Shown: in pieces, positions 1-64,000 of the stretch
Numbering within the stretch: position 1 is the first letter of the stretch
How the letters are laid out: the number at the start of each line of letters is the position of its first letter
NCBI RefSeq assembly: GCF_021531915.1
Contig: NZ_JAFBIV010000004.1
Location: forward strand, 62,001 to 126,000
Direction of reading: 5' to 3'
Length of the DNA stretch: 64,000 bases
Source of the DNA: Oscillibacter valericigenes
GTDB lineage: Bacteria; Bacillota; Clostridia; Oscillospirales; Oscillospiraceae
Program-made: the position numbers and the translations under genes
The notes under the pieces: generated by a model
The model's database searches: none
What the model saw: the letters and a program-made list of their open reading frames with translations, nothing else
Told to the model about the DNA's origin: nothing

Positions 1-396
1 GGGAAAACGGTGCTGGAGGGCAGCCTGCGGACCTACCGGGAGGAGACGTATCATTTCTGCAAACAACAGTTGGAGTCCATCGGGCAGGAGATTACCGCCG
101 AGACCGGCTGCGGTGTGAAAGTCTGTCTCAACGAGGGGTATCCCGCGGTATGGAACCACGAGGGGCTGTACGAGACGGTCTGCACTGCCTTGGGGCAGGA
201 CGCCCCTTCCCTGCTGGAGGCCCCGGCCCTGGCGGCGGAGGATTTCTCCTTCTATCAGAAAGCCGTGCCCGGCGTGTTCTTCTTCCTGGGCGCAGGCGAT
301 ACGCCGGAGCTTCACGCGCCGGACTTCTGCTTTGATGACGAGGCCGTTTTGCCCCAAGGCGTGGAATTTTTGAAGAAACTGCTATTCATGGCGTGA
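1..396 (+). CDS. M20-family amidohydrolase / peptidase, C-terminal part
   Basis: The frame is open from the first base, so the gene begins upstream of the window and only about 131 C-terminal residues are present. The segment starts in the region that in M20 amidohydrolases reads G-T-x-R-T-F (here LEGSLRTYREE) and ends with the family's metal-ligand stretch LHAPDFCFDDEAV, comparable to the usual LHs-P-x-F-x-x-D-E motif, followed by a short helical tail. Family members (hippurate hydrolase, aminoacylase, IAA-amino-acid hydrolase) hydrolyse N-acyl amino acids or small amides with two metal ions. The substrate cannot be told from this part. It ends just before a hairpin-rich spacer. Confidence 0.8.
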   Translation, partial: GKTVLEGSLRTYREETYHFCKQQLESIGQEITAETGCGVKVCLNEGYPAVWNHEGLYETVCTALGQDAPSLLEAPALAAEDFSFYQKAVPGVFFFLGAGDTPELHAPDFCFDDEAVLPQGVEFLKKLLFMA

Positions 397-397
397 G

Positions 398-811
398 ATG
401 TCCCCTTTGGGGGACGGGGGAGGCGCCCCCACTTTTCTTTGGGTTGCGCCCAAAGAAAAGCGCCGCGCCCGGTGGGAAAAGAAAGGCGCTTGGGGCCTCA
501 AACTTGACCCGCTCCGGGGTCAAGTTTGGACCGGAGCGGGAGTGGAGCGAGACGATACTACCGTGCCTTGCAAGCCTTCTGCCGAGTGCGTCTGACACCG
601 GCAAAACTCGGATAGAATATCCCCGCATTTGTTACTTCCGACATGCTTTCGGGGCGGTAGACGCATGGACCAGCGTCTCTTTCCGCTGCCGCTCCTGTGC
701 ATCTGCGCATGTCTCCGCAACCGCCGGTTGCGGTATTTGACAGCTTGAAATGGTAGTCTTTTCCCGGCCGGTCTGGTAGTCTATTCCCATCAAAGCAAGG
801 AGGTCCCCCCT
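398..811. other. Hairpin-rich intergenic region without a gene
   Basis: No convincing coding frame is present. The first half is a series of inverted repeats: a perfect 12-bp stem at 432-460 (CTTTTCTTTGGG arm), a perfect 12-bp stem at 499-528 (CAAACTTGACCC arm), and an alternative stem GCTCCGG/CCGGAGC at 511-537 that uses the loop of the previous hairpin and so excludes it. A further short palindrome lies near 718-732. The short open frames here simply read through the palindromes. Confidence 0.6.
751..788 (+). promoter_or_regulatory. Direct repeat, candidate operator of the XRE regulator
   Basis: TGGTAGTCTTTTCCC (751-765) and TGGTAGTCTATTCCC (774-788) match at 14 of 15 positions and start 23 bp apart. 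They lie directly before the ribosome binding site (AAGGAGG) of the helix-turn-helix gene at 812, where an autoregulatory site would be expected. The role is inferred from position and repetition only. Confidence 0.4.
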
Positions 812-1507
812 ATGACGCTGGGTGCAAAAATACAGGCTTTGCGTACAGACGCCGGGATGTCCCAGGAGGATCTGGCAGAGCGCCTGGTGGTCAGCCGCCA
901 GGCTATCAGCAAGTGGGAACTGGACAAAACCGTGCCGGATGTGAAATATATTGTGGCGCTGAGTGAGTTGTTTCAAGTGTCTACGGACTACCTGCTGAAA
1001 GACAGCCCCCATCATACCTCGCCGCCCCAGGCGCAGGCTCCGGCCCCTCCTCCGCCTCCCGTCTCCCCGGAGTCTGTCTTCCCTCTGACCGCATCGGCCT
1101 CTCCAGACCCTTCCTGCTTGCTTTTGGATGTAAGCCTCTGTCTGTTCGTGCTGCTGATTCTCCTGTATCTGGCTGACGATTGCTTCATGCTTTCCTTATT
1201 TTCGACCAGATGGCCGCTGCTGGTGGTTCTGCTGGGAACCCCGGTAATGCTGTTGGCTGGCTTCGAGCTTTTTACCGCTGATACTTCCCTTCAACGGTTC
1301 CGCCGGAGCGTAGCCGGATTCTGTATGCTGTGGGGTTTTTCCATGGCGCTGCTGTGCGGTTTCTCAGAAGTCTTTTTCGTGTTGATCAGTCAGGTAGGCG
1401 GCATCGCCAGTCTGATTCTCTCGCTACTGCTCATTGCTTTGTTTCTGCCCTTTGGGTACGCAGGCCGACGCCTTGCAGATCATCTCCTCAAACGGCGCAA
1501 GGTATAA
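812..1507 (+). CDS. Membrane-anchored XRE-family transcriptional regulator
   Basis: 231 residues. Residues 5-60 form a Cro/C1-type helix-turn-helix with the typical SQEDLAERL and SRQAISKWE strings. A proline-rich linker (about 70-95, run of P, A and Q) follows, then about four hydrophobic segments between residues 103 and 225. The N-terminal DNA-binding domain should therefore be tethered to the membrane by the C-terminal half. Such HTH-membrane proteins are common in clostridia and usually regulate nearby genes or sense envelope or metabolite state; the signal is unknown here. ATG at 812 is preceded by AAGGAGG, and a paired direct repeat lies just upstream. A bidirectional terminator separates it from the convergent aminotransferase gene. 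Confidence 0.8.
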   Translation: MTLGAKIQALRTDAGMSQEDLAERLVVSRQAISKWELDKTVPDVKYIVALSELFQVSTDYLLKDSPHHTSPPQAQAPAPPPPPVSPESVFPLTASASPDPSCLLLDVSLCLFVLLILLYLADDCFMLSLFSTRWPLLVVLLGTPVMLLAGFELFTADTSLQRFRRSVAGFCMLWGFSMALLCGFSEVFFVLISQVGGIASLILSLLLIALFLPFGYAGRRLADHLLKRRKV

Positions 1508-1544
1508 AAAATACGCTGTGCACGGCGCACAGCGTATTTTTTAT
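1504..1544. terminator. Bidirectional rho-independent terminator
   Basis: AAAAAATACGCTGTGC pairs with its complement across a short loop. A-runs and T-runs on both sides serve the converging genes ending at 1507 and 1550. Confidence 0.85.
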
Positions 1545-1549
1545 ACCAT

Positions 1550-2686
1550 TTACAGGGTCTTGATGAACTTCTCGATCCGGTCCAGGCCCTCTTTCAGGTC
1601 CGCGTCGGAGTAGCAGTAGCTCAGGCGCATATAGCCCTCGCAGTCGAAGTAGCAGCCGGGGATCAGGCCCACCAGGCCCTCCTTCAGCATCTTCTCGCAG
1701 AAGGTCAGAGAGTCCATGCCGTACTTTTTGATGTTGATGAACATGTAGAAGGCGCCCTCCGGCTCCTGGACCTCCAGGCCCATATCCACCAGCCGCTTGT
1801 ACACGTAGTCCCGGCGCTTGCGGAAAATCTCCACCATGCCGCTGGTATCGCTCTCCAGAGCCGCCACACAGGCAGGCTGGACAAAGGAGGGGGCAGAGAC
1901 CACCATGTACTGATGGAAGATCTGCATCCGGTCCCGGATAGGGGCATCCGCCAGGCAGTAGCCCAGGCGCCAGCCGGTCATGGCATAGGGCTTAGAGAAG
2001 CTGTTGATGACGATGATGCGGTCCCGCATGTCCTGATACTCGGAGAAGCTGTGGTAGTCCTCTGTGTAGACCAGGGTCCGGTACACATCGTCGCACAGAA
2101 CGAAGATGGGCTTGTCCACCAGGATGTCGTGGATGGCGTCCAGGGTCTCCTTGGTATAGATGCAGCCGGTGGGGTTATTGGGAGAGGTCAGGATGATGGC
2201 CTTGGTCTTTTCATTGATGGCGGCCTTCAGAGCCTCCGGGTCCACCTGGAAATGGTTGTCCTCCGTGGGCAGGTTCACAGGAACGCCGCGGCACAGCCGG
2301 GTGATGGAGGCGTACAGGCTGAAGGAGGGCGTGGGGATGATGACCTCGTCGCCGGGGTTCAGCACAGTGGCCAGAGCGATGTGCAGGCTCTCGGTGGCGC
2401 CGATGGTCAAAATAATCTCCTCGGGGTCATAGTGTAGCCCATGGGCCTTATCCTCGAATTTGGAGATGGCCTCCAGCATATAGGGATAGCCGTTTCCGGG
2501 AGGATAGTGGGTGTCGTTGGCATCCAGGGCAGCCTTGGCGGCCTCCTTCACCATATCGGGGGTATTCAGGTCCGGCTCGCCGATGGTCAGGGCACAGGCG
2601 CCGGGCGTTCCCCGCACCAGGAAGGTAAAACGACGAATGCCGGATAGTTCCTCGCCGAGCACGGCGTTATTCAGTTTCAATTCCAT
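1550..2686 (-). CDS. PLP-dependent aminotransferase, class I/II
   Basis: 378 residues, normal length for fold-type I aminotransferases of the AspC/PatA group. Visible family hallmarks are the SPNNPTG loop, the D-D-V-Y pair that holds the PLP ring, the SFSKPYAMTGWRLGY stretch carrying the Schiff-base lysine (about residue 235), and a late arginine in the C-terminal MRLSYC strand that would bind the substrate carboxylate. It should transfer an amino group between an amino acid and a 2-oxo acid in the cytoplasm; the amino-acid preference is not readable. ATG at 2686 is preferred over the GTG at 2695 because AGGAG lies 10 nt upstream of the ATG but abuts the GTG. It stands alone, with a terminator on its 3' side. 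Confidence 0.85.
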   Translation of the reverse strand: MELKLNNAVLGEELSGIRRFTFLVRGTPGACALTIGEPDLNTPDMVKEAAKAALDANDTHYPPGNGYPYMLEAISKFEDKAHGLHYDPEEIILTIGATESLHIALATVLNPGDEVIIPTPSFSLYASITRLCRGVPVNLPTEDNHFQVDPEALKAAINEKTKAIILTSPNNPTGCIYTKETLDAIHDILVDKPIFVLCDDVYRTLVYTEDYHSFSEYQDMRDRIIVINSFSKPYAMTGWRLGYCLADAPIRDRMQIFHQYMVVSAPSFVQPACVAALESDTSGMVEIFRKRRDYVYKRLVDMGLEVQEPEGAFYMFINIKKYGMDSLTFCEKMLKEGLVGLIPGCYFDCEGYMRLSYCYSDADLKEGLDRIEKFIKTL

Positions 2687-2768
2687 GGGTCTCACGCTCC
2701 TATTTTACGATTTAAAGTAAGTATATGCGCATCCCCAAAAGATGTCAACGGCCAATTCTGCTTGCAGG

Positions 2769-2803
2769 AAAAAACGGGACGGCAAAACCGTCCCGTTTTT
2801 CAA
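2769..2803. terminator. Rho-independent terminator
   Basis: ACGGGACGG/CCGTCCCGT stem with a CAAAA loop, flanked by an A-run and a T-run. It lies just 3' of the minus-strand gene ending at 2811. Confidence 0.85.
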
Positions 2804-2810
2804 TGGTTTG

Positions 2811-4628
2811 TCAGGCCCTGGTCTCCAGGGGGAAATCATCCGTGGGCTTCTCCTCGCCCTCGAACCGGAAATCAGAAGCAGGAATGATACCATTCTCCGG
2901 GAAAGAAGCCTCATCCAGCCGGTAGGTGTACCAGATACTGTCGCCCACATCCAGTAAGACGGCTCTGGGCACCTCCGCCGCGTTAAAGTCCAGATAGCCC
3001 AGGCTGTGCTCCATGCGCACATAGTAGTGGGTGTTGCCGCCCACCACGGCGCTGCGGATCTCGGCGATGATGCCGTGCTCCTCCCTGACATCGCCCTGGT
3101 TCACCTGGGCGTCTCCGGCGCCGATCAGGCCCGCGTTGGCCAGGGTCTTGCGATAGTTGGTCTCGCACTGGGCCACGGTGCTGCCGGTCTCCACGATCTG
3201 ATACTGCTGGACGTTGACCATGGCATACATTTTCACCAGGCCGTCCTCGCCTTTCAAAGACATGAAGTAGGTGGGCTGGTCTGCAATGTTCAGCAGCAGG
3301 GGGAAGGTTGCCACATAGCGCATCTGCTGCACCTGGCTCTGGGCGGAGTCCATGGCAGAGGTCTCCGTGGCGCCGGCGCAGGGATAGAAGTGGGTCTCCT
3401 TTGTCCGCTGATTGGAGAGGATGAAGCCGATGTTGGACTGGTCAGAAGTAACGGAGGTGACACCAGTGTACATATACACATCGTCGTTGATGGCAATATA
3501 GTTCCAGCCGGAGGTGGTCAGCGTCACATCCCGCTGGCCGAACAGAGAGTTCAGGAAACCGTTGTGGTACATGCCGTAATAGTCGTACTGATCCATGATG
3601 ATGTCGGAGGAATACACCCGGTCCACCCAGTTGGGGACCTCCTGGTAGTACTCGCTCTCACCGGTGATGGCGTTCACCAGCACGGCCCCCTCCACATCGG
3701 TGCCGCCGAAGAGGCCGATGGTCTTGACGATGCGGGAGCAGACCCAGTAGGGGATGCCGTCCTCGTCGATCTCAAAGACCGGCTCATCAAACATCATGGT
3801 GGGGTACTGGAACCGCAGGTGGCGGTACAGGTTCCGGCCAAAGTGCTCAGCCACGGTGTACTTCATCCCTTCGTTCAGCCGCACCACCTCAGCCTCCTGG
3901 GTCACCATGTCGATGACGATATAGGCCGGCAGGCCATCGGAGCGGTTGGTAAACCACTTGATCAGGTCGCCGTAGGCCAGAGAGGTGACCCGGACCGGGC
4001 GGCCCTGGTAGTTGATCTGGGTGTAGCTGGGCAGGATCTCAAACTGGGACACCATGTCCGCCAGCTCGCCCAGCTTCCGGCTGCCCAGACGGGAGGCGGA
4101 ATCCGCATCCAGCATGGGGATCTGGTCATAGCTGATCTCCTCCACCTCGGCGGTGAAGTCGCCGCTCTGAAGGGGCAGCAGTTCACTGTAGCTGGAGGCC
4201 CGCAGCACCACCCAGGAGCTGATGGCACCCACGGCGATGACGGCGATCAGGCCGATGAAAGCCAGGAAAGGGACCGTGCACTGCTTCTTCACGAAGCCCA
4301 CATACCCCCGTACTCCCTCACCCTGGAAGCCGGAGGTCAGCACGGCGCATACGCAGTACACCGCGCACAGCAGGAAAGCAAAGACGTAGAATTCCTCCGC
4401 ATGGAGGTTGATGGCCGGCAGTTCCACGTAGAAATACACCAGGCCGAATACCAGTGTCACAGCCAGGTTGATGAGGGTGCGGGTGAAGGCGTTGCCGATG
4501 GGCTTCCGGGGCTTGCGTTCCTTCTTGGGGCGGGGCGGCGTATAGCCGGCGTTCCCCTGGCCTTCCGCGCCGTTGAAGCCGCCGAAATCCCCGGGATTGA
4601 AGCCGCCGAAATTGAATGTAAACGGCAT
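2811..4628 (-). CDS. Conserved membrane protein with large extracytoplasmic domain, function unknown
   Basis: 605 residues. A Gly/Phe/Asn-rich start (about 1-25) and a basic Pro/Lys segment (about 30-45) precede three hydrophobic segments at about 48-70, 80-100 and 115-140. The remaining 450 residues are soluble, rich in Tyr, Asp and Val, and carry no catalytic motif I recognise. The pattern suggests a small membrane bundle with a large folded domain, probably outside the membrane; repeated phrases such as GIPYWVCSRIVKTIGLF look structural. A good RBS (AAGGGAG) lies 8 nt before the ATG. The gene is monocistronic, between its own terminator and a divergent gene at 4834. I do not assign a function. 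Confidence 0.7.
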   Translation of the reverse strand: MPFTFNFGGFNPGDFGGFNGAEGQGNAGYTPPRPKKERKPRKPIGNAFTRTLINLAVTLVFGLVYFYVELPAINLHAEEFYVFAFLLCAVYCVCAVLTSGFQGEGVRGYVGFVKKQCTVPFLAFIGLIAVIAVGAISSWVVLRASSYSELLPLQSGDFTAEVEEISYDQIPMLDADSASRLGSRKLGELADMVSQFEILPSYTQINYQGRPVRVTSLAYGDLIKWFTNRSDGLPAYIVIDMVTQEAEVVRLNEGMKYTVAEHFGRNLYRHLRFQYPTMMFDEPVFEIDEDGIPYWVCSRIVKTIGLFGGTDVEGAVLVNAITGESEYYQEVPNWVDRVYSSDIIMDQYDYYGMYHNGFLNSLFGQRDVTLTTSGWNYIAINDDVYMYTGVTSVTSDQSNIGFILSNQRTKETHFYPCAGATETSAMDSAQSQVQQMRYVATFPLLLNIADQPTYFMSLKGEDGLVKMYAMVNVQQYQIVETGSTVAQCETNYRKTLANAGLIGAGDAQVNQGDVREEHGIIAEIRSAVVGGNTHYYVRMEHSLGYLDFNAAEVPRAVLLDVGDSIWYTYRLDEASFPENGIIPASDFRFEGEEKPTDDFPLETRA

Positions 4629-4833
4629 GAGACATACTCCCTTCTTTAGATGGTCTTTCTATTTGTTAAATTTCAAATTAACGTTGATATTTATGATACA
4701 CGAAAAGTATGAACAAATCAAGTTTCCCCCATGCGTTGAAAAATTTGTCCCCACTCGCCCTGCCGCTTTCCTTTTTCGCCCCTCTATGATACAGTATAAA
4801 AAACACTCCGACCACGCGTAGAAAGGATATGCC

Positions 4834-5580
4834 ATGAAGCTCACACCGCTGGAATGCCGAAAGATTCGCCTGATTCTGTTACTTCTGGGCTTGATTCTGC
4901 TTTTAGCGGCAACTCTCTCCCTTCGCGAACAGCACAAGGAAGAGCCGCGGTGGGATACCTTGCCCCATGTGGAAGTAAACGGTGTCAAGTACCTGTCCTC
5001 CTCCCACGGCGCAATTTTCGAGGACTGCCCTCCAGGCTTTGTCTACGGAGGCGATACAGAGCTGGATGATCAAAGCGTTCCCTGCTATGCCAATCCGGCA
5101 ATGCCTGAATGGGTCTATCTCTATCAGACGTGCTACAATCAATGGACGCGGGAGTATTATCCGGCCTATGTCCGCTATGTGGAGGAGACTCTGCGAGGGC
5201 TGGAGCTGTTGCGGTACAACGGACAGCTATATGCCCGGTTGCTGGATGTGGACTACCTGCTCCTTGACCCGGCGTATCAGAAGGACGCAGAACTGGTAAA
5301 GCGCTTTGACGGTGCGGATACCCGCTATGGCTGGCGGTTCGAGGGGATAGCTCCGGAGAGTTTCTCCCCGCTGGGCATCACGGTATTTGACGGCTATGAT
5401 ACCATCCCATCTTCAGAGCTGGGTGTCAATTCCCACTGGGGTGAACAAGTCTGGGGTTCCTCCACAGAGCCGGACGTGCTGCTGGTCGAGGATTCCTGGT
5501 CTACTCACATGTCTCAGGAAAGCGGCGAGACGCGGCACGACGGCTTTCAGGTATATATCCGCTTTGATTTTCAAAACTGA
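4834..5580 (+). CDS. Membrane-anchored protein of unknown function
   Basis: 248 residues. After a charged N-terminus (MKLTPLECRKIR), a single hydrophobic segment at about 12-30 forms a signal anchor; no lipobox follows. The remainder is an acidic, Tyr- and Trp-rich soluble domain with one Cys pair region (CPPGFVYGG and VPCYANPAMP). No known catalytic motif was seen. AAAGGA lies 7 nt upstream of the start. Divergently transcribed from the 605-residue membrane protein; the 3' side shares a terminator with clpC. Codon use resembles the neighbours. Confidence 0.65.
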   Translation: MKLTPLECRKIRLILLLLGLILLLAATLSLREQHKEEPRWDTLPHVEVNGVKYLSSSHGAIFEDCPPGFVYGGDTELDDQSVPCYANPAMPEWVYLYQTCYNQWTREYYPAYVRYVEETLRGLELLRYNGQLYARLLDVDYLLLDPAYQKDAELVKRFDGADTRYGWRFEGIAPESFSPLGITVFDGYDTIPSSELGVNSHWGEQVWGSSTEPDVLLVEDSWSTHMSQESGETRHDGFQVYIRFDFQN

Positions 5581-5587
5581 CGCAAAC

Positions 5588-5622
5588 AATCCCCTGCCGC
5601 GGTGCGGCAGGGGACTGTTTCT
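5588..5622. terminator. Bidirectional terminator
   Basis: CCCCTGCCGC-GGT-GCGGCAGGGG stem with T-rich tails on both strands, between the gene ending at 5580 and clpC ending at 5622. Confidence 0.85.
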
Positions 5623-8078
5623 TATTTCGTGACGCAGAGTCTGTTGTCCTCCACGGTGAGTCTGGCGGTATCGCCGGCCCGGAGGGTGCCGTCCAGCATC
5701 TTCTCGGCCACGGCGTCCTCCACCTTGCTCTGGATGGCCCGGCGCAGGGGCCGGGCGCCGTACTTGGGGTCGAAGCCCTCCTTGGCAAGTTCCGCCACCG
5801 CCTCGTCACCGGCATCCAGATGGATGCCCATGGTCTCCATGCGGTCTGCCACAGTCTTCAGCATCCGGCGGGCCACCTCCCGGATATCCTCCTCCGTCAG
5901 GGAGCGGAAGACGATGATGTCGTCGATCCGGTTCAGGAACTCGGGGCGGAAGGTCTGGCGCAGCTCCGTCATGACGGTCTCCCTGGCCCGTTGGAAGGCC
6001 TGTTCGGCGTCGGGGTCCCGGTGCTCCTGGGTATTGAAGCCCAGCTTGGCGCCGGCGGCGGTCAGGGCCTTGGCGCCGATGTTGCTGGTCATGACAATGA
6101 CCGCGTTCTTGAAGTCCACGGTGCGGCCCTGGGAGTCGGTGATCCGGCCGTCGTCCAGAATTTGCAGCAGGATGTTCCACACATCCTCATGGGCCTTCTC
6201 GATCTCATCGAACAGCACCACGGAGTAGGGCTTGCGGCGCACCTTCTCGGTGAGCTGGCCGCCCTCCTCGTGGCCCACATAGCCCGGGGGAGAGCCAATC
6301 AGGCGGGACACCGTGTGCCGCTCCATGTACTCGGACATGTCAATGCGGATCATGGCATTCTCATCGCCGAACATGGCCTCCGCCAGGGACTTGCACAGCT
6401 CCGTCTTGCCCACGCCGGTGGGGCCCAGGAACAGGAAGCTGCCGATGGGCCGCTTGGGGTCCTTCAGGCCCACACGGCCACGGCGGATGGCCCGGGCCAC
6501 GGCCTTGACGGCCTCGTCCTGGCCTACCACACGCTGGTGGAGGGTCTCCTCCATGTGCAGCAGCCGCGTTCCCTCGTCCTCCGTCAGACGGGTGACGGGG
6601 ATGCCGGTCCAGCCGGACACCACGGCGGCGATGTCCTCGGCGTTCACAGGCCGGTGCTGGGCATGGTTCCTGCGGCGCTTGTCCCGCTCGTTCTCCACCT
6701 GCTCCCGGTAGTTCTTCTCAATATCCCGCAGCTGGGCGGCTTTCTCATAGTCCTGGTTCTGGATGGCATCGTCCTTTTCCTTCACCAGAGCCGCGATCTT
6801 CTCCTCCAGGCTCTTCAGCTCGGGAGAAATTTCTTCCGTCTCCATCCGCACCCGGCTGGCGGCCTCGTCCATCAGGTCAATGGCCTTGTCGGGCAGGAAG
6901 CGGTCGTTGATATACCGGGCAGAGAGAGACACAGCGGCCTCCAGGGCCTCGTCGGTGATCGTCAGCTTGTGGTGCTGCTCGTACTTCTCCCGCAGACCCT
7001 TCAAAATCTCCAGGGACGATTCCTGGCTGGGCTCACCCACCTGCACCGGCTGGAACCGGCGCTCCAGGGCGGCGTCCTTCTCGATATACTTGCGGTATTC
7101 GTTCAGAGTGGTGGCGCCGATGACGCGGATCTCACCCCGGCCCAGGGCGGGCTTGATGATGTTGGCGGCGTCCACGGCGCCCTCGGCGGAGCCGGCGCCC
7201 ACGATGGTATGCAGTTCGTCGATGAAGAGGATCACGTTGCCGGACTTTTTAACCTCCTCCATGACCTTCTTGATGCGCTCTTCAAACTCGCCCCGGTACT
7301 TGGTGCCTGCCACCATGCCGGAGAGGTCCAGGGACAGGATTTTCTTGTCCAGCAGATCGTCGGGCACGTCGCCCATGACGATCTTCCGGGCCAGGCCCTC
7401 GGCAATGGCAGTCTTGCCCACGCCGGGCTCGCCGATCAGGCAGGGGTTGTTCTTGGTGCGGCGGGACAAAATCTGGATGACCCGCTGGATCTCCTCGTCA
7501 CGCCCGATCACAGGGTCCAGCTTGCCGGCCCGGGCGTCGGCCGTCAGGTCCCGGGTGAACTCCTTCAGGGTCTTGTTCTTGCCGCTGTCCTCCTTGGCAG
7601 TGGCAGCGGCGGTCCTGGCCTCGGCGGCCTTGCCCCGGGGTGTCTCGTTCAGCTTTTGCATGAGGGCGGTGTACAGGTGCTTGGCCTCCACACCGGCGGC
7701 CCGCAGGATGCGGACGGCCATGTTGTTGCCCTCCCGCAGGATGCCCGCCAGCAGGTGCTCGGTGCCCACGTAGTTATAGCCGCCCCGGACGGAATCCTCC
7801 ATGGCGATCTCCACCACCCGCTTGGCACGGGGGGTGAGCCCCTGGGCGGGGTTGCTGCCGGGCAGCCCCACGCCCACACTCTTCTTAATGATCTCCACGA
7901 TCATGTCGTCGGTCAGACCCGTCTCGGTGAGGACGGTGTGGGCCATACCCTCTTCCTCCCGGATCAGGCCCAGCAGCAGGTGCTCTGTGCCCACGTAGCC
8001 GTGGCCCAGCTCGCCAGCTGCCTCCTGGGAAAGCCGCAGGGCCTCTTCGGCCCTGGGCGTGAATTTGTTTTCATTCAT
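5622..8078 (-). CDS. clpC: ATP-dependent Clp protease ATP-binding subunit ClpC
   Basis: 818 residues, full length for ClpC. Two Clp-N repeats (about 5-145), first AAA+ module with Walker A GEPGVGKT near residue 216 and Walker [10 protein letters not shown], a UVR/middle domain near 420-460 typical of ClpC, then the second AAA+ module with Walker A GPTGVGKT near 550 and the D2-small domain with a NRIDDIIVF sensor region. ClpC unfolds substrates and feeds them to the ClpP chamber, with McsA-type adaptors or MecA selecting targets. It is the last gene of the ctsR-mcsA-clpC operon, 33 bp after mcsA, and should be repressed by CtsR and induced by heat. The mcsB gene usually between mcsA and clpC is absent. 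Confidence 0.97.
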
Positions 8079-8111
8079 AGTTGTCTGCCTCCCCTCTGGG
8101 AAATCGTTCGT

Positions 8112-8612
8112 TTACTTGTTTTCCTGGTGTTCCGCTTCCAGCTTGTGGATCTCGTCCCGCAGCTCCGCGGCCCGCTCGAAGTTCTCCTGGTGGACGGCCT
8201 TCTTCATCTCCAGCCGCAGGGCGTTCAGCTTTCGCTGATAGGCGAACCAGTTCTGGTCCTCCTGCCCCACCAGGTCCTCCTGCTTTCCGCTGGTCTGGAC
8301 CTCCTGCTGGACCGGTGCCGCACTCAGTGCCGGCATATCGGCGAAGAAATCATCGAAGGGGTCCTCCAGCATCCGGCTCATCCGGCCCATCAGGCTGGGC
8401 ACAGGGGCAAAGAAGTCATCGAAGAGACTGCCGCCGAACATGCTGCCGAAGCCCTGCATCATCCGCTGACTGTGAGCCGCCAGCTTCTGGGTGTAGCCCA
8501 GCTTCTCGGCACACTCGCTGCACAGGTGCTTCTCGGTGACCTTTCCGTTGATGTTGCTCTGATACATAAAGGTAACTTCATTCTTACCGCAATTCTCGCA
8601 TTTCATAATCAA
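8112..8612 (-). CDS. mcsA: McsA-like zinc-binding ClpC regulator with UVR domain
   Basis: 166 residues. The N-terminus carries two Cys pairs (CENCGKN and CSECAEKLG) for zinc. A low-complexity middle rich in Phe, Asp and Met (about 55-110) separates it from a C-terminal UVR motif (about 125-160, LEMKKAVHQENFERAAELRD) matching the UVR domain in ClpC. In Bacillus McsA activates the arginine kinase McsB and helps present substrates to ClpC. No mcsB lies beside it here, so its partner is either ClpC directly or a kinase elsewhere. Second gene of the CtsR operon. Confidence 0.88.
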   Translation of the reverse strand: MIMKCENCGKNEVTFMYQSNINGKVTEKHLCSECAEKLGYTQKLAAHSQRMMQGFGSMFGGSLFDDFFAPVPSLMGRMSRMLEDPFDDFFADMPALSAAPVQQEVQTSGKQEDLVGQEDQNWFAYQRKLNALRLEMKKAVHQENFERAAELRDEIHKLEAEHQENK

Positions 8613-8675
8613 TTCCTCCTATATATTCATTATAATAATCATAATAACTAATTTATTGTGTGTCTAAGGTCAAAC

Positions 8676-9128
8676 TCATACTTGCAGGATCAAAACCTGC
8701 TTCATAATATCCGCCCGGACAGCATCCCGGTTCTCCCGGAGCACGGCCCCCAGGGCCTTGTCGCCCACGGCAGCCAGCAGCGCCCGGCCCACGTCTTCGC
8801 TTAGCGCTCCGGACTGCACCAGATTGCTGAGGATGGCCCGTGCCGAGGGCAGGTCCACCCGGTCGCCCAGAGAGTTGATGACGTGCATCAACAGCGTCTG
8901 CCGGTCCACCTGCACCCGGGTGATGCGGATGTATCCGTTGCCGCCCCGGCGGCTCTCCACAATATAGCCTCGCTCCGGGGAAAAGCGGGTGCTCATCACA
9001 TAGTTGATCTGGCTGGGCACGCAGTTGAAGCGCTGGGCCAGGTCATTGCGCTGGACCTCCAGCACACCGTTCTCCGCCTCCTCCAGGCTCTCCTGCAGGA
9101 AGCTGGCGATCAGATCCGAAATACCCAC
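8676..9128 (-). CDS. ctsR: CtsR, repressor of class III heat-shock genes
   Basis: 150 residues from the chosen start, the usual size. It has the CtsR DNA-binding half with the wing RRGGNGYIRITR that contacts the heptad repeats, and a C-terminal dimerisation half. GTG at 9128 is preferred: CtsR proteins begin close to the ISDLI string, and AAAGGG lies about 11 nt upstream. TTG codons at 9158 and 9149 would extend the frame but lack a ribosome site. CtsR represses clp genes by binding tandem GGTCAAA heptads; two such sites bracket its own promoter. The sensor role is thermal, and it is normally inactivated through the glycine-rich wing. Confidence 0.93.
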   Translation of the reverse strand: MGISDLIASFLQESLEEAENGVLEVQRNDLAQRFNCVPSQINYVMSTRFSPERGYIVESRRGGNGYIRITRVQVDRQTLLMHVINSLGDRVDLPSARAILSNLVQSGALSEDVGRALLAAVGDKALGAVLRENRDAVRADIMKQVLILQV

Positions 9129-9171
9129 TTGTTGACCATCCCTTTCCAAGAACGTCAAATCATTCTTTGAC

Positions 9172-9257
9172 TTTGACTTTCTTTGATCTTTTGTTCTGAC
9201 GTCAGTATATCACTCTGCCGCCCAATGTCAATAGGTTGTTTTTGACTTTCTTTGACC
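9172..9257 (-). promoter_or_regulatory. ctsR operon promoter flanked by two CtsR boxes
   Basis: Minus-strand TTGACA (9226-9231), 16-bp spacer, TATACT (9204-9209). Upstream, 9241-9257 reads GGTCAAAGAAAGTCAAA, a full match to the CtsR heptad pair (RGTCAAA-NAN-RGTCAAA). Downstream of the start site, 9172-9188 reads GATCAAAGAAAGTCAAA, one base off consensus. The pair brackets the promoter, as expected for autorepression. Confidence 0.9.
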
Positions 9258-9319
9258 TTTTTGAAAACAAATTGTGAACGGCCTTTTCAAATCCTTGCGA
9301 ATTTTTTAACGGCATGGAC

Positions 9320-9347
9320 TTGCATTTTCGAAATTGTATGGTACAAT
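9320..9347 (+). promoter_or_regulatory. Sigma-A-type promoter of the ferredoxin gene
   Basis: TTGCAT (9320-9325), 16-bp spacer, TACAAT (9342-9347), about 32 bp before the start codon. Confidence 0.75.
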
Positions 9348-9378
9348 GAGAATCACAAATCTTATGGAGGTGCTTCCC

Positions 9379-9552
9379 ATGGCCTACAAAATCACTTCTG
9401 CTTGCGTGAGCTGCGGTTCCTGCGCTGACGCTTGCCCCGCTGGCGCCATCTCTCAGGGTGACGATCAGTACGTGATCGACGCTGCCGCTTGCCTGGACTG
9501 CGGTTCCTGCAGCGACACCTGCCCCAACGGTGCCATCGTCCCCGAGGACTAA
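9379..9552 (+). CDS. 2[4Fe-4S] ferredoxin
   Basis: 57 residues, the normal clostridial ferredoxin length. Two CxxCxxCxxxCP clusters are complete: CVSCGSCADACP and CLDCGSCSDTCP. It carries electrons at low potential between pyruvate:ferredoxin oxidoreductase, hydrogenase and similar enzymes in the cytoplasm. ATG at 9379 has GGAGG 8 nt upstream. Its own promoter and a strong terminator frame it as a single-gene transcript, and its codon use looks that of a highly expressed gene. Confidence 0.97.
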   Translation: MAYKITSACVSCGSCADACPAGAISQGDDQYVIDAAACLDCGSCSDTCPNGAIVPED

Positions 9553-9568
9553 TCTCAAAGGGATACAT

Positions 9569-9603
9569 AAAAGTCCCGCAGGTGATCCCTGCGGGACTTT
9601 TTG
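9569..9603 (+). terminator. Terminator of the ferredoxin gene
   Basis: AAGTCCCGCAGG-TGAT-CCCTGCGGGACTT stem followed by a T-run. Confidence 0.9.
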
Positions 9604-9706
9604 TGTCTTTCCTCCCGGTCCGGAGGGCCGGAGTCCCCTTCCCTATCTTGCGCTTCCGCGCATTTTTCGCTATAATGTGGTAACATCATTGGAGGGGAGG
9701 CAGCTT

Positions 9707-10441
9707 ATGGAACACTGGGAAGCCCTTTGCCCCAGCGGATACCGCTTCGTCTACGATGACGCGCTGTTCCGACCCGGTACGGACACCTTTCTCCTCTCCT
9801 CCCTGCCCCGGCTGAAGCCTGGTCTGCGGGTCTGCGACCTGGGCTGCGGCACCGGGCTGCTGGGCCTGCTTTTATTGCAGCGGCAACCGAAGCTGTCCGT
9901 CACCGGCATGGACATCCAGCCCGCCGCCATCCGTCTGGCTGAAAAAGCGGCGGCGGAAAACGACCTGACGGACCGCCTGACCTTCTGCACCGCCGATCTG
10001 CGGGACGTAAAATCCCTGTTCCCCACCGGCTGCTTCGATCTGGTGGTCTGCAACCCGCCCTACTACCCGCCCGCCAGCGGCGCGGTGGCAGCGGACGGCT
10101 CTCTTCGCACCGCCCGGGCAGAGGTGGACTGCACCCTGGAGGACGTCTGCCATGCGGCTGCTTATCTGCTGCGCTGGGGCGGCAGCTTCTGCCTGGTCCA
10201 CAAACCGGAACGACTGACGGACCTGCTCTGCGCCCTGCGAGGGGCCGCCATGGAGCCCAAGCGGCTGCGGCCTGTCTGCAAGACGGCCGGGACAGCCCCG
10301 TCCCTCATCCTGCTGGAGGGCCGCCGGGGCGGAAAACCGGGCCTGGCCATAGAAGCGCCTTTGATCTTACAGTATCCGGACGGCGCCCCCACCACAGAGG
10401 TGGACGCCATCTATTTCAGACAACAGGAGGACACACCATGA
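9707..10441 (+). CDS. tRNA1(Val) (adenine-37-N6)-methyltransferase-like protein
   Basis: 244 residues, class I SAM-dependent methyltransferase. Motif I is VCDLGCGTGLLG and the catalytic NPPY motif follows (VVCNPPYYPP), as in N6-adenine methyltransferases of the TrmN6/YabB family. The family modifies A37 of tRNA1(Val) in enterobacteria; the Firmicute orthologue YabB is assigned by homology. ATG at 9707 has GGAGG 7 nt upstream. The stop overlaps the rsmI start (ATGA), so the two are translationally coupled. The order yabB-rsmI-abrB is also that of Bacillus subtilis (known synteny). Confidence 0.85.
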   Translation: MEHWEALCPSGYRFVYDDALFRPGTDTFLLSSLPRLKPGLRVCDLGCGTGLLGLLLLQRQPKLSVTGMDIQPAAIRLAEKAAAENDLTDRLTFCTADLRDVKSLFPTGCFDLVVCNPPYYPPASGAVAADGSLRTARAEVDCTLEDVCHAAAYLLRWGGSFCLVHKPERLTDLLCALRGAAMEPKRLRPVCKTAGTAPSLILLEGRRGGKPGLAIEAPLILQYPDGAPTTEVDAIYFRQQEDTP

Positions 10442-11268
10442 GCGGCACGCTGTATCTGGTCGCCACCCCCATCGGCAACCTGGGCGACTTTTCCCCCCGG
10501 GCCGTGGAGACCCTGGAGACCGTGGATTTTATCGCGGCGGAGGACACCCGGGTGTCCGTAAAGCTGCTGAACCATTTTGAGATCAAAAAGCCCCTGGTCA
10601 GCTACCATGAGCACAACCACGTCTCCGCCGGGCAGGCCATTCTGCAGCGGCTGCTGGCAGGCGAATCCTGCGCCCTGGTGACAGATGCCGGCACCCCTGC
10701 CGTCTCCGATCCCGGCGAGGACTTGGTGCGTCTGTGCGCGGAAAACGGCGTGAAGGTGCTGTCCATCCCCGGTTGCTGTGCCGCCGTCAACGCCCTGGCC
10801 GTCAGCGGCCTGCCCACCGGGCGGTTCGCCTTTGAGGGCTTCCTGACCGTCAACAAGAAGAACCGCCGGGAGCGGCTGGAAGCGCTGAAAAACGAGGAGC
10901 GCACCTTGATTTTCCACGAGGCGCCCCATAAGCTCCTGACCACTCTGCAGGACATGGAGGCCGTCTTCGGCTCCGACCGCCGCATCGCCCTGTGCCGGGA
11001 GCTGACCAAGCTCCATGAGGAGACCTTCCGGACCACCCTGGGCGGTGCTGTGGCGCATTACACGGAGAATCCGCCCAAAGGCGAGTTTGTCCTGGTGCTG
11101 GCCGGCGCCGAGCCCCGAGAGGCGGCAACAGTCACCCTGGATGACGCCGTGGCTCAGGTCCTGACCCTGAAGGCCCAAGGTGTCCGCCTGAAGGACGCCG
11201 CCAAAGAGGTGGCGGAGCATACCGGATTTTCCAAAAACGAGCTGTATGCCGCCGCGCTGGAACAATAA
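10438..11268 (+). CDS. rsmI: 16S rRNA (cytidine-1402-2'-O)-methyltransferase
   Basis: 276 residues, the usual length of RsmI. N-terminal LYLVATPIGNLGD is the family signature, followed by AAEDTRVSVKLLNHF and the SAM-site segment ALVTDAGTPAVSDPG. It methylates the 2'-OH of C1402 in the ribosomal P site. It overlaps the preceding methyltransferase by 4 bp. Downstream lie a terminator hairpin and a copy of the dispersed repeat, then convergent abrB. Confidence 0.95.
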   Translation: MSGTLYLVATPIGNLGDFSPRAVETLETVDFIAAEDTRVSVKLLNHFEIKKPLVSYHEHNHVSAGQAILQRLLAGESCALVTDAGTPAVSDPGEDLVRLCAENGVKVLSIPGCCAAVNALAVSGLPTGRFAFEGFLTVNKKNRRERLEALKNEERTLIFHEAPHKLLTTLQDMEAVFGSDRRIALCRELTKLHEETFRTTLGGAVAHYTENPPKGEFVLVLAGAEPREAATVTLDDAVAQVLTLKAQGVRLKDAAKEVAEHTGFSKNELYAAALEQ

Positions 11269-11280
11269 ATAAACACAAAT

Positions 11281-11615
11281 AAATGCCTCTGCGGATATTC
11301 CGCAGAGGCATTTCAGCTTGTCGAAAAAGTCTTTTCGACAAGCTGCTGCAAGTTTTTCTGAACTTGAAAGATTCAGAAAAACTTATGATTGAAAACGAAT
11401 GGCCCAGGCCACCCTCTCTTGCCGCTGCGCGGCAATTCACCTTGAGACACCCTTCCTGGGTTATCTCCGCGCTAAGAGCCGGGCTTTGCCCGGTTGCGCT
11501 CCGAATCGCACCTGCGGGCGCAGTCTTTCGTAACTATCTTCCTTCCCGTCGCGCAAGTTTTCCGGGTTTATCGACAGCCTGAAAATGCCTCTGCGGATAT
11601 TCCGCAGAGGCATTT
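11281..11615. repeat. Dispersed structured repeat, copy A, nested between duplicated terminators
   Basis: The outer units 11281-11313 and 11583-11615 are identical 33-bp palindromes (15-bp stem, arm AAATGCCTCTGCGGA, 3-nt loop) that act as terminators for convergent rsmI and abrB. Between them lies a core of about 268 bp (11314-11582), nearly the same as 35047-35308. The core begins with a 13-bp stem AGCTTGTCGAAAA/TTTTCGACAAGCT, then a stem of AAGTTTTTCTGAA, then TTGCCGC/GCGGCAA, then CCGGGC-TTT-GCCCGG and a TGCG-loop stem. It ends TTTATCGACAGCCT, so TGTCGA-type ends are inverted. No protein frame is shared by both copies. Confidence 0.85.
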
Positions 11616-11630
11616 TTCATAGCTTTGCTT

Positions 11631-11873
11631 TTACAGACTCTTCAGTTCCTTCAGACATTTGGGACAGACGTTTTTGCCCTTGAATACGGTGATATCCTTG
11701 GAGGCGTCACAGAAAATGCAGCTGGGCTTGTACTTTTTCAGAATGACAGAGGAACCTTCCACATAGATTTCCAGTGCATCCTTTTCCGCGATGTCCAGCG
11801 TGCGGCGCATCTCAATGGGAAGTACGATCCGCCCCAATTCGTCTACCTTTCTCACGATCCCCGTCGATTTCAC
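11631..11873 (-). CDS. abrB: AbrB-family transition-state regulator with C-terminal zinc ribbon
   Basis: 80 residues. The SpoVT-AbrB swapped-hairpin DNA-binding domain occupies about 1-50 (KSTGIVRKVDELGRIVLP, close to the AbrB/Abh consensus). The C-terminal part has CIFC and CPKC pairs suited to bind one zinc, replacing the Bacillus AbrB multimerisation tail. GTG at 11873 is chosen because AAAGGAG lies 7 nt upstream and the family starts at this point. AbrB represses stationary-phase genes during growth and is itself repressed by Spo0A in Bacillus. It has its own promoter with a tandem 10-bp repeat. Confidence 0.9.
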   Translation of the reverse strand: MKSTGIVRKVDELGRIVLPIEMRRTLDIAEKDALEIYVEGSSVILKKYKPSCIFCDASKDITVFKGKNVCPKCLKELKSL

Positions 11874-11920
11874 AGCATATCTCCTTTTCCCAAAAAATAC
11901 GATTACATTTGTGTAATACG

Positions 11921-11950
11921 ACCATACCACATTCTGTCATATTCTGTCAA
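11921..11950 (-). promoter_or_regulatory. abrB promoter with tandem repeat
   Basis: Minus-strand TTGACA (11945-11950), 18-bp spacer, TATGGT (11921-11926). On the plus strand ATTCTGTCAT (11931-11940) and ATTCTGTCAA (11941-11950) form a tandem repeat overlapping the -35 box and spacer, a plausible binding site. Confidence 0.6.
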
Positions 11951-12009
11951 TTCAAAAGTAAAAAGTTTAAACTTATTTTACAAAAATCGGCAAAAAAGGA
12001 GGCTTTTTT

Positions 12010-12594
12010 ATGGCAATGGCCTGGATTTGGACCGGAATGGTGGTGCTGTCTCTGATATTCGGAATCCTCTCGGGAAATCTGGATGAGGTGGCAAATGCCG
12101 CCATGGCAGGCGCCCAGTCGGCCATTGACCTCAGCGTCTCCATGGCGGGAATGCTGTGCCTGTGGAGCGGGATCATGGAGATCATGAATGTCTGCGGTCT
12201 CTCCCGGGGACTGGCCCGGGCCTTCCGTCCCCTGCTGCGGCGGCTGCTTCCGGATGCCAGCCGGGACGAGGAAACGCTGGCCGCCGTCTCCGCCAATGTC
12301 TCGGCCAACCTGCTGGGTCTTGGCAATGCGGCCACGCCCCTGGGCATCCGGGCCGCCCGCAGGATGGCCCGGCGCTGCGAAGGCGTGGCCAGCGATGAGC
12401 TGTGTCTTCTGGTGGTGCTGAACACCGCCTCCATCCAGCTGCTGCCCACCACCATTGCCTCCGTGCGGGCGGCGGCAGGCTGTCGGACTCCCTTCGACAT
12501 TCTCCCGGCAGTATGGTTCTCCTCGGTGCTGTCTGTGACAGTGGGGCTGCTGACGGCCAGACTTCTCTCCCGCTGGGGAAGGGGGCGGCCATGA
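12010..12594 (+). CDS. spmA: Spore maturation protein A
   Basis: 194 residues, nucleoside-recognition (Gate) membrane domain with about five hydrophobic segments. The string NVSANLLGLGNAATPLGI is the SpmA signature, and VVLNTASIQLLPTTIAS follows as in the family. SpmA and SpmB are needed for spore-core dehydration and heat resistance in Bacillus and Clostridium. An AAAAAAGGAGG site precedes the start. The stop overlaps the spmB start by 4 bp (ATGA), so the pair is coupled. Confidence 0.95.
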   Translation: MAMAWIWTGMVVLSLIFGILSGNLDEVANAAMAGAQSAIDLSVSMAGMLCLWSGIMEIMNVCGLSRGLARAFRPLLRRLLPDASRDEETLAAVSANVSANLLGLGNAATPLGIRAARRMARRCEGVASDELCLLVVLNTASIQLLPTTIASVRAAAGCRTPFDILPAVWFSSVLSVTVGLLTARLLSRWGRGRP

Positions 12595-13112
12595 ACCTCA
12601 GTTCCCTGGTGATCCCCCTGCTGATGGCTTTTGTGGCCCTGTACGGCATGGGGAAGCGGGTGGATGTGTACAGCACCCTCACCCACGGAGCGGAGGAGGG
12701 CATCGGGGTGCTGCTGCGCATTATCCCGGCTCTGGTGGGGCTGCTGACCGCCGTCGGCATGTTCCGGGCCTCCGGAGCCATGGAGTGGCTGTCCGGTCTC
12801 TGCGCACCCCTGCTGGAGCGGCTGGGCATCCCGCCGGAAACCGCACCGCTCATGCTGATCCGCCCGGTCTCCGGCAGCGGGGCCCTGGCCGTGGTCAGCG
12901 ACCTGCTGTCCACCTACGGTCCCGACAGCTACGAGGGCCGGGTAGCCGCCGTCATGCTGGGCAGCACGGAGACCACCTTCTACACCATTGCCGTCTACTT
13001 CGGCTCCGCCGGTATCCGCCGGACCCGCCACACAGTCCCCGCCGCCCTGGCGGCAGACCTGACAGGCTTTTTCGCCTCAGCCCTGGCGGTGCGCCTGTTT
13101 TTCGGCACATAA
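12591..13112 (+). CDS. spmB: Spore maturation protein B
   Basis: 173 residues, the second Gate-domain membrane protein of the pair, with hydrophobic segments near 3-22, 42-65, 95-115 and 145-170. LIRPVSGSGALAVVSDLL and GSTETTFYTIAVYFG are SpmB signatures. ATG at 12591 is inside the spmA stop. Its role is with SpmA in spore-core water loss. A strong terminator follows directly. Confidence 0.95.
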   Translation: MNLSSLVIPLLMAFVALYGMGKRVDVYSTLTHGAEEGIGVLLRIIPALVGLLTAVGMFRASGAMEWLSGLCAPLLERLGIPPETAPLMLIRPVSGSGALAVVSDLLSTYGPDSYEGRVAAVMLGSTETTFYTIAVYFGSAGIRRTRHTVPAALAADLTGFFASALAVRLFFGT

Positions 13113-13148
13113 AAAGAACGGGCGGGAACTCTGTCCCGCCCGTCTTTT
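13113..13148. terminator. Bidirectional terminator between spmB and the GerMN gene
   Basis: ACGGGCGGGA/TCCCGCCCGT stem with A- and T-runs on either side. Confidence 0.85.
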
Positions 13149-14060
13149 TCAGCTCATATAGGGCCGCGCCACGTTGACGGAGCCGTAGTAGTCCGCGAAC
13201 TCGCCGTCCACCAGGTATCGAACCTCTCCCACGCTCTCCAGCGAACACAGGGCCTTTGCCAGTGCCCGCAGAGCCGTCGCCAGTCCTCTGTCTCCGGAGA
13301 TCGTTTCCAGCATGCCCGAGGAGAGGTTCACGTAGCATACGTCCTCCTCCAGCCACACCGATTTCACCCGGAAACCCTCCGGCAGAACAGATGATAGCTG
13401 CTTATCCAGCGACCCGTTCTCCATGGCCCGGGCCACCGCGCTGACCTGGGTGTCGCCCTCGTAGAGGTCCAGCGTCCGCTGCTCCGGCTTCAGATAGCCG
13501 TTTCCGTCCAGGAAGTACAGCATCACATCCACTGTGCTGACCACATCGCCCTCCGGCGCCAGCAGCACATCCCGGGCCGCGAAGACCTGCTTTTCCCGGT
13601 AGGCCAGTTCCCGGCCCCGGACCGTGATCCGCACGGATAGGATGTCCGGCAGCTGGGTCAGGGTCAATGTGATGGCCTGGTCCGCCAGAGTCAGGGCCAC
13701 TCCGGACAAGGTCCCGTAAGGCGTGGACAGGTCCACCAGCACCTGAGACCCCTCCACGTGCAGAGACAGCAGTATCGTTCCCGACGGGATGGTGTTCTTC
13801 AGGGTCTCGTCCTGAGGGCCGGCCAGCAGCTCCTGCACCAGAAGCGTTGCCAGAGTCTCCGTATCCGCCGTCTCCGCCTCCGGCAGCCAGATACTCTCCG
13901 CCCGCAGGGCGCCGCCGCCCGGCACGGATTCCAGATCCTGCTCCAGGAAATACAGGAGATAGCCACCCGGCTGCTCCGGCTCCTCTCCGGTCCCGTACAT
14001 GGCATAGCCGCACACCAGTACCAGGCACACCGCCAGAAGGATCAGCATCCACTTTTTCAT
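13149..14060 (-). CDS. GerMN-domain lipoprotein (sporulation/germination)
   Basis: 303 residues. A signal sequence (MKKWMLILLAVCLVLVC) ends in LVLVCGY, usable as a lipobox. Two GerMN-type repeats follow, around 45-150 and 170-290: each has a V-x-L-Y-F-L/D-x-x-G start and the L-x-x-G-x-x-V-x-D-L/V-N pattern, for example VDLSTPYGTLSG and VCYVNLSSGMLE. GerM in Bacillus links sporulation-stage envelope assembly and germination; other members of the domain occur in LpqB-like partners of sensor kinases. ATG at 14060 overlaps the kinase stop (ATGA), so it is the last gene of the comEA - regulator - kinase operon and may act with the kinase. GGAGG precedes the start. Confidence 0.85.
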   Translation of the reverse strand: MKKWMLILLAVCLVLVCGYAMYGTGEEPEQPGGYLLYFLEQDLESVPGGGALRAESIWLPEAETADTETLATLLVQELLAGPQDETLKNTIPSGTILLSLHVEGSQVLVDLSTPYGTLSGVALTLADQAITLTLTQLPDILSVRITVRGRELAYREKQVFAARDVLLAPEGDVVSTVDVMLYFLDGNGYLKPEQRTLDLYEGDTQVSAVARAMENGSLDKQLSSVLPEGFRVKSVWLEEDVCYVNLSSGMLETISGDRGLATALRALAKALCSLESVGEVRYLVDGEFADYYGSVNVARPYMS

Positions 14061-15370
14061 GACGCCTCTCCTCCTTCTGCCGCAGGCCACCGGACAGTGA
14101 ACACCGATCCGCCGCCGGGGCGGTTGGCGGCTTCCACCGTGCCGCCCCGCCGCTTCACCGTGTCGCTGACGATGGACAGACCCAAGCCGGTGCCGCCAGC
14201 AGCCCGGGAGCGGGCCTTGTCCACCCGGTAGAACCGCTCAAAGATCCGGGGCAGATCTGCCTCCGGGATACCCGGGCCCCGGTCCGCCACAGACAGGACC
14301 ACCTGCCCGTGGACCTTCCGCAGGGAGACCTGCACCGGCCCTCCAGCGGAGTATTTCAATGCATTGTCCGTCAGGTTGGAGATCACCTGATGGACCTCAT
14401 CCCGGGTAGCCATCACCAGACAGCCCTCCTGAGCAGAGAAGGTCAGCTCTGAGCCCCTCTCCTGAGCTACCAGGCTCATCATCCGCATGGCCTGCTCCAG
14501 CACCGACAGCACGTCCACCACGACGGGTTCCTGGATGATGCCGCTGTCCAGCTTTGTCAGCTGCAGCAAGTCCTCGGTGATGCGGCTGAGGCGCTCCGCT
14601 TCCATGCCGATATCCGCCACGAATTCCCGGGTGGTCTCCTGGTCCATGTTGTCGGTCTGCAGGATGGAGTCCGTCAGCAGGCGAATGGCCGCCAGAGGCG
14701 TTTTCAACTCGTGGGACGCGTCGGAGACAAACCGCCGCCGGGCGTCCTCCGTGGTCTGGAGCCGGTCTGCCAGGCTGTTGAAGGCGTCGCCGATCTGGGC
14801 GATCTCGTCACCGCCCCGGATCTCCGCCCGGTGGCCGTAGGCGCCCTCCCGGACCTGCCGGATGGCCGTCATCAGGCGGCTGATCTTCTCCGTCAGGGCC
14901 ATGGACAGCAGCAGGCTCAGTGCCAGCACGCCCACCCCAACCACGGCGGAGATGCGCAGCAGGTTGGACTGCAGACCCTCCAGCAGCGCCGCCTGCTCCA
15001 CGTCGTACTCGTAGGCATACACGGAGCCGATGATCTGGTTCTGGTACAGCACCGGCGAGGAAGCACGGCTGCGGAAGGCCCCGTTCCGGTAGCTGCAGGA
15101 GAAGGCGTCGTTGCCCATCAGTGCCTGGACGATCTCCGCGTACAGCACATAATTTCCCACAACGCTGCCGGTCTCACGGGTGTCATAGAGGACCTTCCCC
15201 GCCCCGTCCGTCACCAGAATACGGGAGAGGCCCGTCTCCTCCACCACCGCCATGGCTGCCGCCACGTTTTCCTCGTTGAGCCGGTCCAGGCCCGACAGAG
15301 AGTACACCATCACGGAGACGCTGCTCTGCATGGTGGTCTCCTTGGAGCGGAACACCATGCTCTGGGACAC
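14057..15370 (-). CDS. Sensor histidine kinase, WalK/PhoR type, start region abnormal
   Basis: At least 437 residues. An extracytoplasmic domain is followed by a second membrane segment (about 150-170), HAMP, then HisKA with the phospho-His in FVSDASHELKTPLAA, and HATPase with the N-box (NLTDNALKYS), DRGPGIPE and GGTGLGLSIV. It should phosphorylate the response regulator encoded immediately upstream. The first in-frame ATG/GTG/TTG is the GTG at 15370, which would delete the first membrane helix, yet that helix (GLSYILIILAVLLLLNTYPL) is encoded in frame upstream, to about 15457. An ATG at 15458 is one base out of frame. So either a rare start codon or a 1-base insertion after the true ATG is present. 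Confidence 0.85.
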   Translation of the reverse strand: MSQSMVFRSKETTMQSSVSVMVYSLSGLDRLNEENVAAAMAVVEETGLSRILVTDGAGKVLYDTRETGSVVGNYVLYAEIVQALMGNDAFSCSYRNGAFRSRASSPVLYQNQIIGSVYAYEYDVEQAALLEGLQSNLLRISAVVGVGVLALSLLLSMALTEKISRLMTAIRQVREGAYGHRAEIRGGDEIAQIGDAFNSLADRLQTTEDARRRFVSDASHELKTPLAAIRLLTDSILQTDNMDQETTREFVADIGMEAERLSRITEDLLQLTKLDSGIIQEPVVVDVLSVLEQAMRMMSLVAQERGSELTFSAQEGCLVMATRDEVHQVISNLTDNALKYSAGGPVQVSLRKVHGQVVLSVADRGPGIPEADLPRIFERFYRVDKARSRAAGGTGLGLSIVSDTVKRRGGTVEAANRPGGGSVFTVRWPAAEGGEAS

Positions 15371-15467
15371 CAGCAGGGGGTACGTGTTCAGCAGCAGCAG
15401 GACCGCCAGGATAATGAGGATGTAGCTGAGGCCGAATTTGACCCGCAGGCTGTTCCATACCCGTTTC

Positions 15468-16145
15468 TTACCCTTTGAAATAGTACCCCACTCCCCACTT
15501 GGTCATAATGTGGTCCGGCTCCGCCGGGTTTTTCTCCAGCTTCTCCCGCAGGCGGCGGATGTGGACATCCACCGTCCGGTAATCTCCGGCGTAGGTATAG
15601 CCCCACACCACGTTCATCAGGTTCTCCCGGCTGTACACCCGCCGGGGGTTGCGCATCAGCAGCTCAATGAGGTCGTACTCCTTGGCCGTCAGGTCCACGA
15701 TCTCACCGTTCCGGATGGCCACCCGTTCCTCGGTGTTCAGGGAGATATCCCCTACCGTCAGCACAGCGCCCTGGACCCGCTGGACACCGGCGGCCCGCCG
15801 CAGCAGCGCCCGGACCCGGGCCTTCAGCTCCAGGATGTTGAAGGGCTTGGTCAGGTAGTCGTCCGCGCCGCACTCAAAGCCCATCAGCTTGTCCGCGTCC
15901 TCGCTCTTGGCGGTCAGCATGATGATGGGCACATTGGAAAACTCCCGGATACGCATGCAGGCCTCCAGGCCGTCCACCTCCGGCATCATCACATCCAAAA
16001 TCAGCAGGTCAAATTTCTCGTTGCGGGCCAGGTCCACGGCGGCTGCGCCGTCGTAGGCGCACTCCACCTGGTAGCCCTCGTTCTCCAGATTGAATTTGAT
16101 GCCCTTCACCAGGGTCTTTTCGTCATCTACCACCAAGATCTTCAT
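15468..16145 (-). CDS. OmpR/PhoB-family response regulator
   Basis: 225 residues. Receiver domain 1-120 with acid pair DDE, phospho-acceptor in LLILDVMMPEVDG, conserved T in MLTA and K in YLTKPF. The C-terminal winged helix (about 130-223) has the recognition segment DVHIRRLREKLE and ends in GVGYYF. It resembles WalR/PhoP/ResD; which of these cannot be fixed from sequence alone. It overlaps comEA by 4 bp and lies just upstream of its kinase, the usual order. Confidence 0.93.
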   Translation of the reverse strand: MKILVVDDEKTLVKGIKFNLENEGYQVECAYDGAAAVDLARNEKFDLLILDVMMPEVDGLEACMRIREFSNVPIIMLTAKSEDADKLMGFECGADDYLTKPFNILELKARVRALLRRAAGVQRVQGAVLTVGDISLNTEERVAIRNGEIVDLTAKEYDLIELLMRNPRRVYSRENLMNVVWGYTYAGDYRTVDVHIRRLREKLEKNPAEPDHIMTKWGVGYYFKG

Positions 16146-16513
16146 GTCGTTTCCTCATTTTCCACGGTGACGCGGCCCTCCAGCCCGTCCAGCTTGCCCT
16201 GGCCGATGCCGGAGACCTCCATCAGCTCCTCTACGGTCTCAAAGGGACCGTGCTCCTCCCGGTACGCCACGATGCGGCGGGCCAGCTCCGGGCCGATGCC
16301 CGGCAGTTCCGCCAGTTCCTCCGCCGGAGCTGCGTTCAGGTCCAGGGGCGCCAGCTCCGGCATGAACACCTCCTGGGGTACATCCCTGGCGGTCTCCACC
16401 GGCGACGCGGCCAGTCCCGCCTGGTCATGGGCGTACAGCGCCATCAGGCCGCACAAAAACACCGCCGTCAGACCCAGCAGGAGCCATTCGGTTTTCGTGA
16501 TTTTTCCAGCGGC
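16142..16513 (-). CDS. ComEA-like helix-hairpin-helix protein
   Basis: 123 residues. One membrane segment near 9-28 anchors the protein; a spacer leads to a C-terminal double helix-hairpin-helix domain (about 60-118: LDLNAAPAEELAELPGIG and LMEVSGIGQGKLDGL). ComEA receives DNA at the cell surface during transformation; single-domain relatives are widespread, so a competence role is likely but not shown. The SLBB domain of longer ComEA proteins is absent. ATG at 16513 is preferred with GGGAG 10 nt upstream. First gene of the operon that continues into the two-component system. Confidence 0.8.
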   Translation of the reverse strand, partial: AAGKITKTEWLLLGLTAVFLCGLMALYAHDQAGLAASPVETARDVPQEVFMPELAPLDLNAAPAEELAELPGIGPELARRIVAYREEHGPFETVEELMEVSGIGQGKLDGLEGRVTVENEETT

Positions 16514-16636
16514 CATATTGGTTGAACTCCCGTAATTTTTTTGATATACTGTTGCCAGAACCATTCGTTCCCTGCCGGCATCCCGGCCGCGGAGCGTTTC
16601 TGATACCGATTATAACATATTTCTCAGGAGATAGAT

Positions 16637-18013
16637 ATGAAAACGAACCGCTTTTTTGCTCTTTTTTTGGCTCTTGTCCTGAGCCTTTCTCTGTTCCCCA
16701 CTGCTTATGCCGCCGGTGACGGGAAGCCGGAGCTCCCCGCCGACCCGGATATTCTAGCCAAGGCCGCCCTGCTGGTGGACGCCAATACTGGCGCGGTGGC
16801 CTACGCCAAAAACGAGCATCAGGAGCTGTATCCCGCCAGCCTGACCAAGATCATGACGGCCCTGCTGACCCTGGAGGCCATCGACGCGGGCAAACTGTCC
16901 ATGGACCAGGAGTTGACCGCTACCGCCACCGCTCTGGAGGGGCTCTCCTCTGACGGCAGCTCCGCCGGCATCAAGGTGGGTGAGACCATGTCGGTGCGGA
17001 ACCTGCTGTACTGCATGCTGGTGGTCTCCGCCAACGAGGCCTGCGACATTTTGGCGGAGGCGGTCTCCGGTTCTGTGTCTGCCTTTGTGGCGGCCATGAA
17101 CGCCAAGGCAGCGGAGCTGGGCTGCGAGAACACCCACTTCGCCAACCCCAACGGTCTCCATGACCCCCAGCACTACACCTCGGCCTGGGATATGTACCTG
17201 ATCACGAAGGCCGCTATGGAATACCCGGATTTCATGACCATCTGCGACACCGCCGCCTATACCGTTCCCGCCACCAATCTCAGCGGAGAACGGAAGCTGT
17301 ATACCACCAACCACCTGCTGTCCAACTGGCGGGTCATCGGCTATCGCAATACGGAGGCCCACGGCATCAAAACCGGTTCCACCGATGCGGCGGGGCACTG
17401 TCTGGTGTCCTCTGCCATGCGGGGCAGTCTCCACTTTATCAGCGTGATCCTGGGGGCTGACCGGGTGGTGGAAAACGGCGTGGGCAACATCCGCAGCTTC
17501 TCCGAAACCACCCGGATGTTCAACTACGGCTTTGATAACTTTACTTACAAAACCATTGTGGAAGAAAAGGAGGTCATTCAGGAGGTCGCTGTCTCCCTGT
17601 CCAAAATGGACCATGTAACGGTCCATCCTGCTAAGGACATTGAGGTCCTTCTGCCCAAGGTCCTGGGGGCAGGGGATCTGGAGCGGACCATTACCCTGGA
17701 AGCACCTGTGGAAGCCCCGGTGGAGAAAGGCCAGAAGCTGGGCACCATGGTGCTGAGCTATGACGATGTCACCTACGCCTCCGTGGACCTGCTGGCCAGC
17801 TTCGACGTGGAGGCCAGCAAGCTGATGACCTTCTGGCGGGATGTGAAGGTCTTCTTCGCCAAAACCTCTGTCCGGGTGGGCATCATCGTACTGGTGGTGC
17901 TGATCGTGGTACTGGTGCTGTGTAAGCTGCTGTTCGGCCGCCGCCGCTACCGCTACGGCCGTAGCGTCAGCCGCCGGGGCGGCGGGAATTACCGGGGCCG
18001 CCGCAGACATTGA
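16637..18013 (+). CDS. D-alanyl-D-alanine carboxypeptidase (DacF/PBP5 type)
   Basis: 458 residues. Signal peptide 1-25 ending AYA. Penicillin-binding motifs are complete: S68-L-T-K71 (YPASLTKIM), SAN (VVSANEACD) and KTG (HGIKTGSTDA). A PBP5-C beta-sandwich domain follows (about 300-390), then one membrane helix near 415-435 and a very basic Arg/Gly tail. The enzyme trims the terminal D-Ala from peptidoglycan stems outside the membrane. A true helix rather than an amphipathic anchor is typical of the DacF-like clostridial group. AGGAG precedes the start. Single gene ending in a terminator. Confidence 0.93.
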   Translation: MKTNRFFALFLALVLSLSLFPTAYAAGDGKPELPADPDILAKAALLVDANTGAVAYAKNEHQELYPASLTKIMTALLTLEAIDAGKLSMDQELTATATALEGLSSDGSSAGIKVGETMSVRNLLYCMLVVSANEACDILAEAVSGSVSAFVAAMNAKAAELGCENTHFANPNGLHDPQHYTSAWDMYLITKAAMEYPDFMTICDTAAYTVPATNLSGERKLYTTNHLLSNWRVIGYRNTEAHGIKTGSTDAAGHCLVSSAMRGSLHFISVILGADRVVENGVGNIRSFSETTRMFNYGFDNFTYKTIVEEKEVIQEVAVSLSKMDHVTVHPAKDIEVLLPKVLGAGDLERTITLEAPVEAPVEKGQKLGTMVLSYDDVTYASVDLLASFDVEASKLMTFWRDVKVFFAKTSVRVGIIVLVVLIVVLVLCKLLFGRRRYRYGRSVSRRGGGNYRGRRRH

Positions 18014-18022
18014 GGAAATATA

Positions 18023-18058
18023 AAAAACGGAGACTGCAGAAGCAGTCTCCGTTTTTTT
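18023..18058. terminator. Bidirectional terminator
   Basis: AACGGAGACTGC-AGAA-GCAGTCTCCGTT stem with A- and T-runs, between the carboxypeptidase and the convergent nitroreductase. Confidence 0.9.
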
Positions 18059-18066
18059 ACGTCGGA

Positions 18067-18579
18067 TTACAGGTACTTCACCAGTTCCTCCAGGGGCTTG
18101 CGGGAAGCATGCAGCCGGGAGGGATGGGCGCCCTCGGCGGGATAGCCCAGGGTCAGCATGGCAACCGGCATGGTACCCTGCATCTCCGGGAAAGCCGCCC
18201 AGAGCTTTTCAGGCTCGAACATCCCCACATAGGTAGTGCCCAGGCCCAGGTCCGCCGCCTGCAGCATCATCTGGGTGGCAGCGATGGCGGCGTCGATCTC
18301 GCCGTGGTTCTTGCCATCGGTCTCCCGCTTCCAGGCCTCCTGCAGATCGCAGGCCACCACTAGGATCACCGGGGGATGGAAATGGGAACCCATGCAGCCG
18401 TCGGCCTTTTCCAGTGCCTCGGGGCTCTGGATGACAAAAATGCGCTGGGGCTGGAGATTATGGGCAGTAGGGGCATTGCGCCCGGCCTCCAGGATCAGAG
18501 CCAGCTTCTCCGGCTCCACCGGACGGTCGCTGTATTTCCGGAGGGAGTACCGCTCTGCGGACAGCTTTTCAAAATCCAT
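18067..18579 (-). CDS. Nitroreductase-family flavoprotein
   Basis: 170 residues, the short class. The N-terminal SLRKYSDRPV holds the FMN-binding arginines, APTAHNLQPQRI is the P-loop-like FMN phosphate region, and AADLGLGTTYVGMFEPE with TLGYPAEG is the C-terminal FMN region. It should be an FMN-dependent NAD(P)H oxidoreductase acting as a dimer; substrate unknown. Single gene. Confidence 0.88.
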   Translation of the reverse strand: MDFEKLSAERYSLRKYSDRPVEPEKLALILEAGRNAPTAHNLQPQRIFVIQSPEALEKADGCMGSHFHPPVILVVACDLQEAWKRETDGKNHGEIDAAIAATQMMLQAADLGLGTTYVGMFEPEKLWAAFPEMQGTMPVAMLTLGYPAEGAHPSRLHASRKPLEELVKYL

Positions 18580-18649
18580 GGGACTGTCTCCTTTATCTGA
18601 TGTGATATCCGGATTTTAGCACACTCTCCCCTGCACCGCAATCCTTTTT

Positions 18650-19276
18650 TCAGCGGCGGGGCATACCGCCCATGGCGCCGCCGGAGCTGCCGCTCATGCC
18701 GCCGCCCATTCCGCCGGACATGCCGCCGCCCATGCTGTCGCTGATGCCGTTGCTCTGCCAGCCGTCCTCCCGCAGCAGCTCGGCACACCGGCGGCGGCGC
18801 TGGATATCATAGAATTCCACGAATTTCAGGGAGTAGTAATCGCTGACGATATAGCGGTCCCGGCTCTCCTGATAAATGGTGAGATAGTCGTTGCCCACAT
18901 CGAACAGGATGCCCTCCCAGGACACGGTGTTCTGGGTGCCCACCAGGAAGGTGGCCACCACATAGCTGCCCTCATAGCGGGACAGCAGGGCCTTCCAGGA
19001 CCCCAGGTACGCCTCCTCCCGGGAGGTAGGCGCCTCAATGACCTCAACGGGAAGCTGATTGCCCATGTCCGCCAGCTCCGGGGGATTCGCGCCGGTCATG
19101 GAGGTTCCCCGGTCCATGGTCCCGGTCATGGTGCCCCGGCCGGCAGTCACGGGATAGCGGGGCTCCGTAGGTTCCCGGCTGATCTCTCCGGACCAGTCCA
19201 TCCGGTCCCGCTGGCGATCCCGGTCCATCGTCCGCGGCATGGCTGCGGGCTCGTAAGTATTCTGCAAACGCTGCAT
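18650..19276 (-). CDS. gerQ: GerQ-like spore coat protein
   Basis: 208 residues. The N-terminal half is a polar Arg/Met/Thr-rich region. The middle (about 95-160) contains the domain: a polypeptide beginning SWKALLSRYEGSYVVATFLV, then GILFDVGNDYLTIYQ and YSLKFVEFYD, which parallels the GerQ pattern (G-V-x-E-A-G-x-D-H-I-x-x-S-D-x-x-x-x-x-Y-x-L then D-x-V-x-F). The C-terminus is a run of GGGM/GGM repeats. In Bacilli GerQ anchors CwlJ in the coat, and in B. anthracis the two genes form an operon. Here it follows the CwlJ gene with an 11-bp gap, which strengthens the call. ATG at 19276 has GAGAGG 7 nt upstream. Confidence 0.72.
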   Translation of the reverse strand: MQRLQNTYEPAAMPRTMDRDRQRDRMDWSGEISREPTEPRYPVTAGRGTMTGTMDRGTSMTGANPPELADMGNQLPVEVIEAPTSREEAYLGSWKALLSRYEGSYVVATFLVGTQNTVSWEGILFDVGNDYLTIYQESRDRYIVSDYYSLKFVEFYDIQRRRRCAELLREDGWQSNGISDSMGGGMSGGMGGGMSGSSGGAMGGMPRR

Positions 19277-19287
19277 AATGACACCTC

Positions 19288-19728
19288 TCAAGTTTTATAA
19301 TACGCATCCGTGGGATTGTAAAAGCAGTGGTCGCCGATCCGCGTCTGCCAGTATCCCACATTGGATGGAAAGAAAGATCTGCACTGGGGGCCGAAGGGGT
19401 TGTAAAACCACAGGGACTCCGCCACATCCGGCAGCCGGTTGCCCGCGATGGCCCAGTCGGCGATATCGTAGTGGATCTGTTCAGGCCGCATATTGTAAAT
19501 ATTCTGAGGATTGTAGGCGCCGCCCTCGGTCTCACTGGCGCAGACGAACTGGTAGGGCTGGAAGATGATCTTGCGGATGCTGCCCTGGCCCACCCGGGCG
19601 TATTCCCCGCCTTTGGCGTGGACCCGGTTCATCACCACACCCGCCACGGCCTTCATGCCGTTCTCCCCTTCCCCGCCCGCCTCGCACTGGATCAGACGCG
19701 CCAACAGCTCCCGGTCGGAAAATGCCAT
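19288..19728 (-). CDS. cwlJ: Spore cell-wall hydrolase CwlJ
   Basis: 146 residues, one Hydrolase_2 (SleB/CwlJ) domain and no signal peptide, the CwlJ arrangement. The catalytic glutamate lies in LIQCEAGGEGENGM; AVAGVVMNRV and DHCFYNPTD are family signatures. CwlJ degrades cortex peptidoglycan during Ca-dipicolinate-triggered germination and is placed in the coat during sporulation. AGGAG precedes the ATG at 19728. The gerQ-like gene follows in the same operon. Confidence 0.88.
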   Translation of the reverse strand: MAFSDRELLARLIQCEAGGEGENGMKAVAGVVMNRVHAKGGEYARVGQGSIRKIIFQPYQFVCASETEGGAYNPQNIYNMRPEQIHYDIADWAIAGNRLPDVAESLWFYNPFGPQCRSFFPSNVGYWQTRIGDHCFYNPTDAYYKT

Positions 19729-19810
19729 GGTGTATCTCCTCACTTCCTTTGCTGAGACAGTGTATGCGGAGGAAACCCTGCTTGTGAGGGCAGCCGAAGC
19801 TTTCGGGCAT

Positions 19811-19840
19811 AACAAACGGCCGCCCGTAGGGGCGGCCGTG
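19811..19840 (-). terminator. Terminator of the glycosyltransferase transcript
   Basis: ACGGCCGCCC-CTAC-GGGCGGCCGT stem followed on the minus strand by TTTGTT. Confidence 0.7.
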
Positions 19841-19856
19841 CTCAGGTCTGATGTAT

Positions 19857-21008
19857 TCAGGGATGTACCGCTTTTCTGGCCGCGCCCTGTTCGGCGATGG
19901 CCATGCGGAACATCTCCTCCGTTTTCTTGATGGACTCCTCCATCGCATACTGCTTGGCGTGCTCGGCGTAGCGCAGTTCCATTGTCTTCCGCTCCTCCGG
20001 ATGCTCGATCCACCAGTCGATCTGGGCAGCCAGGGCGGCGCTGTCCCCGGCGGGGAACAGACTCCGGCCATCCAGGGCGAACTGGGGTGTGGCGGACCGG
20101 GAGGACTCCGCGATAATAGGCACCAAGCCGCAGGCGAAGGCCTCCATGCAGCTCATGGCCTCGATCTCCGCGTCGGAGGTGTGAACATACAGGTCCGCCA
20201 TGTGCAGAATATCGATCAGGCGCTCCGGCTCGTAGAACTGCATCACGATGGGATTCTGGAGCTTTTCCGCCAGCTTCCGGTACTTCTTCTCCAGCGGGCC
20301 CTTCCCCGCCAGGATCACCTGGATCTCTTTGGCATGATGGCTGCGGGCGCAGGCCTCAATCAGCACGTCCTGCCGCTTTTCTCCGGCATAGCGGCCCACC
20401 ATCAGCACGTTGAAATAGCCCTTCATCCAGTCCTCCTTGGGCAGCTTGCCGTAGAAATACTGGGGACTGATGCCGTTGGAGATCACATGGAGCTGAGCCG
20501 TATATCCATGCTGGCGCAGCTGATTTGTGATCATGTTGCTGGGGCAGTGGATATGGGTGAACCGGTTGTAAAAGGTATCCCGAAACCCGCTGTACAGCAG
20601 GTCGTTGGCCCGCTTGCTTCTGCCCAGGTGGAAGGTATAGGTGATGTTCTCCGGCTGGCAGTGGAAGGCCGCCGTGTGGGGGATGCCCAGCTTTTCCACA
20701 TGCCGCAGGCCCGTGACCGCCAGAGGCGAGGGCATCATAAAATGCACCACGTCCGCCCAGGCGGCCGCCTTTTCAAAGACATGCTTGTTGGGGATGGCCA
20801 GCCGCATCCCCTGGCTGGTGACCAGATGCTCCATCACCGGCAGGAACTTCATCTGCTTCACTGCGTATTTGTAGTCGGCGGGCTTGCCGATGGCAATGAC
20901 CCGGACCTCGTTGCCGTGGTCCTTCAGGGCCTTGGCAAAACGGCGGGCGCTAATGGTAGTTCCGTTATTGGCGTCGTCAAACTGGTCGATCACCAGTACG
21001 ATTTTCAT
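19857..21008 (-). CDS. GT4-family glycosyltransferase
   Basis: 383 residues with a GT-B fold. The N-terminal Rossmann half starts MKIVLVIDQFDDANNGTT, and the C-terminal half carries VGRYAGEKRQDVLIEA (nucleotide-sugar ribose region), ILAGKGP, and the SDAEIEAMSCMEAFACGLVP motif with the GT4 E-x7-E pair. Acceptor and product are not readable; the lipid-glycosylating group (diacylglycerol glucosyltransferase-like) is one possibility. It follows a TSCPD gene by 10 bp on the same strand, so they are probably co-transcribed. Confidence 0.85.
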   Translation of the reverse strand: MKIVLVIDQFDDANNGTTISARRFAKALKDHGNEVRVIAIGKPADYKYAVKQMKFLPVMEHLVTSQGMRLAIPNKHVFEKAAAWADVVHFMMPSPLAVTGLRHVEKLGIPHTAAFHCQPENITYTFHLGRSKRANDLLYSGFRDTFYNRFTHIHCPSNMITNQLRQHGYTAQLHVISNGISPQYFYGKLPKEDWMKGYFNVLMVGRYAGEKRQDVLIEACARSHHAKEIQVILAGKGPLEKKYRKLAEKLQNPIVMQFYEPERLIDILHMADLYVHTSDAEIEAMSCMEAFACGLVPIIAESSRSATPQFALDGRSLFPAGDSAALAAQIDWWIEHPEERKTMELRYAEHAKQYAMEESIKKTEEMFRMAIAEQGAARKAVHP

Positions 21009-21018
21009 AAGCCTCTCC

Positions 21019-21273
21019 TCACTGTTTCTCCAGCGCGGCCTCCAGGTTCTGTGCGAACTGGTCCGGGCAGGAGGTGTCCTTAAAGCCGCAGCGGATGCCC
21101 TTCAGCCGCTCAATGGCCTCCCGGGCGGGCATGCCCTTCACCAGGGACGCAATGCCCTGCAGATTGCCGCTGCAGCCCCCCAGCACCCGCAGCTCCTGAA
21201 TGACGCCCTGGTCATCCACATCCACCTGCATCTCCTGGGAGCAGACGCCCCGGGGGCGAAAACGATAAGTCAT
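21019..21273 (-). CDS. TSCPD-domain protein (TIGR03905 type)
   Basis: 84 residues, single TSCPD domain as found at the C-terminus of some ribonucleotide reductases. Conserved cysteines are in RPRGVCSQEM, LGGCSGNLQGI, IRCGF and TSCPDQFA, spaced to bind a metal. Stand-alone members have no established function. A ribosome site (AAGGAG) precedes the start; it begins a two-gene unit with the glycosyltransferase. Confidence 0.88.
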   Translation of the reverse strand: MTYRFRPRGVCSQEMQVDVDDQGVIQELRVLGGCSGNLQGIASLVKGMPAREAIERLKGIRCGFKDTSCPDQFAQNLEAALEKQ

Positions 21274-21399
21274 GGGTTCTTTCTCCTTTTGTTTAAATAT
21301 TCCACTTTAAGATACCACACGTGCCGGAAAAAGGCAAGGTCACAAATGCCCGCCCGCTCCCTCGTTCGATATTCTTTGGGAGGGCAGCCTTATTGCCGC

Positions 21400-21454
21400 T
21401 TGACATTAACGATATTCGATATTATACTGATATTTGAAATAACGATATTCGATA
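21400..21454 (+). promoter_or_regulatory. PadR-gene promoter and operator repeats
   Basis: TTGACA (21400-21405), 17-bp spacer, TATACT (21423-21428), a near-consensus sigma-A promoter. AACGATATTCGATA occurs at 21408-21421 (inside the spacer) and at 21441-21454 (downstream), 33 bp apart. A shorter TTCGATATTC lies near 21365. This layout fits autorepression by the PadR protein. Confidence 0.8.
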
Positions 21455-21468
21455 ATAGGAGGTGTCCT

Positions 21469-21789
21469 ATGGCCCGGGAAAAATTTCAAACTCTGACGGA
21501 GCAGATGTTTTACATCCTGCTGTGTCTGCGGACAGAGCTGTGCGGCACAGACATCATGGCCCGCGTCACGGAACTGACCCAGGGCCGGGTCAGCGTCGGT
21601 CCCGGCACGCTGTACAACCTGCTGGAGAGCTTTTTGTCCGCAGGCTATATTGCGGAAACGAAAATAGAAGGCCGGAAGAGGAGCTATCTTATCACGGAAG
21701 CAGGCCAGAAGGCCCTGGAGGACGAATACCGCCGCCTGCGGACCCTGGCGGCGGACTACGAAGCACAGACAGGAGGTGCGGACGCGTGA
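21469..21789 (+). CDS. PadR-family transcriptional regulator
   Basis: 106 residues. The winged helix (about 5-85) carries the PadR signature GPGTLYNLLESF followed by GYI and RKRSYLITEAGQKAL, then a dimerising C-terminal helix. PadR proteins of this size repress neighbouring transporter or membrane-protein genes and respond to small hydrophobic effectors. GGAGG precedes the ATG. The stop overlaps the GTG of the next gene (GTGA), so the membrane-protein pair is presumably its target. Confidence 0.93.
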   Translation: MAREKFQTLTEQMFYILLCLRTELCGTDIMARVTELTQGRVSVGPGTLYNLLESFLSAGYIAETKIEGRKRSYLITEAGQKALEDEYRRLRTLAADYEAQTGGADA

Positions 21790-23189
21790 AAAATACGAAA
21801 CGGGAATGGATGCCCCTGTACGGCTATCTGGACCGGACCGCCATCACCGCCCATCTTTCGGACATGGCTGCCAAGGGCTGGATGCTGGAAAAGATCGGCG
21901 GCTGGAGCTGGCGCTATCGCCGGACGGAGCCGAAAAAACTGCGATTCTCCCTCACCTTCTTCCCCGCCGCCTCTCAGTTTGACGCCGTTCCCTCCGAGGG
22001 GCTGGAGACCTACCGGGACTACTGTGCCGCCGCGGGGTGGGTCCTGGCGGCGGACTCCGCCCAGGTGCAGATTTTTTACACCGAGGATGAACAAGCCGTC
22101 CCCATTGAGACGGACCCGGCAGCGGAATACGCCAACATCCGCCGCTGCATGAAAAAGAGCTTTCTCGGCAGCTATTGGGCGCTGCTGGCCCTGTCCCTGT
22201 TCCAAATCCTGTTTCAGTTCTATCGCATCTGGACGGACCCGGTGGACACCCTGTCCAGCACCGCCAGCCTTTCCACCATTTTGAACTGGCTGCCCCTGGG
22301 CCTGCTGATTATCGCGGAGCTAACCCGATACTATCGCTGGCAGCGGAAAGCCAAAGCAGCGGCGGAGTCAGGCGCCCCCCTGCCGGACCTGCGGAGCGTC
22401 CGATGGCTGGGCATTTTGGTAATGGTGTGGTCCTGTTTCATCGTCCTGTGGCTGCTGGCCTCTTACTGGAATTCCCGGGGGATGTTCCTGCTGATGGTGG
22501 GGATGCTCCTCTATATGGGCCTGATGATTTTCCTGTCCCTGGCCGCCAAAGACGCCCTGAAGCGCCTGAAAGCTCCCCGCTGGGCGAATATCGCCGTCAC
22601 CTACGGCCTGATCATCGCCCTGACCGTGGGCGGTATGGCGGGCATGACGGCCCTGATTTTCCGCAATTCCGGCTGGCTGGAGGACCGCCCAACCGTGGAG
22701 ACCTACGAATATAGGGGCATGACCTGGTCGGTCTATCACGACGACATTCCCCTGCGCATCGAAGACCTGGTGGAAACGGACTACACCCAATGGAGCACCC
22801 AGGCCCGGGTGGACAGCTCTTTCCTGCTGACTCACGGGACCTACACCCAGCGGGCCCGGATGGATGCCCTGGATCAGCCGGACCTGGAATATGAACTCGT
22901 CACCGTAAAGTCGGGATTCCTCTATAACCTGTGCAAAAAGGACTTTATCTCCTGGGTGGAATGGGGCAATGACCAGCTCCCTCAGGAAGACTGGGATGAA
23001 TACCGCCCCGTGAACGCCGCCCCCTGGGATGCGGACGAGGTCTATCAGCGATACAGCGCCGGGGAGGCCATCAATCAGTTCCTGGTCTGCTGGCCGGACC
23101 GGATCGCCGAGGTGCAGTTCGACTGGGACTGGACCATAACAGAGAACATGATGTCCACCGCCGCTGAAGCCCTGAAAGGAGGACGCTGA
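21786..23189 (+). CDS. DUF2812 membrane protein
   Basis: 467 residues. The N-terminal DUF2812 domain (about 1-120) shows the usual LYGYLDRTAITAHLSDMAAK start, the AKGWMLEKIGG string and FTEDEQ-like acidic end. Four membrane segments follow (about 130-290). The last 170 residues form a soluble domain starting TYEYRGMTWSVYHDDIPL; a related domain ends the next protein. GTG at 21786 overlaps the PadR stop. PadR-DUF2812 operons are frequent in clostridia; the function of DUF2812 is not established, though an envelope-stress or transport-regulatory role is often supposed. Confidence 0.85.
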   Translation: MKNTKREWMPLYGYLDRTAITAHLSDMAAKGWMLEKIGGWSWRYRRTEPKKLRFSLTFFPAASQFDAVPSEGLETYRDYCAAAGWVLAADSAQVQIFYTEDEQAVPIETDPAAEYANIRRCMKKSFLGSYWALLALSLFQILFQFYRIWTDPVDTLSSTASLSTILNWLPLGLLIIAELTRYYRWQRKAKAAAESGAPLPDLRSVRWLGILVMVWSCFIVLWLLASYWNSRGMFLLMVGMLLYMGLMIFLSLAAKDALKRLKAPRWANIAVTYGLIIALTVGGMAGMTALIFRNSGWLEDRPTVETYEYRGMTWSVYHDDIPLRIEDLVETDYTQWSTQARVDSSFLLTHGTYTQRARMDALDQPDLEYELVTVKSGFLYNLCKKDFISWVEWGNDQLPQEDWDEYRPVNAAPWDADEVYQRYSAGEAINQFLVCWPDRIAEVQFDWDWTITENMMSTAAEALKGGR

Positions 23190-23192
23190 GTC

Positions 23193-24143
23193 ATGCTGGC
23201 CAATCCCGCCGCCCTGAGTACGCTGGCCCTCTGGCCCCTGCTCATTCTCTTTTGCGCCACGGAGATCTCCAGCTACTTTCTCTGGCGCCGCAAAGCCAGG
23301 CGGATCGCGGACGAGGAGGGCCGCTTCACCCCCACCCGGGGCCACCGGCGGCTGCGGCTGGCCTATGAGCTGCTGACGACGGTCGCTCTGCTCTGCATGT
23401 TCTTTTCCTTCAGTACCCAGATATCATTTATCTTCGCTGGTGTCTTTGTGGTAATCGTTGCCCTTCAGGGGCTGCTGGCCGGGCTGCGGTATCTGCTGCG
23501 GCGCACCGGCTGGTCCACGGAGGTCAACCGTCTGGTGACACAGCTCCTCAGCTTTCTGGTGGCCTTCGCGGTCATCGGCGGCGTGACCTGGGGCGCTATT
23601 CGGCTGATCCAGGATGAGCCGTGGCGGGAGACCTACACCTGGCAGGGAGATGAGTACGACGTCCACCCCATCGACCTGCCCCTGACCCTGGCGGACCTGA
23701 CAGGCCAGCCCTATGAGCATATCTCCCGGGAGCAGTTGGAGACCCGGACCTTCTTCCTCTCCCGCCAGAGCTGCAAGGAGACCGTCGGCCAGCCCCAGAA
23801 GCAGCTGACATGGAACTACGAGGTCACGGACATCCGCCGTCCCTGGCTGCGGGACACGGTGGTCCGGGACTATCTGGAAAATACCGGCGATACCTTCACC
23901 ATCCCCTCCCGCCAGATCAAGTTCACCATCGACTGGGATTGGGTCCCGGAGGAGGACCCCGGCGCCTGGGGCGCCGATGCGGCATATCGGAAAGTATACA
24001 TTGACAAGCAGAACGGCCACCGGAATCCGGTCAACACCTATCTGCTTTTCTACGGCGACCGGATCGTGGAACTGGACCTTCCCCAGAAGCTCACCGACAT
24101 CCAACGGGCCACGGTGGGGGAAAGGCTCGGGATCCATATATAA
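23193..24143 (+). CDS. Membrane protein, partner of the DUF2812 protein
   Basis: 316 residues. Membrane segments at about 8-28, 50-70, 72-90 and 110-130, then a soluble C-terminal domain from about 140. That domain resembles the end of the preceding protein: a D-x-P-L-x-x-x-D-L start, a W-x-x-D-x-x-Y string and a closing Y/W-x-D-R-I-x-E-x-x-x-x. The two are likely to work as a pair under PadR control. GGAGG lies 9 nt upstream of the ATG. A terminator follows directly. Confidence 0.65.
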   Translation: MLANPAALSTLALWPLLILFCATEISSYFLWRRKARRIADEEGRFTPTRGHRRLRLAYELLTTVALLCMFFSFSTQISFIFAGVFVVIVALQGLLAGLRYLLRRTGWSTEVNRLVTQLLSFLVAFAVIGGVTWGAIRLIQDEPWRETYTWQGDEYDVHPIDLPLTLADLTGQPYEHISREQLETRTFFLSRQSCKETVGQPQKQLTWNYEVTDIRRPWLRDTVVRDYLENTGDTFTIPSRQIKFTIDWDWVPEEDPGAWGADAAYRKVYIDKQNGHRNPVNTYLLFYGDRIVELDLPQKLTDIQRATVGERLGIHI

Positions 24144-24145
24144 GG

Positions 24146-24176
24146 AAAGGGAGAGGCATTTGCCTCTCCCTTTGTT
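24146..24176. terminator. Terminator after the PadR operon
   Basis: AAAGGGAGAGGC-ATTT-GCCTCTCCCTTT stem with T-rich tail. On the minus strand it also follows the displaced spo0A end. Confidence 0.85.
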
Positions 24177-24184
24177 TGCGCTTT

Positions 24185-24355
24185 TCAGCCCAGCAGGCCC
24201 GTGCCGTTTTTCTTCTCCAGCAGGAGCCGGTCAGCGATCATGGCGATGAATTCACTATTGGTGGGCTTGCCCTTGGCGTTGCTCACCGTGTAGCCGAAGT
24301 ACTTCTGCAGGGTTTCCAGGTCGCCCCGGTCCCAGGCCACCTCGATGGCGTGGCG
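24185..24355 (-). pseudogene. spo0A: Displaced native 3' end of spo0A
   Basis: This minus-strand fragment encodes the last 57 residues of Spo0A and its TGA at 24185. The first 122 bp (24355 to 24234) are identical to 33457-33578 in the working gene. Beyond that it reads [16 protein letters not shown], where the working gene reads [14 protein letters not shown]. The DNA for the shared ADRL differs at synonymous sites, so the two tails have separate origins. It has no start or promoter of its own. It is what the chromosome carried before integration; excision across the repeats would restore it to spo0A. Confidence 0.92.
24234..24355. repeat. Left attachment-type direct repeat (spo0A sequence)
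   Basis: 122 bp identical to 33457-33578. It starts GCGATCATGGCGATGAATTC and ends GATGGCGTGGCG. The crossover site must lie within it. Confidence 0.9.
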
Positions 24356-24755
24356 GATGGGTGTGCCTGTCGGCCCACAGAAAACGGCTTCGCTTCAAAA
24401 CAGATTTGTTGCTTAATTTGCTGGAATGAACCACGACTGTTCATCGGGTTGTCCTAATGCTATCAGATGTTTTTGAATCCGTCAACTTCTAAGCCTATAA
24501 ACTCTTGAAATTCGAAGTTTGTTGGGGGTATTTAAACACAAATCGATCTCCACTATCAACTTTTGAAGACTTTCTTCAACTTTCCAATAGGTTTTGAGAA
24601 CTTTGTAGTGTCCAGGAGTCAGAAAAGAGTCTGCCGCAAGGCTTGCCCTCATGCCACTTTGAGTCCCGCTCCAAAGTTCGGTTTCTCCTGCCATCAATCA
24701 GCCTCAAATGCGAGGCTGATTTTTTCTTTTTTACAACACCTTGATGGAATGTTTA
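24356..24755. other. Left arm of the element, no gene found
   Basis: About 400 bp of AT-rich sequence after the left repeat. Short frames here have no ribosome sites. A small inverted repeat (TCAGCCTC/GAGGCTGA, 24699-24721) followed by a T-run may insulate the first promoter module. Confidence 0.5.
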
Positions 24756-24840
24756 TGTGCCAGGGCATAAAAATAATTTTGCTATACTAATATCAGAAAA
24801 CAGGGGAACACAAAACAACAAAACAAAGGAGATTATAAAA
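24756..24840 (+). promoter_or_regulatory. Promoter module 1 of 3
   Basis: TGTGCCAGGG, 17-18 bp, extended -10 TTTGCTATACTAA, then ATCAGAAA-CAGGGGAACACAAAA and a strong AAAGGAG site before the ATG at 24841. It is nearly the same as the modules at 25103 and 25230. Confidence 0.75.
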
Positions 24841-25089
24841 ATGTTCGAAAGAATGACTGTTGCTGACTACAAAGAAATCTATGAAAAAATTCTTCACCTC
24901 TCATTTGATGCCGACGGTTTTGGGCTGTTTAAGCACATTACTGATGAAGATGTCGAAAAGTGCATTTGGATCGCTGCAATCCTGGATGTGCTGAACGATG
25001 TCCCTCTCAGCAGAATGGAGCATACCTTCAAGCAGAAGAAGATGACATTCGATTGGGATAAGTTCTGGAAAGAAAATTACGAATCCTAA
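24841..25089 (+). CDS. Small acidic element protein, function unknown
   Basis: 82 residues, rich in Asp, Glu, Lys and aromatic residues, predicted mostly helical with no membrane segment. It begins MFERMTVADYKEIYEKILHL and ends in a Trp/Phe/Lys-rich helix (DWDKFWKENYES). I recognise no family. It has a strong ribosome site (AAAGGAG, 9 nt) and the first of three matching promoter modules, so it is probably well expressed. It is followed by the second module. Confidence 0.65.
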   Translation: MFERMTVADYKEIYEKILHLSFDADGFGLFKHITDEDVEKCIWIAAILDVLNDVPLSRMEHTFKQKKMTFDWDKFWKENYES

Positions 25090-25102
25090 CAACGGTTCAT
25101 TT

Positions 25103-25187
25103 TTGTGCCAGGCCAATACACCGAGTTTGCTATACTAATATCAGAAACAAGGGGAACACAAAACCCAAACAAAAAGGAGATGACGAC
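25103..25187 (+). promoter_or_regulatory. Promoter module 2 of 3
   Basis: TTGTGCCAGGC, 18 bp from CCAGG to TATACT, extended -10 TTTGCTATACTAA, ATCAGAAACAAGGGGAACAC, and AAAAAGGAG before the ATG at 25188. Confidence 0.75.
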
Positions 25188-25220
25188 ATGAAGAAGAGAA
25201 AGAGAAAAAGGAAAAGGTAA
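25188..25220 (+). CDS. Polybasic 10-residue micro-ORF MKKRKRKRKR
   Basis: ATG at 25188, TAA at 25218. The product would be MKKRKRKRKR, nine Lys/Arg residues after Met. AAAAAGGAG sits 9 nt before the ATG and a whole promoter module lies upstream, exactly as for the genes at 24841 and 25326. There is no other gene between modules 2 and 3, so this is the only thing the second promoter could express before the next promoter. It may be a nucleic-acid-binding or toxic micropeptide, a ribosome-stalling leader for the next gene, or the remnant of a lost gene. The frame is too short for coding statistics. Confidence 0.5.
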   Translation: MKKRKRKRKR

Positions 25221-25229
25221 TGGAACACT

Positions 25230-25325
25230 TTTGTACCAGGTAAGAAAATCAAATTTGCTATACTAACATCAGAAACAAGGGAAACAAAAAATTCAAAATA
25301 AAATTATTAAAAGGAGATTATTAAA
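25230..25325 (+). promoter_or_regulatory. Promoter module 3 of 3
   Basis: TTGTACCAGGT, again 18 bp from CCAGG to TATACT, TTTGCTATACTAA, ATCAGAAACAAGGGAAAC, then a longer AT-rich leader and AAAAGGAG before the ATG at 25326. Confidence 0.75.
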
Positions 25326-25760
25326 ATGACTAACATGACTATTCGCTACATCGACGAGAAGACTGCTCAGGTTACCAAGACTTTCCAGAAGAACGCTTCC
25401 ATCTTCGGCACCGACGAGTTCAAGCTCTGGCGTGAGTACAAGAAGGAGTTCCCCAATGCCGTAATGGTCACCAAGAGCATCAAGAAGAACCCCAACAAGC
25501 TGAACATCACCAAGAACATGACCTACGAAAACATGGCTGCTTTCATCCGCGAGCAGGACGATGCTGAGGCTGTCATGGCTGAGTTCCAGAAGCAGATCAA
25601 TCTCTCTAAGGTCAAGGCTAACCCCTACCGCGCTGTCCTGGCATGGTTCAAGCAGAAGTACACCAATGTCAATGACTACATGGATTACTTCGAAAACCTG
25701 GCTGCCGAGAAGGCTCAGAAGGAAAGCCTGTTTGCTCTCGCCCCCGCCGCGAACTTCTAA
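25326..25760 (+). CDS. Small element protein, paralogue 1 of a pair
   Basis: 144 residues, soluble, Lys-rich. Sequence landmarks are a beta-rich N-terminal part with FGTDEFKLWREYKKEFPNAV, then KNMTYENMAAFI, and KANPYRAVLAWFKQKY. The protein at 25806 has the same landmarks in the same order (LTYENMEKHI, AASPYKYVTDWFVAQF), so the two arose by duplication. Codons strongly prefer AAC, AAG, CTG, CGC and GCT, the pattern of highly expressed genes and unlike the rest of the element. I do not recognise a function. Third promoter module upstream; 45 bp to the next gene. Confidence 0.7.
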   Translation: MTNMTIRYIDEKTAQVTKTFQKNASIFGTDEFKLWREYKKEFPNAVMVTKSIKKNPNKLNITKNMTYENMAAFIREQDDAEAVMAEFQKQINLSKVKANPYRAVLAWFKQKYTNVNDYMDYFENLAAEKAQKESLFALAPAANF

Positions 25761-25805
25761 TCCGCTAACAGATACGAATTTGAATTAAGAAAGGAATTTT
25801 GAATT

Positions 25806-26243
25806 ATGGCTACTAAGGGTTACAAGATTGACTTCACCAGCAATACTCTGGTGATGAACTACAAGTTCCACTCCGCTTCTCAGGAATACGGCACTCCCGA
25901 AAACAAACTGGTCAAAGAAATTCTGAGCGACTTTCCCACACTGATTGTTGTTGTCAAGGCTGGCCGCGAGGTCAAGACCACCAATAAGAACAAGCGCCTG
26001 ACCTATGAGAACATGGAAAAGCACATCAGCGCTTATGAGAACTCCGCCGAACTCCTGGATGTTTTTGAAACCGTCAAGGCTCTCTCCAAGACTGCCGCCA
26101 GCCCCTACAAGTATGTTACTGACTGGTTTGTGGCACAGTTCCCCGACTACAAGAAAGCCCCTGTTTTCAAGGATGAAAAACTGACTGTCCCCCCCGTGAA
26201 GGTTCCTGACATCAGAGAATACAAAATCAAGAAGGCTGCTTAA
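25806..26243 (+). CDS. Small element protein, paralogue 2 of a pair
   Basis: 145 residues, related to the gene at 25326 (see TYENM and SPY-x5-WF landmarks) but with a diverged N-terminus (MATKGYKIDFTSNTLVMNYK) and a basic Pro/Val-rich tail. It shows the same strongly biased codon use. AAAGGAA precedes the ATG. Probably co-transcribed with its paralogue and with the genes at 26266 and 26458. Function not recognised; the pair could form a hetero-oligomer. Confidence 0.7.
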   Translation: MATKGYKIDFTSNTLVMNYKFHSASQEYGTPENKLVKEILSDFPTLIVVVKAGREVKTTNKNKRLTYENMEKHISAYENSAELLDVFETVKALSKTAASPYKYVTDWFVAQFPDYKKAPVFKDEKLTVPPVKVPDIREYKIKKAA

Positions 26244-26265
26244 TCAAGAAATGGAGGAAATGAAA

Positions 26266-26454
26266 ATGACTAAGTTTGAGAAGTATGTGGAAGATCTGGA
26301 AATCTACTGCCAGGAGTTCGGCTGCAATAAGCGTGAGGGTCTGATCGACATTCTGTTGATGCTCCATGAAGGTGTCGCCTGGATGGATCAACTCGAAAAA
26401 GAACTCGATTCCATGAGCGATGAAAAACTGATGGAAGTCTACATTAACTTTTGA
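26266..26454 (+). CDS. Small helical acidic protein
   Basis: 62 residues, predicted entirely helical, acidic (MTKFEKYVEDLEIYCQEFGC and ELDSMSDEKLMEVY). ATG at 26266 is chosen because GGAGG lies 8 nt upstream; the ATG at 26251 overlaps that site. Only 3 bp separate its stop from the next start, so the two are coupled. Function not recognised. Confidence 0.6.
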   Translation: MTKFEKYVEDLEIYCQEFGCNKREGLIDILLMLHEGVAWMDQLEKELDSMSDEKLMEVYINF

Positions 26455-26457
26455 GCC

Positions 26458-27021
26458 ATGGAAGAAGTAATCTTTTACAAAGAGTGGCTGCCACTGCCAA
26501 AAGCAGAGTTCAATGTGTTGGCGATGATTGCTGAGCAAGGCGGCTCCTTCTCTGGCAACTACTCTGACATGTGCAGATACTTAGGTGTAACCCCTCAGGA
26601 TCGAAACAGAACCGCACTTAGAAACGCCATTGAGTCTTTAACCTCCCATGGCTTCATCTCCTGTGAGAGCCACGGCAGAACCCGCCATCTGACAGTCATT
26701 CCAAAAGCAACAGAGATCAGGCTGCCGCGCCCCTGGGTGCAATCGGTCATTCAGCACGACTACTCTTCCGAGGCAGTTGCCTTTGCCCATGTCCTCAAAG
26801 TCTTCATCTGGATCGCCCTCAACGATCTGAGCGTGGTGACAAACGGCATGATTGCCGAAGATCTGAATGTGTCTGTGTCAACTGTGGTGAATGCAAAGAA
26901 TGTCCTTGAGCGCGAATATCAGAACATCTCGAAAAGAAAAGTTTCAGAGAAACTTGGCGAGGATTTTTTCAGGACATTGGGACAGGAACTTGCGGCTGGT
27001 GCATGGTGGACAGAGATCTAA
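26458..27021 (+). CDS. Winged-helix DNA-binding protein of the element
   Basis: 187 residues. It has two probable helix-turn-helix parts: about 15-75 (FNVLAMIAEQGGSFSGNYSD, then RTALRNAIESLTSHGFI and a wing) and about 115-155 (TNGMIAEDLNVSVSTVVNAK). A double winged-helix of this sort is typical of plasmid replication initiators and of some regulators; a replication role for the excised element is possible but not shown. It lacks an obvious ribosome site and follows the previous stop by 3 bp. A long-looped terminator lies downstream. Confidence 0.6.
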   Translation: MEEVIFYKEWLPLPKAEFNVLAMIAEQGGSFSGNYSDMCRYLGVTPQDRNRTALRNAIESLTSHGFISCESHGRTRHLTVIPKATEIRLPRPWVQSVIQHDYSSEAVAFAHVLKVFIWIALNDLSVVTNGMIAEDLNVSVSTVVNAKNVLEREYQNISKRKVSEKLGEDFFRTLGQELAAGAWWTEI

Positions 27022-27090
27022 AAGAGATACTTTTTCCTTGCTAATAAATAGAAACTAAAATTATTACTGAGAAAAAAGTATCTCTTTTTA
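27019..27090 (+). terminator. Long-looped terminator-like inverted repeat
   Basis: AAAAGAGATACTTTTT (27020-27035) pairs with AAAAAAGTATCTCTTTTT (27072-27089) across a loop of about 36 nt; ends in a T-run after the gene at 26458. Confidence 0.6.
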
Positions 27091-27100
27091 ATTGAAATAA

Positions 27101-27158
27101 GCATCGCTCTTTTGCTACGAAGCCGCAACAGCGGCGTTCGTGCAAAAGTAGCGAATGC
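27101..27158. repeat. 58-bp imperfect palindrome
   Basis: GCATCGCTCTTTTGC at the left pairs with GCAAAAGTAGCGAATGC at the right, and inside lie GCCGC-AACA-GCGGC flanked by CGAA/TTCG. The whole can fold into a single long hairpin with small bulges. It is not followed by a T-run, so a terminator is unlikely. The rest of 27159-27254 shows nothing I can name. Confidence 0.6.
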
Positions 27159-27254
27159 TTTAGTGGATAAATCGACCTCCGCCGAGTCCGTGTTTATTCG
27201 TCATTACCGAAGCAGCCGTGAAAGTTCAGAAAACTGTCCTCAGAGCGCTTGATT

Positions 27255-27283
27255 TTGATTTTACACAAAATTTTTGTTATAAT
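27255..27283 (+). promoter_or_regulatory. Sigma-A-type promoter
   Basis: TTGATT (27255-27260), 17-bp spacer, TATAAT (27278-27283), about 65 bp before the ATG at 27350. Confidence 0.7.
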
Positions 27284-27349
27284 ATTTATAGAAAGTTAAG
27301 GGATTAGAACTTTCCTGAAGCTTTACTACGATGAAAAGGAGCTCATTTT

Positions 27350-27553
27350 ATGAGTAAGTCTATTACAGTCGATCTTGATTGGTTTAACATCATTACCGCC
27401 TACGCCGAAGAGCATTGCATGACAAAGAAGGATACCTTGTCGATGCTGTTGGACATCTCTATCGGTCGCAAGAACACATTTTACGATTGGTATTTGGCGT
27501 ATGGCACGGAAGACACAGAAAAAGCAGGAGGAAATTCTGATGAAGAATTATGA
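27350..27553 (+). CDS. Small element protein before the GIY-YIG frame
   Basis: 67 residues, MSKSITVDLDWFNIITAYAE at the start, acidic tail (DTEKAGGNSDEEL). No family recognised. AAAAGGAG precedes the ATG. Its end overlaps the ATG of the GIY-YIG frame at 27540 by 14 bp, so the two should be translated together. It has its own sigma-A-type promoter. Confidence 0.6.
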   Translation: MSKSITVDLDWFNIITAYAEEHCMTKKDTLSMLLDISIGRKNTFYDWYLAYGTEDTEKAGGNSDEEL

Positions 27554-27989
27554 GAGAAATAACTACGAAGAAAACGTATACAAGTGGCTAAAGCGCAATG
27601 GCTGGGCAGATACTTTTGAATACCCCGGCATTTATGAAATCCGCATCGATGATTAGACCGTCTACATCGGCAAAAGCAAAAACATGCTCCGCCGTCTGGC
27701 GCAACATTGGGTCGGCTTCCAAACAAAAAGTGAACGCAAATACTGTATCCTTTCTGAAGCAAAAAAACATGGGCACAGGGTTTCTTTCGGTGTACTTCAT
27801 TACGCCAACAATTTGTTGCCCCAACTGATTGATGAAGAGTTAGGATAGATCGAGGGTGAGTTCATCAGGGAGTTAATGCCCGTTTTGAACACATAGATTC
27901 CAAAAGCCGACAACTGGAGAAACTATGAAATCAACAAAGCCGCAAGCACCATCACTCTGTCCGAGATTTTGCAATAGCAAAATACATAA
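27540..27989 (+). pseudogene. GIY-YIG nuclease frame interrupted only by four TAG codons
   Basis: One frame of 149 codons from ATG 27540 to TAA 27987 encodes a GIY-YIG domain. The core GIYEIRI-(x)-VYIGKSKNMLRRL is intact, including the two Tyr, the Arg of LRRL, and the metal-binding Glu in EGEFIRELMPVLNT. In-frame stops are at 27654, 27846, 27894 and 27975, every one TAG; there is no TAA, TGA or frameshift before the end. Gln fits well at the sites (for example LNT-Q-IP). The frame uses CAA for Gln but has no CAG. It is either an amber-recoded gene needing a TAG-reading tRNA or a decayed gene. ATG overlaps the previous gene; no strong ribosome site. Confidence 0.75.
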
Positions 27990-28047
27990 ATCTTGATAGA
28001 GCAGATTTTATATAGATTGAAGAAATTTTCATTAGGGAGGATTAGAT

Positions 28048-28263
28048 ATGAGTTATAGCAAACTTGACTACATCGACATGATGATAGAACACGTTTAGGA
28101 CTTACGCAGAAGTATTTGCGGAGAACCATCCGCAGATACACTTGCCTTATGGCATTTGGACGATGTGCATTTTCAAATGTGGCGCGACTACTACGCCCAG
28201 CATGAAGAAGAACTCGACGATAACTTTACCTTTAAGTTTACAAGTGAGGTGAAGTTGAAGTGA
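28048..28263 (+). pseudogene. Short element frame with one internal TAG
   Basis: AGGGAGG lies 6 nt before ATG 28048. The frame runs 71 codons to TGA 28261 and is broken once, by TAG at 28096 (codon 17, in MMIEHV-x-DLRRSICGEP). The remainder reads well (LWHLDDVHFQMWRDYYAQHE) with an acidic/aromatic composition like other small element proteins. It uses both CAA and CAG elsewhere. The stop overlaps the GTG of the next frame. Like its neighbour it is either recoded or decayed. Confidence 0.6.
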
Positions 28264-28403
28264 GTGACAAGAAGAAAGATAAGGAGAAAGACAAGAAAAA
28301 GAAGAAGTCCGTAATGGAGGCTGAAATCATGCGGTTTATGGAAAAGAGCCTAAAATCTGCACTGGATGTCGCCTTAGATGACATCTTTAAAGAATGGAAA
28401 TAA
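28260..28403 (+). CDS. Lysine-rich 47-residue protein
   Basis: GTG at 28260 overlaps the previous stop (GTGA). The first 18 residues are almost only Lys and Asp/Glu (SDKKKDKEKDKKKKKSV), followed by an amphipathic helix (EIMRFMEKSLKSALDVALDD). It ends in TAA. Function unknown; the charged run could bind nucleic acid. A good terminator follows, marking the end of the 27350-28403 operon. Confidence 0.55.
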   Translation: MSDKKKDKEKDKKKKKSVMEAEIMRFMEKSLKSALDVALDDIFKEWK

Positions 28404-28404
28404 C

Positions 28405-28448
28405 AAGAGGCGGAAGCCGTTCTGAATGGAACGACTTCCGCCTTTTTT
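28405..28448 (+). terminator. Rho-independent terminator
   Basis: AGGCGGAAG-C-CGTTC stem pairing with GAACG-A-CTTCCGCCT, followed by TTTTTT. The stretch 28449-28686 beyond it holds no feature I can support. Confidence 0.9.
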
Positions 28449-28686
28449 CGTTATCCTACGCCTGACGGCAGACTTTCCCCCTGTCGATCACAGCCCATAA
28501 AACCGTCTTCTGGATTGAAAATGCCTCTCCGTGGGAGCGTTGCCCACGCATTTTCGGCAAGGGGCATCGGAAAAATTTTTATCCCGAAATGGGTGCCCCA
28601 CCTGTCCAATCAACCATTTGTTTTGCTGAACACTTTTGGATGGATTCAAAGGGGCTGAAAACTGCCCCGAAAAGGAGGAATTTTGT

Positions 28687-28938
28687 TCAGGGAACTTCGT
28701 CCCCCGTTTCCTGAACAGGGACATACTCAATCAGGTCTGCGGGCTGACACTCCAAGAGGCCGCAGAGCGTTTCAAGGTTTTCCCAAGACACGCCTTGCTT
28801 GTTTCTGAACTTCTGGAGCGTGGATTGGCTCAGCAATCCATCTGTGCGGATTTTGTTGGTGTTGTAGCCCTTCTCCTTCAACGCAGCCAGAACATCGACT
28901 TTATACTGCAACGGTATCGCAATCGCCTCCTTTTCCAT
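28687..28938 (-). CDS. XRE-family repressor of the element
   Basis: 83 residues, a single Cro/C1-type helix-turn-helix of the short YozG-like class: LAALKEKGYNTNKIRTDGLL, then LQKFRNKQGVSWENLETLCG and LLECQPADLIEY. AAGGA lies 2 nt too close to the ATG but is the only candidate. It faces the gene at 29109 across a region with several TGCACGA sites, and is therefore a likely repressor of both promoters, in the manner of a phage or ICE maintenance switch. Confidence 0.85.
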   Translation of the reverse strand: MEKEAIAIPLQYKVDVLAALKEKGYNTNKIRTDGLLSQSTLQKFRNKQGVSWENLETLCGLLECQPADLIEYVPVQETGDEVP

Positions 28939-28952
28939 TGTCCTTATTATAG

Positions 28953-29051
28953 TCTATCCATTGCACGAAATCAAGTGCAAAATTACACAAGGAATAGCAC
29001 TATATTTCGTGCAAATCGTCAATTGCATTGCACGATAATTCGTGCTATAAT
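28953..29051. promoter_or_regulatory. Divergent operator-promoter region of the XRE repressor
   Basis: Rightward promoter: TTGCAT (29023-29028), 17 bp, TATAAT (29046-29051). The palindrome GCACGATAATTCGTGC (29030-29045) lies inside the 17-bp spacer. Further half-site pairs are TGCACGAAATCAAGTGCA near 28960-28978 and TTTCGTGCAA near 29005-29014. A TATAAT-like box for the repressor lies near 28945-28950 on the minus strand. Confidence 0.8.
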
Positions 29052-29108
29052 AAAGACAGTTAAGGGAGATACCCAAACACAAATAACATCCAAAAGGAGA
29101 TATGAATT

Positions 29109-29387
29109 ATGAGTAAGAACGAACTGATTGCCAAGATCGAAGCCCTGAACGAGTGGGAAGCCCTGATGGAGGAAGCCAAATCTGAAGCCGAAGCCATCCG
29201 CGACAGCATCAAGGCTGAAATGTTGGAGCGAGAGGTTGAAGAACTGACCGCAGGACAGTACATCATCCGCTGGACTTCTGTGATCTCCAACCGCTTCGAC
29301 ACCACGGGATTCAAGAAGGTCTATGGTGATCTCTACAAAGCCTTTACGAAGCAGACCAACAGCCGCCGCTTCTCCATCTCTTGCTAA
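29109..29387 (+). CDS. Small element protein of a family common on mobile elements
   Basis: 92 residues. A helical, acidic first half (LIAKIEALNEWEALMEEAKS) leads to a beta-rich second half with IIRWTSVISNRFDTTGFKK and TNSRRFSISC. Short proteins with this arrangement occur in many Firmicute islands next to recombinases; I know of no demonstrated function. AAAAGGAG precedes the ATG, and the operator-controlled promoter at 29023 drives it. It ends before a hairpin (29404-29427, GCTCCACGGG arm) leading to the serine recombinase. Confidence 0.65.
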   Translation: MSKNELIAKIEALNEWEALMEEAKSEAEAIRDSIKAEMLEREVEELTAGQYIIRWTSVISNRFDTTGFKKVYGDLYKAFTKQTNSRRFSISC

Positions 29388-29448
29388 ACCAAATACGCTC
29401 CACGGGCAACACCAAGCCCGTGGAGCAGTCAAAAAGGAGGACAGACAT

Positions 29449-30036
29449 ATGAACCACGGATACGCACGATGCTCCACCAACGAGAGCAAGCAGGACATTG
29501 ATCGTCAGGTGCGGGAACTGAAACAGGCAGGGGCAGAACGCATCTTCCTTGAATACGAACACGGGGACGCCGACGTGAAGTGCCAGTTGTCTTCTCTTTT
29601 GGAACAGGCACAGCCGGGAGACACGATTATTACTTTGGAAGTCTCCCGTCTCGCCAGAAGCACAAAGCAGTTGTGTGAGATCATTGAGATCATCAAGGCG
29701 AAGCATTTGCGGTTGGTGATTGTGGGGAGCATTACCGTGGATTGCTCCAACGGAGAGATTGACCCTATGACAAATGCCTTTATCCAGATGTCCGGGGTGT
29801 TTGCCGAATTAGAATTGCGTATTATCCGGGAGCGTGTGCGGTCTGGCATGGCAAACGCCAGAGCAAAGGGAGCAAAGATTGGCAGACCGCAGGCAACGGC
29901 AGACGATATTCCCGCCGTGTTTCTCCGCCATTATCCCGCGTTCAAAAATAAGCAGTTGAATGTATCGGAGTTGGCAAGAGTCTGTGATTTGAGCAGAACG
30001 ACAGTCTATAAGTATCTCAACCTTTTGGAATGTTAA
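29449..30036 (+). CDS. Serine recombinase (resolvase/invertase family)
   Basis: 195 residues, the normal small-resolvase length. The catalytic domain (1-135) starts NHGYARCSTNES with the nucleophilic Ser at position 8 or 9, followed by the conserved LEVSRLARSTKQL arginines and the FAELELRIIRERVRSGMANA helix. The C-terminal helix-turn-helix is LNVSELARVCDLSRTTVYKY. It may resolve element dimers or invert a segment; no res site was identified. ATG at 29449 has AAAAAGGAGG 9 nt upstream. It is in the operon controlled by the XRE operator. Confidence 0.93.
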   Translation: MNHGYARCSTNESKQDIDRQVRELKQAGAERIFLEYEHGDADVKCQLSSLLEQAQPGDTIITLEVSRLARSTKQLCEIIEIIKAKHLRLVIVGSITVDCSNGEIDPMTNAFIQMSGVFAELELRIIRERVRSGMANARAKGAKIGRPQATADDIPAVFLRHYPAFKNKQLNVSELARVCDLSRTTVYKYLNLLEC

Positions 30037-30065
30037 AAAGGAGTGGGATTTCCCACTCCTTTTAT
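30037..30065. terminator. Terminator after the serine recombinase
   Basis: AAAAAGGAGTGGGA/TCCCACTCCTTTT stem with a TT loop, between convergent genes. Confidence 0.85.
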
Positions 30066-30073
30066 GTACTGTA

Positions 30074-30787
30074 TTACTCGACAATGTAAGCATCCACGCA
30101 ACCATCGGCGGTTATTTTGTAGGAATATGTGATTTCCTGTCCTTTGTAAGAACTAACATCATCTCTAAAATGAACTACCTTCAAGTACGAGTTGTTGGGG
30201 AATTCGATATTCCATGCATTCTCACCATAACTTGCGTTTTGGCTATGAAGTTTTCCTGTTGCTTCAAAACGATCGCTGGCAATGGCGGAGTTCTTGAATA
30301 CCAGGTCAATAACAGTCTGCGTACCCCAATCGGGAATCGTTTCATCATGGCTGCTCACATCATCGAGCTTGCCAACAAAATTCAGTCTCTGCTGATGCTC
30401 TAAAGAGATCAGATCATCCAAAGGAAGATACAGATGTGCAACCATCATATTTGCGGCAGTTGCATAGGCCCCCTGTTCATCTGTAATGTAAAAAGTGATA
30501 ACTGCATGATCTTCTTCAACAGACCAAATCTCGCCGCCAAAAGTGTATACATTTCCTACTAAACTCTTGGCAAAAGCAATGTTAGTGATAGACTTGTCGA
30601 TTTCATCTCGTGTTAAAGCAGTTGCACTACTCAACATTTCCTCTTTAGTAATTGTTGCAGTAATTTCTGTAGCAGTTGTATTTCCTTCATTCTTGGTTGC
30701 TTCTTCGGGTGTGTTGTTTCCTCCACCACAAGCACACAGGGACAGGCATAGAACAAGTGCCAAGAGCAGGGAAATATACTTTTTCAT
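30074..30787 (-). CDS. Element-encoded lipoprotein
   Basis: 237 residues. Signal MKKYISLLLALVLCLSLCAC with lipobox LCAC, lipidation at Cys20, then a Gly/Asn/Thr-rich linker. The mature part resembles the OB-fold tRNA_anti-like lipoproteins seen on clostridial elements: NVYTFGGEIWSVEEDHAVIT, LNFVGKLDDV, and a second similar half ending ITYSYKITADGCVDAYIVE. Such proteins may bind an envelope component; the function is not established. ATG at 30787 has AAGG 6 nt upstream; ATG at 30793 is an alternative. Confidence 0.8.
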   Translation of the reverse strand: MKKYISLLLALVLCLSLCACGGGNNTPEEATKNEGNTTATEITATITKEEMLSSATALTRDEIDKSITNIAFAKSLVGNVYTFGGEIWSVEEDHAVITFYITDEQGAYATAANMMVAHLYLPLDDLISLEHQQRLNFVGKLDDVSSHDETIPDWGTQTVIDLVFKNSAIASDRFEATGKLHSQNASYGENAWNIEFPNNSYLKVVHFRDDVSSYKGQEITYSYKITADGCVDAYIVE

Positions 30788-30868
30788 AGTCATCCTTCTT
30801 TCTCTAAAATTAAAAAAGTGTGTAGCCCCGAATGGAACTACACACCGAAAAACGCATAGCCCCATTGC

Positions 30869-30976
30869 TGCGACACAATCATTCGACGACCCCAAAGGAT
30901 GCCAAATTAGAGGGTGCGTTTTTACCAAAGTAAAAACACATCCTTTGTATCGCCGAAATTATATGATTGTGTCGCA
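30869..30976. repeat. Nested inverted-repeat structure of 108 bp
   Basis: Outer arms TGCGACACAATCAT (30869-30882) and ATGATTGTGTCGCA (30963-30976) are perfect 14-bp complements. Inside lie AAAGGATG/CATCCTTT and an innermost hairpin GTGCGTTTTTAC-CAAA-GTAAAAACAC, as well as TTCG/CGAA. The whole folds as one cruciform with two internal bulges. A further hairpin (GTGTGTAG...CTACACAC, near 30820-30845) lies between it and the lipoprotein start. Confidence 0.7.
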
Positions 30977-31092
30977 AGAACACTTTACCACAGTTAGATG
31001 GAAAATTCAAGATAAGGCGAGACGCAATGTCTTTTTTCTTTTACTTTTGGCGTGGTATAATACTCAAAACATCATCTACGGAGGCTGCAAGC

Positions 31093-32169
31093 ATGGCATC
31101 ACCGATCAAGAACAGCGACAAGGGCGGCAAGCGTCCCGGCCAGAAGTTCAAATCTCTGCTGGTATGGCAATATCTTTTGAAGCACACAGACGATGACCAT
31201 GCTGCCAGCTCCGAGGCCATCAAGGAGCATTTGCGGGAATACGGCATCACCGCAGACCGTCATTCCATCGCCCGCGACATCGATGCACTGAATGAACTCT
31301 TCGCCCTGGACATGAACGCGGATATTGAAGACCGTGACCGCTTGAATTATGAAATTGTCTACGATGCCAGCAAGCGCGGCTACAAGGTCGTCTGCCGCCC
31401 CTACGAGTTCCAGGAACTTCGTCTACTGGCAGAGTGCGTCCGCGCTTCCAAATTCATCTCCAAGAGCCAGGAAGAGCATTTGCTGACTGCCATTGAGGGT
31501 CTGTGCAGCGAGAGCCAGGTGGAGGAACTGCAAAACGAAGTCTACCTGGTCGGACGCAGCAAAACCAGCAACAAGTACATCATGGCTTCCATGCTGAAGA
31601 TCAACCAGGCAATCAAGGCAAAATGGAAAATCAGTTTCAAGTACCTGAAGCACACCCTGAATGATCGTTCCACCCAGGTCGCCAGGAGAGGCGGAAAGGC
31701 GTACATCCGCAGTCCCTTCAAACTGCTTATCAATGACGGCAACTACTACCTCCTGGCTTACGACAGTGACAAGGAGGACATGAGAACCTACCGCCTTGAC
31801 CGCATGAAGGAAGTCGAGATCATCAGGGAACCGAGAGACGGCACTCAGGTTTACGAAAAGATAAACATGAGAACTTACACCCAGCGCGTCTTTTCCATGT
31901 TCGGCGGCGAGGATAAGTTCGTCAGCATCCGCTTCACCAATGACCTCCTGGACACCGCCGTGGAACGCTTCGGCAACAGCGAAGAGGTTTTTTACCGTCC
32001 TGACGATAGTGGACATTTTGTTGTGTCTGCCCATGTTGAGATCAGCAAACAGTTTTACGCATGGATTTGCGGTTTCCATACCAAAGCCAGGATCATCAAT
32101 CCCCCTGAAGTTGTAGAGGGCATGAAATCCTTCCTTAAGGACATCTCCAGCAGATACGAAAGTGAATAA
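31093..32169 (+). CDS. WYL-domain transcriptional regulator
   Basis: 358 residues. An N-terminal winged helix (about 15-85: LVWQYLLKHTDDDHAASSEA, RHSIARDIDALNELF) leads to a WYL domain (about 170-260; ISFKYLKH, YIRSPFKLLINDGNYYLLAY, YRLDRMKEVEI) and the WCX C-terminal extension. WYL regulators sense ligands, often nucleotides or nucleic acids, and control phage-defence or DNA-damage genes. ATG at 31093 has GGAGG 9 nt upstream, and TATAAT lies near 31055. It may control the neighbouring lipoprotein or integrase. Confidence 0.9.
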   Translation: MASPIKNSDKGGKRPGQKFKSLLVWQYLLKHTDDDHAASSEAIKEHLREYGITADRHSIARDIDALNELFALDMNADIEDRDRLNYEIVYDASKRGYKVVCRPYEFQELRLLAECVRASKFISKSQEEHLLTAIEGLCSESQVEELQNEVYLVGRSKTSNKYIMASMLKINQAIKAKWKISFKYLKHTLNDRSTQVARRGGKAYIRSPFKLLINDGNYYLLAYDSDKEDMRTYRLDRMKEVEIIREPRDGTQVYEKINMRTYTQRVFSMFGGEDKFVSIRFTNDLLDTAVERFGNSEEVFYRPDDSGHFVVSAHVEISKQFYAWICGFHTKARIINPPEVVEGMKSFLKDISSRYESE

Positions 32170-32177
32170 AAGTAGAA

Positions 32178-32216
32178 ACAACCCTCCAGAAAGTTGATAC
32201 TTCTGGAGGGTTGTTG
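32178..32216. terminator. Bidirectional terminator between WYL gene and integrase
   Basis: ACAACCCTCCAGAAG arm pairs with CTTCTGGAGGGTTGT across a short loop. Confidence 0.85.
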
Positions 32217-32250
32217 TCAAAAGTTGATGGCTAAAGCCAATTAAAGGTGG

Positions 32251-33243
32251 TTACATCCGCGCCACAGGACTGAAGTTCTGATAGCGTTTCCCAATGTCTT
32301 CATCGTTCAAATCGAGGTAGGCTTGCTCTGTGACGGTCACGCTGGAATGACCGAGAATTTTACTCAGCGTGTAAATGTCCATGCCACTCATCAGACAGCG
32401 CTTCGCAAAGTTGTTCCGCAGACAATGAGGCGAAACCTTTTCACTCAGACTGGCGCGGCGGAGGTAATGTTTGAAGTTGGTTTCAAAGTTGCTCACCTGG
32501 ATGCTTGCCCCGCTTCGCTTCACAGGAAAAAGGTAGTCACTCTCCACATACCTGTCCTTGAACTGAATCCACCGCCGCAGGATCACTTCTGTTTTGGGAG
32601 AGAAGAAGACAACTCTGTCCCGCCGCCCCTTGGTAATCTCAGCCCGCAGGAAAACCTTGTGTGCAGCCAGGTCAATGTCATCCATCAGCAAGCAACTGCA
32701 TTCTCCCAACCGCATTCCACTGTCGATCATCAGCATAATCATGGCAAAGTCGCGGTGTTCAGGGTAGTAGGACTTATCCAACTGAGCAATCAGTTTCTTG
32801 AAGTCATCATCACTGATGAACTCCTTCGCCTTGCGGTTCACCTTCAACTGTCTGACTTTCCTCATGGGGTTCTTTTGGAGAACATAGTCCCTGTCCAGCC
32901 AGTTGAAGAAAACGCGGAGATTGCGGATGTAGTTGTTAATGGTGGTCACAGTGATAGGATTGCGAAAATCCCTTCGTCTGTCGGGATGGTTGGTTTCCTT
33001 CTTCTTTTCGTCTGCGTAAAACGAGTATTTCCCACGCTCCTGCAAATCATTGATGTAACGGCGGATGATGGACTCTGTAACCTTGTCAACTGTGAAAATG
33101 TTCATCTGCTCTTCGCACCATCTCTGAAACAGGCGGAGGGTCTGTTCGTAACTGGTCATTGTTCGCTCGCGGAGTTGACGGCTTCTGCAAAACACCATAA
33201 ACTCATCAATCTGCCAATCAAAACCCATGTCTGTCATAGCCAT
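32251..33243 (-). CDS. Tyrosine recombinase / integrase
   Basis: 330 residues. Core-binding SAM-like domain about 10-125; catalytic domain about 145-320 with the Arg in DSGMRLGE, Lys in EITKGRRDR, H-x-x-R in SPHCLRNNFA, second His in KILGHSSVTV and Tyr in TEQAYLDL. All catalytic residues are present. It should catalyse integration and excision across the spo0A repeat. ATG at 33243 has AGGAG 5 nt upstream; GTG at 33249 would overlap that site. It faces the right repeat at 33457. Confidence 0.95.
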   Translation of the reverse strand: MAMTDMGFDWQIDEFMVFCRSRQLRERTMTSYEQTLRLFQRWCEEQMNIFTVDKVTESIIRRYINDLQERGKYSFYADEKKKETNHPDRRRDFRNPITVTTINNYIRNLRVFFNWLDRDYVLQKNPMRKVRQLKVNRKAKEFISDDDFKKLIAQLDKSYYPEHRDFAMIMLMIDSGMRLGECSCLLMDDIDLAAHKVFLRAEITKGRRDRVVFFSPKTEVILRRWIQFKDRYVESDYLFPVKRSGASIQVSNFETNFKHYLRRASLSEKVSPHCLRNNFAKRCLMSGMDIYTLSKILGHSSVTVTEQAYLDLNDEDIGKRYQNFSPVARM

Positions 33244-33413
33244 AAACACTCCTGTTCATTGGGATATTTTCATACCCAATAAAGCAGGAGTGTTCATAGG
33301 TTCAGCAAAATAAGTTTATAGGTCTGTTTTGTCGGCGTTCATTGAAACTTTGGAGCCTTCGTAGGTTTGGCGATTTTGAAAAAATTTTAGCAAACCTTTG
33401 TGCCGCAAGGCTT

Positions 33414-34172
33414 TCAGCCAACATGATTTTTCTTCATGTCGAGGCAAAGTCTGTCTGCGATCATGGCGATGAATTCACTATTGGTGGGCTTGCCCTTGGC
33501 GTTGCTCACCGTGTAGCCGAAGTACTTCTGCAGGGTTTCCAGGTCGCCCCGGTCCCAGGCCACCTCGATGGCGTGGCGAATGGCCCGTTCCACCCGGCTG
33601 GGCGTGGTGGCAAACCGCTTGGCCACCGCCGGATACAGCACCTTGGTCACAGCGTTGATGACCTCCATATCGTTCACGGCGATGATGATGGCCTCCCGCA
33701 GATACTGGTAGCCCTTGATATGGGCCGGGACGCCGATCTCATGGATCACTGCTGTCACCCGGTTCTTCAGGGCCACGGCGTGCTCCTCCGGTGTGGCCGG
33801 CTGGCCAAAGATCATCCGCATCCGATCCAGCAGGGTCCCCACCTCACAGGGCTTGGGCAGGAAATAGGCGGCGCCCATGCCCATGGCCTCCGCCACCACC
33901 TGGTCTGTGCAGAAAGCGGAGAGCACGATCACCTTGGTCTTTCCCTGCTGCTCCTTCAGCTGCCGAAGAATCGTGACACCGTCAGTTCCCGGCAAAACCA
34001 GGTCCATCAATGCCACATCCGGAGTCTTCTGCTCCAGAATCTGTAAAGCTTCCGTCCCGTCACCCGTAGACCCCACCACGGCAAATTCTTCTGTTTTTTC
34101 GATCACTTCCCGCAACATGCTGCGGAATTCTTCGTTGGCATCTGCCAGTAATACGGTTTTCCTGTTTTCCAT
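33414..34172 (-). CDS. spo0A: Sporulation master regulator Spo0A, 3' end supplied by the element
   Basis: 252 residues. Receiver domain 1-120 with phospho-acceptor D57 ([13 protein letters not shown]), S in VLSAF and K in FLPKP. The acid pocket reads ADAN, so one of the two Asp of the usual ADDN is Ala. The effector domain (about 140-252) has the strongly conserved [19 protein letters not shown] recognition helix and [16 protein letters not shown]. The last 10 residues ([10 protein letters not shown]) come from the integrated element. AGGAAAGG precedes the ATG. Spo0A~P starts sporulation and represses abrB in Bacillus. Confidence 0.95.
33457..33578. repeat. Right attachment-type direct repeat (inside spo0A)
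   Basis: Identical to 24234-24355. It forms part of the working spo0A coding sequence, encoding the end of the DNA-binding domain. Confidence 0.9.
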
Positions 34173-34299
34173 GCTACCTTTCCTTTACAAAGAATTTTGA
34201 TTTGCGACGGATTCGTAACGCTTCAAATTACGTTTTCTATAAACTAGCATAAACTTACAGTTTTTTCAAGTTCTTGACTGTAAAAAAATTCCAGAATCG

Positions 34300-34306
34300 T
34301 TCGACA
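34300..34306. promoter_or_regulatory. 0A-box-like heptamer
   Basis: TTCGACA, the reverse of the TGTCGAA 0A box, lies 128 bp upstream of spo0A and 106 bp upstream of the NUDIX gene. It is a full match, but the motif is short and could be chance. The rest of 34173-34411 is AT-rich leader. Confidence 0.4.
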
Positions 34307-34411
34307 CATTTCTCGAGATTCACCGCAATTGCCTGCCGCCCATGGGATTGCGGCTTCCCTTTCGGCCACAGATATGGTATCATGAGAAAAAACGTTCAAC
34401 AGGAGACGCTT

Positions 34412-34978
34412 ATGGACCTTATATCAGCACTACGTGCATACCGCCCCTGGAACCCGCAGGAGGTGCGGGATACCGCAGAGCTTCTCCGCCGTCTGGAGAG
34501 CGGCGAAGATCTGTTTCACCGTGAAAATACTGCCGCCCACCTGACGTCCTCCGCCTGGGTGGTGAGTCCGGACCGGACGCAAATTTTGATGGCCTATCAC
34601 AATCTGTACGACTCCTGGGCCTGGCTGGGAGGACACGCCGACGGCGAGCAGGACCTGCTGGCAGTGGCCCTGCGGGAGGTCCGGGAGGAGAGCGGTGTAA
34701 CGGCCCGGCCTGTGTCCGACCAAATTTTTTCAGTGGAAATTCTGCCGGTCTCCGGTCACGAAAAGCGGGGGGAATACGTCTCTTCCCATCTCCACATGAA
34801 CGTCACCTTTCTCCTGGAGGCAGACCCTGCCGCCCCTGTGCGCAGCAAGCCGGATGAGAACAGCCGGGTGGCCTGGTTCGCCCTTCAAGACGCGTTGGCT
34901 GCCTCCTCGGAGCCCTGGATGCGGGAACGCATTTACCAGAAGCTCAATGAAAAGCTGCGGGAAAGTTCCAATTTCTGA
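34412..34978 (+). CDS. NUDIX hydrolase
   Basis: 188 residues. The NUDIX box is complete: G-x5-E-x7-REVREESG, beginning GGHADGEQDLLAVALREVRE. An N-terminal helical extension (about 1-45) precedes it. It should hydrolyse a nucleoside diphosphate linked to another group; substrate unknown. ATG at 34412 has AGGAG 7 nt upstream. It is divergent from spo0A and convergent with spoIVB, with repeat copy B between it and spoIVB. Confidence 0.92.
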   Translation: MDLISALRAYRPWNPQEVRDTAELLRRLESGEDLFHRENTAAHLTSSAWVVSPDRTQILMAYHNLYDSWAWLGGHADGEQDLLAVALREVREESGVTARPVSDQIFSVEILPVSGHEKRGEYVSSHLHMNVTFLLEADPAAPVRSKPDENSRVAWFALQDALAASSEPWMRERIYQKLNEKLRESSNF

Positions 34979-35019
34979 CGTATGCAGAGATTATATACCA
35001 TTTTTTCAGTTTTATCCAG

Positions 35020-35338
35020 TACGAAGGCGGGATTTCTCCCGCCTTCCAGCTTGTCGAAAAAATCTTTTCGACAAGCTACTGCAAGTTTTTCTGAACTTGA
35101 AAAGTTCAGAAAAACTTATGATTGAAAACGAATGGCCCAGGCCACCCTCTCTTGCCGCTGCGCGACAATTCACCTTGAGACACCCTTCCTGGGTTGTCTA
35201 CGCGCCAAGAGCCGCCTTTGGCGGTTGCGCTCCGACACGCTCTGCGGAGCAGTCTTTCGTAACTATCTTCCTTCCCGTTGCGCAAGTTTTCCGGGTTTAT
35301 CGACAGTCTACGAAGGCGGGATTCCTCCCGCCTTCGTA
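35020..35338. repeat. Dispersed structured repeat, copy B, nested between duplicated terminators
   Basis: The outer units are 35020-35046 and 35309-35335, a 27-bp near-perfect duplication (one mismatch) of a terminator palindrome GAAGGCGGGA/TCCCGCCTTC unrelated in sequence to that around copy A. The core, 35047-35308 (262 bp), matches 11314-11582 closely. Its second stem is longer here (16 bp, AAGTTTTTCTGAACTT arm). Its third stem reads CCGCC-TTT-GGCGG where copy A has CCGGGC-TTT-GCCCGG, and its TGCG-loop stem reads GCTC/GAGC where copy A has GCACC/GGCGC. It lies between convergent NUDIX and spoIVB genes. Confidence 0.85.
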
Positions 35339-35342
35339 CTTT

Positions 35343-36350
35343 TTATGCCGCTTTCAGCATAGTTTCCATGGAAATTCCATATCCTTTACAAGGATCGTTC
35401 AGCAAAACGTGGGTCACGGCGCCCACCAGCTTTCCATCCTGCAGAATGGGACTGCCGCTCATGCCCTGCACAATGCCGCCGGTGACGGCGATCAGCTCCG
35501 GGTCCGTCACGGAAATCACCATCTCCCGACCGTCCGAGGCATTGGGGATCACCTTCAAAACTTCAATTGCATATTCCTCCACCGTATCGCCCCGGACATT
35601 GGCCCGGATGACGGCAGGTCCCGCTTTTGCCGTGCCGGTGGATACTGCTGCGCCCAGCACCGCGGCATGATCCGCTGCATCCAGCGTTCCGAAAACACCG
35701 CAACTGGTGTTGGCGTACAGGTCACCCAGGTCAGCCGTCAGGTCAAAGTCGCCCTTCAGCTCACCGGCGCTGCCCGCGGTCCCCTTTTTCACCGCCTTGA
35801 CTGTGGAAGGCAGGATGGAACCGTCCGCAAAGGGCATCAGTTGGGCAGTGTCCACGTCGGTGATGCCGTGTCCCAGGGCGCCGAAGACACCCGTGGCCGG
35901 ATCATAATAGGTCATGGTGCCGATGCCCGCCATGCTGTCCCTGATCCAGGCGCCGATGCAGTAGACGCCCTGGTCATTGGGTTCCGGCTCCACGGTCAAT
36001 GTCACCGGGTCGCCCTGGCGCTGCACCTGAAGGTCGGTGGTGCTGCCGTCGCTTTCCTGCAGAAGCGCCTGGAACTGCTCCGTGGAGGTCACGGTGCTGC
36101 CGCCGCATTTGACGATGACATCTCCCGTTTGCAGTCCGCAGGCCCGGGCAGGCGTGCCGCCGTCCGAGAGCTTCACCACCACCACGCCCCGGGCAAACAG
36201 CTTGATGCCCACGGTGTGGCCCACCGGTACCAGCATCCGCGGCGTCATTTCGACGGCCATGGCCACACTTGCGGAGCACGCCAGAACCGCCAGGAGGCAC
36301 GCTGCTCCGAACCGCAAAAGCCGTTTTCTTGTTCCCGTTGTTCCATACAA
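35343..36350 (-). CDS. spoIVB: SpoIVB peptidase (sigma-K checkpoint serine protease)
   Basis: 335 residues from TTG at 36350. One membrane segment near 13-32 anchors it. A PDZ domain (about 55-135; GGTPARACGLQTGDVIVK) is followed by the S55 peptidase domain with the His in GALGHGITD and Ser in QGMSGSPI, both present. SpoIVB is secreted from the forespore and cleaves SpoIVFA to release pro-sigma-K processing. The start is uncertain: AGGAG lies 11 nt before the TTG, while GTG at 36362 is too close. Normally spoIVB is followed directly by spo0A; here a NUDIX gene and repeat B separate them. Confidence 0.93.
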   Translation of the reverse strand: MYGTTGTRKRLLRFGAACLLAVLACSASVAMAVEMTPRMLVPVGHTVGIKLFARGVVVVKLSDGGTPARACGLQTGDVIVKCGGSTVTSTEQFQALLQESDGSTTDLQVQRQGDPVTLTVEPEPNDQGVYCIGAWIRDSMAGIGTMTYYDPATGVFGALGHGITDVDTAQLMPFADGSILPSTVKAVKKGTAGSAGELKGDFDLTADLGDLYANTSCGVFGTLDAADHAAVLGAAVSTGTAKAGPAVIRANVRGDTVEEYAIEVLKVIPNASDGREMVISVTDPELIAVTGGIVQGMSGSPILQDGKLVGAVTHVLLNDPCKGYGISMETMLKAA

Positions 36351-36493
36351 TCCAAAAAACACTCCTTTCCAAAAAAATTGCAAACCGCCGGATGTCCCGG
36401 CTGGGTTATCTTCTGCGGTCTGTCCACGGTCCACACCCAGCAAAAAGCGGCAGCGATCCCATGGTTGTTTTTTGCTTTCCTGAAAATCCGGAC

Positions 36494-36530
36494 GAAAAAA
36501 GGACCTCACAGCCAAAAGACTGTGAGGTCC
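36494..36530 (-). terminator. Terminator of ftsZ
   Basis: GGACCTCACAG/CTGTGAGGTCC stem with loop TCTTTTGG; minus-strand T-run follows (36494-36500). Confidence 0.9.
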
Positions 36531-36545
36531 TCCAACATTTAGCAG

Positions 36546-37676
<1,131 letters not shown>

Positions 37677-37762
37677 ACTGGTGCCTCCTGCTATCATTTG
37701 TAGAAACGGGCCGAAAAGCCCGTCATTTGACCCTATATCCTGTGGTCCAGGCTATTTAGTTT

Positions 37763-37791
37763 ATTGTAAGACACTTTCCTCCCGCGGTCAA
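37763..37791 (-). promoter_or_regulatory. ftsZ promoter
   Basis: Minus-strand TTGACC (37786-37791), 17-bp spacer, TACAAT (37763-37768), about 87 bp before the ATG. Confidence 0.75.
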
Positions 37792-37829
37792 GTATCCCGA
37801 CACGTTTTCCCATGTTTTTTTCTGAAAAA

Positions 37830-37862
37830 CAGAGGAGCGGTATCCCGACGGAGCCCGCTCCC
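37830..37862 (-). terminator. Terminator after ftsQ
   Basis: GGAGCGG/CCGCTCC stem, followed on the minus strand by TCTGTTTTT, between ftsQ and the ftsZ promoter. Confidence 0.65.
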
Positions 37863-37869
37863 CCCCTAT

Positions 37870-38640
37870 TTACCGTGTGCTTTGGTCCAAATAGATCCGC
37901 CCGCTCTCCCGGGTCATGTCGAAGGTACCGGTCATGTTGTCCTGCACCTTCCCGCTCTCCATGGCCTGTCGCAGCATTTTCAGCTTCATGGGATAATCTG
38001 CGCCATAGGGCATCTTCACGGTGAAGCGGCCGAGATAATCCATTCGGATGGCAGAGAGGTCATCCAGACGGATACCGTCCACATCCTCCAGCATGTCGGC
38101 CTCCTCCAGAGCCGCCATCAGCTCCAGCAGGCTCTCCTGCTGTGAGGCATATTCGGTAGCCAGAGCTATGGACGTCCCCACGGTGGGCGCCAGCAGCTGG
38201 CACCCGGAGATCATGCCGCAATCCGCCGCCGCAGAGGGGTCCAGCTGATCCACCAGCATGCCCTTGGGGCTGATAAGCCAGGCGCTGCCGTCCTGCACCA
38301 GAGCGAAGGGCGTGCCGCATTCCTTGATCTCAATGACCAGGGTGTCCGGCAGCCGCCGGTTGATGCGGATCTCCTCGATGTAGGGCAGCGCTTCCCGGAT
38401 GTTGCCCGCCACGGTGTTCTTGTTCAGCAGGTAGAGGTTGTCGCCGTTCTCAATGGCCGAGGCCTCCCGGATCTGCTCCTCCGTGTACCGCTGCTCCCCC
38501 AGAATCTCCACATGGTCCACCCGGAAAAACAGCGTCACGGCGGCCACCACGGCGCCGCAGATCACCAAGATGGACAGCAGCTTATAGAGGAAGCCAAAGC
38601 TTCCCCTGCGCCGCCGGCTGGAATTTCTGCGTCTTGCCAT
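37870..38640 (-). CDS. ftsQ: Cell division protein FtsQ/DivIB
   Basis: 256 residues. Arg-rich cytoplasmic tail (MARRRNSSRRRRGS), one membrane segment (about 20-42), a POTRA domain (about 44-112: RVDHVEILGEQRYTEEQI to RLPDTLVIEI) and a beta domain. It scaffolds FtsL and the division transpeptidase outside the membrane. It starts 4 bp after the murA stop. ATG at 38640. In Firmicutes the gene is named divIB. Confidence 0.92.
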   Translation of the reverse strand: MARRRNSSRRRRGSFGFLYKLLSILVICGAVVAAVTLFFRVDHVEILGEQRYTEEQIREASAIENGDNLYLLNKNTVAGNIREALPYIEEIRINRRLPDTLVIEIKECGTPFALVQDGSAWLISPKGMLVDQLDPSAAADCGMISGCQLLAPTVGTSIALATEYASQQESLLELMAALEEADMLEDVDGIRLDDLSAIRMDYLGRFTVKMPYGADYPMKLKMLRQAMESGKVQDNMTGTFDMTRESGRIYLDQSTR

Positions 38641-38644
38641 GAAG

Positions 38645-39916
38645 TTACCCCTCGATCTGCTCTGTTTCTATCCGAACGATATCCGCTCCAAGAGCGGACA
38701 GGTCCCGTTCCAAGCTTTCATATCCCCGGTCGATGTGACCGATCCGCATGATGCGGCTCTCTCCCTCTGCCGCCAGGGCCGCTACGCACAGCGCCGCCCC
38801 GCCCCGCAGGTCCGTACACTGGACGGCGGCTCCGTACAGAGTGTCCGTCCCACTGACCACCGCCACCCGGCCGGACACCTGGATGTCCGCTCCCATGCGG
38901 ATCAGCTCATCCACATGGCGGTAACGGTTCTCAAAAATATTCTCCTCAAACACCGTGGCCCCCCGGCTCCGCAGCAGCGCCGCCATCAGCACCGCCTGGG
39001 CATCCGTGGGGAAGCCCGGATAGGGCGCCGTCCGCACCGGGCGGACCGCCCGCAGCCGCTTGTCACAGGCGCAGGCAATGCCCGCCGCGTCAGACCGCAC
39101 GGTACAGCCCGCCTCCCGCAGCAAGGCGGTAACAGTAGCCAACTGCTCCTCCCGGGCGCCCCGCAAAAAGGCCCTGCCTCCGGCGGAGGCCGCCGCGCAC
39201 AGGTAGGTGGCCGCGGCAATGCGGTCCGGCATCACAGTGTAGGTACACCCGTGGAGCCTTTGACCTCCCTCCACCGTGATGGTGGAGGTCCCCGCTCCGG
39301 ACACTTTAGCCCCACAGGCATTCAGGAAGTTCTGGAGATCCATGATCTCCGGTTCCCTGGCGGCATTGAAGATAGCGGTGATGCCCTCAGCCCCGCAGGC
39401 CGCCAGCATCAGATTCTCCGTGGCCCCCACCGAGGGCAGACTCAGCACCAGATCGGTGCCCCGCAGGCGGGCGGCCCGACAGTGCAGGTGGCCGCCGGTA
39501 TCGTCGATCTCCGCGCCCAGGTCCCGAAGCCCCGCCAGGTGCAGATCAATAGGCCTGGGTCCCAGCTCACATCCGCCGGGATAGCTGAGCTCCGCCCGGC
39601 CGCACCGGGCCAGGATGGCACCCAGGAAAATGGCGGAGGACCGCATTTCCCGCATCAGTGTATCAGAGATGGCGCAGCCCTGCAACCCGGCGGTATCCAC
39701 CACCAGGCCGTCGGCCTCCCAGCTGGCATCGCAGCCCAGGCCCTGTAAAATGCGGATCGAGGCGTCCACGTCCCGCAGACGGGGGCACCCCCGCAGCTTT
39801 ACCTGGTCCCCGGTCAGCAGCGTGGCCGCCAGGATGGGCAGTACACTGTTCTTGGCCCCCTGGACCGTCACCTCTCCGTTAAGACGGGTGCCGCCCCTCA
39901 CCAAAAGCTGGCTCAT
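38645..39916 (-). CDS. murA: UDP-N-acetylglucosamine 1-carboxyvinyltransferase
   Basis: 423 residues. Motifs: GGTRLNGEVTVQGAKNS at the start with the active-site Lys, and the fosfomycin-binding Cys in YPGGCELGPRPIDLH. It performs the first committed step of peptidoglycan synthesis, adding enolpyruvate from PEP to UDP-GlcNAc. ATG at 39916 is preferred, GGAGGG 7 nt upstream. In the cluster it sits between murG and ftsQ, a Firmicute arrangement. Confidence 0.96.
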   Translation of the reverse strand: MSQLLVRGGTRLNGEVTVQGAKNSVLPILAATLLTGDQVKLRGCPRLRDVDASIRILQGLGCDASWEADGLVVDTAGLQGCAISDTLMREMRSSAIFLGAILARCGRAELSYPGGCELGPRPIDLHLAGLRDLGAEIDDTGGHLHCRAARLRGTDLVLSLPSVGATENLMLAACGAEGITAIFNAAREPEIMDLQNFLNACGAKVSGAGTSTITVEGGQRLHGCTYTVMPDRIAAATYLCAAASAGGRAFLRGAREEQLATVTALLREAGCTVRSDAAGIACACDKRLRAVRPVRTAPYPGFPTDAQAVLMAALLRSRGATVFEENIFENRYRHVDELIRMGADIQVSGRVAVVSGTDTLYGAAVQCTDLRGGAALCVAALAAEGESRIMRIGHIDRGYESLERDLSALGADIVRIETEQIEG

Positions 39917-39981
39917 AGTCGTTCCCTCCGCTCCCAAAGAATGGTTCAACAGTCCATCCTATGGGAGAAAGGGATTTCTGG

Positions 39982-41118
39982 TTACTGCGTGATCTGCAGA
40001 ATGGTCTGGTAAATGCGCTCCGTAGCGTCCCGGATGCCCAGGGCGGCCATGGCTGTTTCCATGCCGGCCCGCTTCTCCGGATCCCGGAGGATGCCGCAGG
40101 CTGCCTGGAACAGGGACTGACCGGAGCTGTCCTTTTCCAGCAGCACCGCCGCGCCGCCAGCCTCCTCCAGCACCCGGGCGTTCTTCTCCTGGTGGTTATT
40201 GGTCACATAGGGAGACGGCACGATCAGGGCAGGAACCCCCAGGGCCGTCAGTTCGCTGATGGTGGAGGCCCCAGCCCGGCAGATGACCAGGTCTGCCGCC
40301 CGCATGACCTGCGCCATGTCATAGATATACTCCCGCACCTGCAGGGACGGATGCTGTGCCAGGTCCACGCCCTTTTCCTTCAGCAGCTCAAGAACCACCG
40401 GGTAGCCGCCCTTGCCGGCGGCGTGGATGTGGTGGAAGGGCTCCTTGGCCGCCTCCAGGGCCAGGAAATCCGCCATCTGGCGGTTCATGCCGGAGGCCCC
40501 CAGGGACCCCCAAAAGGAGACGATCAGGGGTCGGCCGTCATCCACGCCCAGCTTCTGCTTCGCCTGCTTCTTCGTCAGATCAAAAAAATCCCCCCGCACC
40601 GGCGTGCCGGTGACTACCACCTTGTTCGTGTGCTTGTAGTGCTGGCGGCAAGACTCGAAGCCCACCATGATACGGTCCGCGAAGGGCTCCAGCATCTCGG
40701 TGGTGAGCCCCGGCACCATGTTGGACTCATGGACTGCCGTGGGGATGCCCGCCTTGGCGGCGGCCTTCACCATGGGATAGCTGGCGTAGCCCCCGGTGCC
40801 GATGACCACATCGGGCCGGAACTCCCGCAGGATGGCCTTTGCCTCCCGGGGCGCCCGGGTCAGATTATAGAGGGACACTAAGTTGTGTTTGATCTCCGCG
40901 GGCTTCAGCGAACGGTGAAAGCTGGAGATGTGGACCGTGCGGAACGCATAGCCCGCCTTGGGCACCAGGTCCTTTTCCAACCCCCGCTCAGCCCCCACAA
41001 AGAGGAATTCCGTCTCCGGGTCTTTCTCATGCATCAGCTGCGCCAGGGCAATGGCGGGATTCACATGGCCCGCCGTGCCGCCGCAGGTGAAAGTGACCCG
41101 TTTTATCTTCTTTTCCAT
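39982..41118 (-). CDS. murG: Lipid II synthase MurG
   Basis: 378 residues, GT-B fold. GGTAGHVNPAIAL is the first glycine loop (lipid I side), GTGGYASYPMVKAA follows, and the C-terminal UDP-GlcNAc site shows CRAGASTISEL and PYVTNNHQEKNA. It transfers GlcNAc to lipid I on the inner membrane face. ATG at 41118 has GAGG upstream. A TTTCTTTTGC/GCAAAAGAAA hairpin (41132-41156) lies just before the ribosome site. Confidence 0.96.
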   Translation of the reverse strand: MEKKIKRVTFTCGGTAGHVNPAIALAQLMHEKDPETEFLFVGAERGLEKDLVPKAGYAFRTVHISSFHRSLKPAEIKHNLVSLYNLTRAPREAKAILREFRPDVVIGTGGYASYPMVKAAAKAGIPTAVHESNMVPGLTTEMLEPFADRIMVGFESCRQHYKHTNKVVVTGTPVRGDFFDLTKKQAKQKLGVDDGRPLIVSFWGSLGASGMNRQMADFLALEAAKEPFHHIHAAGKGGYPVVLELLKEKGVDLAQHPSLQVREYIYDMAQVMRAADLVICRAGASTISELTALGVPALIVPSPYVTNNHQEKNARVLEEAGGAAVLLEKDSSGQSLFQAACGILRDPEKRAGMETAMAALGIRDATERIYQTILQITQ

Positions 41119-41288
41119 CCTATCAACCTCATTTCTTTTGCCGACAGCAAAAGAAATCATTCAAATCATTTTCGCCGCGGCGTGTACGTGGCGAAAATTC
41201 CCCGACCCAGCCGCCTTGGGCGGCGTTCACCAGTCCGAAGACTGGTGGTGGGGGATTCTCAAGGGGGAGCCTGCTCCCCCTTGACATA
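41119..41288. other. Hairpin-rich spacer between ftsW and murG
   Basis: Contains the 10-bp stem TTTCTTTTGC/GCAAAAGAAA at 41132-41156 and further inverted repeats (TTTTCGCC...GGCGAAAA near 41168-41200, CCAGTCCGAAGACTGG near 41230-41246, AAGGGGGAGC/GCTCCCCCTT near 41261-41283). No gene. Confidence 0.6.
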
Positions 41289-42560
41289 CTATCCTGCCTT
41301 CGTCGGCTTCATCTGCCGCGACACCGACAATACGATCCCCATTTCCGCCAGCTGCATGGACAAAGCCGTGCCGCCGTAGCTGAAGAAGGGCAGTGAAATG
41401 CCGGTGGTGGGCAGCAAACCCGTCACCACGCCGATGTTCAGGAATGTCTGCATGGCGATCAGCGTGGTGACGCCCACCACCAGAAGACTGCCGAAGCGGT
41501 CCCGGGCATGGAGGGCGATCCAGTAGCCCCGCAGGATCAGCGCCGCAAACAGCAGCATGATAATGGTAGCACCGATGAGGCCCAGTTCCTCGCAGATGAT
41601 GGCGAAGATAAAGTCGTTGTGCTCCTCCGGCAGGTACAGAAACTTCTGCCGGCTTTTCCCCAGGCCCACGCCCAGCAGGCCGCCGGAGCCAATGGAGATC
41701 AGGCTCTGGGACAGCTGATAGCCGGCGCCCCGGGGGTCGATGAAGGGGTTCTGCCACATGGCGATGCGGCTCTGGCCGTATTGGATGATGCCGGACATCA
41801 TCAGGAACAGCACGCCTCCCGCGCCACCCACGGCGGCGATGACCCAGGCCCAGTTGATGCCGCCCACCAGCATCAGCACCGCGCCGGTGCCCAGGATCAG
41901 CACCGTGCCGGACAGGTGGGGCTCCAGCATCATCAGCACCGCAATGACGCCCATAATCAGCAGATAGGGTGCGATGCCGTACCGGGTGGTTCGCATTTTA
42001 TCCTTTTTGTGGGAAATGCTGTCAGAAAAATACAGCACCACCGCCATTTTCGCGATCTCGGAGGGTTGGAAGGTAAACAGCTCGCCCACGCCGATCCAGC
42101 GGGTGGCGTTGTTTCGGGTGACGGCGATGGGGTTGCCGGGGATGATGACCAGCACCAGCAGGATAATAGCAAGGTACAGCATCAGCTTTGCAACGCCCCG
42201 AAACCGCTGATAATTGATCCTGCCGATCAGAAACATGGCCGCGATACCCATGGCGGCAAAGACGCCCTGCCGCACAAAGTAGTGCATGGGGTCCTGGCCG
42301 TCGGTCTCGTAATAGGCGGAGGGAAAACTGGCAGACAGCAGCATCACCAGGCCGATGGCCGTCAGCAGCAGCACCAGCAGGCAGAAGGGCAGATCAATGG
42401 GCCCCTTGGCCAGTTCCCGGCTCTCCGCTTCCTTTTCCTTTCGGCGCTGGACCCGTTCCCGCCGGGCCTGCTCGGCCTCCTGCTCCCGCCGCTTCCGCTC
42501 CTGGTAGCGGTCCATGGCTGCCTGCCGTTCCGCGGCTGTCATACGCCGCTGTGTCGCCAT
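41289..42560 (-). CDS. ftsW: Division-specific lipid II polymerase FtsW (SEDS family)
   Basis: 423 residues. A long charged, coiled-coil-like cytoplasmic N-terminus (about 1-55, rich in Arg, Glu and Gln) is unusual in length. About ten membrane segments follow. SEDS signatures are ATRWIGVGELFTFQPSEIAK, the LPEEHNDFIFAIICEELG loop with the catalytic-type Asp, and TGISLPFFSYGGTAL. It polymerises glycan strands with the class B PBP encoded in the same cluster. It ends in TAG. GGAGG precedes ATG 42560; a CCCACAAAAG-type hairpin lies before that site. Confidence 0.95.
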   Translation of the reverse strand: MATQRRMTAAERQAAMDRYQERKRREQEAEQARRERVQRRKEKEAESRELAKGPIDLPFCLLVLLLTAIGLVMLLSASFPSAYYETDGQDPMHYFVRQGVFAAMGIAAMFLIGRINYQRFRGVAKLMLYLAIILLVLVIIPGNPIAVTRNNATRWIGVGELFTFQPSEIAKMAVVLYFSDSISHKKDKMRTTRYGIAPYLLIMGVIAVLMMLEPHLSGTVLILGTGAVLMLVGGINWAWVIAAVGGAGGVLFLMMSGIIQYGQSRIAMWQNPFIDPRGAGYQLSQSLISIGSGGLLGVGLGKSRQKFLYLPEEHNDFIFAIICEELGLIGATIIMLLFAALILRGYWIALHARDRFGSLLVVGVTTLIAMQTFLNIGVVTGLLPTTGISLPFFSYGGTALSMQLAEMGIVLSVSRQMKPTKAG

Positions 42561-42575
42561 CTTCACCCCTCCTTT

Positions 42576-42600
42576 CCCACAAAAGCTCCGCTTTTGCGGG
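42576..42600. repeat. Small hairpin repeat before ftsW
   Basis: CCCACAAAAGCTCCGCTTTTGCGGG folds on CCC/GGG and CAAAAG/CTTTTG. The same 25 bp occurs at 48561-48585 before ftsL, at the same distance from the ribosome site. Confidence 0.75.
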
Positions 42601-42714
42601 AGCCCTGGAATTTTATTCAAATCGCCCGAACTGAATTTGGCCGATTTCAAGGTTTTCACATCCGTGAAAACGCTTGACGCGCTGGCCGCGCGGCGTGCGC
42701 TTTGCGCCCGCGGC

Positions 42715-43701
42715 TCAGTACCGTCCCTGTACGCCCAGATAAGCCAGCACGCAGCACACCAGGGTGATGCCGGAGAACACCGCCACCAGCTTCGCCTCGC
42801 TCCAGCCGGACAGCTCCAGGTGGTGGTGCAAAGGTGCCATTTTGAAGAATCGCTTGCCGTGAGTTGCCTTGAAATAGGCCACCTGGATAATGTCGCTCAT
42901 GGTCTCGGCGATGTAGATGATGCCCACGGGGATCAGGATCAGGGGCATATCCAGCGCAAAGCCCAGGGCCGCCACAGCGCCGCCCAGGAAGAGGCTGCCG
43001 GTGTCGCCCATGAAGACCTTTGCCGGGTGGTGATTATACACGAAGAAGGCCGCCAGGCCGCCTGCCAAGGCGGCGGGAAGCAGAGCCAGGGTGGTCAGGT
43101 GCCACAGGGCGGCGGTCACGGCGAAAAACACCATCACCACGAAGGTGACGCCGGTGGCCAGGCCGTCCACACCGTCTGTCAGATTCACGGCGTTGACGCA
43201 GCCCACAATGACGAAGGCCGCGAAAATCAGATACACGATCCAGGGAATGGTGATACTGACCTGGAAAAACGGGATATACAGGTCATTGGTCAGCAGACCC
43301 TCATACCGCATCAGCACCAGGAACACCACGGCGGCCGCCAGCTGCAGAATAAACTTCTGCTTGGCGGTCAGGCCCTCGTTCTGGTGCTGGCGGACCTTGC
43401 GGTAGTCATCCACAAAGCCGATCAGGCCAAAGATCAGTGCAAACAGGTATACATACAGGTGGTCGAATTCTCCCGCCAGCATCCGTCCCCAACCCAGGAC
43501 CAGCACGGTGATGCCGGTGCCCAGAATGAACATGATGCCTCCCATGGTGGGGGTGCCGGCCTTGCCGGCATGCCAGGTGGGGCCGTCCTTCCGGATCTCC
43601 TGTCCGGCCTTCAGTTTCCGCAGCTCGGCCAATACAAACCGGCCCAGCACCACGGTCAGCACAAAGCTGACCAGGGCCGCCAGCAGCAATATCATCTCCA
43701 T
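42715..43701 (-). CDS. mraY: Phospho-MurNAc-pentapeptide translocase
   Basis: 328 residues, about ten membrane segments. GTPTMGGIMFILG and the loop GFVDDYRKV with the catalytic Asp pair, NLTDGVDGLA, and the cytoplasmic FMGDTGSLFLGG and HHHLELSGW motifs are all present. It makes lipid I from UDP-MurNAc-pentapeptide and undecaprenyl phosphate. In this cluster mraY follows murE directly; murF, usual between them, is missing. Confidence 0.97.
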   Translation of the reverse strand: MEMILLLAALVSFVLTVVLGRFVLAELRKLKAGQEIRKDGPTWHAGKAGTPTMGGIMFILGTGITVLVLGWGRMLAGEFDHLYVYLFALIFGLIGFVDDYRKVRQHQNEGLTAKQKFILQLAAAVVFLVLMRYEGLLTNDLYIPFFQVSITIPWIVYLIFAAFVIVGCVNAVNLTDGVDGLATGVTFVVMVFFAVTAALWHLTTLALLPAALAGGLAAFFVYNHHPAKVFMGDTGSLFLGGAVAALGFALDMPLILIPVGIIYIAETMSDIIQVAYFKATHGKRFFKMAPLHHHLELSGWSEAKLVAVFSGITLVCCVLAYLGVQGRY

Positions 43702-43733
43702 AGGTCTCTCTCCCTTTTGTGCGTTTTCTTGTT

Positions 43734-45182
43734 TTATTTCCCGGCGTTCAGGTAGTCCGCCACGATCTCCCGCTCATCCATATGATGCTTGACATGGTTT
43801 ACTTCCTGATAGGTCTCATGGCCCTTGCCGCAGAGGACGATCACGTCGTCCTTCTCCGCGTGGTCCATGGCCCAGTGGATGGCCTCGATGCGGTCCTCCA
43901 CCACCACGTAGGGGGTGTCGCTGCCGTCGAAGCCCGGCAGAATATCAGCAATGATGTCGGCGGGCTTTTCCGTCCGGGGATTGTCGGTGGTGACGATGGC
44001 AAAATCCGCGATGTCCGCCGCCACCTTGCCCATCTTGGGCCGCTTGGTCTTATCCCGGTCGCCGCCGCAGCCGAAGAGGGCCACGGTCCGTCCCTTGGCA
44101 AAGCCCTTGACGGAGGACAGCACGTTCACCATGCCGTCGGGGGAATGGGCGTAGTCGATCAGGATGGTGTAGTCCTTCCCCGGAGTGGGGACCACCTCCA
44201 CCCGGCCCTTCACATGGGGGACACCGGCCAGGACTTCAGCACTCTTTTCCAGGGAAATGCCCAGAGCCAGCGCAGCACCCAGCACATCCAGGGTGTTGTA
44301 TACCATGAAGCCGCCGGGGATGTTGACCCGGATGGGGACCCGCTGGTCAGCGGTCACGGCCGTAAAGGCAATGTGATCCGCTTCCAGGCAGATGTCCTCC
44401 GCCCGCAGGTCGCTGGGGGCCTTCTCGCTGTAAGTGAACTTCCGGCAGGTGGCCTCCGCCAGCAGCCGGTCCGTCCAGGGGTCGTCGGCATTGCAGACGC
44501 CGGTGTCGCAGTTGCGGAACAGGATGGCCTTGGCGTCGCAGTAGGATTCCATGGTCTTGTGGAAATCCAGGTGGTCCTGGGTCAGGTTGGTGAAGATGCC
44601 CACGGCGTAATGGACGCCGTAGACCCGGTCCAAAGCCAGAGCGTGGGAGGAGGCCTCCATCACCACGTGGGTACAGCCTGCATCCCGCATCCGGGCAAAC
44701 AGCTTCTGGAGCTCAAAGGACTCCGGGGTGGTGCGCTCCGTGGGGATGACCTCATCGCCGATCATGTTCTGATTGGTGCCGATCAGGCCCACCCTGGCCC
44801 CCAGGGCCTGCTCCAGGATGCTTTTCAGCAGATAGGTTGTGGTGGTCTTGCCGTTGGTGCCGGTGACGGCCACCATGGTCATGCTGTCCGCCGGATGGCC
44901 GAAGAAGTTGGCGCCCACCACGGCGAGGCCCCGGCGGGAATCCGCCACCTGCACATAGGGGATGTCTTCCTCGGGAATCTTCTCGCACAGCACCGCTGCG
45001 GCTCCGGCAGCCGCCGCCTTGCCGATGAAGGCGTGGCCGTCCACCGCGAAGCCCGTCATGGCCACAAACAGGTCGCCGGGCTTTGTGGTCCGGGAATCAT
45101 AGCTGACGTCTGTGATCTCCATCTCCAGGTCCGCCGTGGCGGACAGGATCTCCATATTTTTCAACAGTTCACTTAATTTCAT
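43734..45182 (-). CDS. murE: UDP-MurNAc-tripeptide synthetase, meso-DAP type
   Basis: 482 residues. N-terminal substrate domain, P-loop VTGTNGKTTTTYLLK, carbamylated-Lys region, and the C-terminal DNPRTEKP motif. DNPR is the signature for meso-diaminopimelate as the third amino acid rather than lysine. It adds that residue to UDP-MurNAc-L-Ala-D-Glu. AAGGAG precedes ATG 45182. A 110-bp gap separates it from the PBP gene. Confidence 0.96.
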   Translation of the reverse strand: MKLSELLKNMEILSATADLEMEITDVSYDSRTTKPGDLFVAMTGFAVDGHAFIGKAAAAGAAAVLCEKIPEEDIPYVQVADSRRGLAVVGANFFGHPADSMTMVAVTGTNGKTTTTYLLKSILEQALGARVGLIGTNQNMIGDEVIPTERTTPESFELQKLFARMRDAGCTHVVMEASSHALALDRVYGVHYAVGIFTNLTQDHLDFHKTMESYCDAKAILFRNCDTGVCNADDPWTDRLLAEATCRKFTYSEKAPSDLRAEDICLEADHIAFTAVTADQRVPIRVNIPGGFMVYNTLDVLGAALALGISLEKSAEVLAGVPHVKGRVEVVPTPGKDYTILIDYAHSPDGMVNVLSSVKGFAKGRTVALFGCGGDRDKTKRPKMGKVAADIADFAIVTTDNPRTEKPADIIADILPGFDGSDTPYVVVEDRIEAIHWAMDHAEKDDVIVLCGKGHETYQEVNHVKHHMDEREIVADYLNAGK

Positions 45183-45292
45183 AAAGCCTGCTCCTTATCA
45201 CAGTCTCGGTGCCTGATACACCAATGGTATTATAGACGTCCGAAAATGTGAAGTATACGGAGAAATGTGCCAAAAATTCTGCAAAACCTGCG

Positions 45293-47761
45293 TTAATCCA
45301 GCACTGAACCGTCACCAAACTGGATGGTGACCACGGTACCGGCCTCCAGTTCCGTTCCCTCGGCCACACTCTGGGAGATGGCCCGGACGTTACCGGCATT
45401 GGCAGAGGTGGCACCGGACACCTTCATAATGAGACCCGCATCCGCCAGGACCTTGTTGGCCTCCGACGCCGTCCTGCCCACCACGTTGGGCATGACCCGG
45501 GGCGTATTGTTCTTTTCCACACCCAGGTACAGCACCACAGTGGCGTTGTTGGGCACGATGGCGCCGCCCGCCGGGGTCTGATCGGTGACGGTCTCCCCAT
45601 CGCCCACGGTCCGGCAGGAGAAGCCGGCGCTCTCCAGAATGGACTTGGCGTCCGCCGCGGTCTTGCCCACCACGTTGGGGACGGCGGCGTCCATGCCCGC
45701 CAGCTCCTCGGCGGTGTAGTCGGGCTCCACGCCCAGAACGGGCAGGATATCCGCCATGATGCTGCTGGCGGTGGGGGCCACCATGTTGCCGCCGGACACG
45801 TAGACGCCGGTGTTCCGGCTGGGGGTATCCATAGTGATCAGCATGATGTACTGGGGATCGTCCGCCGGGGCGAAGCACATGAAGGAGACCACCACTTCCT
45901 TCGTGGTGTTTCTGGTGGCCGTTTTATCGGCCGTACCGGTCTTGCCGCCGATGCGGTAGCCCGCCACCTGACCGTTGCGGCCGGTGCCGGAGGCCACCAC
46001 GTATTCCAGGCACTCCCGGACCGTGGCGGAGGTCTCCTCACTGATGACCTGGCGCACCGGAGTGGCTTCGTGCTGATAGACCACATTGCCCTCGCCGTCC
46101 AGCTCCTGCTCCACCACATAGGGGGTGTACAGGTAGCCGCCGTTGATACAGGCCGCCTGAGCCCGGATCAGCTCCAGCGGGGTCACGTTGAAGGTCTGAC
46201 CGAAGGAATAGGACGCCAGGGACGCGGCGTCGTTCATCAGGCTGGTTTTGCTGACGATGCCCTTGGTCTCGCCGATCATATCCACGCCGGTGGGCTCCGT
46301 CAGGCCAAAGGCCTGCATATACTCATAAAATCTCTCGCCGCCCAGCCGCTGGCCGATATTGATAAAGGCCGGGTTGCAGGAGTTGCCCACCGCTACCTCC
46401 AGGGACTGCAGGCCGTGTCCCGCTTTCTTGGAGCAGTGGATGGTCCACTTGCCCACCTTCACGGAGCCGGTGCAGTTGAAGGTGGAGTTCTTGTTGACCA
46501 GTCCCTCCTCCAGTGCCGCCGCCAGGGTGATGGGCTTGAAGGTGGAGCCGGGCTCATAGGTGGAGTCGATGCATTTGTTTCTCCAGGCGGTGTTGACCGC
46601 GTTGCTTCTGGCCGCGCTGACCGCCTCCTGGTACGCCTCCTCGGACGCATAGCTGCTGCGGTTCTTCTCGATCTCCGCCAGAGATTTGTCCAGGGCCTCC
46701 TGCAGAGTGGTGTCCAGGATCATGCCGTACTGGTTGGAATCGTAATTGGGATAGGAGGCCATGCCCACGATGGCGCCGGTATTCACGTCCATGACGATGC
46801 CGGTGGCGCCGTTGGCGGCGTCGAACTTCTCCAGCATGCTCTCGATGCCCTTTTCCAGATAGGACTGGACCTCCACATCCAGGGTCAGCACCAGATCATG
46901 GCCGTCCTCGGCGTCGTAATACTGCTCGAACTGGTACAGCATCTCCGTGCCCGCCGCGTTTTTGGCGCTGACGGTCATACCGGCGGTGCCCTCCAGCACA
47001 TCGTTGTACTTGGCCTCCAGGCCCACGCCGCCCTGGTTGTCGGCGTTGACGAAGCCCAGCACGTTGGCCGCCAGGCTGCTGTACGGATAATAGCGCTTGG
47101 AATCCGGTTGGAGCCAGATGCCCTGGAGCTTGGTGGGACTCTTCTTGGGGTTCTCCTTCAGGACGGTCTTGCCGTCGTCGTTGACAAAGGTGAGCTCGTT
47201 GCCCTCCTGGTCGATCTCGCCGTTCATGAAGCGGCGGATCTGGTCGGCTTCCGCCTGCTCCACCTTCTTCTTGACGATCACATAGGCATCGTCCGTGTCC
47301 GCCATCCACTTTTCGATCTTCTCCTGGTCCACACCCAGAATGCGACTAAGACCCCGGGCGATATAAAGCTGATCCCGCACCTGAGGCGCCGTGTAGGTCT
47401 GGCCCTTCTCCGCGGCCTTTTCCCGGGCTTCCTCGATGGCCTGCTCCTGGGATTTCACATAGGCCGCCACGTCCCGGGGGGACAAAAGGACTGTCTCCGC
47501 CGTGGCGGAGGCCGCCATGATATAGCCGCTCCGGTCGTAAATGGTGCCCCGGGAGGCGGTGACCACCGCGCTGAGGGTCTGCTGGTTCACCGCCCGCCCC
47601 TGCAGCTCCTCGTGGCGGTTGATCTGCAGGTCGTAGAGCTTCCAGAACAGCAGCAGAAAGGTGCAAACGCCCAGCAAAACCATCACCAGCACGGTCCGGC
47701 TGCGGACCACCTGGTTGGCACGGCGGGCGGCGTCACTTTTTCTGCGGGAATTGACAGGCAT
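45293..47761 (-). CDS. Class B penicillin-binding protein with two PASTA domains (FtsI/SpoVD type)
   Basis: 822 residues. Short basic tail, one membrane segment (about 24-45), PBP dimer domain, transpeptidase with S-T-F-K in YEPGSTFKPITLAA, S-C-N in VGNSCNPAF and K-T-G in IGGKTGTADKT. Two PASTA domains end the protein (PNVVGKTAADAKSILESAG and PNVVGRTASEANKVLADAG). It cross-links septal peptidoglycan as FtsW's partner. The PASTA count fits both vegetative PbpB and sporulation SpoVD; position in the division cluster favours the main division enzyme. AAGGAGG precedes ATG 47761. Confidence 0.93.
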   Translation of the reverse strand: MPVNSRRKSDAARRANQVVRSRTVLVMVLLGVCTFLLLFWKLYDLQINRHEELQGRAVNQQTLSAVVTASRGTIYDRSGYIMAASATAETVLLSPRDVAAYVKSQEQAIEEAREKAAEKGQTYTAPQVRDQLYIARGLSRILGVDQEKIEKWMADTDDAYVIVKKKVEQAEADQIRRFMNGEIDQEGNELTFVNDDGKTVLKENPKKSPTKLQGIWLQPDSKRYYPYSSLAANVLGFVNADNQGGVGLEAKYNDVLEGTAGMTVSAKNAAGTEMLYQFEQYYDAEDGHDLVLTLDVEVQSYLEKGIESMLEKFDAANGATGIVMDVNTGAIVGMASYPNYDSNQYGMILDTTLQEALDKSLAEIEKNRSSYASEEAYQEAVSAARSNAVNTAWRNKCIDSTYEPGSTFKPITLAAALEEGLVNKNSTFNCTGSVKVGKWTIHCSKKAGHGLQSLEVAVGNSCNPAFINIGQRLGGERFYEYMQAFGLTEPTGVDMIGETKGIVSKTSLMNDAASLASYSFGQTFNVTPLELIRAQAACINGGYLYTPYVVEQELDGEGNVVYQHEATPVRQVISEETSATVRECLEYVVASGTGRNGQVAGYRIGGKTGTADKTATRNTTKEVVVSFMCFAPADDPQYIMLITMDTPSRNTGVYVSGGNMVAPTASSIMADILPVLGVEPDYTAEELAGMDAAVPNVVGKTAADAKSILESAGFSCRTVGDGETVTDQTPAGGAIVPNNATVVLYLGVEKNNTPRVMPNVVGRTASEANKVLADAGLIMKVSGATSANAGNVRAISQSVAEGTELEAGTVVTIQFGDGSVLD

Positions 47762-47974
47762 AGACAGGTTCCTCCTTGGAACTGAACGGGCGCGCCGCAG
47801 GGCGGCGCATGAGTACGGGCGTTTTGGAATGTCATTTCCACATTCCGCCGGAATGCGAAAATGACCTGCGGGGAGCGAGAAGATGGCCTTCTCCCTCCCC
47901 GCGGTGTGACGTATGATCAGCGCAGCGCCCGGTGCCATCCATGGGCAGGGGGCTGCTGCATTATAATGCAGAGG

Positions 47975-48544
47975 TCATTTGAAATATTCCACCACCGCAT
48001 AAACGCCGTGGTTCAGGGAAGTCAGCACGCTGCTGAGCACGCTGGGCTCCTCCTGCTGGTAAACGATGGCGGTATCGCCGCCGGCCATGTCCAGGTAGCA
48101 GATCTGGCTGGTGCTGGGCTTGGTCATACCCGCCGCTTCCGCCGCCTCCCGGACGGTGGTCAGGTCAAACATCTGCTCATACTGGGCGGTGAGAGCGGCG
48201 TGCTCTGTCTCCAGGGTAGAAAGCTGTTTCTTCAGCGCCACGGTATCGGAGGCCAGAGCGGTGAGCTGGATGTAGCTCATGAGCACCAGGACCGCCAGTC
48301 CCGCCACAGCGGCAAAGCCCAGCAGAGAGAACAGCGAAACCTGCTGACGCTCCCGGACCAGAACCTTGGGGGCCGCGTGGACCTTGGGCTGCTGCCGGAC
48401 CTGCTCCTGCTCCTGATGGCGGGGGGCTTCCCCGGCATGGCGCAGTTCCCGTTCCCGGACGGCCCAGTCCAGATCACGTGCAAGGCTGCCGTCCACGGCA
48501 CGTCCGCTCTGACGATATTGCAATTCCCGTGCCGTCGCTGCCAT
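47975..48544 (-). CDS. ftsL: FtsL-like division protein
   Basis: 189 residues. A long polar N-terminus (about 1-75, Gln/Glu/Arg-rich) precedes one membrane segment (about 78-100) and a coiled coil (LKKQLSTLETEHAALTAQYE), with a Tyr-rich tail. The topology and place between rsmH and the PBP gene identify FtsL, although sequence is poorly conserved in this family. It should complex with FtsQ and the PBP. AAGGAG precedes ATG 48544, and the CCCACAAAAG hairpin lies upstream. Confidence 0.85.
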   Translation of the reverse strand: MAATARELQYRQSGRAVDGSLARDLDWAVRERELRHAGEAPRHQEQEQVRQQPKVHAAPKVLVRERQQVSLFSLLGFAAVAGLAVLVLMSYIQLTALASDTVALKKQLSTLETEHAALTAQYEQMFDLTTVREAAEAAGMTKPSTSQICYLDMAGGDTAIVYQQEEPSVLSSVLTSLNHGVYAVVEYFK

Positions 48545-48560
48545 ACTGGTTTCTCCTTTC

Positions 48561-48585
48561 CCCACAAAAGCTCCGCTTTTGCGGG
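48561..48585. repeat. Small hairpin repeat before ftsL
   Basis: Same 25-bp sequence as 42576-42600, beginning CCCACAAAAG; lies just upstream of the ftsL ribosome site. Confidence 0.75.
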
Positions 48586-48672
48586 GCCCTTTCCTTTGAA
48601 TCACCGGGTCAGGCCATCAGCCTGTCCCTGATTTGCCGTTTCCGGCGTCCGTATCTTCCGGCTCTGACCGTC

Positions 48673-49620
48673 TTACAGGTCAAAGGTCTCGCACTTCTCC
48701 GCCACCCGCAGCTTCGCGCTTCTGGCGCGGGGGTTCTCTTCCAGCTCCGCTTCTCCGGAGACGATAGGCTTCCGGGTCAGCACCTTGATTTTGGGCTTCT
48801 TGCCGCAGACGCACACCGGAAACTCCGGCGGGCAGGTACAGCCCCGGGCCATGTCCTGCATGGCGCGCTTGACGATGCGGTCCTCCAGAGAGTGGAAGGT
48901 GATGACCGCCAGCCGTCCGCCGGGATTCAGGAAGCCCACTGCCGCCTTCAGCATGGGAGGCAGGGCCTCCAGTTCGCCGTTGACGGCAATGCGGATGGCC
49001 TGGAAGCTGCGCTTGGCGGGGTGCTGCTTCTCCCGCAGGGCCGCCGGCGGCATAGCCCCTTTGATGACATCCACCAGCTCCAGGGTGGTCTCGATGGGTC
49101 GGGTCTCCCGGGTCCGCACGATGGCCTTTGCAATGGCGGGGGCGTAGCGCTCCTCGCCGTATTCATATAAGATGCGGCGCAGCTCCTCATAGCTCCAGCC
49201 ATTGACCACCTCGTGGGCAGTCAGGGGAGCGGAGGTGTCCATCCGCATGTCCAGCGGAGCGTCCTGCATGTAGGAAAAGCCCCGGGAGGCGTCATCCAGC
49301 TGTGGAGACGAAACGCCCAGGTCAAAGAGCATCCCGTCGGCGCCGGTGATGCCGGCCTCCCGCAGTTTCGCGTCCAGCTCCGCAAAATTGCCATGGACCA
49401 GCGTCACCCGGTCCATCCATGGAGCCAGCCGCTCCCTGGCGGCTTCGATGGCTGCCATGTCCCTGTCGATACAGATGAGCCGGCCGGTGGCAAGCCTCTG
49501 GACGATCTCTTTTGAGTGTCCCGCGCGGCCCAGTGTACCGTCCACGTATACCCCGTCGGGGCGGATGTTCAGTGCGTCGATACACTCGTTCAGCAATACA
49601 GATTTGTGTGTGTATTCCAT
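48673..49620 (-). CDS. rsmH: 16S rRNA (cytosine-1402-N4)-methyltransferase
   Basis: 315 residues. Starts HKSVLLNECIDALNIRPDGV, the SAM site is VDGTLGRAGHSKEI, and the C-terminus carries TFHSLEDRIVKRAM and the NPRARSAKLRVAEK tail of RsmH. It methylates N4 of C1402, the same nucleotide RsmI modifies on its 2'-OH, so both enzymes of that site are in this window. It starts 6 bp after the mraZ stop. Confidence 0.97.
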   Translation of the reverse strand: MEYTHKSVLLNECIDALNIRPDGVYVDGTLGRAGHSKEIVQRLATGRLICIDRDMAAIEAARERLAPWMDRVTLVHGNFAELDAKLREAGITGADGMLFDLGVSSPQLDDASRGFSYMQDAPLDMRMDTSAPLTAHEVVNGWSYEELRRILYEYGEERYAPAIAKAIVRTRETRPIETTLELVDVIKGAMPPAALREKQHPAKRSFQAIRIAVNGELEALPPMLKAAVGFLNPGGRLAVITFHSLEDRIVKRAMQDMARGCTCPPEFPVCVCGKKPKIKVLTRKPIVSGEAELEENPRARSAKLRVAEKCETFDL

Positions 49621-49626
49621 AGTCCC

Positions 49627-50070
49627 TCACCCACGGTTCCGCCGGGCGCGGGCCAGAGCATCCATGGCAGCCGCCATGTCGTCGTCCTCCAGCATCCGCT
49701 GCTCCCGCGCGGCCCAGGTCTCCTCGTCCCAGATCTCCGCGGAGGTGTTCAGGCCCACGATGGTGGCCGTCTTTTTCAGTCCGGCGTACTTCCGGAGGTT
49801 GGCGGGGATCAGGACACGTCCCTGGCCGTCCGGCTCGCACTCCACGGCGTTGGCGTACAGCAGGGTCAATGCCCGGGCCTCGGTGTAGGGCAGGTCGTCC
49901 ATGTCCTCGGACATCTGCTCCCACTTGGCCTGGGGATAGATGGTCAGACAGTGCTCGGCGCCGATGGTGATATAAAAGGTATCCCCCAGCGCTTCCCGCA
50001 TGTTGGAGGGGATCACCAGGCGGCCCTTGGTGTCGATGCTGTTGTTGGATTTTCCCATCAGCCGCGCCAT
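49627..50070 (-). CDS. mraZ: Transcriptional regulator MraZ
   Basis: 147 residues with two AbrB-like SpoVT/MraZ half-domains: [20 protein letters not shown] and [21 protein letters not shown], each with the conserved D-x-K/Q-G-R-x-x-x-P pattern. MraZ is the first gene of the division cluster and binds repeats in its own promoter. ATG at 50070 has AAGGGGG 9 nt upstream; ATG at 50058 is an alternative. Confidence 0.95.
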
Positions 50071-50138
50071 GAAATGCCGCCCCCTTTCCCCTCTTTTTGG
50101 GACAGAATGGGGAGTAAGTGACACCAGGCATCCAAAAG

Positions 50139-50194
50139 CCCCCACTTTTCCCCACCTTGTAATTTGAGTATAGCAAATCCACCCAAAATTGCAA
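50139..50194 (-). promoter_or_regulatory. Division-cluster promoter with GTGGG repeats
   Basis: Minus-strand TTGCAA (50189-50194), 16-bp spacer, extended -10 TGC-TATACT (50167-50172). Just downstream GTGGGGAAAAGTGGGGG (50139-50155) repeats GTGGG at 9-bp spacing, which resembles known MraZ boxes. Confidence 0.75.
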
Positions 50195-50290
50195 GGATTT
50201 TTTTCCGACAGGAATGCAGGAAAATATGGAATTTTTCCGGTATTCGGGCCTTTTCAGCTCCCTTTCCCGCACTTCCTTGTGCGGTTGACG

Positions 50291-50337
50291 TAAAATAAAA
50301 GAGGGGTGCCGACACAAGATATTGTGTCGACACCCCT
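50291..50337 (-). terminator. Terminator of the rarD-rsmD-coaD unit
   Basis: AGGGGTGTCGACACAA/TTGTGTCGGCACCCCT stem, with TTTTATTTTA after it on the minus strand. Confidence 0.8.
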
Positions 50338-50437
50338 ATATTGCAGATATATCATCTAAATCTGGGATATGCGTAAAAAGTTTCCGAAATTTTTTCGTCG
50401 TTTTTTACAAAATTTTACCGATTATGGTGACTGGGCC

Positions 50438-50962
50438 TCAGGCGTCCTCTTCCATCTGGACAGCCTTTGCCTCCAGCTTTTCCCGCTGCTCCTGCATCTT
50501 TTCGGCAGAGGCACTGCGGAACCGGACCCGGGACTGCTTCACCTCGTCCAGAGCGGCCTGGACCGCTTCCTCCGTCCGAGCCAGGGCGTCTTCAGCGTAC
50601 TCGTTGGCCACCTGGTACAGCTGGCGGGAGCGCTCTTCGGCATGGGCGATGATCTGGCGGGCCTTCTCCTTGGCTGCGTACAGCACCTCGCTGTCGGAGA
50701 CCTTGGTCTTGGCCTCCAGCTCCGCCTGGCGCATCATGCGCTCCACGTCCCGCTTGGCGTCATCCACGAATTTCTCCCGGGCGGCCAGCAGCTCCTGGGC
50801 CCGCTTGATCTCCACCGGCAGGGCGGCCCGCAGCTCGTCCAGCAGGTCCAGCATCTCATCCCGGTCCACCATGCTCATATTGGGCTTCAGGGCGGGAGCC
50901 TTGGCGTCCTCGATCCGCTCATACAACATATCGATCAGGCGATTGATATCACTGTTTGCCAT
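50438..50962 (-). CDS. Coiled-coil protein, function unknown
   Basis: 174 residues, almost fully alpha-helical, with long stretches of Glu, Lys, Arg and Ala (about 45-170). The pattern (AAKEKARQIIAHAEERSRQL) resembles the stalk-type helices of DivIVA-like or ATPase-stalk proteins, but no diagnostic motif is present. It follows coaD by 3 bp on the same strand, an arrangement I believe is common in clostridia. A cell-division or scaffolding role would be speculation. Confidence 0.7.
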   Translation of the reverse strand: MANSDINRLIDMLYERIEDAKAPALKPNMSMVDRDEMLDLLDELRAALPVEIKRAQELLAAREKFVDDAKRDVERMMRQAELEAKTKVSDSEVLYAAKEKARQIIAHAEERSRQLYQVANEYAEDALARTEEAVQAALDEVKQSRVRFRSASAEKMQEQREKLEAKAVQMEEDA

Positions 50963-50965
50963 GGT

Positions 50966-51457
50966 TCATTCTCCTTTTCTCTCAGTCATATCCCGCACCA
51001 GGGGGATGATAGACGCCGGGAGGTACTTCTCCAGCGGCTGGTGGTAACGGATCATTTCCCGGACCATGGAGGAACTGAAATGCTGATATTCCGCACTGGC
51101 AGGCAGCAGCATGGTCTCCAGCTGGGGGTGGATGCCCCGGTTAATGATGGCCATCTGATATTCCACGTCAAAATCCGTGGCGTTGCGCACTCCCCGGACG
51201 ATCACGTTGGCGCCGTGGTCCACGGCGTAATCCGCCAGGAGTCCCGGAAACAGCTCCGCCTCCACGTTGGGCAGGTCGGCCACTGCCGCCTGGACCAGCC
51301 GGAGCTTCTGCTCCGGTGTGAACAACTGGTTCTTTTTCTCGGCGTTGGGGCTGACGCAGACCCAAACTTTATCAAAGCAGGCAGCGGCCCGCCGGATCAC
51401 ATCCAGATGTCCCAGAGTGATGGGATCGAAGCTGCCGGAGCAGATGGCTGTTCTCAT
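50966..51457 (-). CDS. coaD: Phosphopantetheine adenylyltransferase
   Basis: 163 residues. GSFDPITLGHLDVIRRA contains the T/H-x-G-H nucleotidyl-transfer motif; FSSSMVRE is the C-terminal ATP-site motif. It makes dephospho-CoA from 4'-phosphopantetheine and ATP. The start overlaps the rsmD stop by 4 bp, the same pairing as in Bacillus. Confidence 0.97.
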   Translation of the reverse strand: MRTAICSGSFDPITLGHLDVIRRAAACFDKVWVCVSPNAEKKNQLFTPEQKLRLVQAAVADLPNVEAELFPGLLADYAVDHGANVIVRGVRNATDFDVEYQMAIINRGIHPQLETMLLPASAEYQHFSSSMVREMIRYHQPLEKYLPASIIPLVRDMTERKGE

Positions 51458-52026
51458 AATACTGATTCCTCGTTCTGTTGGTCTTGGTCCCGCCGGTAGA
51501 TGGTCAGGCCGATCTTGCCGTAGCGGTAAGTGCGGTGGAGACGGTAGGGCGCCGACAGCGCCGGCAGGACCGTACCCGCCGGATGTTCCGCCACAATTAT
51601 ACCATGGGGCGCCAAAATGTCAAACCTTGCGATGTGGGCAATGGCGGGTTCCAGAAGCCCCGCCGCGTAGGGCGGGTCCAGAAAAATCAGGTCGAATTTC
51701 TCCCGCAGGGATTTCAGAAACTCCATGGAGTCTCCGGAGACCACCCTGGCCCGGTCCGTCAGGTCCGTGACCTTCAGGTTCTCCTTGATGAGCTTTACGG
51801 CGTCGGCCCGCCGGTCCACAAACACCGCGGAAGCCGCCCCCCGGCTGAGACACTCGATGCCCAGCTGGCCGGTGCCCGCGAAGAGGTCCAGCACCCGGCG
51901 GCCCTCAATGTCGAACTGAATGATACTGAACAGGCCCTCCTTGACCCGGTCCGTGGTGGGGCGGGTCTCCATTCCCTCCAGTTCCTTCAGACGCCGCCCT
52001 CTGGCGGAGCCGGTGATCACGCGCAT
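51454..52026 (-). CDS. rsmD: 16S rRNA (guanine-966-N2)-methyltransferase
   Basis: 190 residues. Begins MRVITGSARGRRL, SAM motif VLDLFAGTGQLGIECLSRG and catalytic DPPY (LIFLDPPYAAG). It methylates G966 of 16S rRNA. ATG at 52026 has GGAGG 7 nt upstream and overlaps the end of rarD by 10 bp. Confidence 0.95.
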   Translation of the reverse strand: MRVITGSARGRRLKELEGMETRPTTDRVKEGLFSIIQFDIEGRRVLDLFAGTGQLGIECLSRGAASAVFVDRRADAVKLIKENLKVTDLTDRARVVSGDSMEFLKSLREKFDLIFLDPPYAAGLLEPAIAHIARFDILAPHGIIVAEHPAGTVLPALSAPYRLHRTYRYGKIGLTIYRRDQDQQNEESVL

Positions 52027-52913
52027 GGATGTTCCTCCTTTTTGTGCATGCCTTTCCCGAGCCGTCCCGAGATCAGATACAGTGCCAGTCCGCTCCAGAC
52101 AAAGGCAAACAGGATGGCGTGGGTGGTGGTAAATTCCTCGTGATACAGCCACACGGAGATCAGCAGCTGCATGGTGGGATTGATATACATGAGGATGCCG
52201 GAGACCGTCATGGAGGTGGTCTTCATTCCCGCCGAAAACAGCAGCAGCGGCACCGAGGTCACAATGCCCGCTACGGGCAGCAGCAGCCACTGCCAGCCCC
52301 GCAGCACGCCGACCGCTCCCCGGCCCTGAGACTCCATCCACAGGGTCAGCGCCAGGAACACCGGGGCCAGCATCACCGTCTCCACGAACATGGAGGTCAG
52401 TGCGTCCGTCCGGACGGTCTTTTTCATGGCTCCGTACACTGCGAAGCTGCCGCCGATCACCAGTGCGATCCAGGGGATCTGGCGGTAGCGGAGAATGGTG
52501 ATGACCAGTCCGGTAAAAGTGACGGCCACGGCCACCCACTGGATGCGGGTCAGCTTCTCCCGGAACACGACGGTGCCCACCAGAATGGCCAGGATGGGAT
52601 TCATGTAGTAGGCCAGGCTGGAATCCAGCATGTGCCCATTGTTGACCGCCCAGATAAAGGTCCCCCAGTTGACGCAGATCGTGCAGCCGGCTAGGGTTAG
52701 CCGCAGCCACTCACGCCTGTCCCAGAACACGGCCCGCACACCCGCGAACCGATCGCGCCGCAGGGCCAGCAGCAAGGCTGTGAACACCACGGACCAGAGG
52801 ATGCGGCTGCCCAGCACATACAGGGAATCCACCGCCGCCAGCTGCTTCCAGAAAACCGGCAGCAGTCCCCAGAAAATATAGCAGCCCAGCACATACAGCG
52901 GCCCTTTTGCCAT
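52017..52913 (-). CDS. rarD: EamA-family transporter RarD
   Basis: 298 residues, ten membrane segments in two EamA repeats. The start GPLYVLGCYIFWGLLPVFWK is typical of RarD, and ANWGTFIWAVNNGHMLDSSL-like text (here CVNWGTFIWAV, then DSSLAYYMNPILA) marks the family. RarD-type permeases are put among drug/metabolite exporters; the substrate is unknown. ATG at 52913 has GGAAAG 10 nt upstream; GTG at 52922 would overlap it. Confidence 0.9.
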   Translation of the reverse strand: MAKGPLYVLGCYIFWGLLPVFWKQLAAVDSLYVLGSRILWSVVFTALLLALRRDRFAGVRAVFWDRREWLRLTLAGCTICVNWGTFIWAVNNGHMLDSSLAYYMNPILAILVGTVVFREKLTRIQWVAVAVTFTGLVITILRYRQIPWIALVIGGSFAVYGAMKKTVRTDALTSMFVETVMLAPVFLALTLWMESQGRGAVGVLRGWQWLLLPVAGIVTSVPLLLFSAGMKTTSMTVSGILMYINPTMQLLISVWLYHEEFTTTHAILFAFVWSGLALYLISGRLGKGMHKKEEHPCA

Positions 52914-53123
52914 ACGTCTCACTCTTTCCGAAGTTCCGGAAAGGGGCCCGGAACCATTGCTCTTTCGTTATTGTTTCATTTTACGGCAAAGTCCCCTGTA
53001 TTTCAATAGTTTTTTGGACTTGTACTTTACAAAAGAATCGTATATAATAAAAATCTAAAAGTACGCATATCCCCGGAAGTGATTCCACTTCCTTTTCAAA
53101 TCCAGGAAAGAAAGGACGTTCTC

Positions 53124-53474
53124 ATGATCCAATTCAAGTCTGAACAAGGTGAGATCTCCGTCAGCAGCGCCGTGTTTTCCAACATTGCCGGCATCGCCGC
53201 CACCAACTGCTTCGGCGTCAAGGGCATGGCCTACCGCTCCATGACCGACGGTCTGGTCCATCTGCTGCGCCGCGAGGCCATGAGCAAGGGCGTCAGCATC
53301 ACATATCACGACGACAACTCCATCTCCATCGAGCTCCACATCATCGTGGAGAACGGTGTCAACCTTCCCGCGGTCTGCCGCTCCATCATGAACGAGGTCC
53401 GCTATGTAGTGACCCGCAACACCGGCGTGACCGTCAAGGCCGTGGACGTGTGCGTGGACTCCATGACCCTGTAA
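53124..53474 (+). CDS. Asp23/Gls24-family protein
   Basis: 116 residues with one Asp23 domain: GEISVSSAVFSNIAGIAATN, IELHIIVENGVNLPAVCRSI and NTGVTVKAVDVCVDSM. The Bacillus counterpart (yloU) also precedes the DAK2-domain gene (yloV). The role is linked to envelope homeostasis and fatty-acid kinase function, but is not well defined. AAAGGA precedes ATG 53124. Gap to the next gene is 15 bp. Confidence 0.93.
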   Translation: MIQFKSEQGEISVSSAVFSNIAGIAATNCFGVKGMAYRSMTDGLVHLLRREAMSKGVSITYHDDNSISIELHIIVENGVNLPAVCRSIMNEVRYVVTRNTGVTVKAVDVCVDSMTL

Positions 53475-53489
53475 GGAGGAGCTGAACCA

Positions 53490-55184
53490 ATGAACGAACA
53501 GATCACCGGCGCGCTGTTTAAGCAGATGGTGCTGCACGGCGCCGCCGCCATTACCGCCCAGAAGCAGGCTATCAACGACCTGAACGTGTTCCCCGTCCCC
53601 GACGGTGACACCGGCACCAATATGTCCATGACCATCGCCACCGCCGTGGCGGAGCTCCATAAGATCACCCCCGCCACCCTGGACCAGGCGGCCTCTGTCA
53701 CCGCCTCCGCCCTGCTGCGGGGTGCCCGGGGCAACTCCGGCGTCATCCTCTCCCTACTGTTCCGGGGCATGTCCAAGGGGCTGAAAGGCAAGGAGACCGC
53801 TGACGCCACCACTTTCGCCGCCGCCATGCAGGAGGGCGTTTCCGCCGCCTACAAGGCGGTCATGAAGCCCGCCGAGGGTACCGTTCTGACCGTTTCCCGT
53901 CTGGCCGCCAAGCGGGCTGTGGATGTGGCCGCCGAGGGCGTGACCGATCTGGAGGCCGTTTTGGAAGAGGCCATCCGGGAGGGCTATGACGCCCTGGCCC
54001 AGACCACCGACATGAACCCCGTGCTGAAAAAAGCCGGCGTGGTGGACGCCGGCGGCAAGGGCTATCTGCTGATCCTGGAGGGCATGCTGGCCGAGATGCG
54101 GGGCGATCCCATGCCCGAGTTGGAGGAGACCGCCCAGACCCAGGAGAAGGCCGACTTCGCCGCCCTCTCTGAAGAGGATATCACCTTCACCTTCGACACC
54201 GTGTTCATCGTCCGCAAGATCCAGCCCGATGTGGACCTGGAGCCTTTCCGGGAGTACCTGAACAGCATCGGCGACAGTCTGGTGATCGGCGAGGACGACG
54301 ACGCCTTCAAGGTCCATGTCCATACCGACATCCCCGGCAGCGCTCTGAACGAGGCCCAGAAGTACGGCACCCTGGAGCTGGCCAAGATCGAGAACATGCG
54401 CACCCAGGCGGAGGACCTGGCCGCCGGACGGCAGGCCCAGAGCACCGATGACCTGGAGTCTGTGGAGGCGGAGCTGGAAGCCGCTCCCGCTCATGAGGGC
54501 GGCCATGTGGTGGCCGCTCCCGAGAAGAAGTACGGTTTCCTGGCGGTCTGCGCCGGCGACGGTCTGGCAGCCGTGTTCCAGGACCTGGGCGCCGACGGCG
54601 TGGTGTCCGGCGGGCAGACCATGAACCCCTCCACCGAGAGCATTCTGGAGGGCGTGGACAAGATCCCCGCCGAGGTGGTGTTCGTGCTGCCCAACAACGG
54701 CAACATCATCATGGCCGCCCAGCAATGCGACGCCCTGACGGAGAAGACCGTCATCGTCATCCCCACCAAGACCGTGCCCCAGGGCATCACCGCCATGATG
54801 AACGTGGACTTCGAGGCCCCCGAGGCAGCCGACATTACCGCCGCCATGGAGGAAAGCCTGTCCACCGTCACCACCGCCCAGATCACCTACGCCGCCCGGA
54901 ACTCCGACTTTGACGGCTTCGACATCAAGGAGGGCGACTATCTGGCCCTGGAGGAGGGCAAGCTCTTCGGCACCGACACCTCTCTGGATTCCCTGCTGGA
55001 GAAGTTAGCCGCCGACGCCCTGGAGCGGGGCGCCACCTTCATCTCCCTGTACTACGGTGAGGACGTCTCCGAGGAAGACGCCCAGAAGGCAGCAGCCGCT
55101 TTCCAGGATGTGTGTCCCGACGCGGAGATCGCCGTCCTGCCCGGCGGACAGCCTGTTTACTACTATATCATCTCTATGGAATAA
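53490..55184 (+). CDS. fakA: Fatty acid kinase subunit FakA (DAK2-domain protein)
   Basis: 564 residues. The N-terminal DAK2 domain (about 1-205) has the ATP-site Asp cluster NVFPVPDGDTGTNM and LRGARGNSGVILSLL. The middle and C-terminal FakA parts follow (about 220-330 and 350-560; PNNGNIIMAAQQC, DYLALEEGKL). FakA phosphorylates fatty acids presented by FakB; no fakB is in the window. GGAGG precedes ATG 53490. Codon use is strongly biased to C- and G-ending codons. Confidence 0.93.
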   Translation: MNEQITGALFKQMVLHGAAAITAQKQAINDLNVFPVPDGDTGTNMSMTIATAVAELHKITPATLDQAASVTASALLRGARGNSGVILSLLFRGMSKGLKGKETADATTFAAAMQEGVSAAYKAVMKPAEGTVLTVSRLAAKRAVDVAAEGVTDLEAVLEEAIREGYDALAQTTDMNPVLKKAGVVDAGGKGYLLILEGMLAEMRGDPMPELEETAQTQEKADFAALSEEDITFTFDTVFIVRKIQPDVDLEPFREYLNSIGDSLVIGEDDDAFKVHVHTDIPGSALNEAQKYGTLELAKIENMRTQAEDLAAGRQAQSTDDLESVEAELEAAPAHEGGHVVAAPEKKYGFLAVCAGDGLAAVFQDLGADGVVSGGQTMNPSTESILEGVDKIPAEVVFVLPNNGNIIMAAQQCDALTEKTVIVIPTKTVPQGITAMMNVDFEAPEAADITAAMEESLSTVTTAQITYAARNSDFDGFDIKEGDYLALEEGKLFGTDTSLDSLLEKLAADALERGATFISLYYGEDVSEEDAQKAAAAFQDVCPDAEIAVLPGGQPVYYYIISME

Positions 55185-55287
55185 GTTGTTTCAGGCGCTG
55201 AAACAGTTGAGCCGCAATGGATATACATGGAGTTTACTGCAAACCATGTACCACATCTGTACCCCATAACCCTCTGCTGTGCAAAAC

Positions 55288-55335
55288 AAAAGGCCCTCGA
55301 TGGACTCAGAAATGAGCTCACTGAGGGCCTTTTTC
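55288..55335 (+). terminator. Terminator after fakA
   Basis: AAAGGCCCTC at 55288 pairs with GAGGGCCTTTTT at 55323; the T-run follows. The loop holds a weaker inner stem. Confidence 0.7.
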
Positions 55336-55444
55336 TGGTTATTTCGCATCCTGCCCCGCCGAAACCGCACCTTACCGGAACATCCCTTGCCTTTTCCTCC
55401 GCCATAGGCTATGCTCATCCTGTCAGCTGACGAAGGAGGAGATC

Positions 55445-55882
55445 ATGAAGATCACAGTGGAACACAAGGATGTGCCGGAAAACGAGATTGTGCTGCGCTG
55501 CCGAGAGTTGGACGACGAGATGCTCCACATCCTGGCGCTGCTTCGTTCCGGAATGCAAACACTCTGCGCCTTCACTGAAGAGCGGGAGGCCGTCTTCCTC
55601 TCCCCCCAGGAGGTGCTGTATGCCGAATCCATGGAGTAGAAGACCTGGCTCTACTGCGAGGGCGCAGTCTGGCGCACCGCCCTGACCCTGGCGGAGCTGG
55701 AGAGCCGGTACGAGCCTCTGGGTTTCTGCCGGGTGAGCCGGTCCATGGTGGTGAACCTCCACGGCATCCGGCAGTTGAAAAGCTGCGCCGGGAGCCGCAT
55801 CGAGGCCACCATGCGCAATGGAGAGAAGGTTCTGATCTCCCGGCACTACGGGCCGCTGCTGCGGGAGCGGCTTGGAATGTGA
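55445..55882 (+). pseudogene. LytTR-domain transcriptional regulator with internal TAG
   Basis: GGAGG precedes ATG 55445. The frame of 146 codons ends with TGA at 55880 and is interrupted only by TAG at 55637 (codon 65, in YAESME-x-KTWLY). The LytTR DNA-binding domain spans the break: FLSPQEVLYAESME before, then KTWLYCEGAVWRTALTLAEL, GFCRVSRSMVVNLHGI and NGEKVLISRHYGPLL after. Stopping at the TAG would leave only the first strand of the DNA-binding domain. The next gene is a DUF3021 membrane protein, the usual partner of this short LytTR type. Either a pseudogene by one substitution or a read-through gene. Confidence 0.85.
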
Positions 55883-55897
55883 AAAGGAGGATTATTT

Positions 55898-56332
55898 ATG
55901 AAGCAGTTTCTGCGTTTTTACTCTTGGGGCATGGAGGTCAAGCTCTACATGAGTCTGTACACCACTGCCCTCGTAGTCTTCCAGGGCATTACGGAGGCCC
56001 TCCAGGGTCGGTTCGCCGCCAGCGTGTGGATCATGCTGGAGATGCTGCTGGTCAGCTTTGTCTTTGCCGCCATCCAGTACGCGGTGCTGCCCGTAGGAAA
56101 CTGGAGTTCCAAAAAGGGGCTGGCTGTGTGGGCCATCAGCGCCAATGTGCTGTATATCGGAGGTGCGCTGGTGTTCGGCTGGTTCCCCGGTGTTCCTCTC
56201 TGGGGGGACATCGTGCTGATTGCCATACTGGAAATCAGCCTATGGGCCATCTGGTTCGGCGAGCAGGTGGCCTGCTGGCGGGACACCCGGGCGCTGAACC
56301 GGAGTTTGCGGAAGTTCCAGCAGGAGAGATAA
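55898..56332 (+). CDS. DUF3021 membrane protein
   Basis: 144 residues with four membrane segments (about 22-42, 47-70, 84-104, 108-128). The order LytTR-DUF3021 is frequent in Firmicutes, where the membrane protein is thought to restrain the regulator. AAAAGGAGG lies 9 nt upstream. If the LytTR gene is dead, this partner may be orphaned. Confidence 0.85.
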   Translation: MKQFLRFYSWGMEVKLYMSLYTTALVVFQGITEALQGRFAASVWIMLEMLLVSFVFAAIQYAVLPVGNWSSKKGLAVWAISANVLYIGGALVFGWFPGVPLWGDIVLIAILEISLWAIWFGEQVACWRDTRALNRSLRKFQQER

Positions 56333-56367
56333 AAAGAGTGTCCGGGAATTCCCGGACACTCTTTTCT
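56331..56367. terminator. Bidirectional terminator
   Basis: AAAAGAGTGTCCGGGAA/TTCCCGGACACTCTTTT, a 17-bp self-complementary stem. Confidence 0.9.
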
Positions 56368-56369
56368 GT

Positions 56370-56954
56370 TTACAGCGCCTCTACGGCGGCGTTGACTGCT
56401 TCCTCGCAGGATCGCTGTGCCAGGATGGTCTTTTCCATCAGGTCCTCCAGGGTCCAGCCCAGGCGGTCGGCGCCGTCCTTGATGACATCCCGGGAGCAGC
56501 CGGCGGCGAACTTCTTGTCCTTGAACTTTTTCTTCAGGGAGCTGACCTCCATGTCCTGGCAGCTCTTGCTGGGCCGCATCCGGGCGGCGGCGCCGATGAG
56601 GCCCGTCAGCTCGTCCGCCGCGAAGAGGACCTTCTCCATCTCATGGGTAGGCTCCACGTCGCAGCACAGGCCGTAGCCGTGGGAGCAAACCGCATGGATG
56701 AACTCTTCGGAGCAGCCGATCTCCGCCAGCAGCTCCGGAGCCTTTTTGCAGTGCTCCTCCGGCCACTGTTCAAAGTCCACGTCGTGGAGCAGGCCCACGG
56801 TGGCCCAGAAGTCCGCGTCCTCGCCATAGCCCAGTTCATTGGCATACCAGCGCATGGTACCCTCCACCGTCAGGGCGTGCTGGATGTGGAAGGGCTCAGC
56901 ATTGTACTTTTTCAGCAGCGCCAGGGCTGCTTCTCTCTCGGGACAGGCTTTCAT
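56370..56954 (-). CDS. HD-domain phosphohydrolase
   Basis: 194 residues. Metal-binding H, HD and D of the HD superfamily: HIQHALTVEGTMRW, GLLHDVDFEQWPEEH and, later, HGYGLCCDVEP. Stand-alone HD proteins of this size in clostridia often act on nucleotides; the substrate is not known. The C-terminus has a Lys-rich helix. It lies 17 bp after the DUF2461 gene on the same strand. Confidence 0.85.
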   Translation of the reverse strand: MKACPEREAALALLKKYNAEPFHIQHALTVEGTMRWYANELGYGEDADFWATVGLLHDVDFEQWPEEHCKKAPELLAEIGCSEEFIHAVCSHGYGLCCDVEPTHEMEKVLFAADELTGLIGAAARMRPSKSCQDMEVSSLKKKFKDKKFAAGCSRDVIKDGADRLGWTLEDLMEKTILAQRSCEEAVNAAVEAL

Positions 56955-56971
56955 ACTCTCGATCTCCTTTT

Positions 56972-57652
56972 TTAAGCGTCCCTGGGATCAGGGTCTCCGT
57001 CCAGGGTCACAAAATAATCGTAATAGGGCAGCAGGAATGTAAACCCGGTCTTGAGCCGGTCTACCACTTCCCGGCTGAACAGTTCCTCCGTCAGCTTGTC
57101 ATTGTGGCAGATGGCAAAGGACTTGGCCCGGTACCAGGGGGCCAGCAAATCCGAAGCAGGCTGGCTCCGGGGCTTTTTGTAGTCCGCCGTCTCCAGGACG
57201 AACTCCGTCTGTCCGTTCAGCGCCCGGGTCAGCTTTTCCATGGGTTTGGGGTCCCGATCCATCCTGGCCCGGAGCTTAGCCATGGTCAGGGGCTTTGCCA
57301 TATAGTAGCCCATGCCGTAACTCCACCCCTCCGGCATCAGTTCGAACCAGAAGGTGGGGTGGGCCGTCCACATCTCTGAGGGCTGCTCCACGGAGAACCA
57401 CAGGCTCTCCTTATAGGGTCCCCGCCCGTGGAGACGGCGGGCATCCCGGTAGATGCGGCTTACCTTGCGGATGAGTCCCGCGTCGGGCCGCTTGTCCCGG
57501 ATGAAGTCATATAGCTCGTCTCCCAGTTCCCGCATGGGCTGGTAGAACTGGGTCAGGTAAGTCTCCTTGTGGGCCTCAAACCAGGTCCGCTCGTTGTTGA
57601 ATCGGATGCCCCACATGAAGTCCACAGTCTCGTCGGTAAATCCGGTAAACAT
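56972..57652 (-). CDS. DUF2461 family protein
   Basis: 226 residues. The family start is F-x-G-F-x-x-E-T-x-x-F-x-x-x-L/I (here FTGFTDETVDFMWGIRFNNE), followed by RIYRDARRLHGRGPYKESL and YYMAKPLTMAKLRARMD. DUF2461 has no established biochemical role. ATG at 57652 has GAGGAG upstream. Confidence 0.88.
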   Translation of the reverse strand: MFTGFTDETVDFMWGIRFNNERTWFEAHKETYLTQFYQPMRELGDELYDFIRDKRPDAGLIRKVSRIYRDARRLHGRGPYKESLWFSVEQPSEMWTAHPTFWFELMPEGWSYGMGYYMAKPLTMAKLRARMDRDPKPMEKLTRALNGQTEFVLETADYKKPRSQPASDLLAPWYRAKSFAICHNDKLTEELFSREVVDRLKTGFTFLLPYYDYFVTLDGDPDPRDA

Positions 57653-57715
57653 GCTGGTCTCCTCGTTTTCTTCAAAATCAAAGCCAGTATAGCACAAAAC
57701 CCTTCCCGGGGCAAC

Positions 57716-57748
57716 GAAAATGACCGGGGAAAAATTCCCCGGTCATTG
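57716..57748 (-). terminator. Terminator of the cytidylate-kinase-like gene
   Basis: AATGACCGGGGAA/TTCCCCGGTCATT stem followed by TTTCGTT on the minus strand. Confidence 0.85.
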
Positions 57749-57759
57749 GATCGCTTCAC

Positions 57760-58359
57760 CTATTCTTCGGCTTTGGCAGCCTCTACGATCATCTGCACGC
57801 ACAGATCCACGCCCAGCTTGCCGCTGTCCAGCGTCAGGTCATAGTTGTGGCTGTCGCCCCACTTCTTGTGGGTATAGTGCTCATAGTAGTTGCGGCGGCT
57901 GCTGTCCTTCTTGGCCATCAGCTTCTGCAGCTCCGTGGCGTTGGTGATGCCGGTCATCTCGCTGATACGTACCGCCCGGTGCAGGTCGTCGGCATGGATA
58001 AAGACATTCAGCGTCTCAATACCGCTCTCCCGCAGGATGTCGTCGGCACAGCGACCCAGAATGACGCAGGGGCCCTTTTTGGCAAACTGCAGGATCACCG
58101 CCGTCTGCACCTCATGGATGACCTCCTGGGGGTCCCGGTAATGGACGCTGCTGGAGCAGAGGCTCTTCAGGAAGGTGCTGGCCTTGGAAACGTCTTCTTC
58201 TTCCTCCTGCACGACCTCGGTCTCGAACCCGCTGGCCCGCACCGTTTCCCGCACGATGTCCTTGTCATAGATCTCAATGCCCAGCTCCTGGGCCACACGC
58301 TTGCCGATGGTATGGCCGCCCGCGCCGTATTCGCGGCTGATGGTAATGACTTTGTTCAT
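57760..58359 (-). CDS. Cytidylate kinase-like family protein
   Basis: 199 residues. ISREYGAGGHTIGKRVAQEL is the degenerate P-loop typical of this family, then YDKDIVRETVRASGF and VILGRCADDILRE and a C-terminal Asp/Leu region (SGKLGVDLCVQMI). Related to cytidylate kinase, but the true substrate is not established. It ends in TAG, followed at once by a terminator, so TAG works as a stop here. Confidence 0.88.
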   Translation of the reverse strand: MNKVITISREYGAGGHTIGKRVAQELGIEIYDKDIVRETVRASGFETEVVQEEEEDVSKASTFLKSLCSSSVHYRDPQEVIHEVQTAVILQFAKKGPCVILGRCADDILRESGIETLNVFIHADDLHRAVRISEMTGITNATELQKLMAKKDSSRRNYYEHYTHKKWGDSHNYDLTLDSGKLGVDLCVQMIVEAAKAEE

Positions 58360-58448
58360 TCGCTGCCTCCTGTTCCCACGCCCATGCGCGAAGGAAGTTT
58401 TACAACTTTATCATACCACACTCTGCGGCCGTACGCAACGGCGTTTTC

Positions 58449-59111
58449 TCAGCGCCGCAGACTGCGCTCCAGCATCCGCAGCATGGTGTCCGCGTGGCGG
58501 TACTCGTCGGCGCTCAGTTCATCCAGCAGTCGTGCCAGGCAGGGGTCGGTGGTCCCCTCCGCCGCCCGGACGTAGTTCAGGCCGCCGCAGGCCTCCTCGT
58601 GATACCGCTCCCGCAGGGCCGCGCACCAGCCGGGCAGATAGATGCGGTCGCAGTGGATGGTGGGCCGGTAGCACTCCCCGGTGATCAGGAAATAGACTGC
58701 CATCAGCCGCCGGGCGTGACTGCCCTCGTCGGCGGCGATATCCCGCAGCTGCTGCCGTGCCCAGGAAGGCGCCTGCCTTGCCAACGTCTGGTAATACCGC
58801 TGGTCCGCCAGTTCTCCCTCCACGAAGCCCGTCAGCACCTCCAGCATCTCCGCCGCGGCGGAGCCCATGCAGCAGGGGTTCCGCTCCGCCCCGGGCAGGG
58901 TACTCTCCTGCAGGACCTGGGCGGGAGTCAGCGTCGTCTCCGGCGCCTGGGCCGGCTCCGTCCGGGAGACGGGCTCCGCAGGCTCCTTCTGGGCGCTGCT
59001 CCCCCGCCCGGGGCTGGGATAAGGCTCCAGTGTGGGCGCCACCCGCTGCCAGATGCGGTCATACTGCCGGAAATCATATACCTCCGGATGATTCTGTGCA
59101 CTCTGTTCCAT
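58449..59111 (-). CDS. Ferritin-like domain protein
   Basis: 220 residues. After a polar Pro/Glu-rich N-terminus (about 1-80), four helices carry paired metal ligands: VEGELADQRYYQ, AADEGSHARRL, RYHEEACGGLNYV and ELSADEYRHADTML. This E...E-x-x-H...E...E-x-x-H layout is that of the ferritin-like/rubrerythrin diiron fold, without a rubredoxin domain. It may handle iron or reactive oxygen, or be a spore-associated manganese/iron protein; not decided. GGAGG precedes ATG 59111. Confidence 0.75.
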   Translation of the reverse strand: MEQSAQNHPEVYDFRQYDRIWQRVAPTLEPYPSPGRGSSAQKEPAEPVSRTEPAQAPETTLTPAQVLQESTLPGAERNPCCMGSAAAEMLEVLTGFVEGELADQRYYQTLARQAPSWARQQLRDIAADEGSHARRLMAVYFLITGECYRPTIHCDRIYLPGWCAALRERYHEEACGGLNYVRAAEGTTDPCLARLLDELSADEYRHADTMLRMLERSLRR

Positions 59112-59307
59112 AGAGCGTCCCTCCTTTTCCCTCCAGTCTATGCCGGGGGACCTGCTGTCGTAACCTTCCCCGGTCATTGGGGTTGGTTTTTTCCGGAAAG
59201 CGGATAAAATAACCCTGAAACCCGGCGGGTAATGATTGCATTTTCAGACAGTTTCTGCTAAAATAGTTGAGCTTGAGCATTTTTTCCACAAAAGGAGGTC
59301 CCATTCC

Positions 59308-60045
59308 ATGCTGGAACTGAAACACATCAGTTACTCCGTCCGCGAAGGCGACGAGCAGATGGATATTCTGAAGGATATTTCCCTGACCATCGACGACCAC
59401 AAGCTGGTGGTCTTCACCGGCCCCAACGGCGGCGGCAAGACCACCCTGGCCAAGATCATTATGGGCCTGGTGACCCCCACCTCCGGCCAGATCCTCTGGA
59501 ATGGCCAGGACGTCACCGACCTGACCATCACCGAACGTGCCCGCCTGGGCATCAGCTACGGCTTTCAGCAGCCTCCCCGCTTCAAGGGGCTGACGGTCCG
59601 GGACCTGCTGACCCTGGCCAGCGGCGACGAAAAGCTGTCCAAGGACAAGTGCTGCCAGTACCTGACCCGGGTGGGCCTGTGCGCCAACGACTACCTGGAG
59701 CGGGAGGTGGACGTGTCCCTCTCCGGCGGCGAGGTGAAGCGCATTGAGATCGCGTCCATCCTGGCCCGCAACAGCCAGCTGATGATCTTCGACGAGCCGG
59801 AGGCCGGCATTGACCTGTGGTCCTTTGCCCGGCTGACGGAGACCTTTGAGCAGATCCACCGCACCGGCAAGGCCACCATGATCATCATCTCCCACCAGGA
59901 GCGCATCATCTCCCTGGCGGACGAGGTCATCGTGGTGGGCGACGGCACCATCCGCCACCGGGGCGCCGCGGCGGACATCCTGCCCCAGATCCTGGCGGAC
60001 ACCCTGGGCGGCTGCCCCGTACTGACAAAGGAGGTGAAGGCGTAA
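59308..60045 (+). CDS. sufC: Fe-S assembly ATPase SufC (two-gene Suf system)
   Basis: 245 residues. Walker A GPNGGGKTTLAKIIMG, Q-loop FQQPPRFKGLTVRDLL, signature SLSGGEVKRIEIA and Walker B MIFDEPEAGIDLW are all present. The text matches SufC rather than transport ATPases (LWSFARLTETF, IIISHQERI). ATG at 59308 has AAAGGAGG 10 nt upstream. It overlaps the next gene by one base (TAATG), so the two proteins are coupled. Confidence 0.93.
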   Translation: MLELKHISYSVREGDEQMDILKDISLTIDDHKLVVFTGPNGGGKTTLAKIIMGLVTPTSGQILWNGQDVTDLTITERARLGISYGFQQPPRFKGLTVRDLLTLASGDEKLSKDKCCQYLTRVGLCANDYLEREVDVSLSGGEVKRIEIASILARNSQLMIFDEPEAGIDLWSFARLTETFEQIHRTGKATMIIISHQERIISLADEVIVVGDGTIRHRGAAADILPQILADTLGGCPVLTKEVKA

Positions 60046-60968
60046 TGATGGAGAACGAGATTGACCGCGAGCTTCTGGAAAAGATCGCGGACATGCTGGG
60101 CAAGCCCGTGGGCGCCTTCAACATCCGCAAGGACAGCGGCTGCGACGGCCGCCAGTCCACTGAGCACATTGAGATCACCGGCAAGGAGGACAAGCCCGGC
60201 ATCGATATCCGGGTGAAGGACGGCACCGTGGGCGAGACCTGCCACATCCCCGTCATCATCACCAAGCCCGGTATCGAGGAAATGGTCTACAACGACTTTT
60301 TCATCGGCGAGAACTGCGATGTGAACATCGTGGCGGGCTGCGGTATCCACAACTGCGGCGACCAGGCCAGCCGTCACGACGGCGTTCACACCTTCTATGT
60401 GGGAAAGAATTCCCATGTGAAGTACACGGAGAAGCACTACGGCGAGGGTGACGGCAAGGGCGGCAAGATCATGAATCCCCAGACTGTCGTGTATCTGGAA
60501 GATGGCGCCACCATTCAGATGGAGACCACCCAGATCCGGGGTATCGACTCCACCAAGCGGTACACCAAGATCGTGTGCGGCAAGGGCGCCGAGGCCATCA
60601 TCACCGAGCGTCTGCTGACCCACGGCGACCAGATCGCCGAGAGCGACATGGAGATCGTGCTGGACGGCGAGGATTCCAAGGGACGGGTCATCTCCCGGTC
60701 CGTGGCCCAGGACCAGTCCAGCCAGGTGTTCTACCCCCGGATGGTGGGCAACGCCCAGTGCTTCGGCCATGTGCAGTGCGACTCCATCATCATGGGCGAC
60801 GCCAAGATCAAGTCCATCCCGGCCATCACCGCCAACTGCACCGAGGCCCAGCTGGTCCACGAGGCCGCTATCGGCAAGATTGCAGGAGACCAGCTGCTGA
60901 AGCTGGAGACCCTGGGCCTGACTCCCGAGGAAGCGGAGGAGTGCATCCTGAAGGGCTTCCTGGCATAA
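60045..60968 (+). CDS. sufB: SufB-type Fe-S scaffold of a minimal SufCB system
   Basis: 307 residues, much shorter than classical SufB (about 470). The beta-helix core is present: NDFFIGENCDVNIVAGCGIH, HTFYVGKNSHVKYTEKHYGE and SRSVAQDQSSQVFYPRMVGN. There is no sufS, sufU or sufD next to it. Such SufC plus short SufB pairs have been described as a minimal SUF-like (SMS) system thought to be ancestral. Conserved Cys and Glu/His for cluster ligation lie in CGIHNCGDQASRHDG. ATG at 60048 is an alternative start. Confidence 0.9.
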   Translation: MMENEIDRELLEKIADMLGKPVGAFNIRKDSGCDGRQSTEHIEITGKEDKPGIDIRVKDGTVGETCHIPVIITKPGIEEMVYNDFFIGENCDVNIVAGCGIHNCGDQASRHDGVHTFYVGKNSHVKYTEKHYGEGDGKGGKIMNPQTVVYLEDGATIQMETTQIRGIDSTKRYTKIVCGKGAEAIITERLLTHGDQIAESDMEIVLDGEDSKGRVISRSVAQDQSSQVFYPRMVGNAQCFGHVQCDSIIMGDAKIKSIPAITANCTEAQLVHEAAIGKIAGDQLLKLETLGLTPEEAEECILKGFLA

Positions 60969-60976
60969 ACACGAGC

Positions 60977-61006
60977 AAAACCCGGCTGTCAGTGACAGCC
61001 GGGTTT
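60977..61006 (+). terminator. Terminator of sufCB
   Basis: AAAACCCGGCTGTC-AGT-GACAGCCGGGTTTT, 14-bp stem with T-run. Confidence 0.9.
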
Positions 61007-61060
61007 TCTGCGCTTTGCTTTGGAGGCTCCGGAACAGAGGCGTCCCAATCAGGCTAATAC

Positions 61061-61092
61061 AAAAGCGGAGGAGTATTCGCTCCTCCGCTTTG
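61061..61092 (-). terminator. Terminator of rny
   Basis: AAAGCGGAGGAG/CTCCTCCGCTTT stem; minus-strand T-rich tail. Confidence 0.85.
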
Positions 61093-61094
61093 CA

Positions 61095-62642
61095 TCATTT
61101 GGCGTATTCGACCACTTTGGTCTCCCGCAGGACATGAACCTTGATCTGGCCGGGATATTCCATCTCTTCTTCGATCTTCTTGGCCAGGTCCCGGGCCAGG
61201 ATGACCATCTGGTCCTCGCTGACCTGTTCGGGCTTCACCATCACGCGGACCTCACGGCCAGCCTGGATGGCGAAGGCCTTATCAACGCCGGGATAGGAGC
61301 CGGTGATGGTCTCCAGCTGCTCCAGACGCTTGATGTAGTTCTCCAGGTTCTCGCGGCGGGCGCCGGGACGGGCGGCGGAAATAGCATCCGCGGCCTGCAC
61401 CAGGCAGGCGATGATGGTCTTGGGCTCCACATCGTTGTGGTGGGCCTCGATGGCGTGGATGATGTCCTCCCGCTCCTTGTACTTCCGGGCGAACTCCACA
61501 CCCAGGGCCACGTGGGTACCCTCCATCTCATGGTCGATGGACTTACCCAGGTCGTGCAGCAATCCGGCACGCTTGGCGGCCTGAACGTCGGCGCCCAGCT
61601 CGGCGGCCATCATGCCGGCAATGTGGGACACCTCCACGGAGTGCTGCAGCACGTTCTGGCCGTAGCTGGTGCGGTAATGCAGGCGGCCCAGCATCTTCAC
61701 CAGTTCGGGGTGCAGATTGCGAACGCCGCACTCGAACACCACGCGCTCGCCCTCGGCCTTGATGGTGGCCTCCACCTCCCGGCGGGCCTTCTCCACCATC
61801 TCCTCAATGTGGGTGGGATGGATACGGCCGTCGGCGATCAGCTTCTCCAGAGCCAGACGGGCGATCTCCCGGCGGACAGGCTCGAAGCAACTGACGGTGA
61901 TGGCCTCCGGCGTATCGTCGATGATCAGATCCACGCCGGTCAGGGTCTCGATGGTGCGGATGTTGCGGCCCTCACGGCCGATGATGCGGCCCTTCATCTC
62001 GTCATTGGGCAGGGGAACCACGCTGACGGTCATTTCGGCCACCTGGTCGGCGGCGCAGCGCTGGATGGCCTGGGCCACCACTTCGCGGGCGCGTGCCTCA
62101 CACTCTTCCTTCATACGGGACTCGACCTCTTTGATCTTGAGGGCGGTCTCGTGGGTCACTTCAGACTCCACCTGGGCGATCAGATACGCCTTGGCCTCGT
62201 CGGCGGTGAAGCCGGAGATGCGCTCCAGCATTTCGGTCTGGCTGCGCTTGATGATCTTGATCTCCTCGTTCTCCTTGTCCAGGGCGGCATGCTTCTGGGC
62301 CAGGGACTCTTCCTTCTTCTCGTTGGCCTCGATCTTTCGTTCCAGGCTCTCTTCCTTCTGCTGCAGGCGGTTTTCCTGCCGCTGCAGGTCGGCTCTGCGC
62401 GTTTTCTCTTCCTTCTCGTACTCGCTGCGGCTCTTTAAAATCTCTTCCTTTGCTTCCAGCAGGGCCTCGCGCTTCTTGGATTCGGCGCTCTTGATGGCCT
62501 CGTTGATAATGCGCTTTCCTTCTTCTTCAGCGCTGGAGATTTCCTTTTCGGACACATTCTTCCGATAGCGAATACCGAGGGGGAAGCAAACGACGCCGCC
62601 GACCACCAGCCCGATCAGGGCGGCGATGACATACTGTACCAT
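61095..62642 (-). CDS. rny: Ribonuclease Y
   Basis: 515 residues. N-terminal membrane helix (about 4-25), long coiled coil (about 30-200; [16 protein letters not shown], then [16 protein letters not shown]-like repeats), KH domain ([20 protein letters not shown]) and HD domain with H-D in [17 protein letters not shown]. It starts mRNA decay by endonucleolytic cuts at the membrane. ATG at 62642 has AAGGAG 10 nt upstream, preceded by a leader of nearly 200 nt. Confidence 0.97.
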
Positions 62643-62837
62643 GCGGCTATGTCTCCTTCACTTTATTTTCGGTATCGGTTCGCTCATATACCATCGGCCA
62701 ATAAGCGGCAATCGCTGCCGCCAGGCATGGCGAAAACACCGCCTTCTGCGGCGTACTGTCTCTTATCAAACAGATGGCAGATCACATAGAAAACGACCGG
62801 AGGGCACCCCTATACCATCCGATAATTATCTTTTTCT

Positions 62838-62866
62838 AGTTTAATCGTTTACAGGGCAAGTGTCAA
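62838..62866 (-). promoter_or_regulatory. rny promoter
   Basis: Minus-strand TTGACA (62861-62866), 17-bp spacer, TAAACT (62838-62843), about 195 bp before the ATG. The leader between holds no other feature I can name. Confidence 0.7.
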
Positions 62867-62928
62867 GAAAAACCGTCGTTTTGCCCTGTCATTTTTCGGA
62901 AAGAGCGCTGTCCCTCCCGCCAAGCGCC

Positions 62929-63669
62929 TCACGTATCAATGAAAGCCGCTGCGGCATATCCCACATGCCCTTGGTAATGCACCACGTACCAGCCCTGCCA
63001 CTCGCCGTAGATCCTCACCGAAGCACCGTTGGGCATGTTGGCAATGATGGTCCCGGTGGAGGAGGGGTAGCTGCGGAGGTTCAGCGTCCCGTAGCTGACC
63101 GACACGGTACCGGTCACGGGGTCCATGGGATAAATGAAGGGCAGGCCGAAGAAGCGGGTCAGAGCCCGAGCCAGCTGCTGGGCGATGGCATCCATGTGGC
63201 CCTCCACCCAGGTGGCATCGGCATAGTTGTCGTGGTAGCCGATCTCCACCAGCACCGCAGGCGCCCGGGACAGCCGCACCTCCCCCAGGGTAGTGGTAGC
63301 CCGGGTGGTGACCAGATCGGGCAGCGGGTAGATGGCCCGCAGTTCCTCGGCGATCAACTCCGCCGCCCGCTGCCCCTGGGCGCTGCCGGGGTAATAGAAG
63401 GCGATGATGCCCCGCAGCTCCCCATACTGCCCCTCCGGGGCGGCGTTGGAATGGAGCGCCAGATAGAAGTCATAATACCCCTGGTTGGCCTGACGGATGG
63501 AGCTGGCAGCCGTCATGTCCGGGGTGTTGCGGGTGTACTGGATGCCGTTGGACAGCAGATAGGGCACCAGGGCATCCGCCAGCAGGTTCATGTTGTACTC
63601 CTCGGAGCCGCTGCCGGTGACATACTGGTTCCACTCCTGGGTGGACGGGCTCAAATAGATGATGGGCAT
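62929..63669 (-). CDS. N-acetylmuramoyl-L-alanine amidase with SH3 domain
   Basis: 246 residues. Amidase_3 zinc domain (about 1-175): E in SGSEEYNMNLLADAL, H in LALHSNAAPEG and catalytic Glu in VLVEIGYHDN; the first zinc His of typical members is not obvious. A bacterial SH3 domain ends it (about 185-246; GTLNLRSYPSSTGTIIANMP). No signal peptide is seen, so export may use another route such as release into the mother cell or phage-like lysis. It would cut the amide between MurNAc and L-Ala. AAGGAGGG precedes ATG 63669. Confidence 0.85.
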   Translation of the reverse strand: MPIIYLSPSTQEWNQYVTGSGSEEYNMNLLADALVPYLLSNGIQYTRNTPDMTAASSIRQANQGYYDFYLALHSNAAPEGQYGELRGIIAFYYPGSAQGQRAAELIAEELRAIYPLPDLVTTRATTTLGEVRLSRAPAVLVEIGYHDNYADATWVEGHMDAIAQQLARALTRFFGLPFIYPMDPVTGTVSVSYGTLNLRSYPSSTGTIIANMPNGASVRIYGEWQGWYVVHYQGHVGYAAAAFIDT

Positions 63670-63765
63670 AATGGGTCCCTCCTTTTCTGTTTATCCTATG
63701 GCATTTCTCGGAAAAATGTGATAGGATGGTCGGGAAATGTGAACAGCGCAAAGGAGACATCTTTT

Positions 63766-64000
63766 ATGAAAGCAGAGCGCGGATACCCCAGATTCACCGT
63801 CACCCCCAAGGCGGAGGCCGCCATCCTGCGGGGCCACCCCTGGATCTACGACGCCGAGGTCCTCTCCGTGGAGGGCACCCCGGAAAACGGCAAATTGGTG
63901 GATATATTGAGCAAAAAGGGCCGATATCTTGGCACTGGTTTTCTGTCGGAGCAGTCCAAGATCCGGGTCCGGCTCATCTCCCGCAACGCCAACGACCGCT
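63766..64000 (+). CDS. RlmI-type 23S rRNA methyltransferase, N-terminal part
   Basis: The first 78 residues only; the gene runs past the window end. The start is a PUA domain as in RlmI/RlmO-type class I methyltransferases: RFTVTPKAEAAILRGHPWIY, then GRYLGTGFLSEQSKIRVRLI. The family methylates cytosine C5 in 23S rRNA using SAM; the catalytic part lies outside. AAGGAG is 9 nt before ATG 63766. Confidence 0.85.
   Translation, partial: MKAERGYPRFTVTPKAEAAILRGHPWIYDAEVLSVEGTPENGKLVDILSKKGRYLGTGFLSEQSKIRVRLISRNANDR

Follow-up and report, generated by a model that had tools for sequence, protein, structure and literature searches.

Integrative elements and prophages occupy the 3' ends of several conserved protein genes, including rlmH/orfX (SCCmec), guaA, rumA, rpsI and icd. 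Such elements carry an integrase at the junction, a replacement gene end and direct repeats, leave the target gene whole, and accrete in tandem. Here we describe an element with the same arrangement in spo0A, from a 64,000-nucleotide stretch of Oscillibacter valericigenes DNA (the window), and its relatives, whose targets also stay whole and which also accrete in tandem. Unlike the rlmH/orfX-type elements, these target the sporulation master regulator, have long repeats (61–376 bp among the members compared), and have a covarying hairpin between spo0A and the integrase gene (int). Mobile elements in sporulation genes have likewise been described: PMC10747680 names sigK, spsM, spoVFB, gerE and yabG as targets. 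The skin, SP-beta, vfbin and yin elements (PMC10747680, PMC5025042) interrupt their gene until excision, whereas the spo0A element replaces the gene end, leaves the ORF whole and has a tyrosine recombinase. Our literature search found no spo0A attachment site, and elements targeting spo0A look to be unreported, the strategy itself being known.

The initial annotation placed perfect 122-bp spo0A repeats around an AT-rich island, with its integrase beside the right repeat, and this description holds. The exact direct repeats (98.5% identity when extended to 131 bp) are spaced 9,223 bp apart and bound a 9,223-bp element with a GC content of 40–52% in 1-kb bins, against mostly 55–66% outside. The features at the two ends, and the host gene beyond, are as follows.

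24146–24173, minus strand: terminator-like hairpin past the native spo0A end, moved to the left end (terminator scan, in which the count of terminator-like sites was not above shuffles)
24185–24233, minus strand: displaced native spo0A 3' end (flank joining; the tail resembles that of empty site L024)
24234–24355, minus strand: left repeat, an element-borne spo0A fragment up to the crossover and then the native 3' end (repeat comparison; An901, below)
32251–33249, minus strand: tyrosine recombinase (int), likely start at the ATG at 33243 (Phage_integrase PF00589, E 7e-30)
33241–33300, minus strand: conserved hairpin, with the likely ribosome-binding site of int in its 3' arm (spacer reading, folding, covariance model)
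33251–33322, no strand assigned: three direct and one inverted CC[ATG]AT[AG]AA repeats, which are candidates for arm-type sites of the integrase (the sequences shown were themselves the source of the pattern)
33414–34172, minus strand: spo0A, the working chimeric gene, 252 aa, with the element-derived tail from 33414 to about 33457 (profile and genome searches)
33457–33473, minus strand: most likely crossover interval, TTCATCGCCATGATCGC (codons FIAMIA), with its left counterpart at 24234–24250 (window/An901 comparison)
33457–33578, minus strand: right repeat, within the working spo0A gene (repeat comparison)
35343–36515: presumably spoIVB

The genome contains one full spo0A copy (33414–34172), and its product scores 292.9 bits against TIGR02875 (cutoff 200) and E 2.9e-46 against Spo0A_C. 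The sequence shows that the element brings its own spo0A 3' fragment and tail: the working gene joins a host 5' part to an element tail of about 13 codons, and the native tail and terminator-like hairpin lie at the far end. Joining the flanks by script gave an intact 254-aa spo0A gene, so the ORF is whole both with and without the element. Site-specific integration explains the layout best: the element's tyrosine recombinase would recognise the 3' end of spo0A as attachment site, a reading to which we assign a probability of roughly 0.88.

Comparison with the isolate Pseudoflavonifractor phocaeensis An901 bears on both ends. Its integrase is 99% identical to that of the window, Spo0A is only 62% identical overall, and the two Spo0A proteins nevertheless have the same tail. 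An901 also shares the left end, which lies on a second contig of its genome and carries a different native tail; there the spo0A fragment begins at the identical base, and the preceding left-end DNA differs at 1 of 60 bases. The shared tail protein, fragment start and left-end DNA support the separate origins first proposed for the two spo0A ends. Together with the restored gene, the shared tail also supports a tail supplied by the element with the native end at the other boundary. Nucleotide identity to An901 is 84% over the last 150 bp of coding sequence ahead of the crossover; beyond it, the tail reaches 91%, the non-coding spacer 91.5% and int 95%. That the spacer is more alike than the coding sequence speaks for the integrative reading; that the step (84% to 91–95%) is modest counts against it. 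The left fragment of the window matches this host's spo0A at 126/127 bp and the An901 fragment at 120/127, a further point against, since recombination by Int does not by itself account for it. Either the fragment arose in this species, or homologous recombination or gene conversion must have made it resemble the host.

The crossover cannot be placed inside the 122 bp from the window alone, because its two repeats are identical there. Aligned with An901, the 17-bp interval at 33457–33473 is identical (17/17), the last gene-body difference falls just before it, and immediately beyond it the two repeats in the window begin to differ. The crossover most likely fell within these 17 bp, with identity blocks elsewhere in the repeat also conceivable. 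Recombination would then take place in about 17 bp encoding an invariant FIAMIA motif, with Int reversibly excising and reinserting the element.

The wider integrase family carries much of the argument. Residues R180, K207, H275, R278, H301 and Y311, which we take to be the tyrosine recombinase catalytic residues (RKHRHY-type), are invariant across seven members. The family lies directly behind spo0A at 23 of 24 informative loci, that is, family loci with enough upstream DNA, window included; tblastn identified 22 of these, and L135, which has only the last spo0A codons, was read by eye. L058, with a frameshifted integrase, has no spo0A upstream. Integrases at about 22–34% identity were beside spo0A in none of 12 cases within the fetched flanks. 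XerC/XerD-like and other small tyrosine integrases were matched by profiles, all below NCBIfam cut-offs, and matches in the named phage and plasmid collections were all below 60% identity (about 23–29% among the matches listed), which sets the family apart. Repeats of the target gene end are present at both element boundaries in the window and in other members, and replacement tails are in frame in 17 of the 18 members examined. At 1.9 kb, the smallest insertion consists of the integrase and a small ORF; the largest is a prophage of ~30 kb, and some insertions lie in tandem; relative G808 has head and tail genes, and relative G824 terminase and head genes. These sequences show that the family has kept spo0A as its target in Clostridia and in one more distant lineage, whether the elements are plain, arranged in tandem or as large as a prophage.

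Related genomes, where the initial annotation proposed to look for empty sites, were sampled within the genus: 53 other genomes had a match, and from these 29 spo0A loci were fetched. At 19 of the 29, spo0A adjoins its native 3' neighbour, as in an empty site. The remaining ten comprise one with int, two with little or no downstream DNA (L023, L028), and seven with neither int nor the native neighbour. A second spo0A piece in the flank, the duplication that would have spoken against integration had it occurred in relatives lacking the integrase, was found at 0/29 fetched loci. One spo0A, in G010, has a TAG near its start, a single case.

A perfect 122-bp repeat can itself cause misassembly, and a homologous-recombination duplication or an assembly artefact could yield such a layout. 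The same layout recurs in an isolate and on single contigs of other genomes, where family members carry both element ends. We therefore reject a chance repeat or artefact and leave this explanation next to no probability. The repeats, An901 and the integrase-family loci together give strong support to integration targeted at spo0A, with exchange of the gene's tail.

Dedication of an integrase family to the sporulation master regulator means that in many clostridia mobile elements and prophages occupy the switch for sporulation and leave it unbroken. It also accounts for spo0A fragments that annotation could misread as cargo. In PMC6907783, Spo0A_C (PF08769) is enriched in gut Firmicutes mobile elements in ImmeDB and is read as cargo related to sporulation; attachment sites that contain spo0A fragments could be another explanation. 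Genetic tools for commensals that are hard to modify may further find a conserved landing site here.

The element could also act in sporulation itself, as the initial annotation suggested in two ways, neither of which gained support. A skin-like element would restore the native spo0A end by excising in the mother cell or as sporulation begins. The element does sit in a sporulation gene, and the host has spoIVA. Against this, the spo0A gene is intact with the element present, so excision is not required, and spo0A does its work at a stage when there is no mother cell yet. In skin, the recombinase is of the large serine type; here the junction integrase is of the tyrosine type, and the element's own serine recombinase (at 29449) is resolvase-sized at 195 aa. 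The integrase family also includes a prophage and tandem arrays, and we consider a skin-like role highly improbable. Tuning of sporulation through the replacement tail is only slightly less improbable. The element tail differs from the native one, but the Pfam Spo0A_C match covers residues 139–242 and the swapped residues fall almost wholly past it. Native tails differ among genus relatives as much as element and native tails do, and in L053 both spo0A copies encode the same tail. Under the integrative reading, the swap would leave Spo0A working and be near neutral, and what makes spo0A a target is probably its conservation and its presence throughout spore-formers rather than any control of sporulation.

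In the 17 members measured, int follows spo0A on the same strand at a distance of 147–212 bp (164 bp in the window), and the hairpin lies between them. We first noticed it by reading spacers, with the folded stretches picked by eye; because a first MAFFT alignment misplaced part of it, we turned to a covariance model and tried this on held-out loci. The model matches 5/6 held-out members (missed in L142) and 0/12 other loci. The covariation score is 0.592 against 0.314 after shuffling; alignment A4, fitted to the model, has 29 rows, of which seven read palindromes already included from their reverse strand and one is a second copy (L056, 12010). The hairpin is weak in L053 and G400, has no model match before the first int of L055, and bears a U-rich tail in several members. 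Positioned over the int ribosome-binding site, it would stop spo0A transcripts from expressing int, and it would also substitute for the displaced terminator. Alternatively, int could be read from the spo0A promoter, so that excision follows Spo0A autoregulation and the hairpin is a switch and not a barrier. The short distance on the same strand is consistent with this, and a consensus scan between spo0A and int in the window found no promoter (sigma-70-like site) and no terminator. Any RNA reading through from spo0A would have its translation or transcription blocked by the conserved hairpin, and we consider such coupling unlikely. The hairpin may instead shield int from spo0A transcripts and more likely uncouples than couples the two, which also weighs against sensing of sporulation; a protein-binding role for the palindrome is conceivable as well. 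Insulation of int from spo0A transcription thereby becomes testable.

Inside the element, the following features were assigned.

24752–25309, plus strand: three ~82-bp repeated leaders (24752, 25100, 25228; repeat search)
25326–26243, plus strand: two related proteins of 144/145 aa, function unassigned, also in An901 and L053 (homology)
26458–27021, plus strand: winged-helix protein with a weak DnaD-like match, possible replication protein (profile searches)
27350–27553, plus strand: 67-aa protein whose gene opens the amber-coded cluster, without TAG; the L149 homologue has one (homology)
27540–27989, plus strand: EndoII-like GIY-YIG nuclease with four in-frame TAG codons (profile searches)
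28048–28263, plus strand: 71-aa protein with TAG at residue 17, the same in the three homologues found (homology)
28260–28403, plus strand: 47-aa protein after the amber-coded genes, without TAG (homology)
28687–28938, minus strand: Cro/C1-type HTH repressor (Pfam)
29109–29387, plus strand: 92-aa protein, PHROG 434/6244-like (PHROG search)
29449–30036, plus strand: small serine recombinase, resolvase/invertase type (profile searches)
30074–30787, minus strand: predicted lipoprotein cargo (weak NCBIfam lipoprotein matches below cut-off)
31093–32169, plus strand: WYL-domain regulator, convergent with int, near int also in An901, L053 and L054 (profile search)

Identity as an ICE or IME was rejected, with no relaxase or conjugation match among 15 element proteins searched against Pfam and nine or ten against PHROGs and NCBIfam. 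Identity as a prophage was likewise rejected for the window element, which has no head, tail or packaging genes by Pfam, PHROGs and NCBIfam.

The amber-coded cluster has relatives elsewhere. In a viral search, the lone GIY protein gave no match and the nuclease alignment gave 16 loci, nine of which were examined. In-frame TAG occurs in 9/9 genomic copies found of the EndoII-like nuclease family, and the TAG positions align mostly with Gln, Glu or Lys. A pattern search found no CUA tRNA in the host, and ARAGORN found no amber suppressor on 46 tRNA-model matches over cut-off (the truncated match C21:1-63 was read by eye); the recovered set lacks tRNA-Trp and tRNA-Asn and is thus incomplete, so absence of a suppressor is not proven. 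Tentatively, and with the odds against it, the element may carry a code-gated weapon, parked in the spo0A of spore-formers. A host truly lacking an amber-suppressor tRNA could not make the products, and an operon of nuclease and partner with TAG read as Gln would stay silent until the suppressor tRNA arrived with a phage or helper in which TAG is recoded to Gln. The nuclease would then attack, or serve a helper-dependent step of a satellite. If gated by a foreign suppressor tRNA, the operon would be a new kind of conditional gene. Among the other element genes, PADLOC called the WYL protein CRISPR-associated signalling, its further matches being weak.

The AT-rich island proposed in the initial annotation is indeed bounded by perfect direct repeats; the 122-bp copies at 24234-24355 and 33457-33578 are exact and spaced 9,223 bp apart. 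The right-hand copy lies in the only full-length spo0A of the genome, which also carries spoIVA:

33414-34172, minus strand, spo0A, full length and above the TIGR02875 cut-off

When the flanks are joined in silico, Spo0A is again intact, at 254 aa, and ends in the native tail, the host's own C-terminal end. The tail position is beyond the Pfam Spo0A domain, and within the genus native tails differ in both length and sequence. Among 18 members of the integrase family examined, the tail runs in frame to a stop in 17, and the eighteenth (genome G774) is cut by a contig end. In a genus relative (locus L145, genome G010, contig C122), an in-frame TAG stands near the spo0A start, at the position of the window's Glu codon.

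That the end of the full-length spo0A is supplied by the element, as first suggested, is borne out by a related element in the isolate Pseudoflavonifractor phocaeensis An901. Its integrase is 99% identical to that of the window, a tyrosine recombinase (int; 32251..33249, minus strand), and its Spo0A is only 62% identical overall, yet the final 11 residues are the same. Nucleotide identity is 47% in the spo0A 5' part and 84% over the 150 bp that lead up to the presumed crossover; past it, the tail is 91% identical, the non-coding spacer 91.5%, and int 95%, with 79% in the WYL-domain regulator gene convergent with int. The step at the crossover is modest but consistent, and the non-coding DNA is more similar between the two loci than the coding DNA that precedes it. 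The second end of the An901 element is on a separate contig. It has seven further genes related to those of the window element, and a spo0A fragment that runs into a different native tail, DRLQLQRKKNGF. This fragment begins at the identical base in both elements, and the 60 bases ahead of it equal the window left end except at one position. Because An901 has the same tail and fragment start and near-identical left-end DNA despite its divergent Spo0A, the fragment and tail are element-borne.

The comparison also points to where the crossover most likely falls:

33457-33473, TTCATCGCCATGATCGC, encoding FIAMIA, 17/17 identical between window and An901

The last gene-body difference between the two is immediately ahead of this interval, and the window's own repeats part immediately past it. 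It is only the most likely site since other identical blocks of the 122 bp could serve. The repeat copies of other members have the same codons here, with differences on one or both sides. Strand exchange would probably take place in this interval. Spo0A structures 1lq1 and 1fc3 have FIAMVAD at this position. The window's left fragment matches its own host spo0A at 126/127 bp but the An901 fragment at 120/127, so it was probably taken from the Oscillibacter host species or converted by the host copy. The An901 fragment matches its own host gene at only 114/127.

Scans with a seven-member integrase profile (E<=1e-60, own genome included) gave matches in 3/86 genus genomes and in 3/394, 7/391, and 2/398 genomes of the order, class, and phylum samples. 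By tblastn, spo0A is directly upstream of int in 22 of the 24 loci with enough upstream DNA to judge (window included; IMG/VR among the sources). Three of these 22 have a partial copy (the second of L055, the second of G808, and G803). Also among the 22, L136, L140, and L142 have just the spo0A end upstream. Of the remaining two loci, L135, read by eye, starts inside the last spo0A codons, and L058 has no spo0A upstream and a frameshifted integrase gene. Ten further loci, L068 and nine IMG/VR contigs, start at int or within ~190 bp of it and were left out as uninformative. For 12 integrases with about 22-34% identity, no spo0A lies in the fetched flanks, some of which are short at contig ends. 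Searches of open-licence papers on spo0A integration and on sporulation-gene elements turned up no spo0A attachment site among the results listed. In excerpts of these sources, Firmicutes mobile elements are enriched for Spo0A_C (PMC6907783), elements are listed in sigK, spsM, spoVFB, gerE, and yabG (PMC10747680), and Spo0A is named solely in a reference (PMC5027557).

The spacer between spo0A and int is 147-212 bp (17 members) and has a hairpin directly ahead of the int start, with z <= -4.7 in 13 of 17 folded stretches and weaker values (-1.8 to -2.3) in L053, G400, and both L055 copies. A covariance model recovers it in five of six members outside its training set, missing L142, and in 0/12 other loci. 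A wider search on the int strand finds it at 21/23 sources (not in L068 or L142), in L055 solely before the second int. Across 29 aligned matches, in an alignment fitted to the model and with seven rows that are reverse-strand readings, 10/12 pairs vary on both sides, and 92% of cells pair vs 79% when shuffled and 39-57% when slid. The 3' arm holds the likely int ribosome-binding site and is followed by a U-run in several members. We infer that the hairpin insulates int from spo0A transcripts, though it may instead be a DNA-binding palindrome. The spacers are also enriched in CC[ATG]AT[AG]AA repeats (34 vs 0.62 in mononucleotide shuffles, with the pattern picked from the same sequences), which are absent from five of the 17. 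Separately, in the host flank at 35018-35340, a TACGAAGGCGGGATT hairpin unit occurs as a pair of short repeats.

Other spo0A insertions differ in size and content, given here from repeat to repeat:

G028 (L059 2564-4510), 1.9 kb, intact integrase and a small ORF, little else
L056, 2.1 kb, int broken
L053, 3.6 kb
G803, 8.1 kb, one of its repeats lying right at the end of the contig
G319, 9.9 kb
G824, 16.3 kb, terminase and head genes

Two are tandem arrays. L055 (genome G829) has two ints and three spo0A 3' ends; a Phd/ParE pair and an ArdC-like gene are also present. In G808, the two ints are separated by about 31 kb in which portal, protease, head, major tail, and tape-measure genes lie; its loci L078 and L079 hold a tailed-phage-like prophage at spo0A, flanked by a second family integrase. 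No second spo0A copy was found downstream of int within the 60 kb taken from each of G615 and G710, or in 15 kb around the G850 int.

Within the window element, one cluster has in-frame amber (TAG) codons:

27350-28403, plus strand, amber-coded cluster, EndoII-like GIY-YIG nuclease and a 71-aa gene

The full nuclease product (gene at 27540) requires readthrough of four in-frame TAG codons. With TAG read as Q, it matches GIY-YIG, phage genes that carry an endonuclease II annotation, and the endonuclease II structure 2wsh (profile E 2e-7). In 400 family genomes (own included), the nuclease occurs at nine places in six genomes, all nine with in-frame TAG (24 TAG, 1 TGA, and 1 TAA in total). Across ten sequences, of which those of L152 and An901 are identical to each other, TAG faces Q 20 times, E 19 times, K 15 times, and other residues 28 times. 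Residue 17 of the 71-aa gene is a TAG in the window, as it is in all three homologues found. Nine of 16 IMG/VR nuclease homologues were examined: L163, L164, and L166 (44-62% identity) have TAGs inside the aligned part, with none in L165 (45%) or in the aligned part of five more distant ones. Taken mechanically, 7/38 long window ORFs outside the element stop at TAG. Slow decay of a dead gene would not produce so marked a preference for TAG.

In the boldest reading, these genes would be translated via a foreign suppressor. No CUA tRNA is among the 46 host tRNA-model matches over the cut-off, but the set also lacks tRNA-Trp and tRNA-Asn, and the assembly is therefore incomplete for tRNAs; the amber codons may be read by an unassembled host suppressor. 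Low-level readthrough may also account for them, or the genes may have been recently shed by recoded phages. Literature searches on amber codons listed no relevant paper.

The host genome also carries a sibling element on another contig, C21:

C21:1-8400 (L019, L154, L220), different-family integrase, WYL gene, and amber genes of the same kind
C21 from 258, integrase ORF, ~105 bp past tRNA-Thr (78-153)
C21 7949-8386, amber genes

Because this sibling has a different-family integrase by tRNA-Thr, a related backbone uses another integrase and site, with integrases exchanged on this backbone. Elsewhere in the window element, ~82-bp leaders are repeated three times (24752-24833, 25100-25181, and 25228-25309), the second followed by a 10-codon ORF (25188-25220) with the product MKKRKRKRKR. 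Past the winged-helix gene, 27020-27088 contains an inverted repeat of 28 nt whose arms are 86% complementary across a gap of 13 nt.
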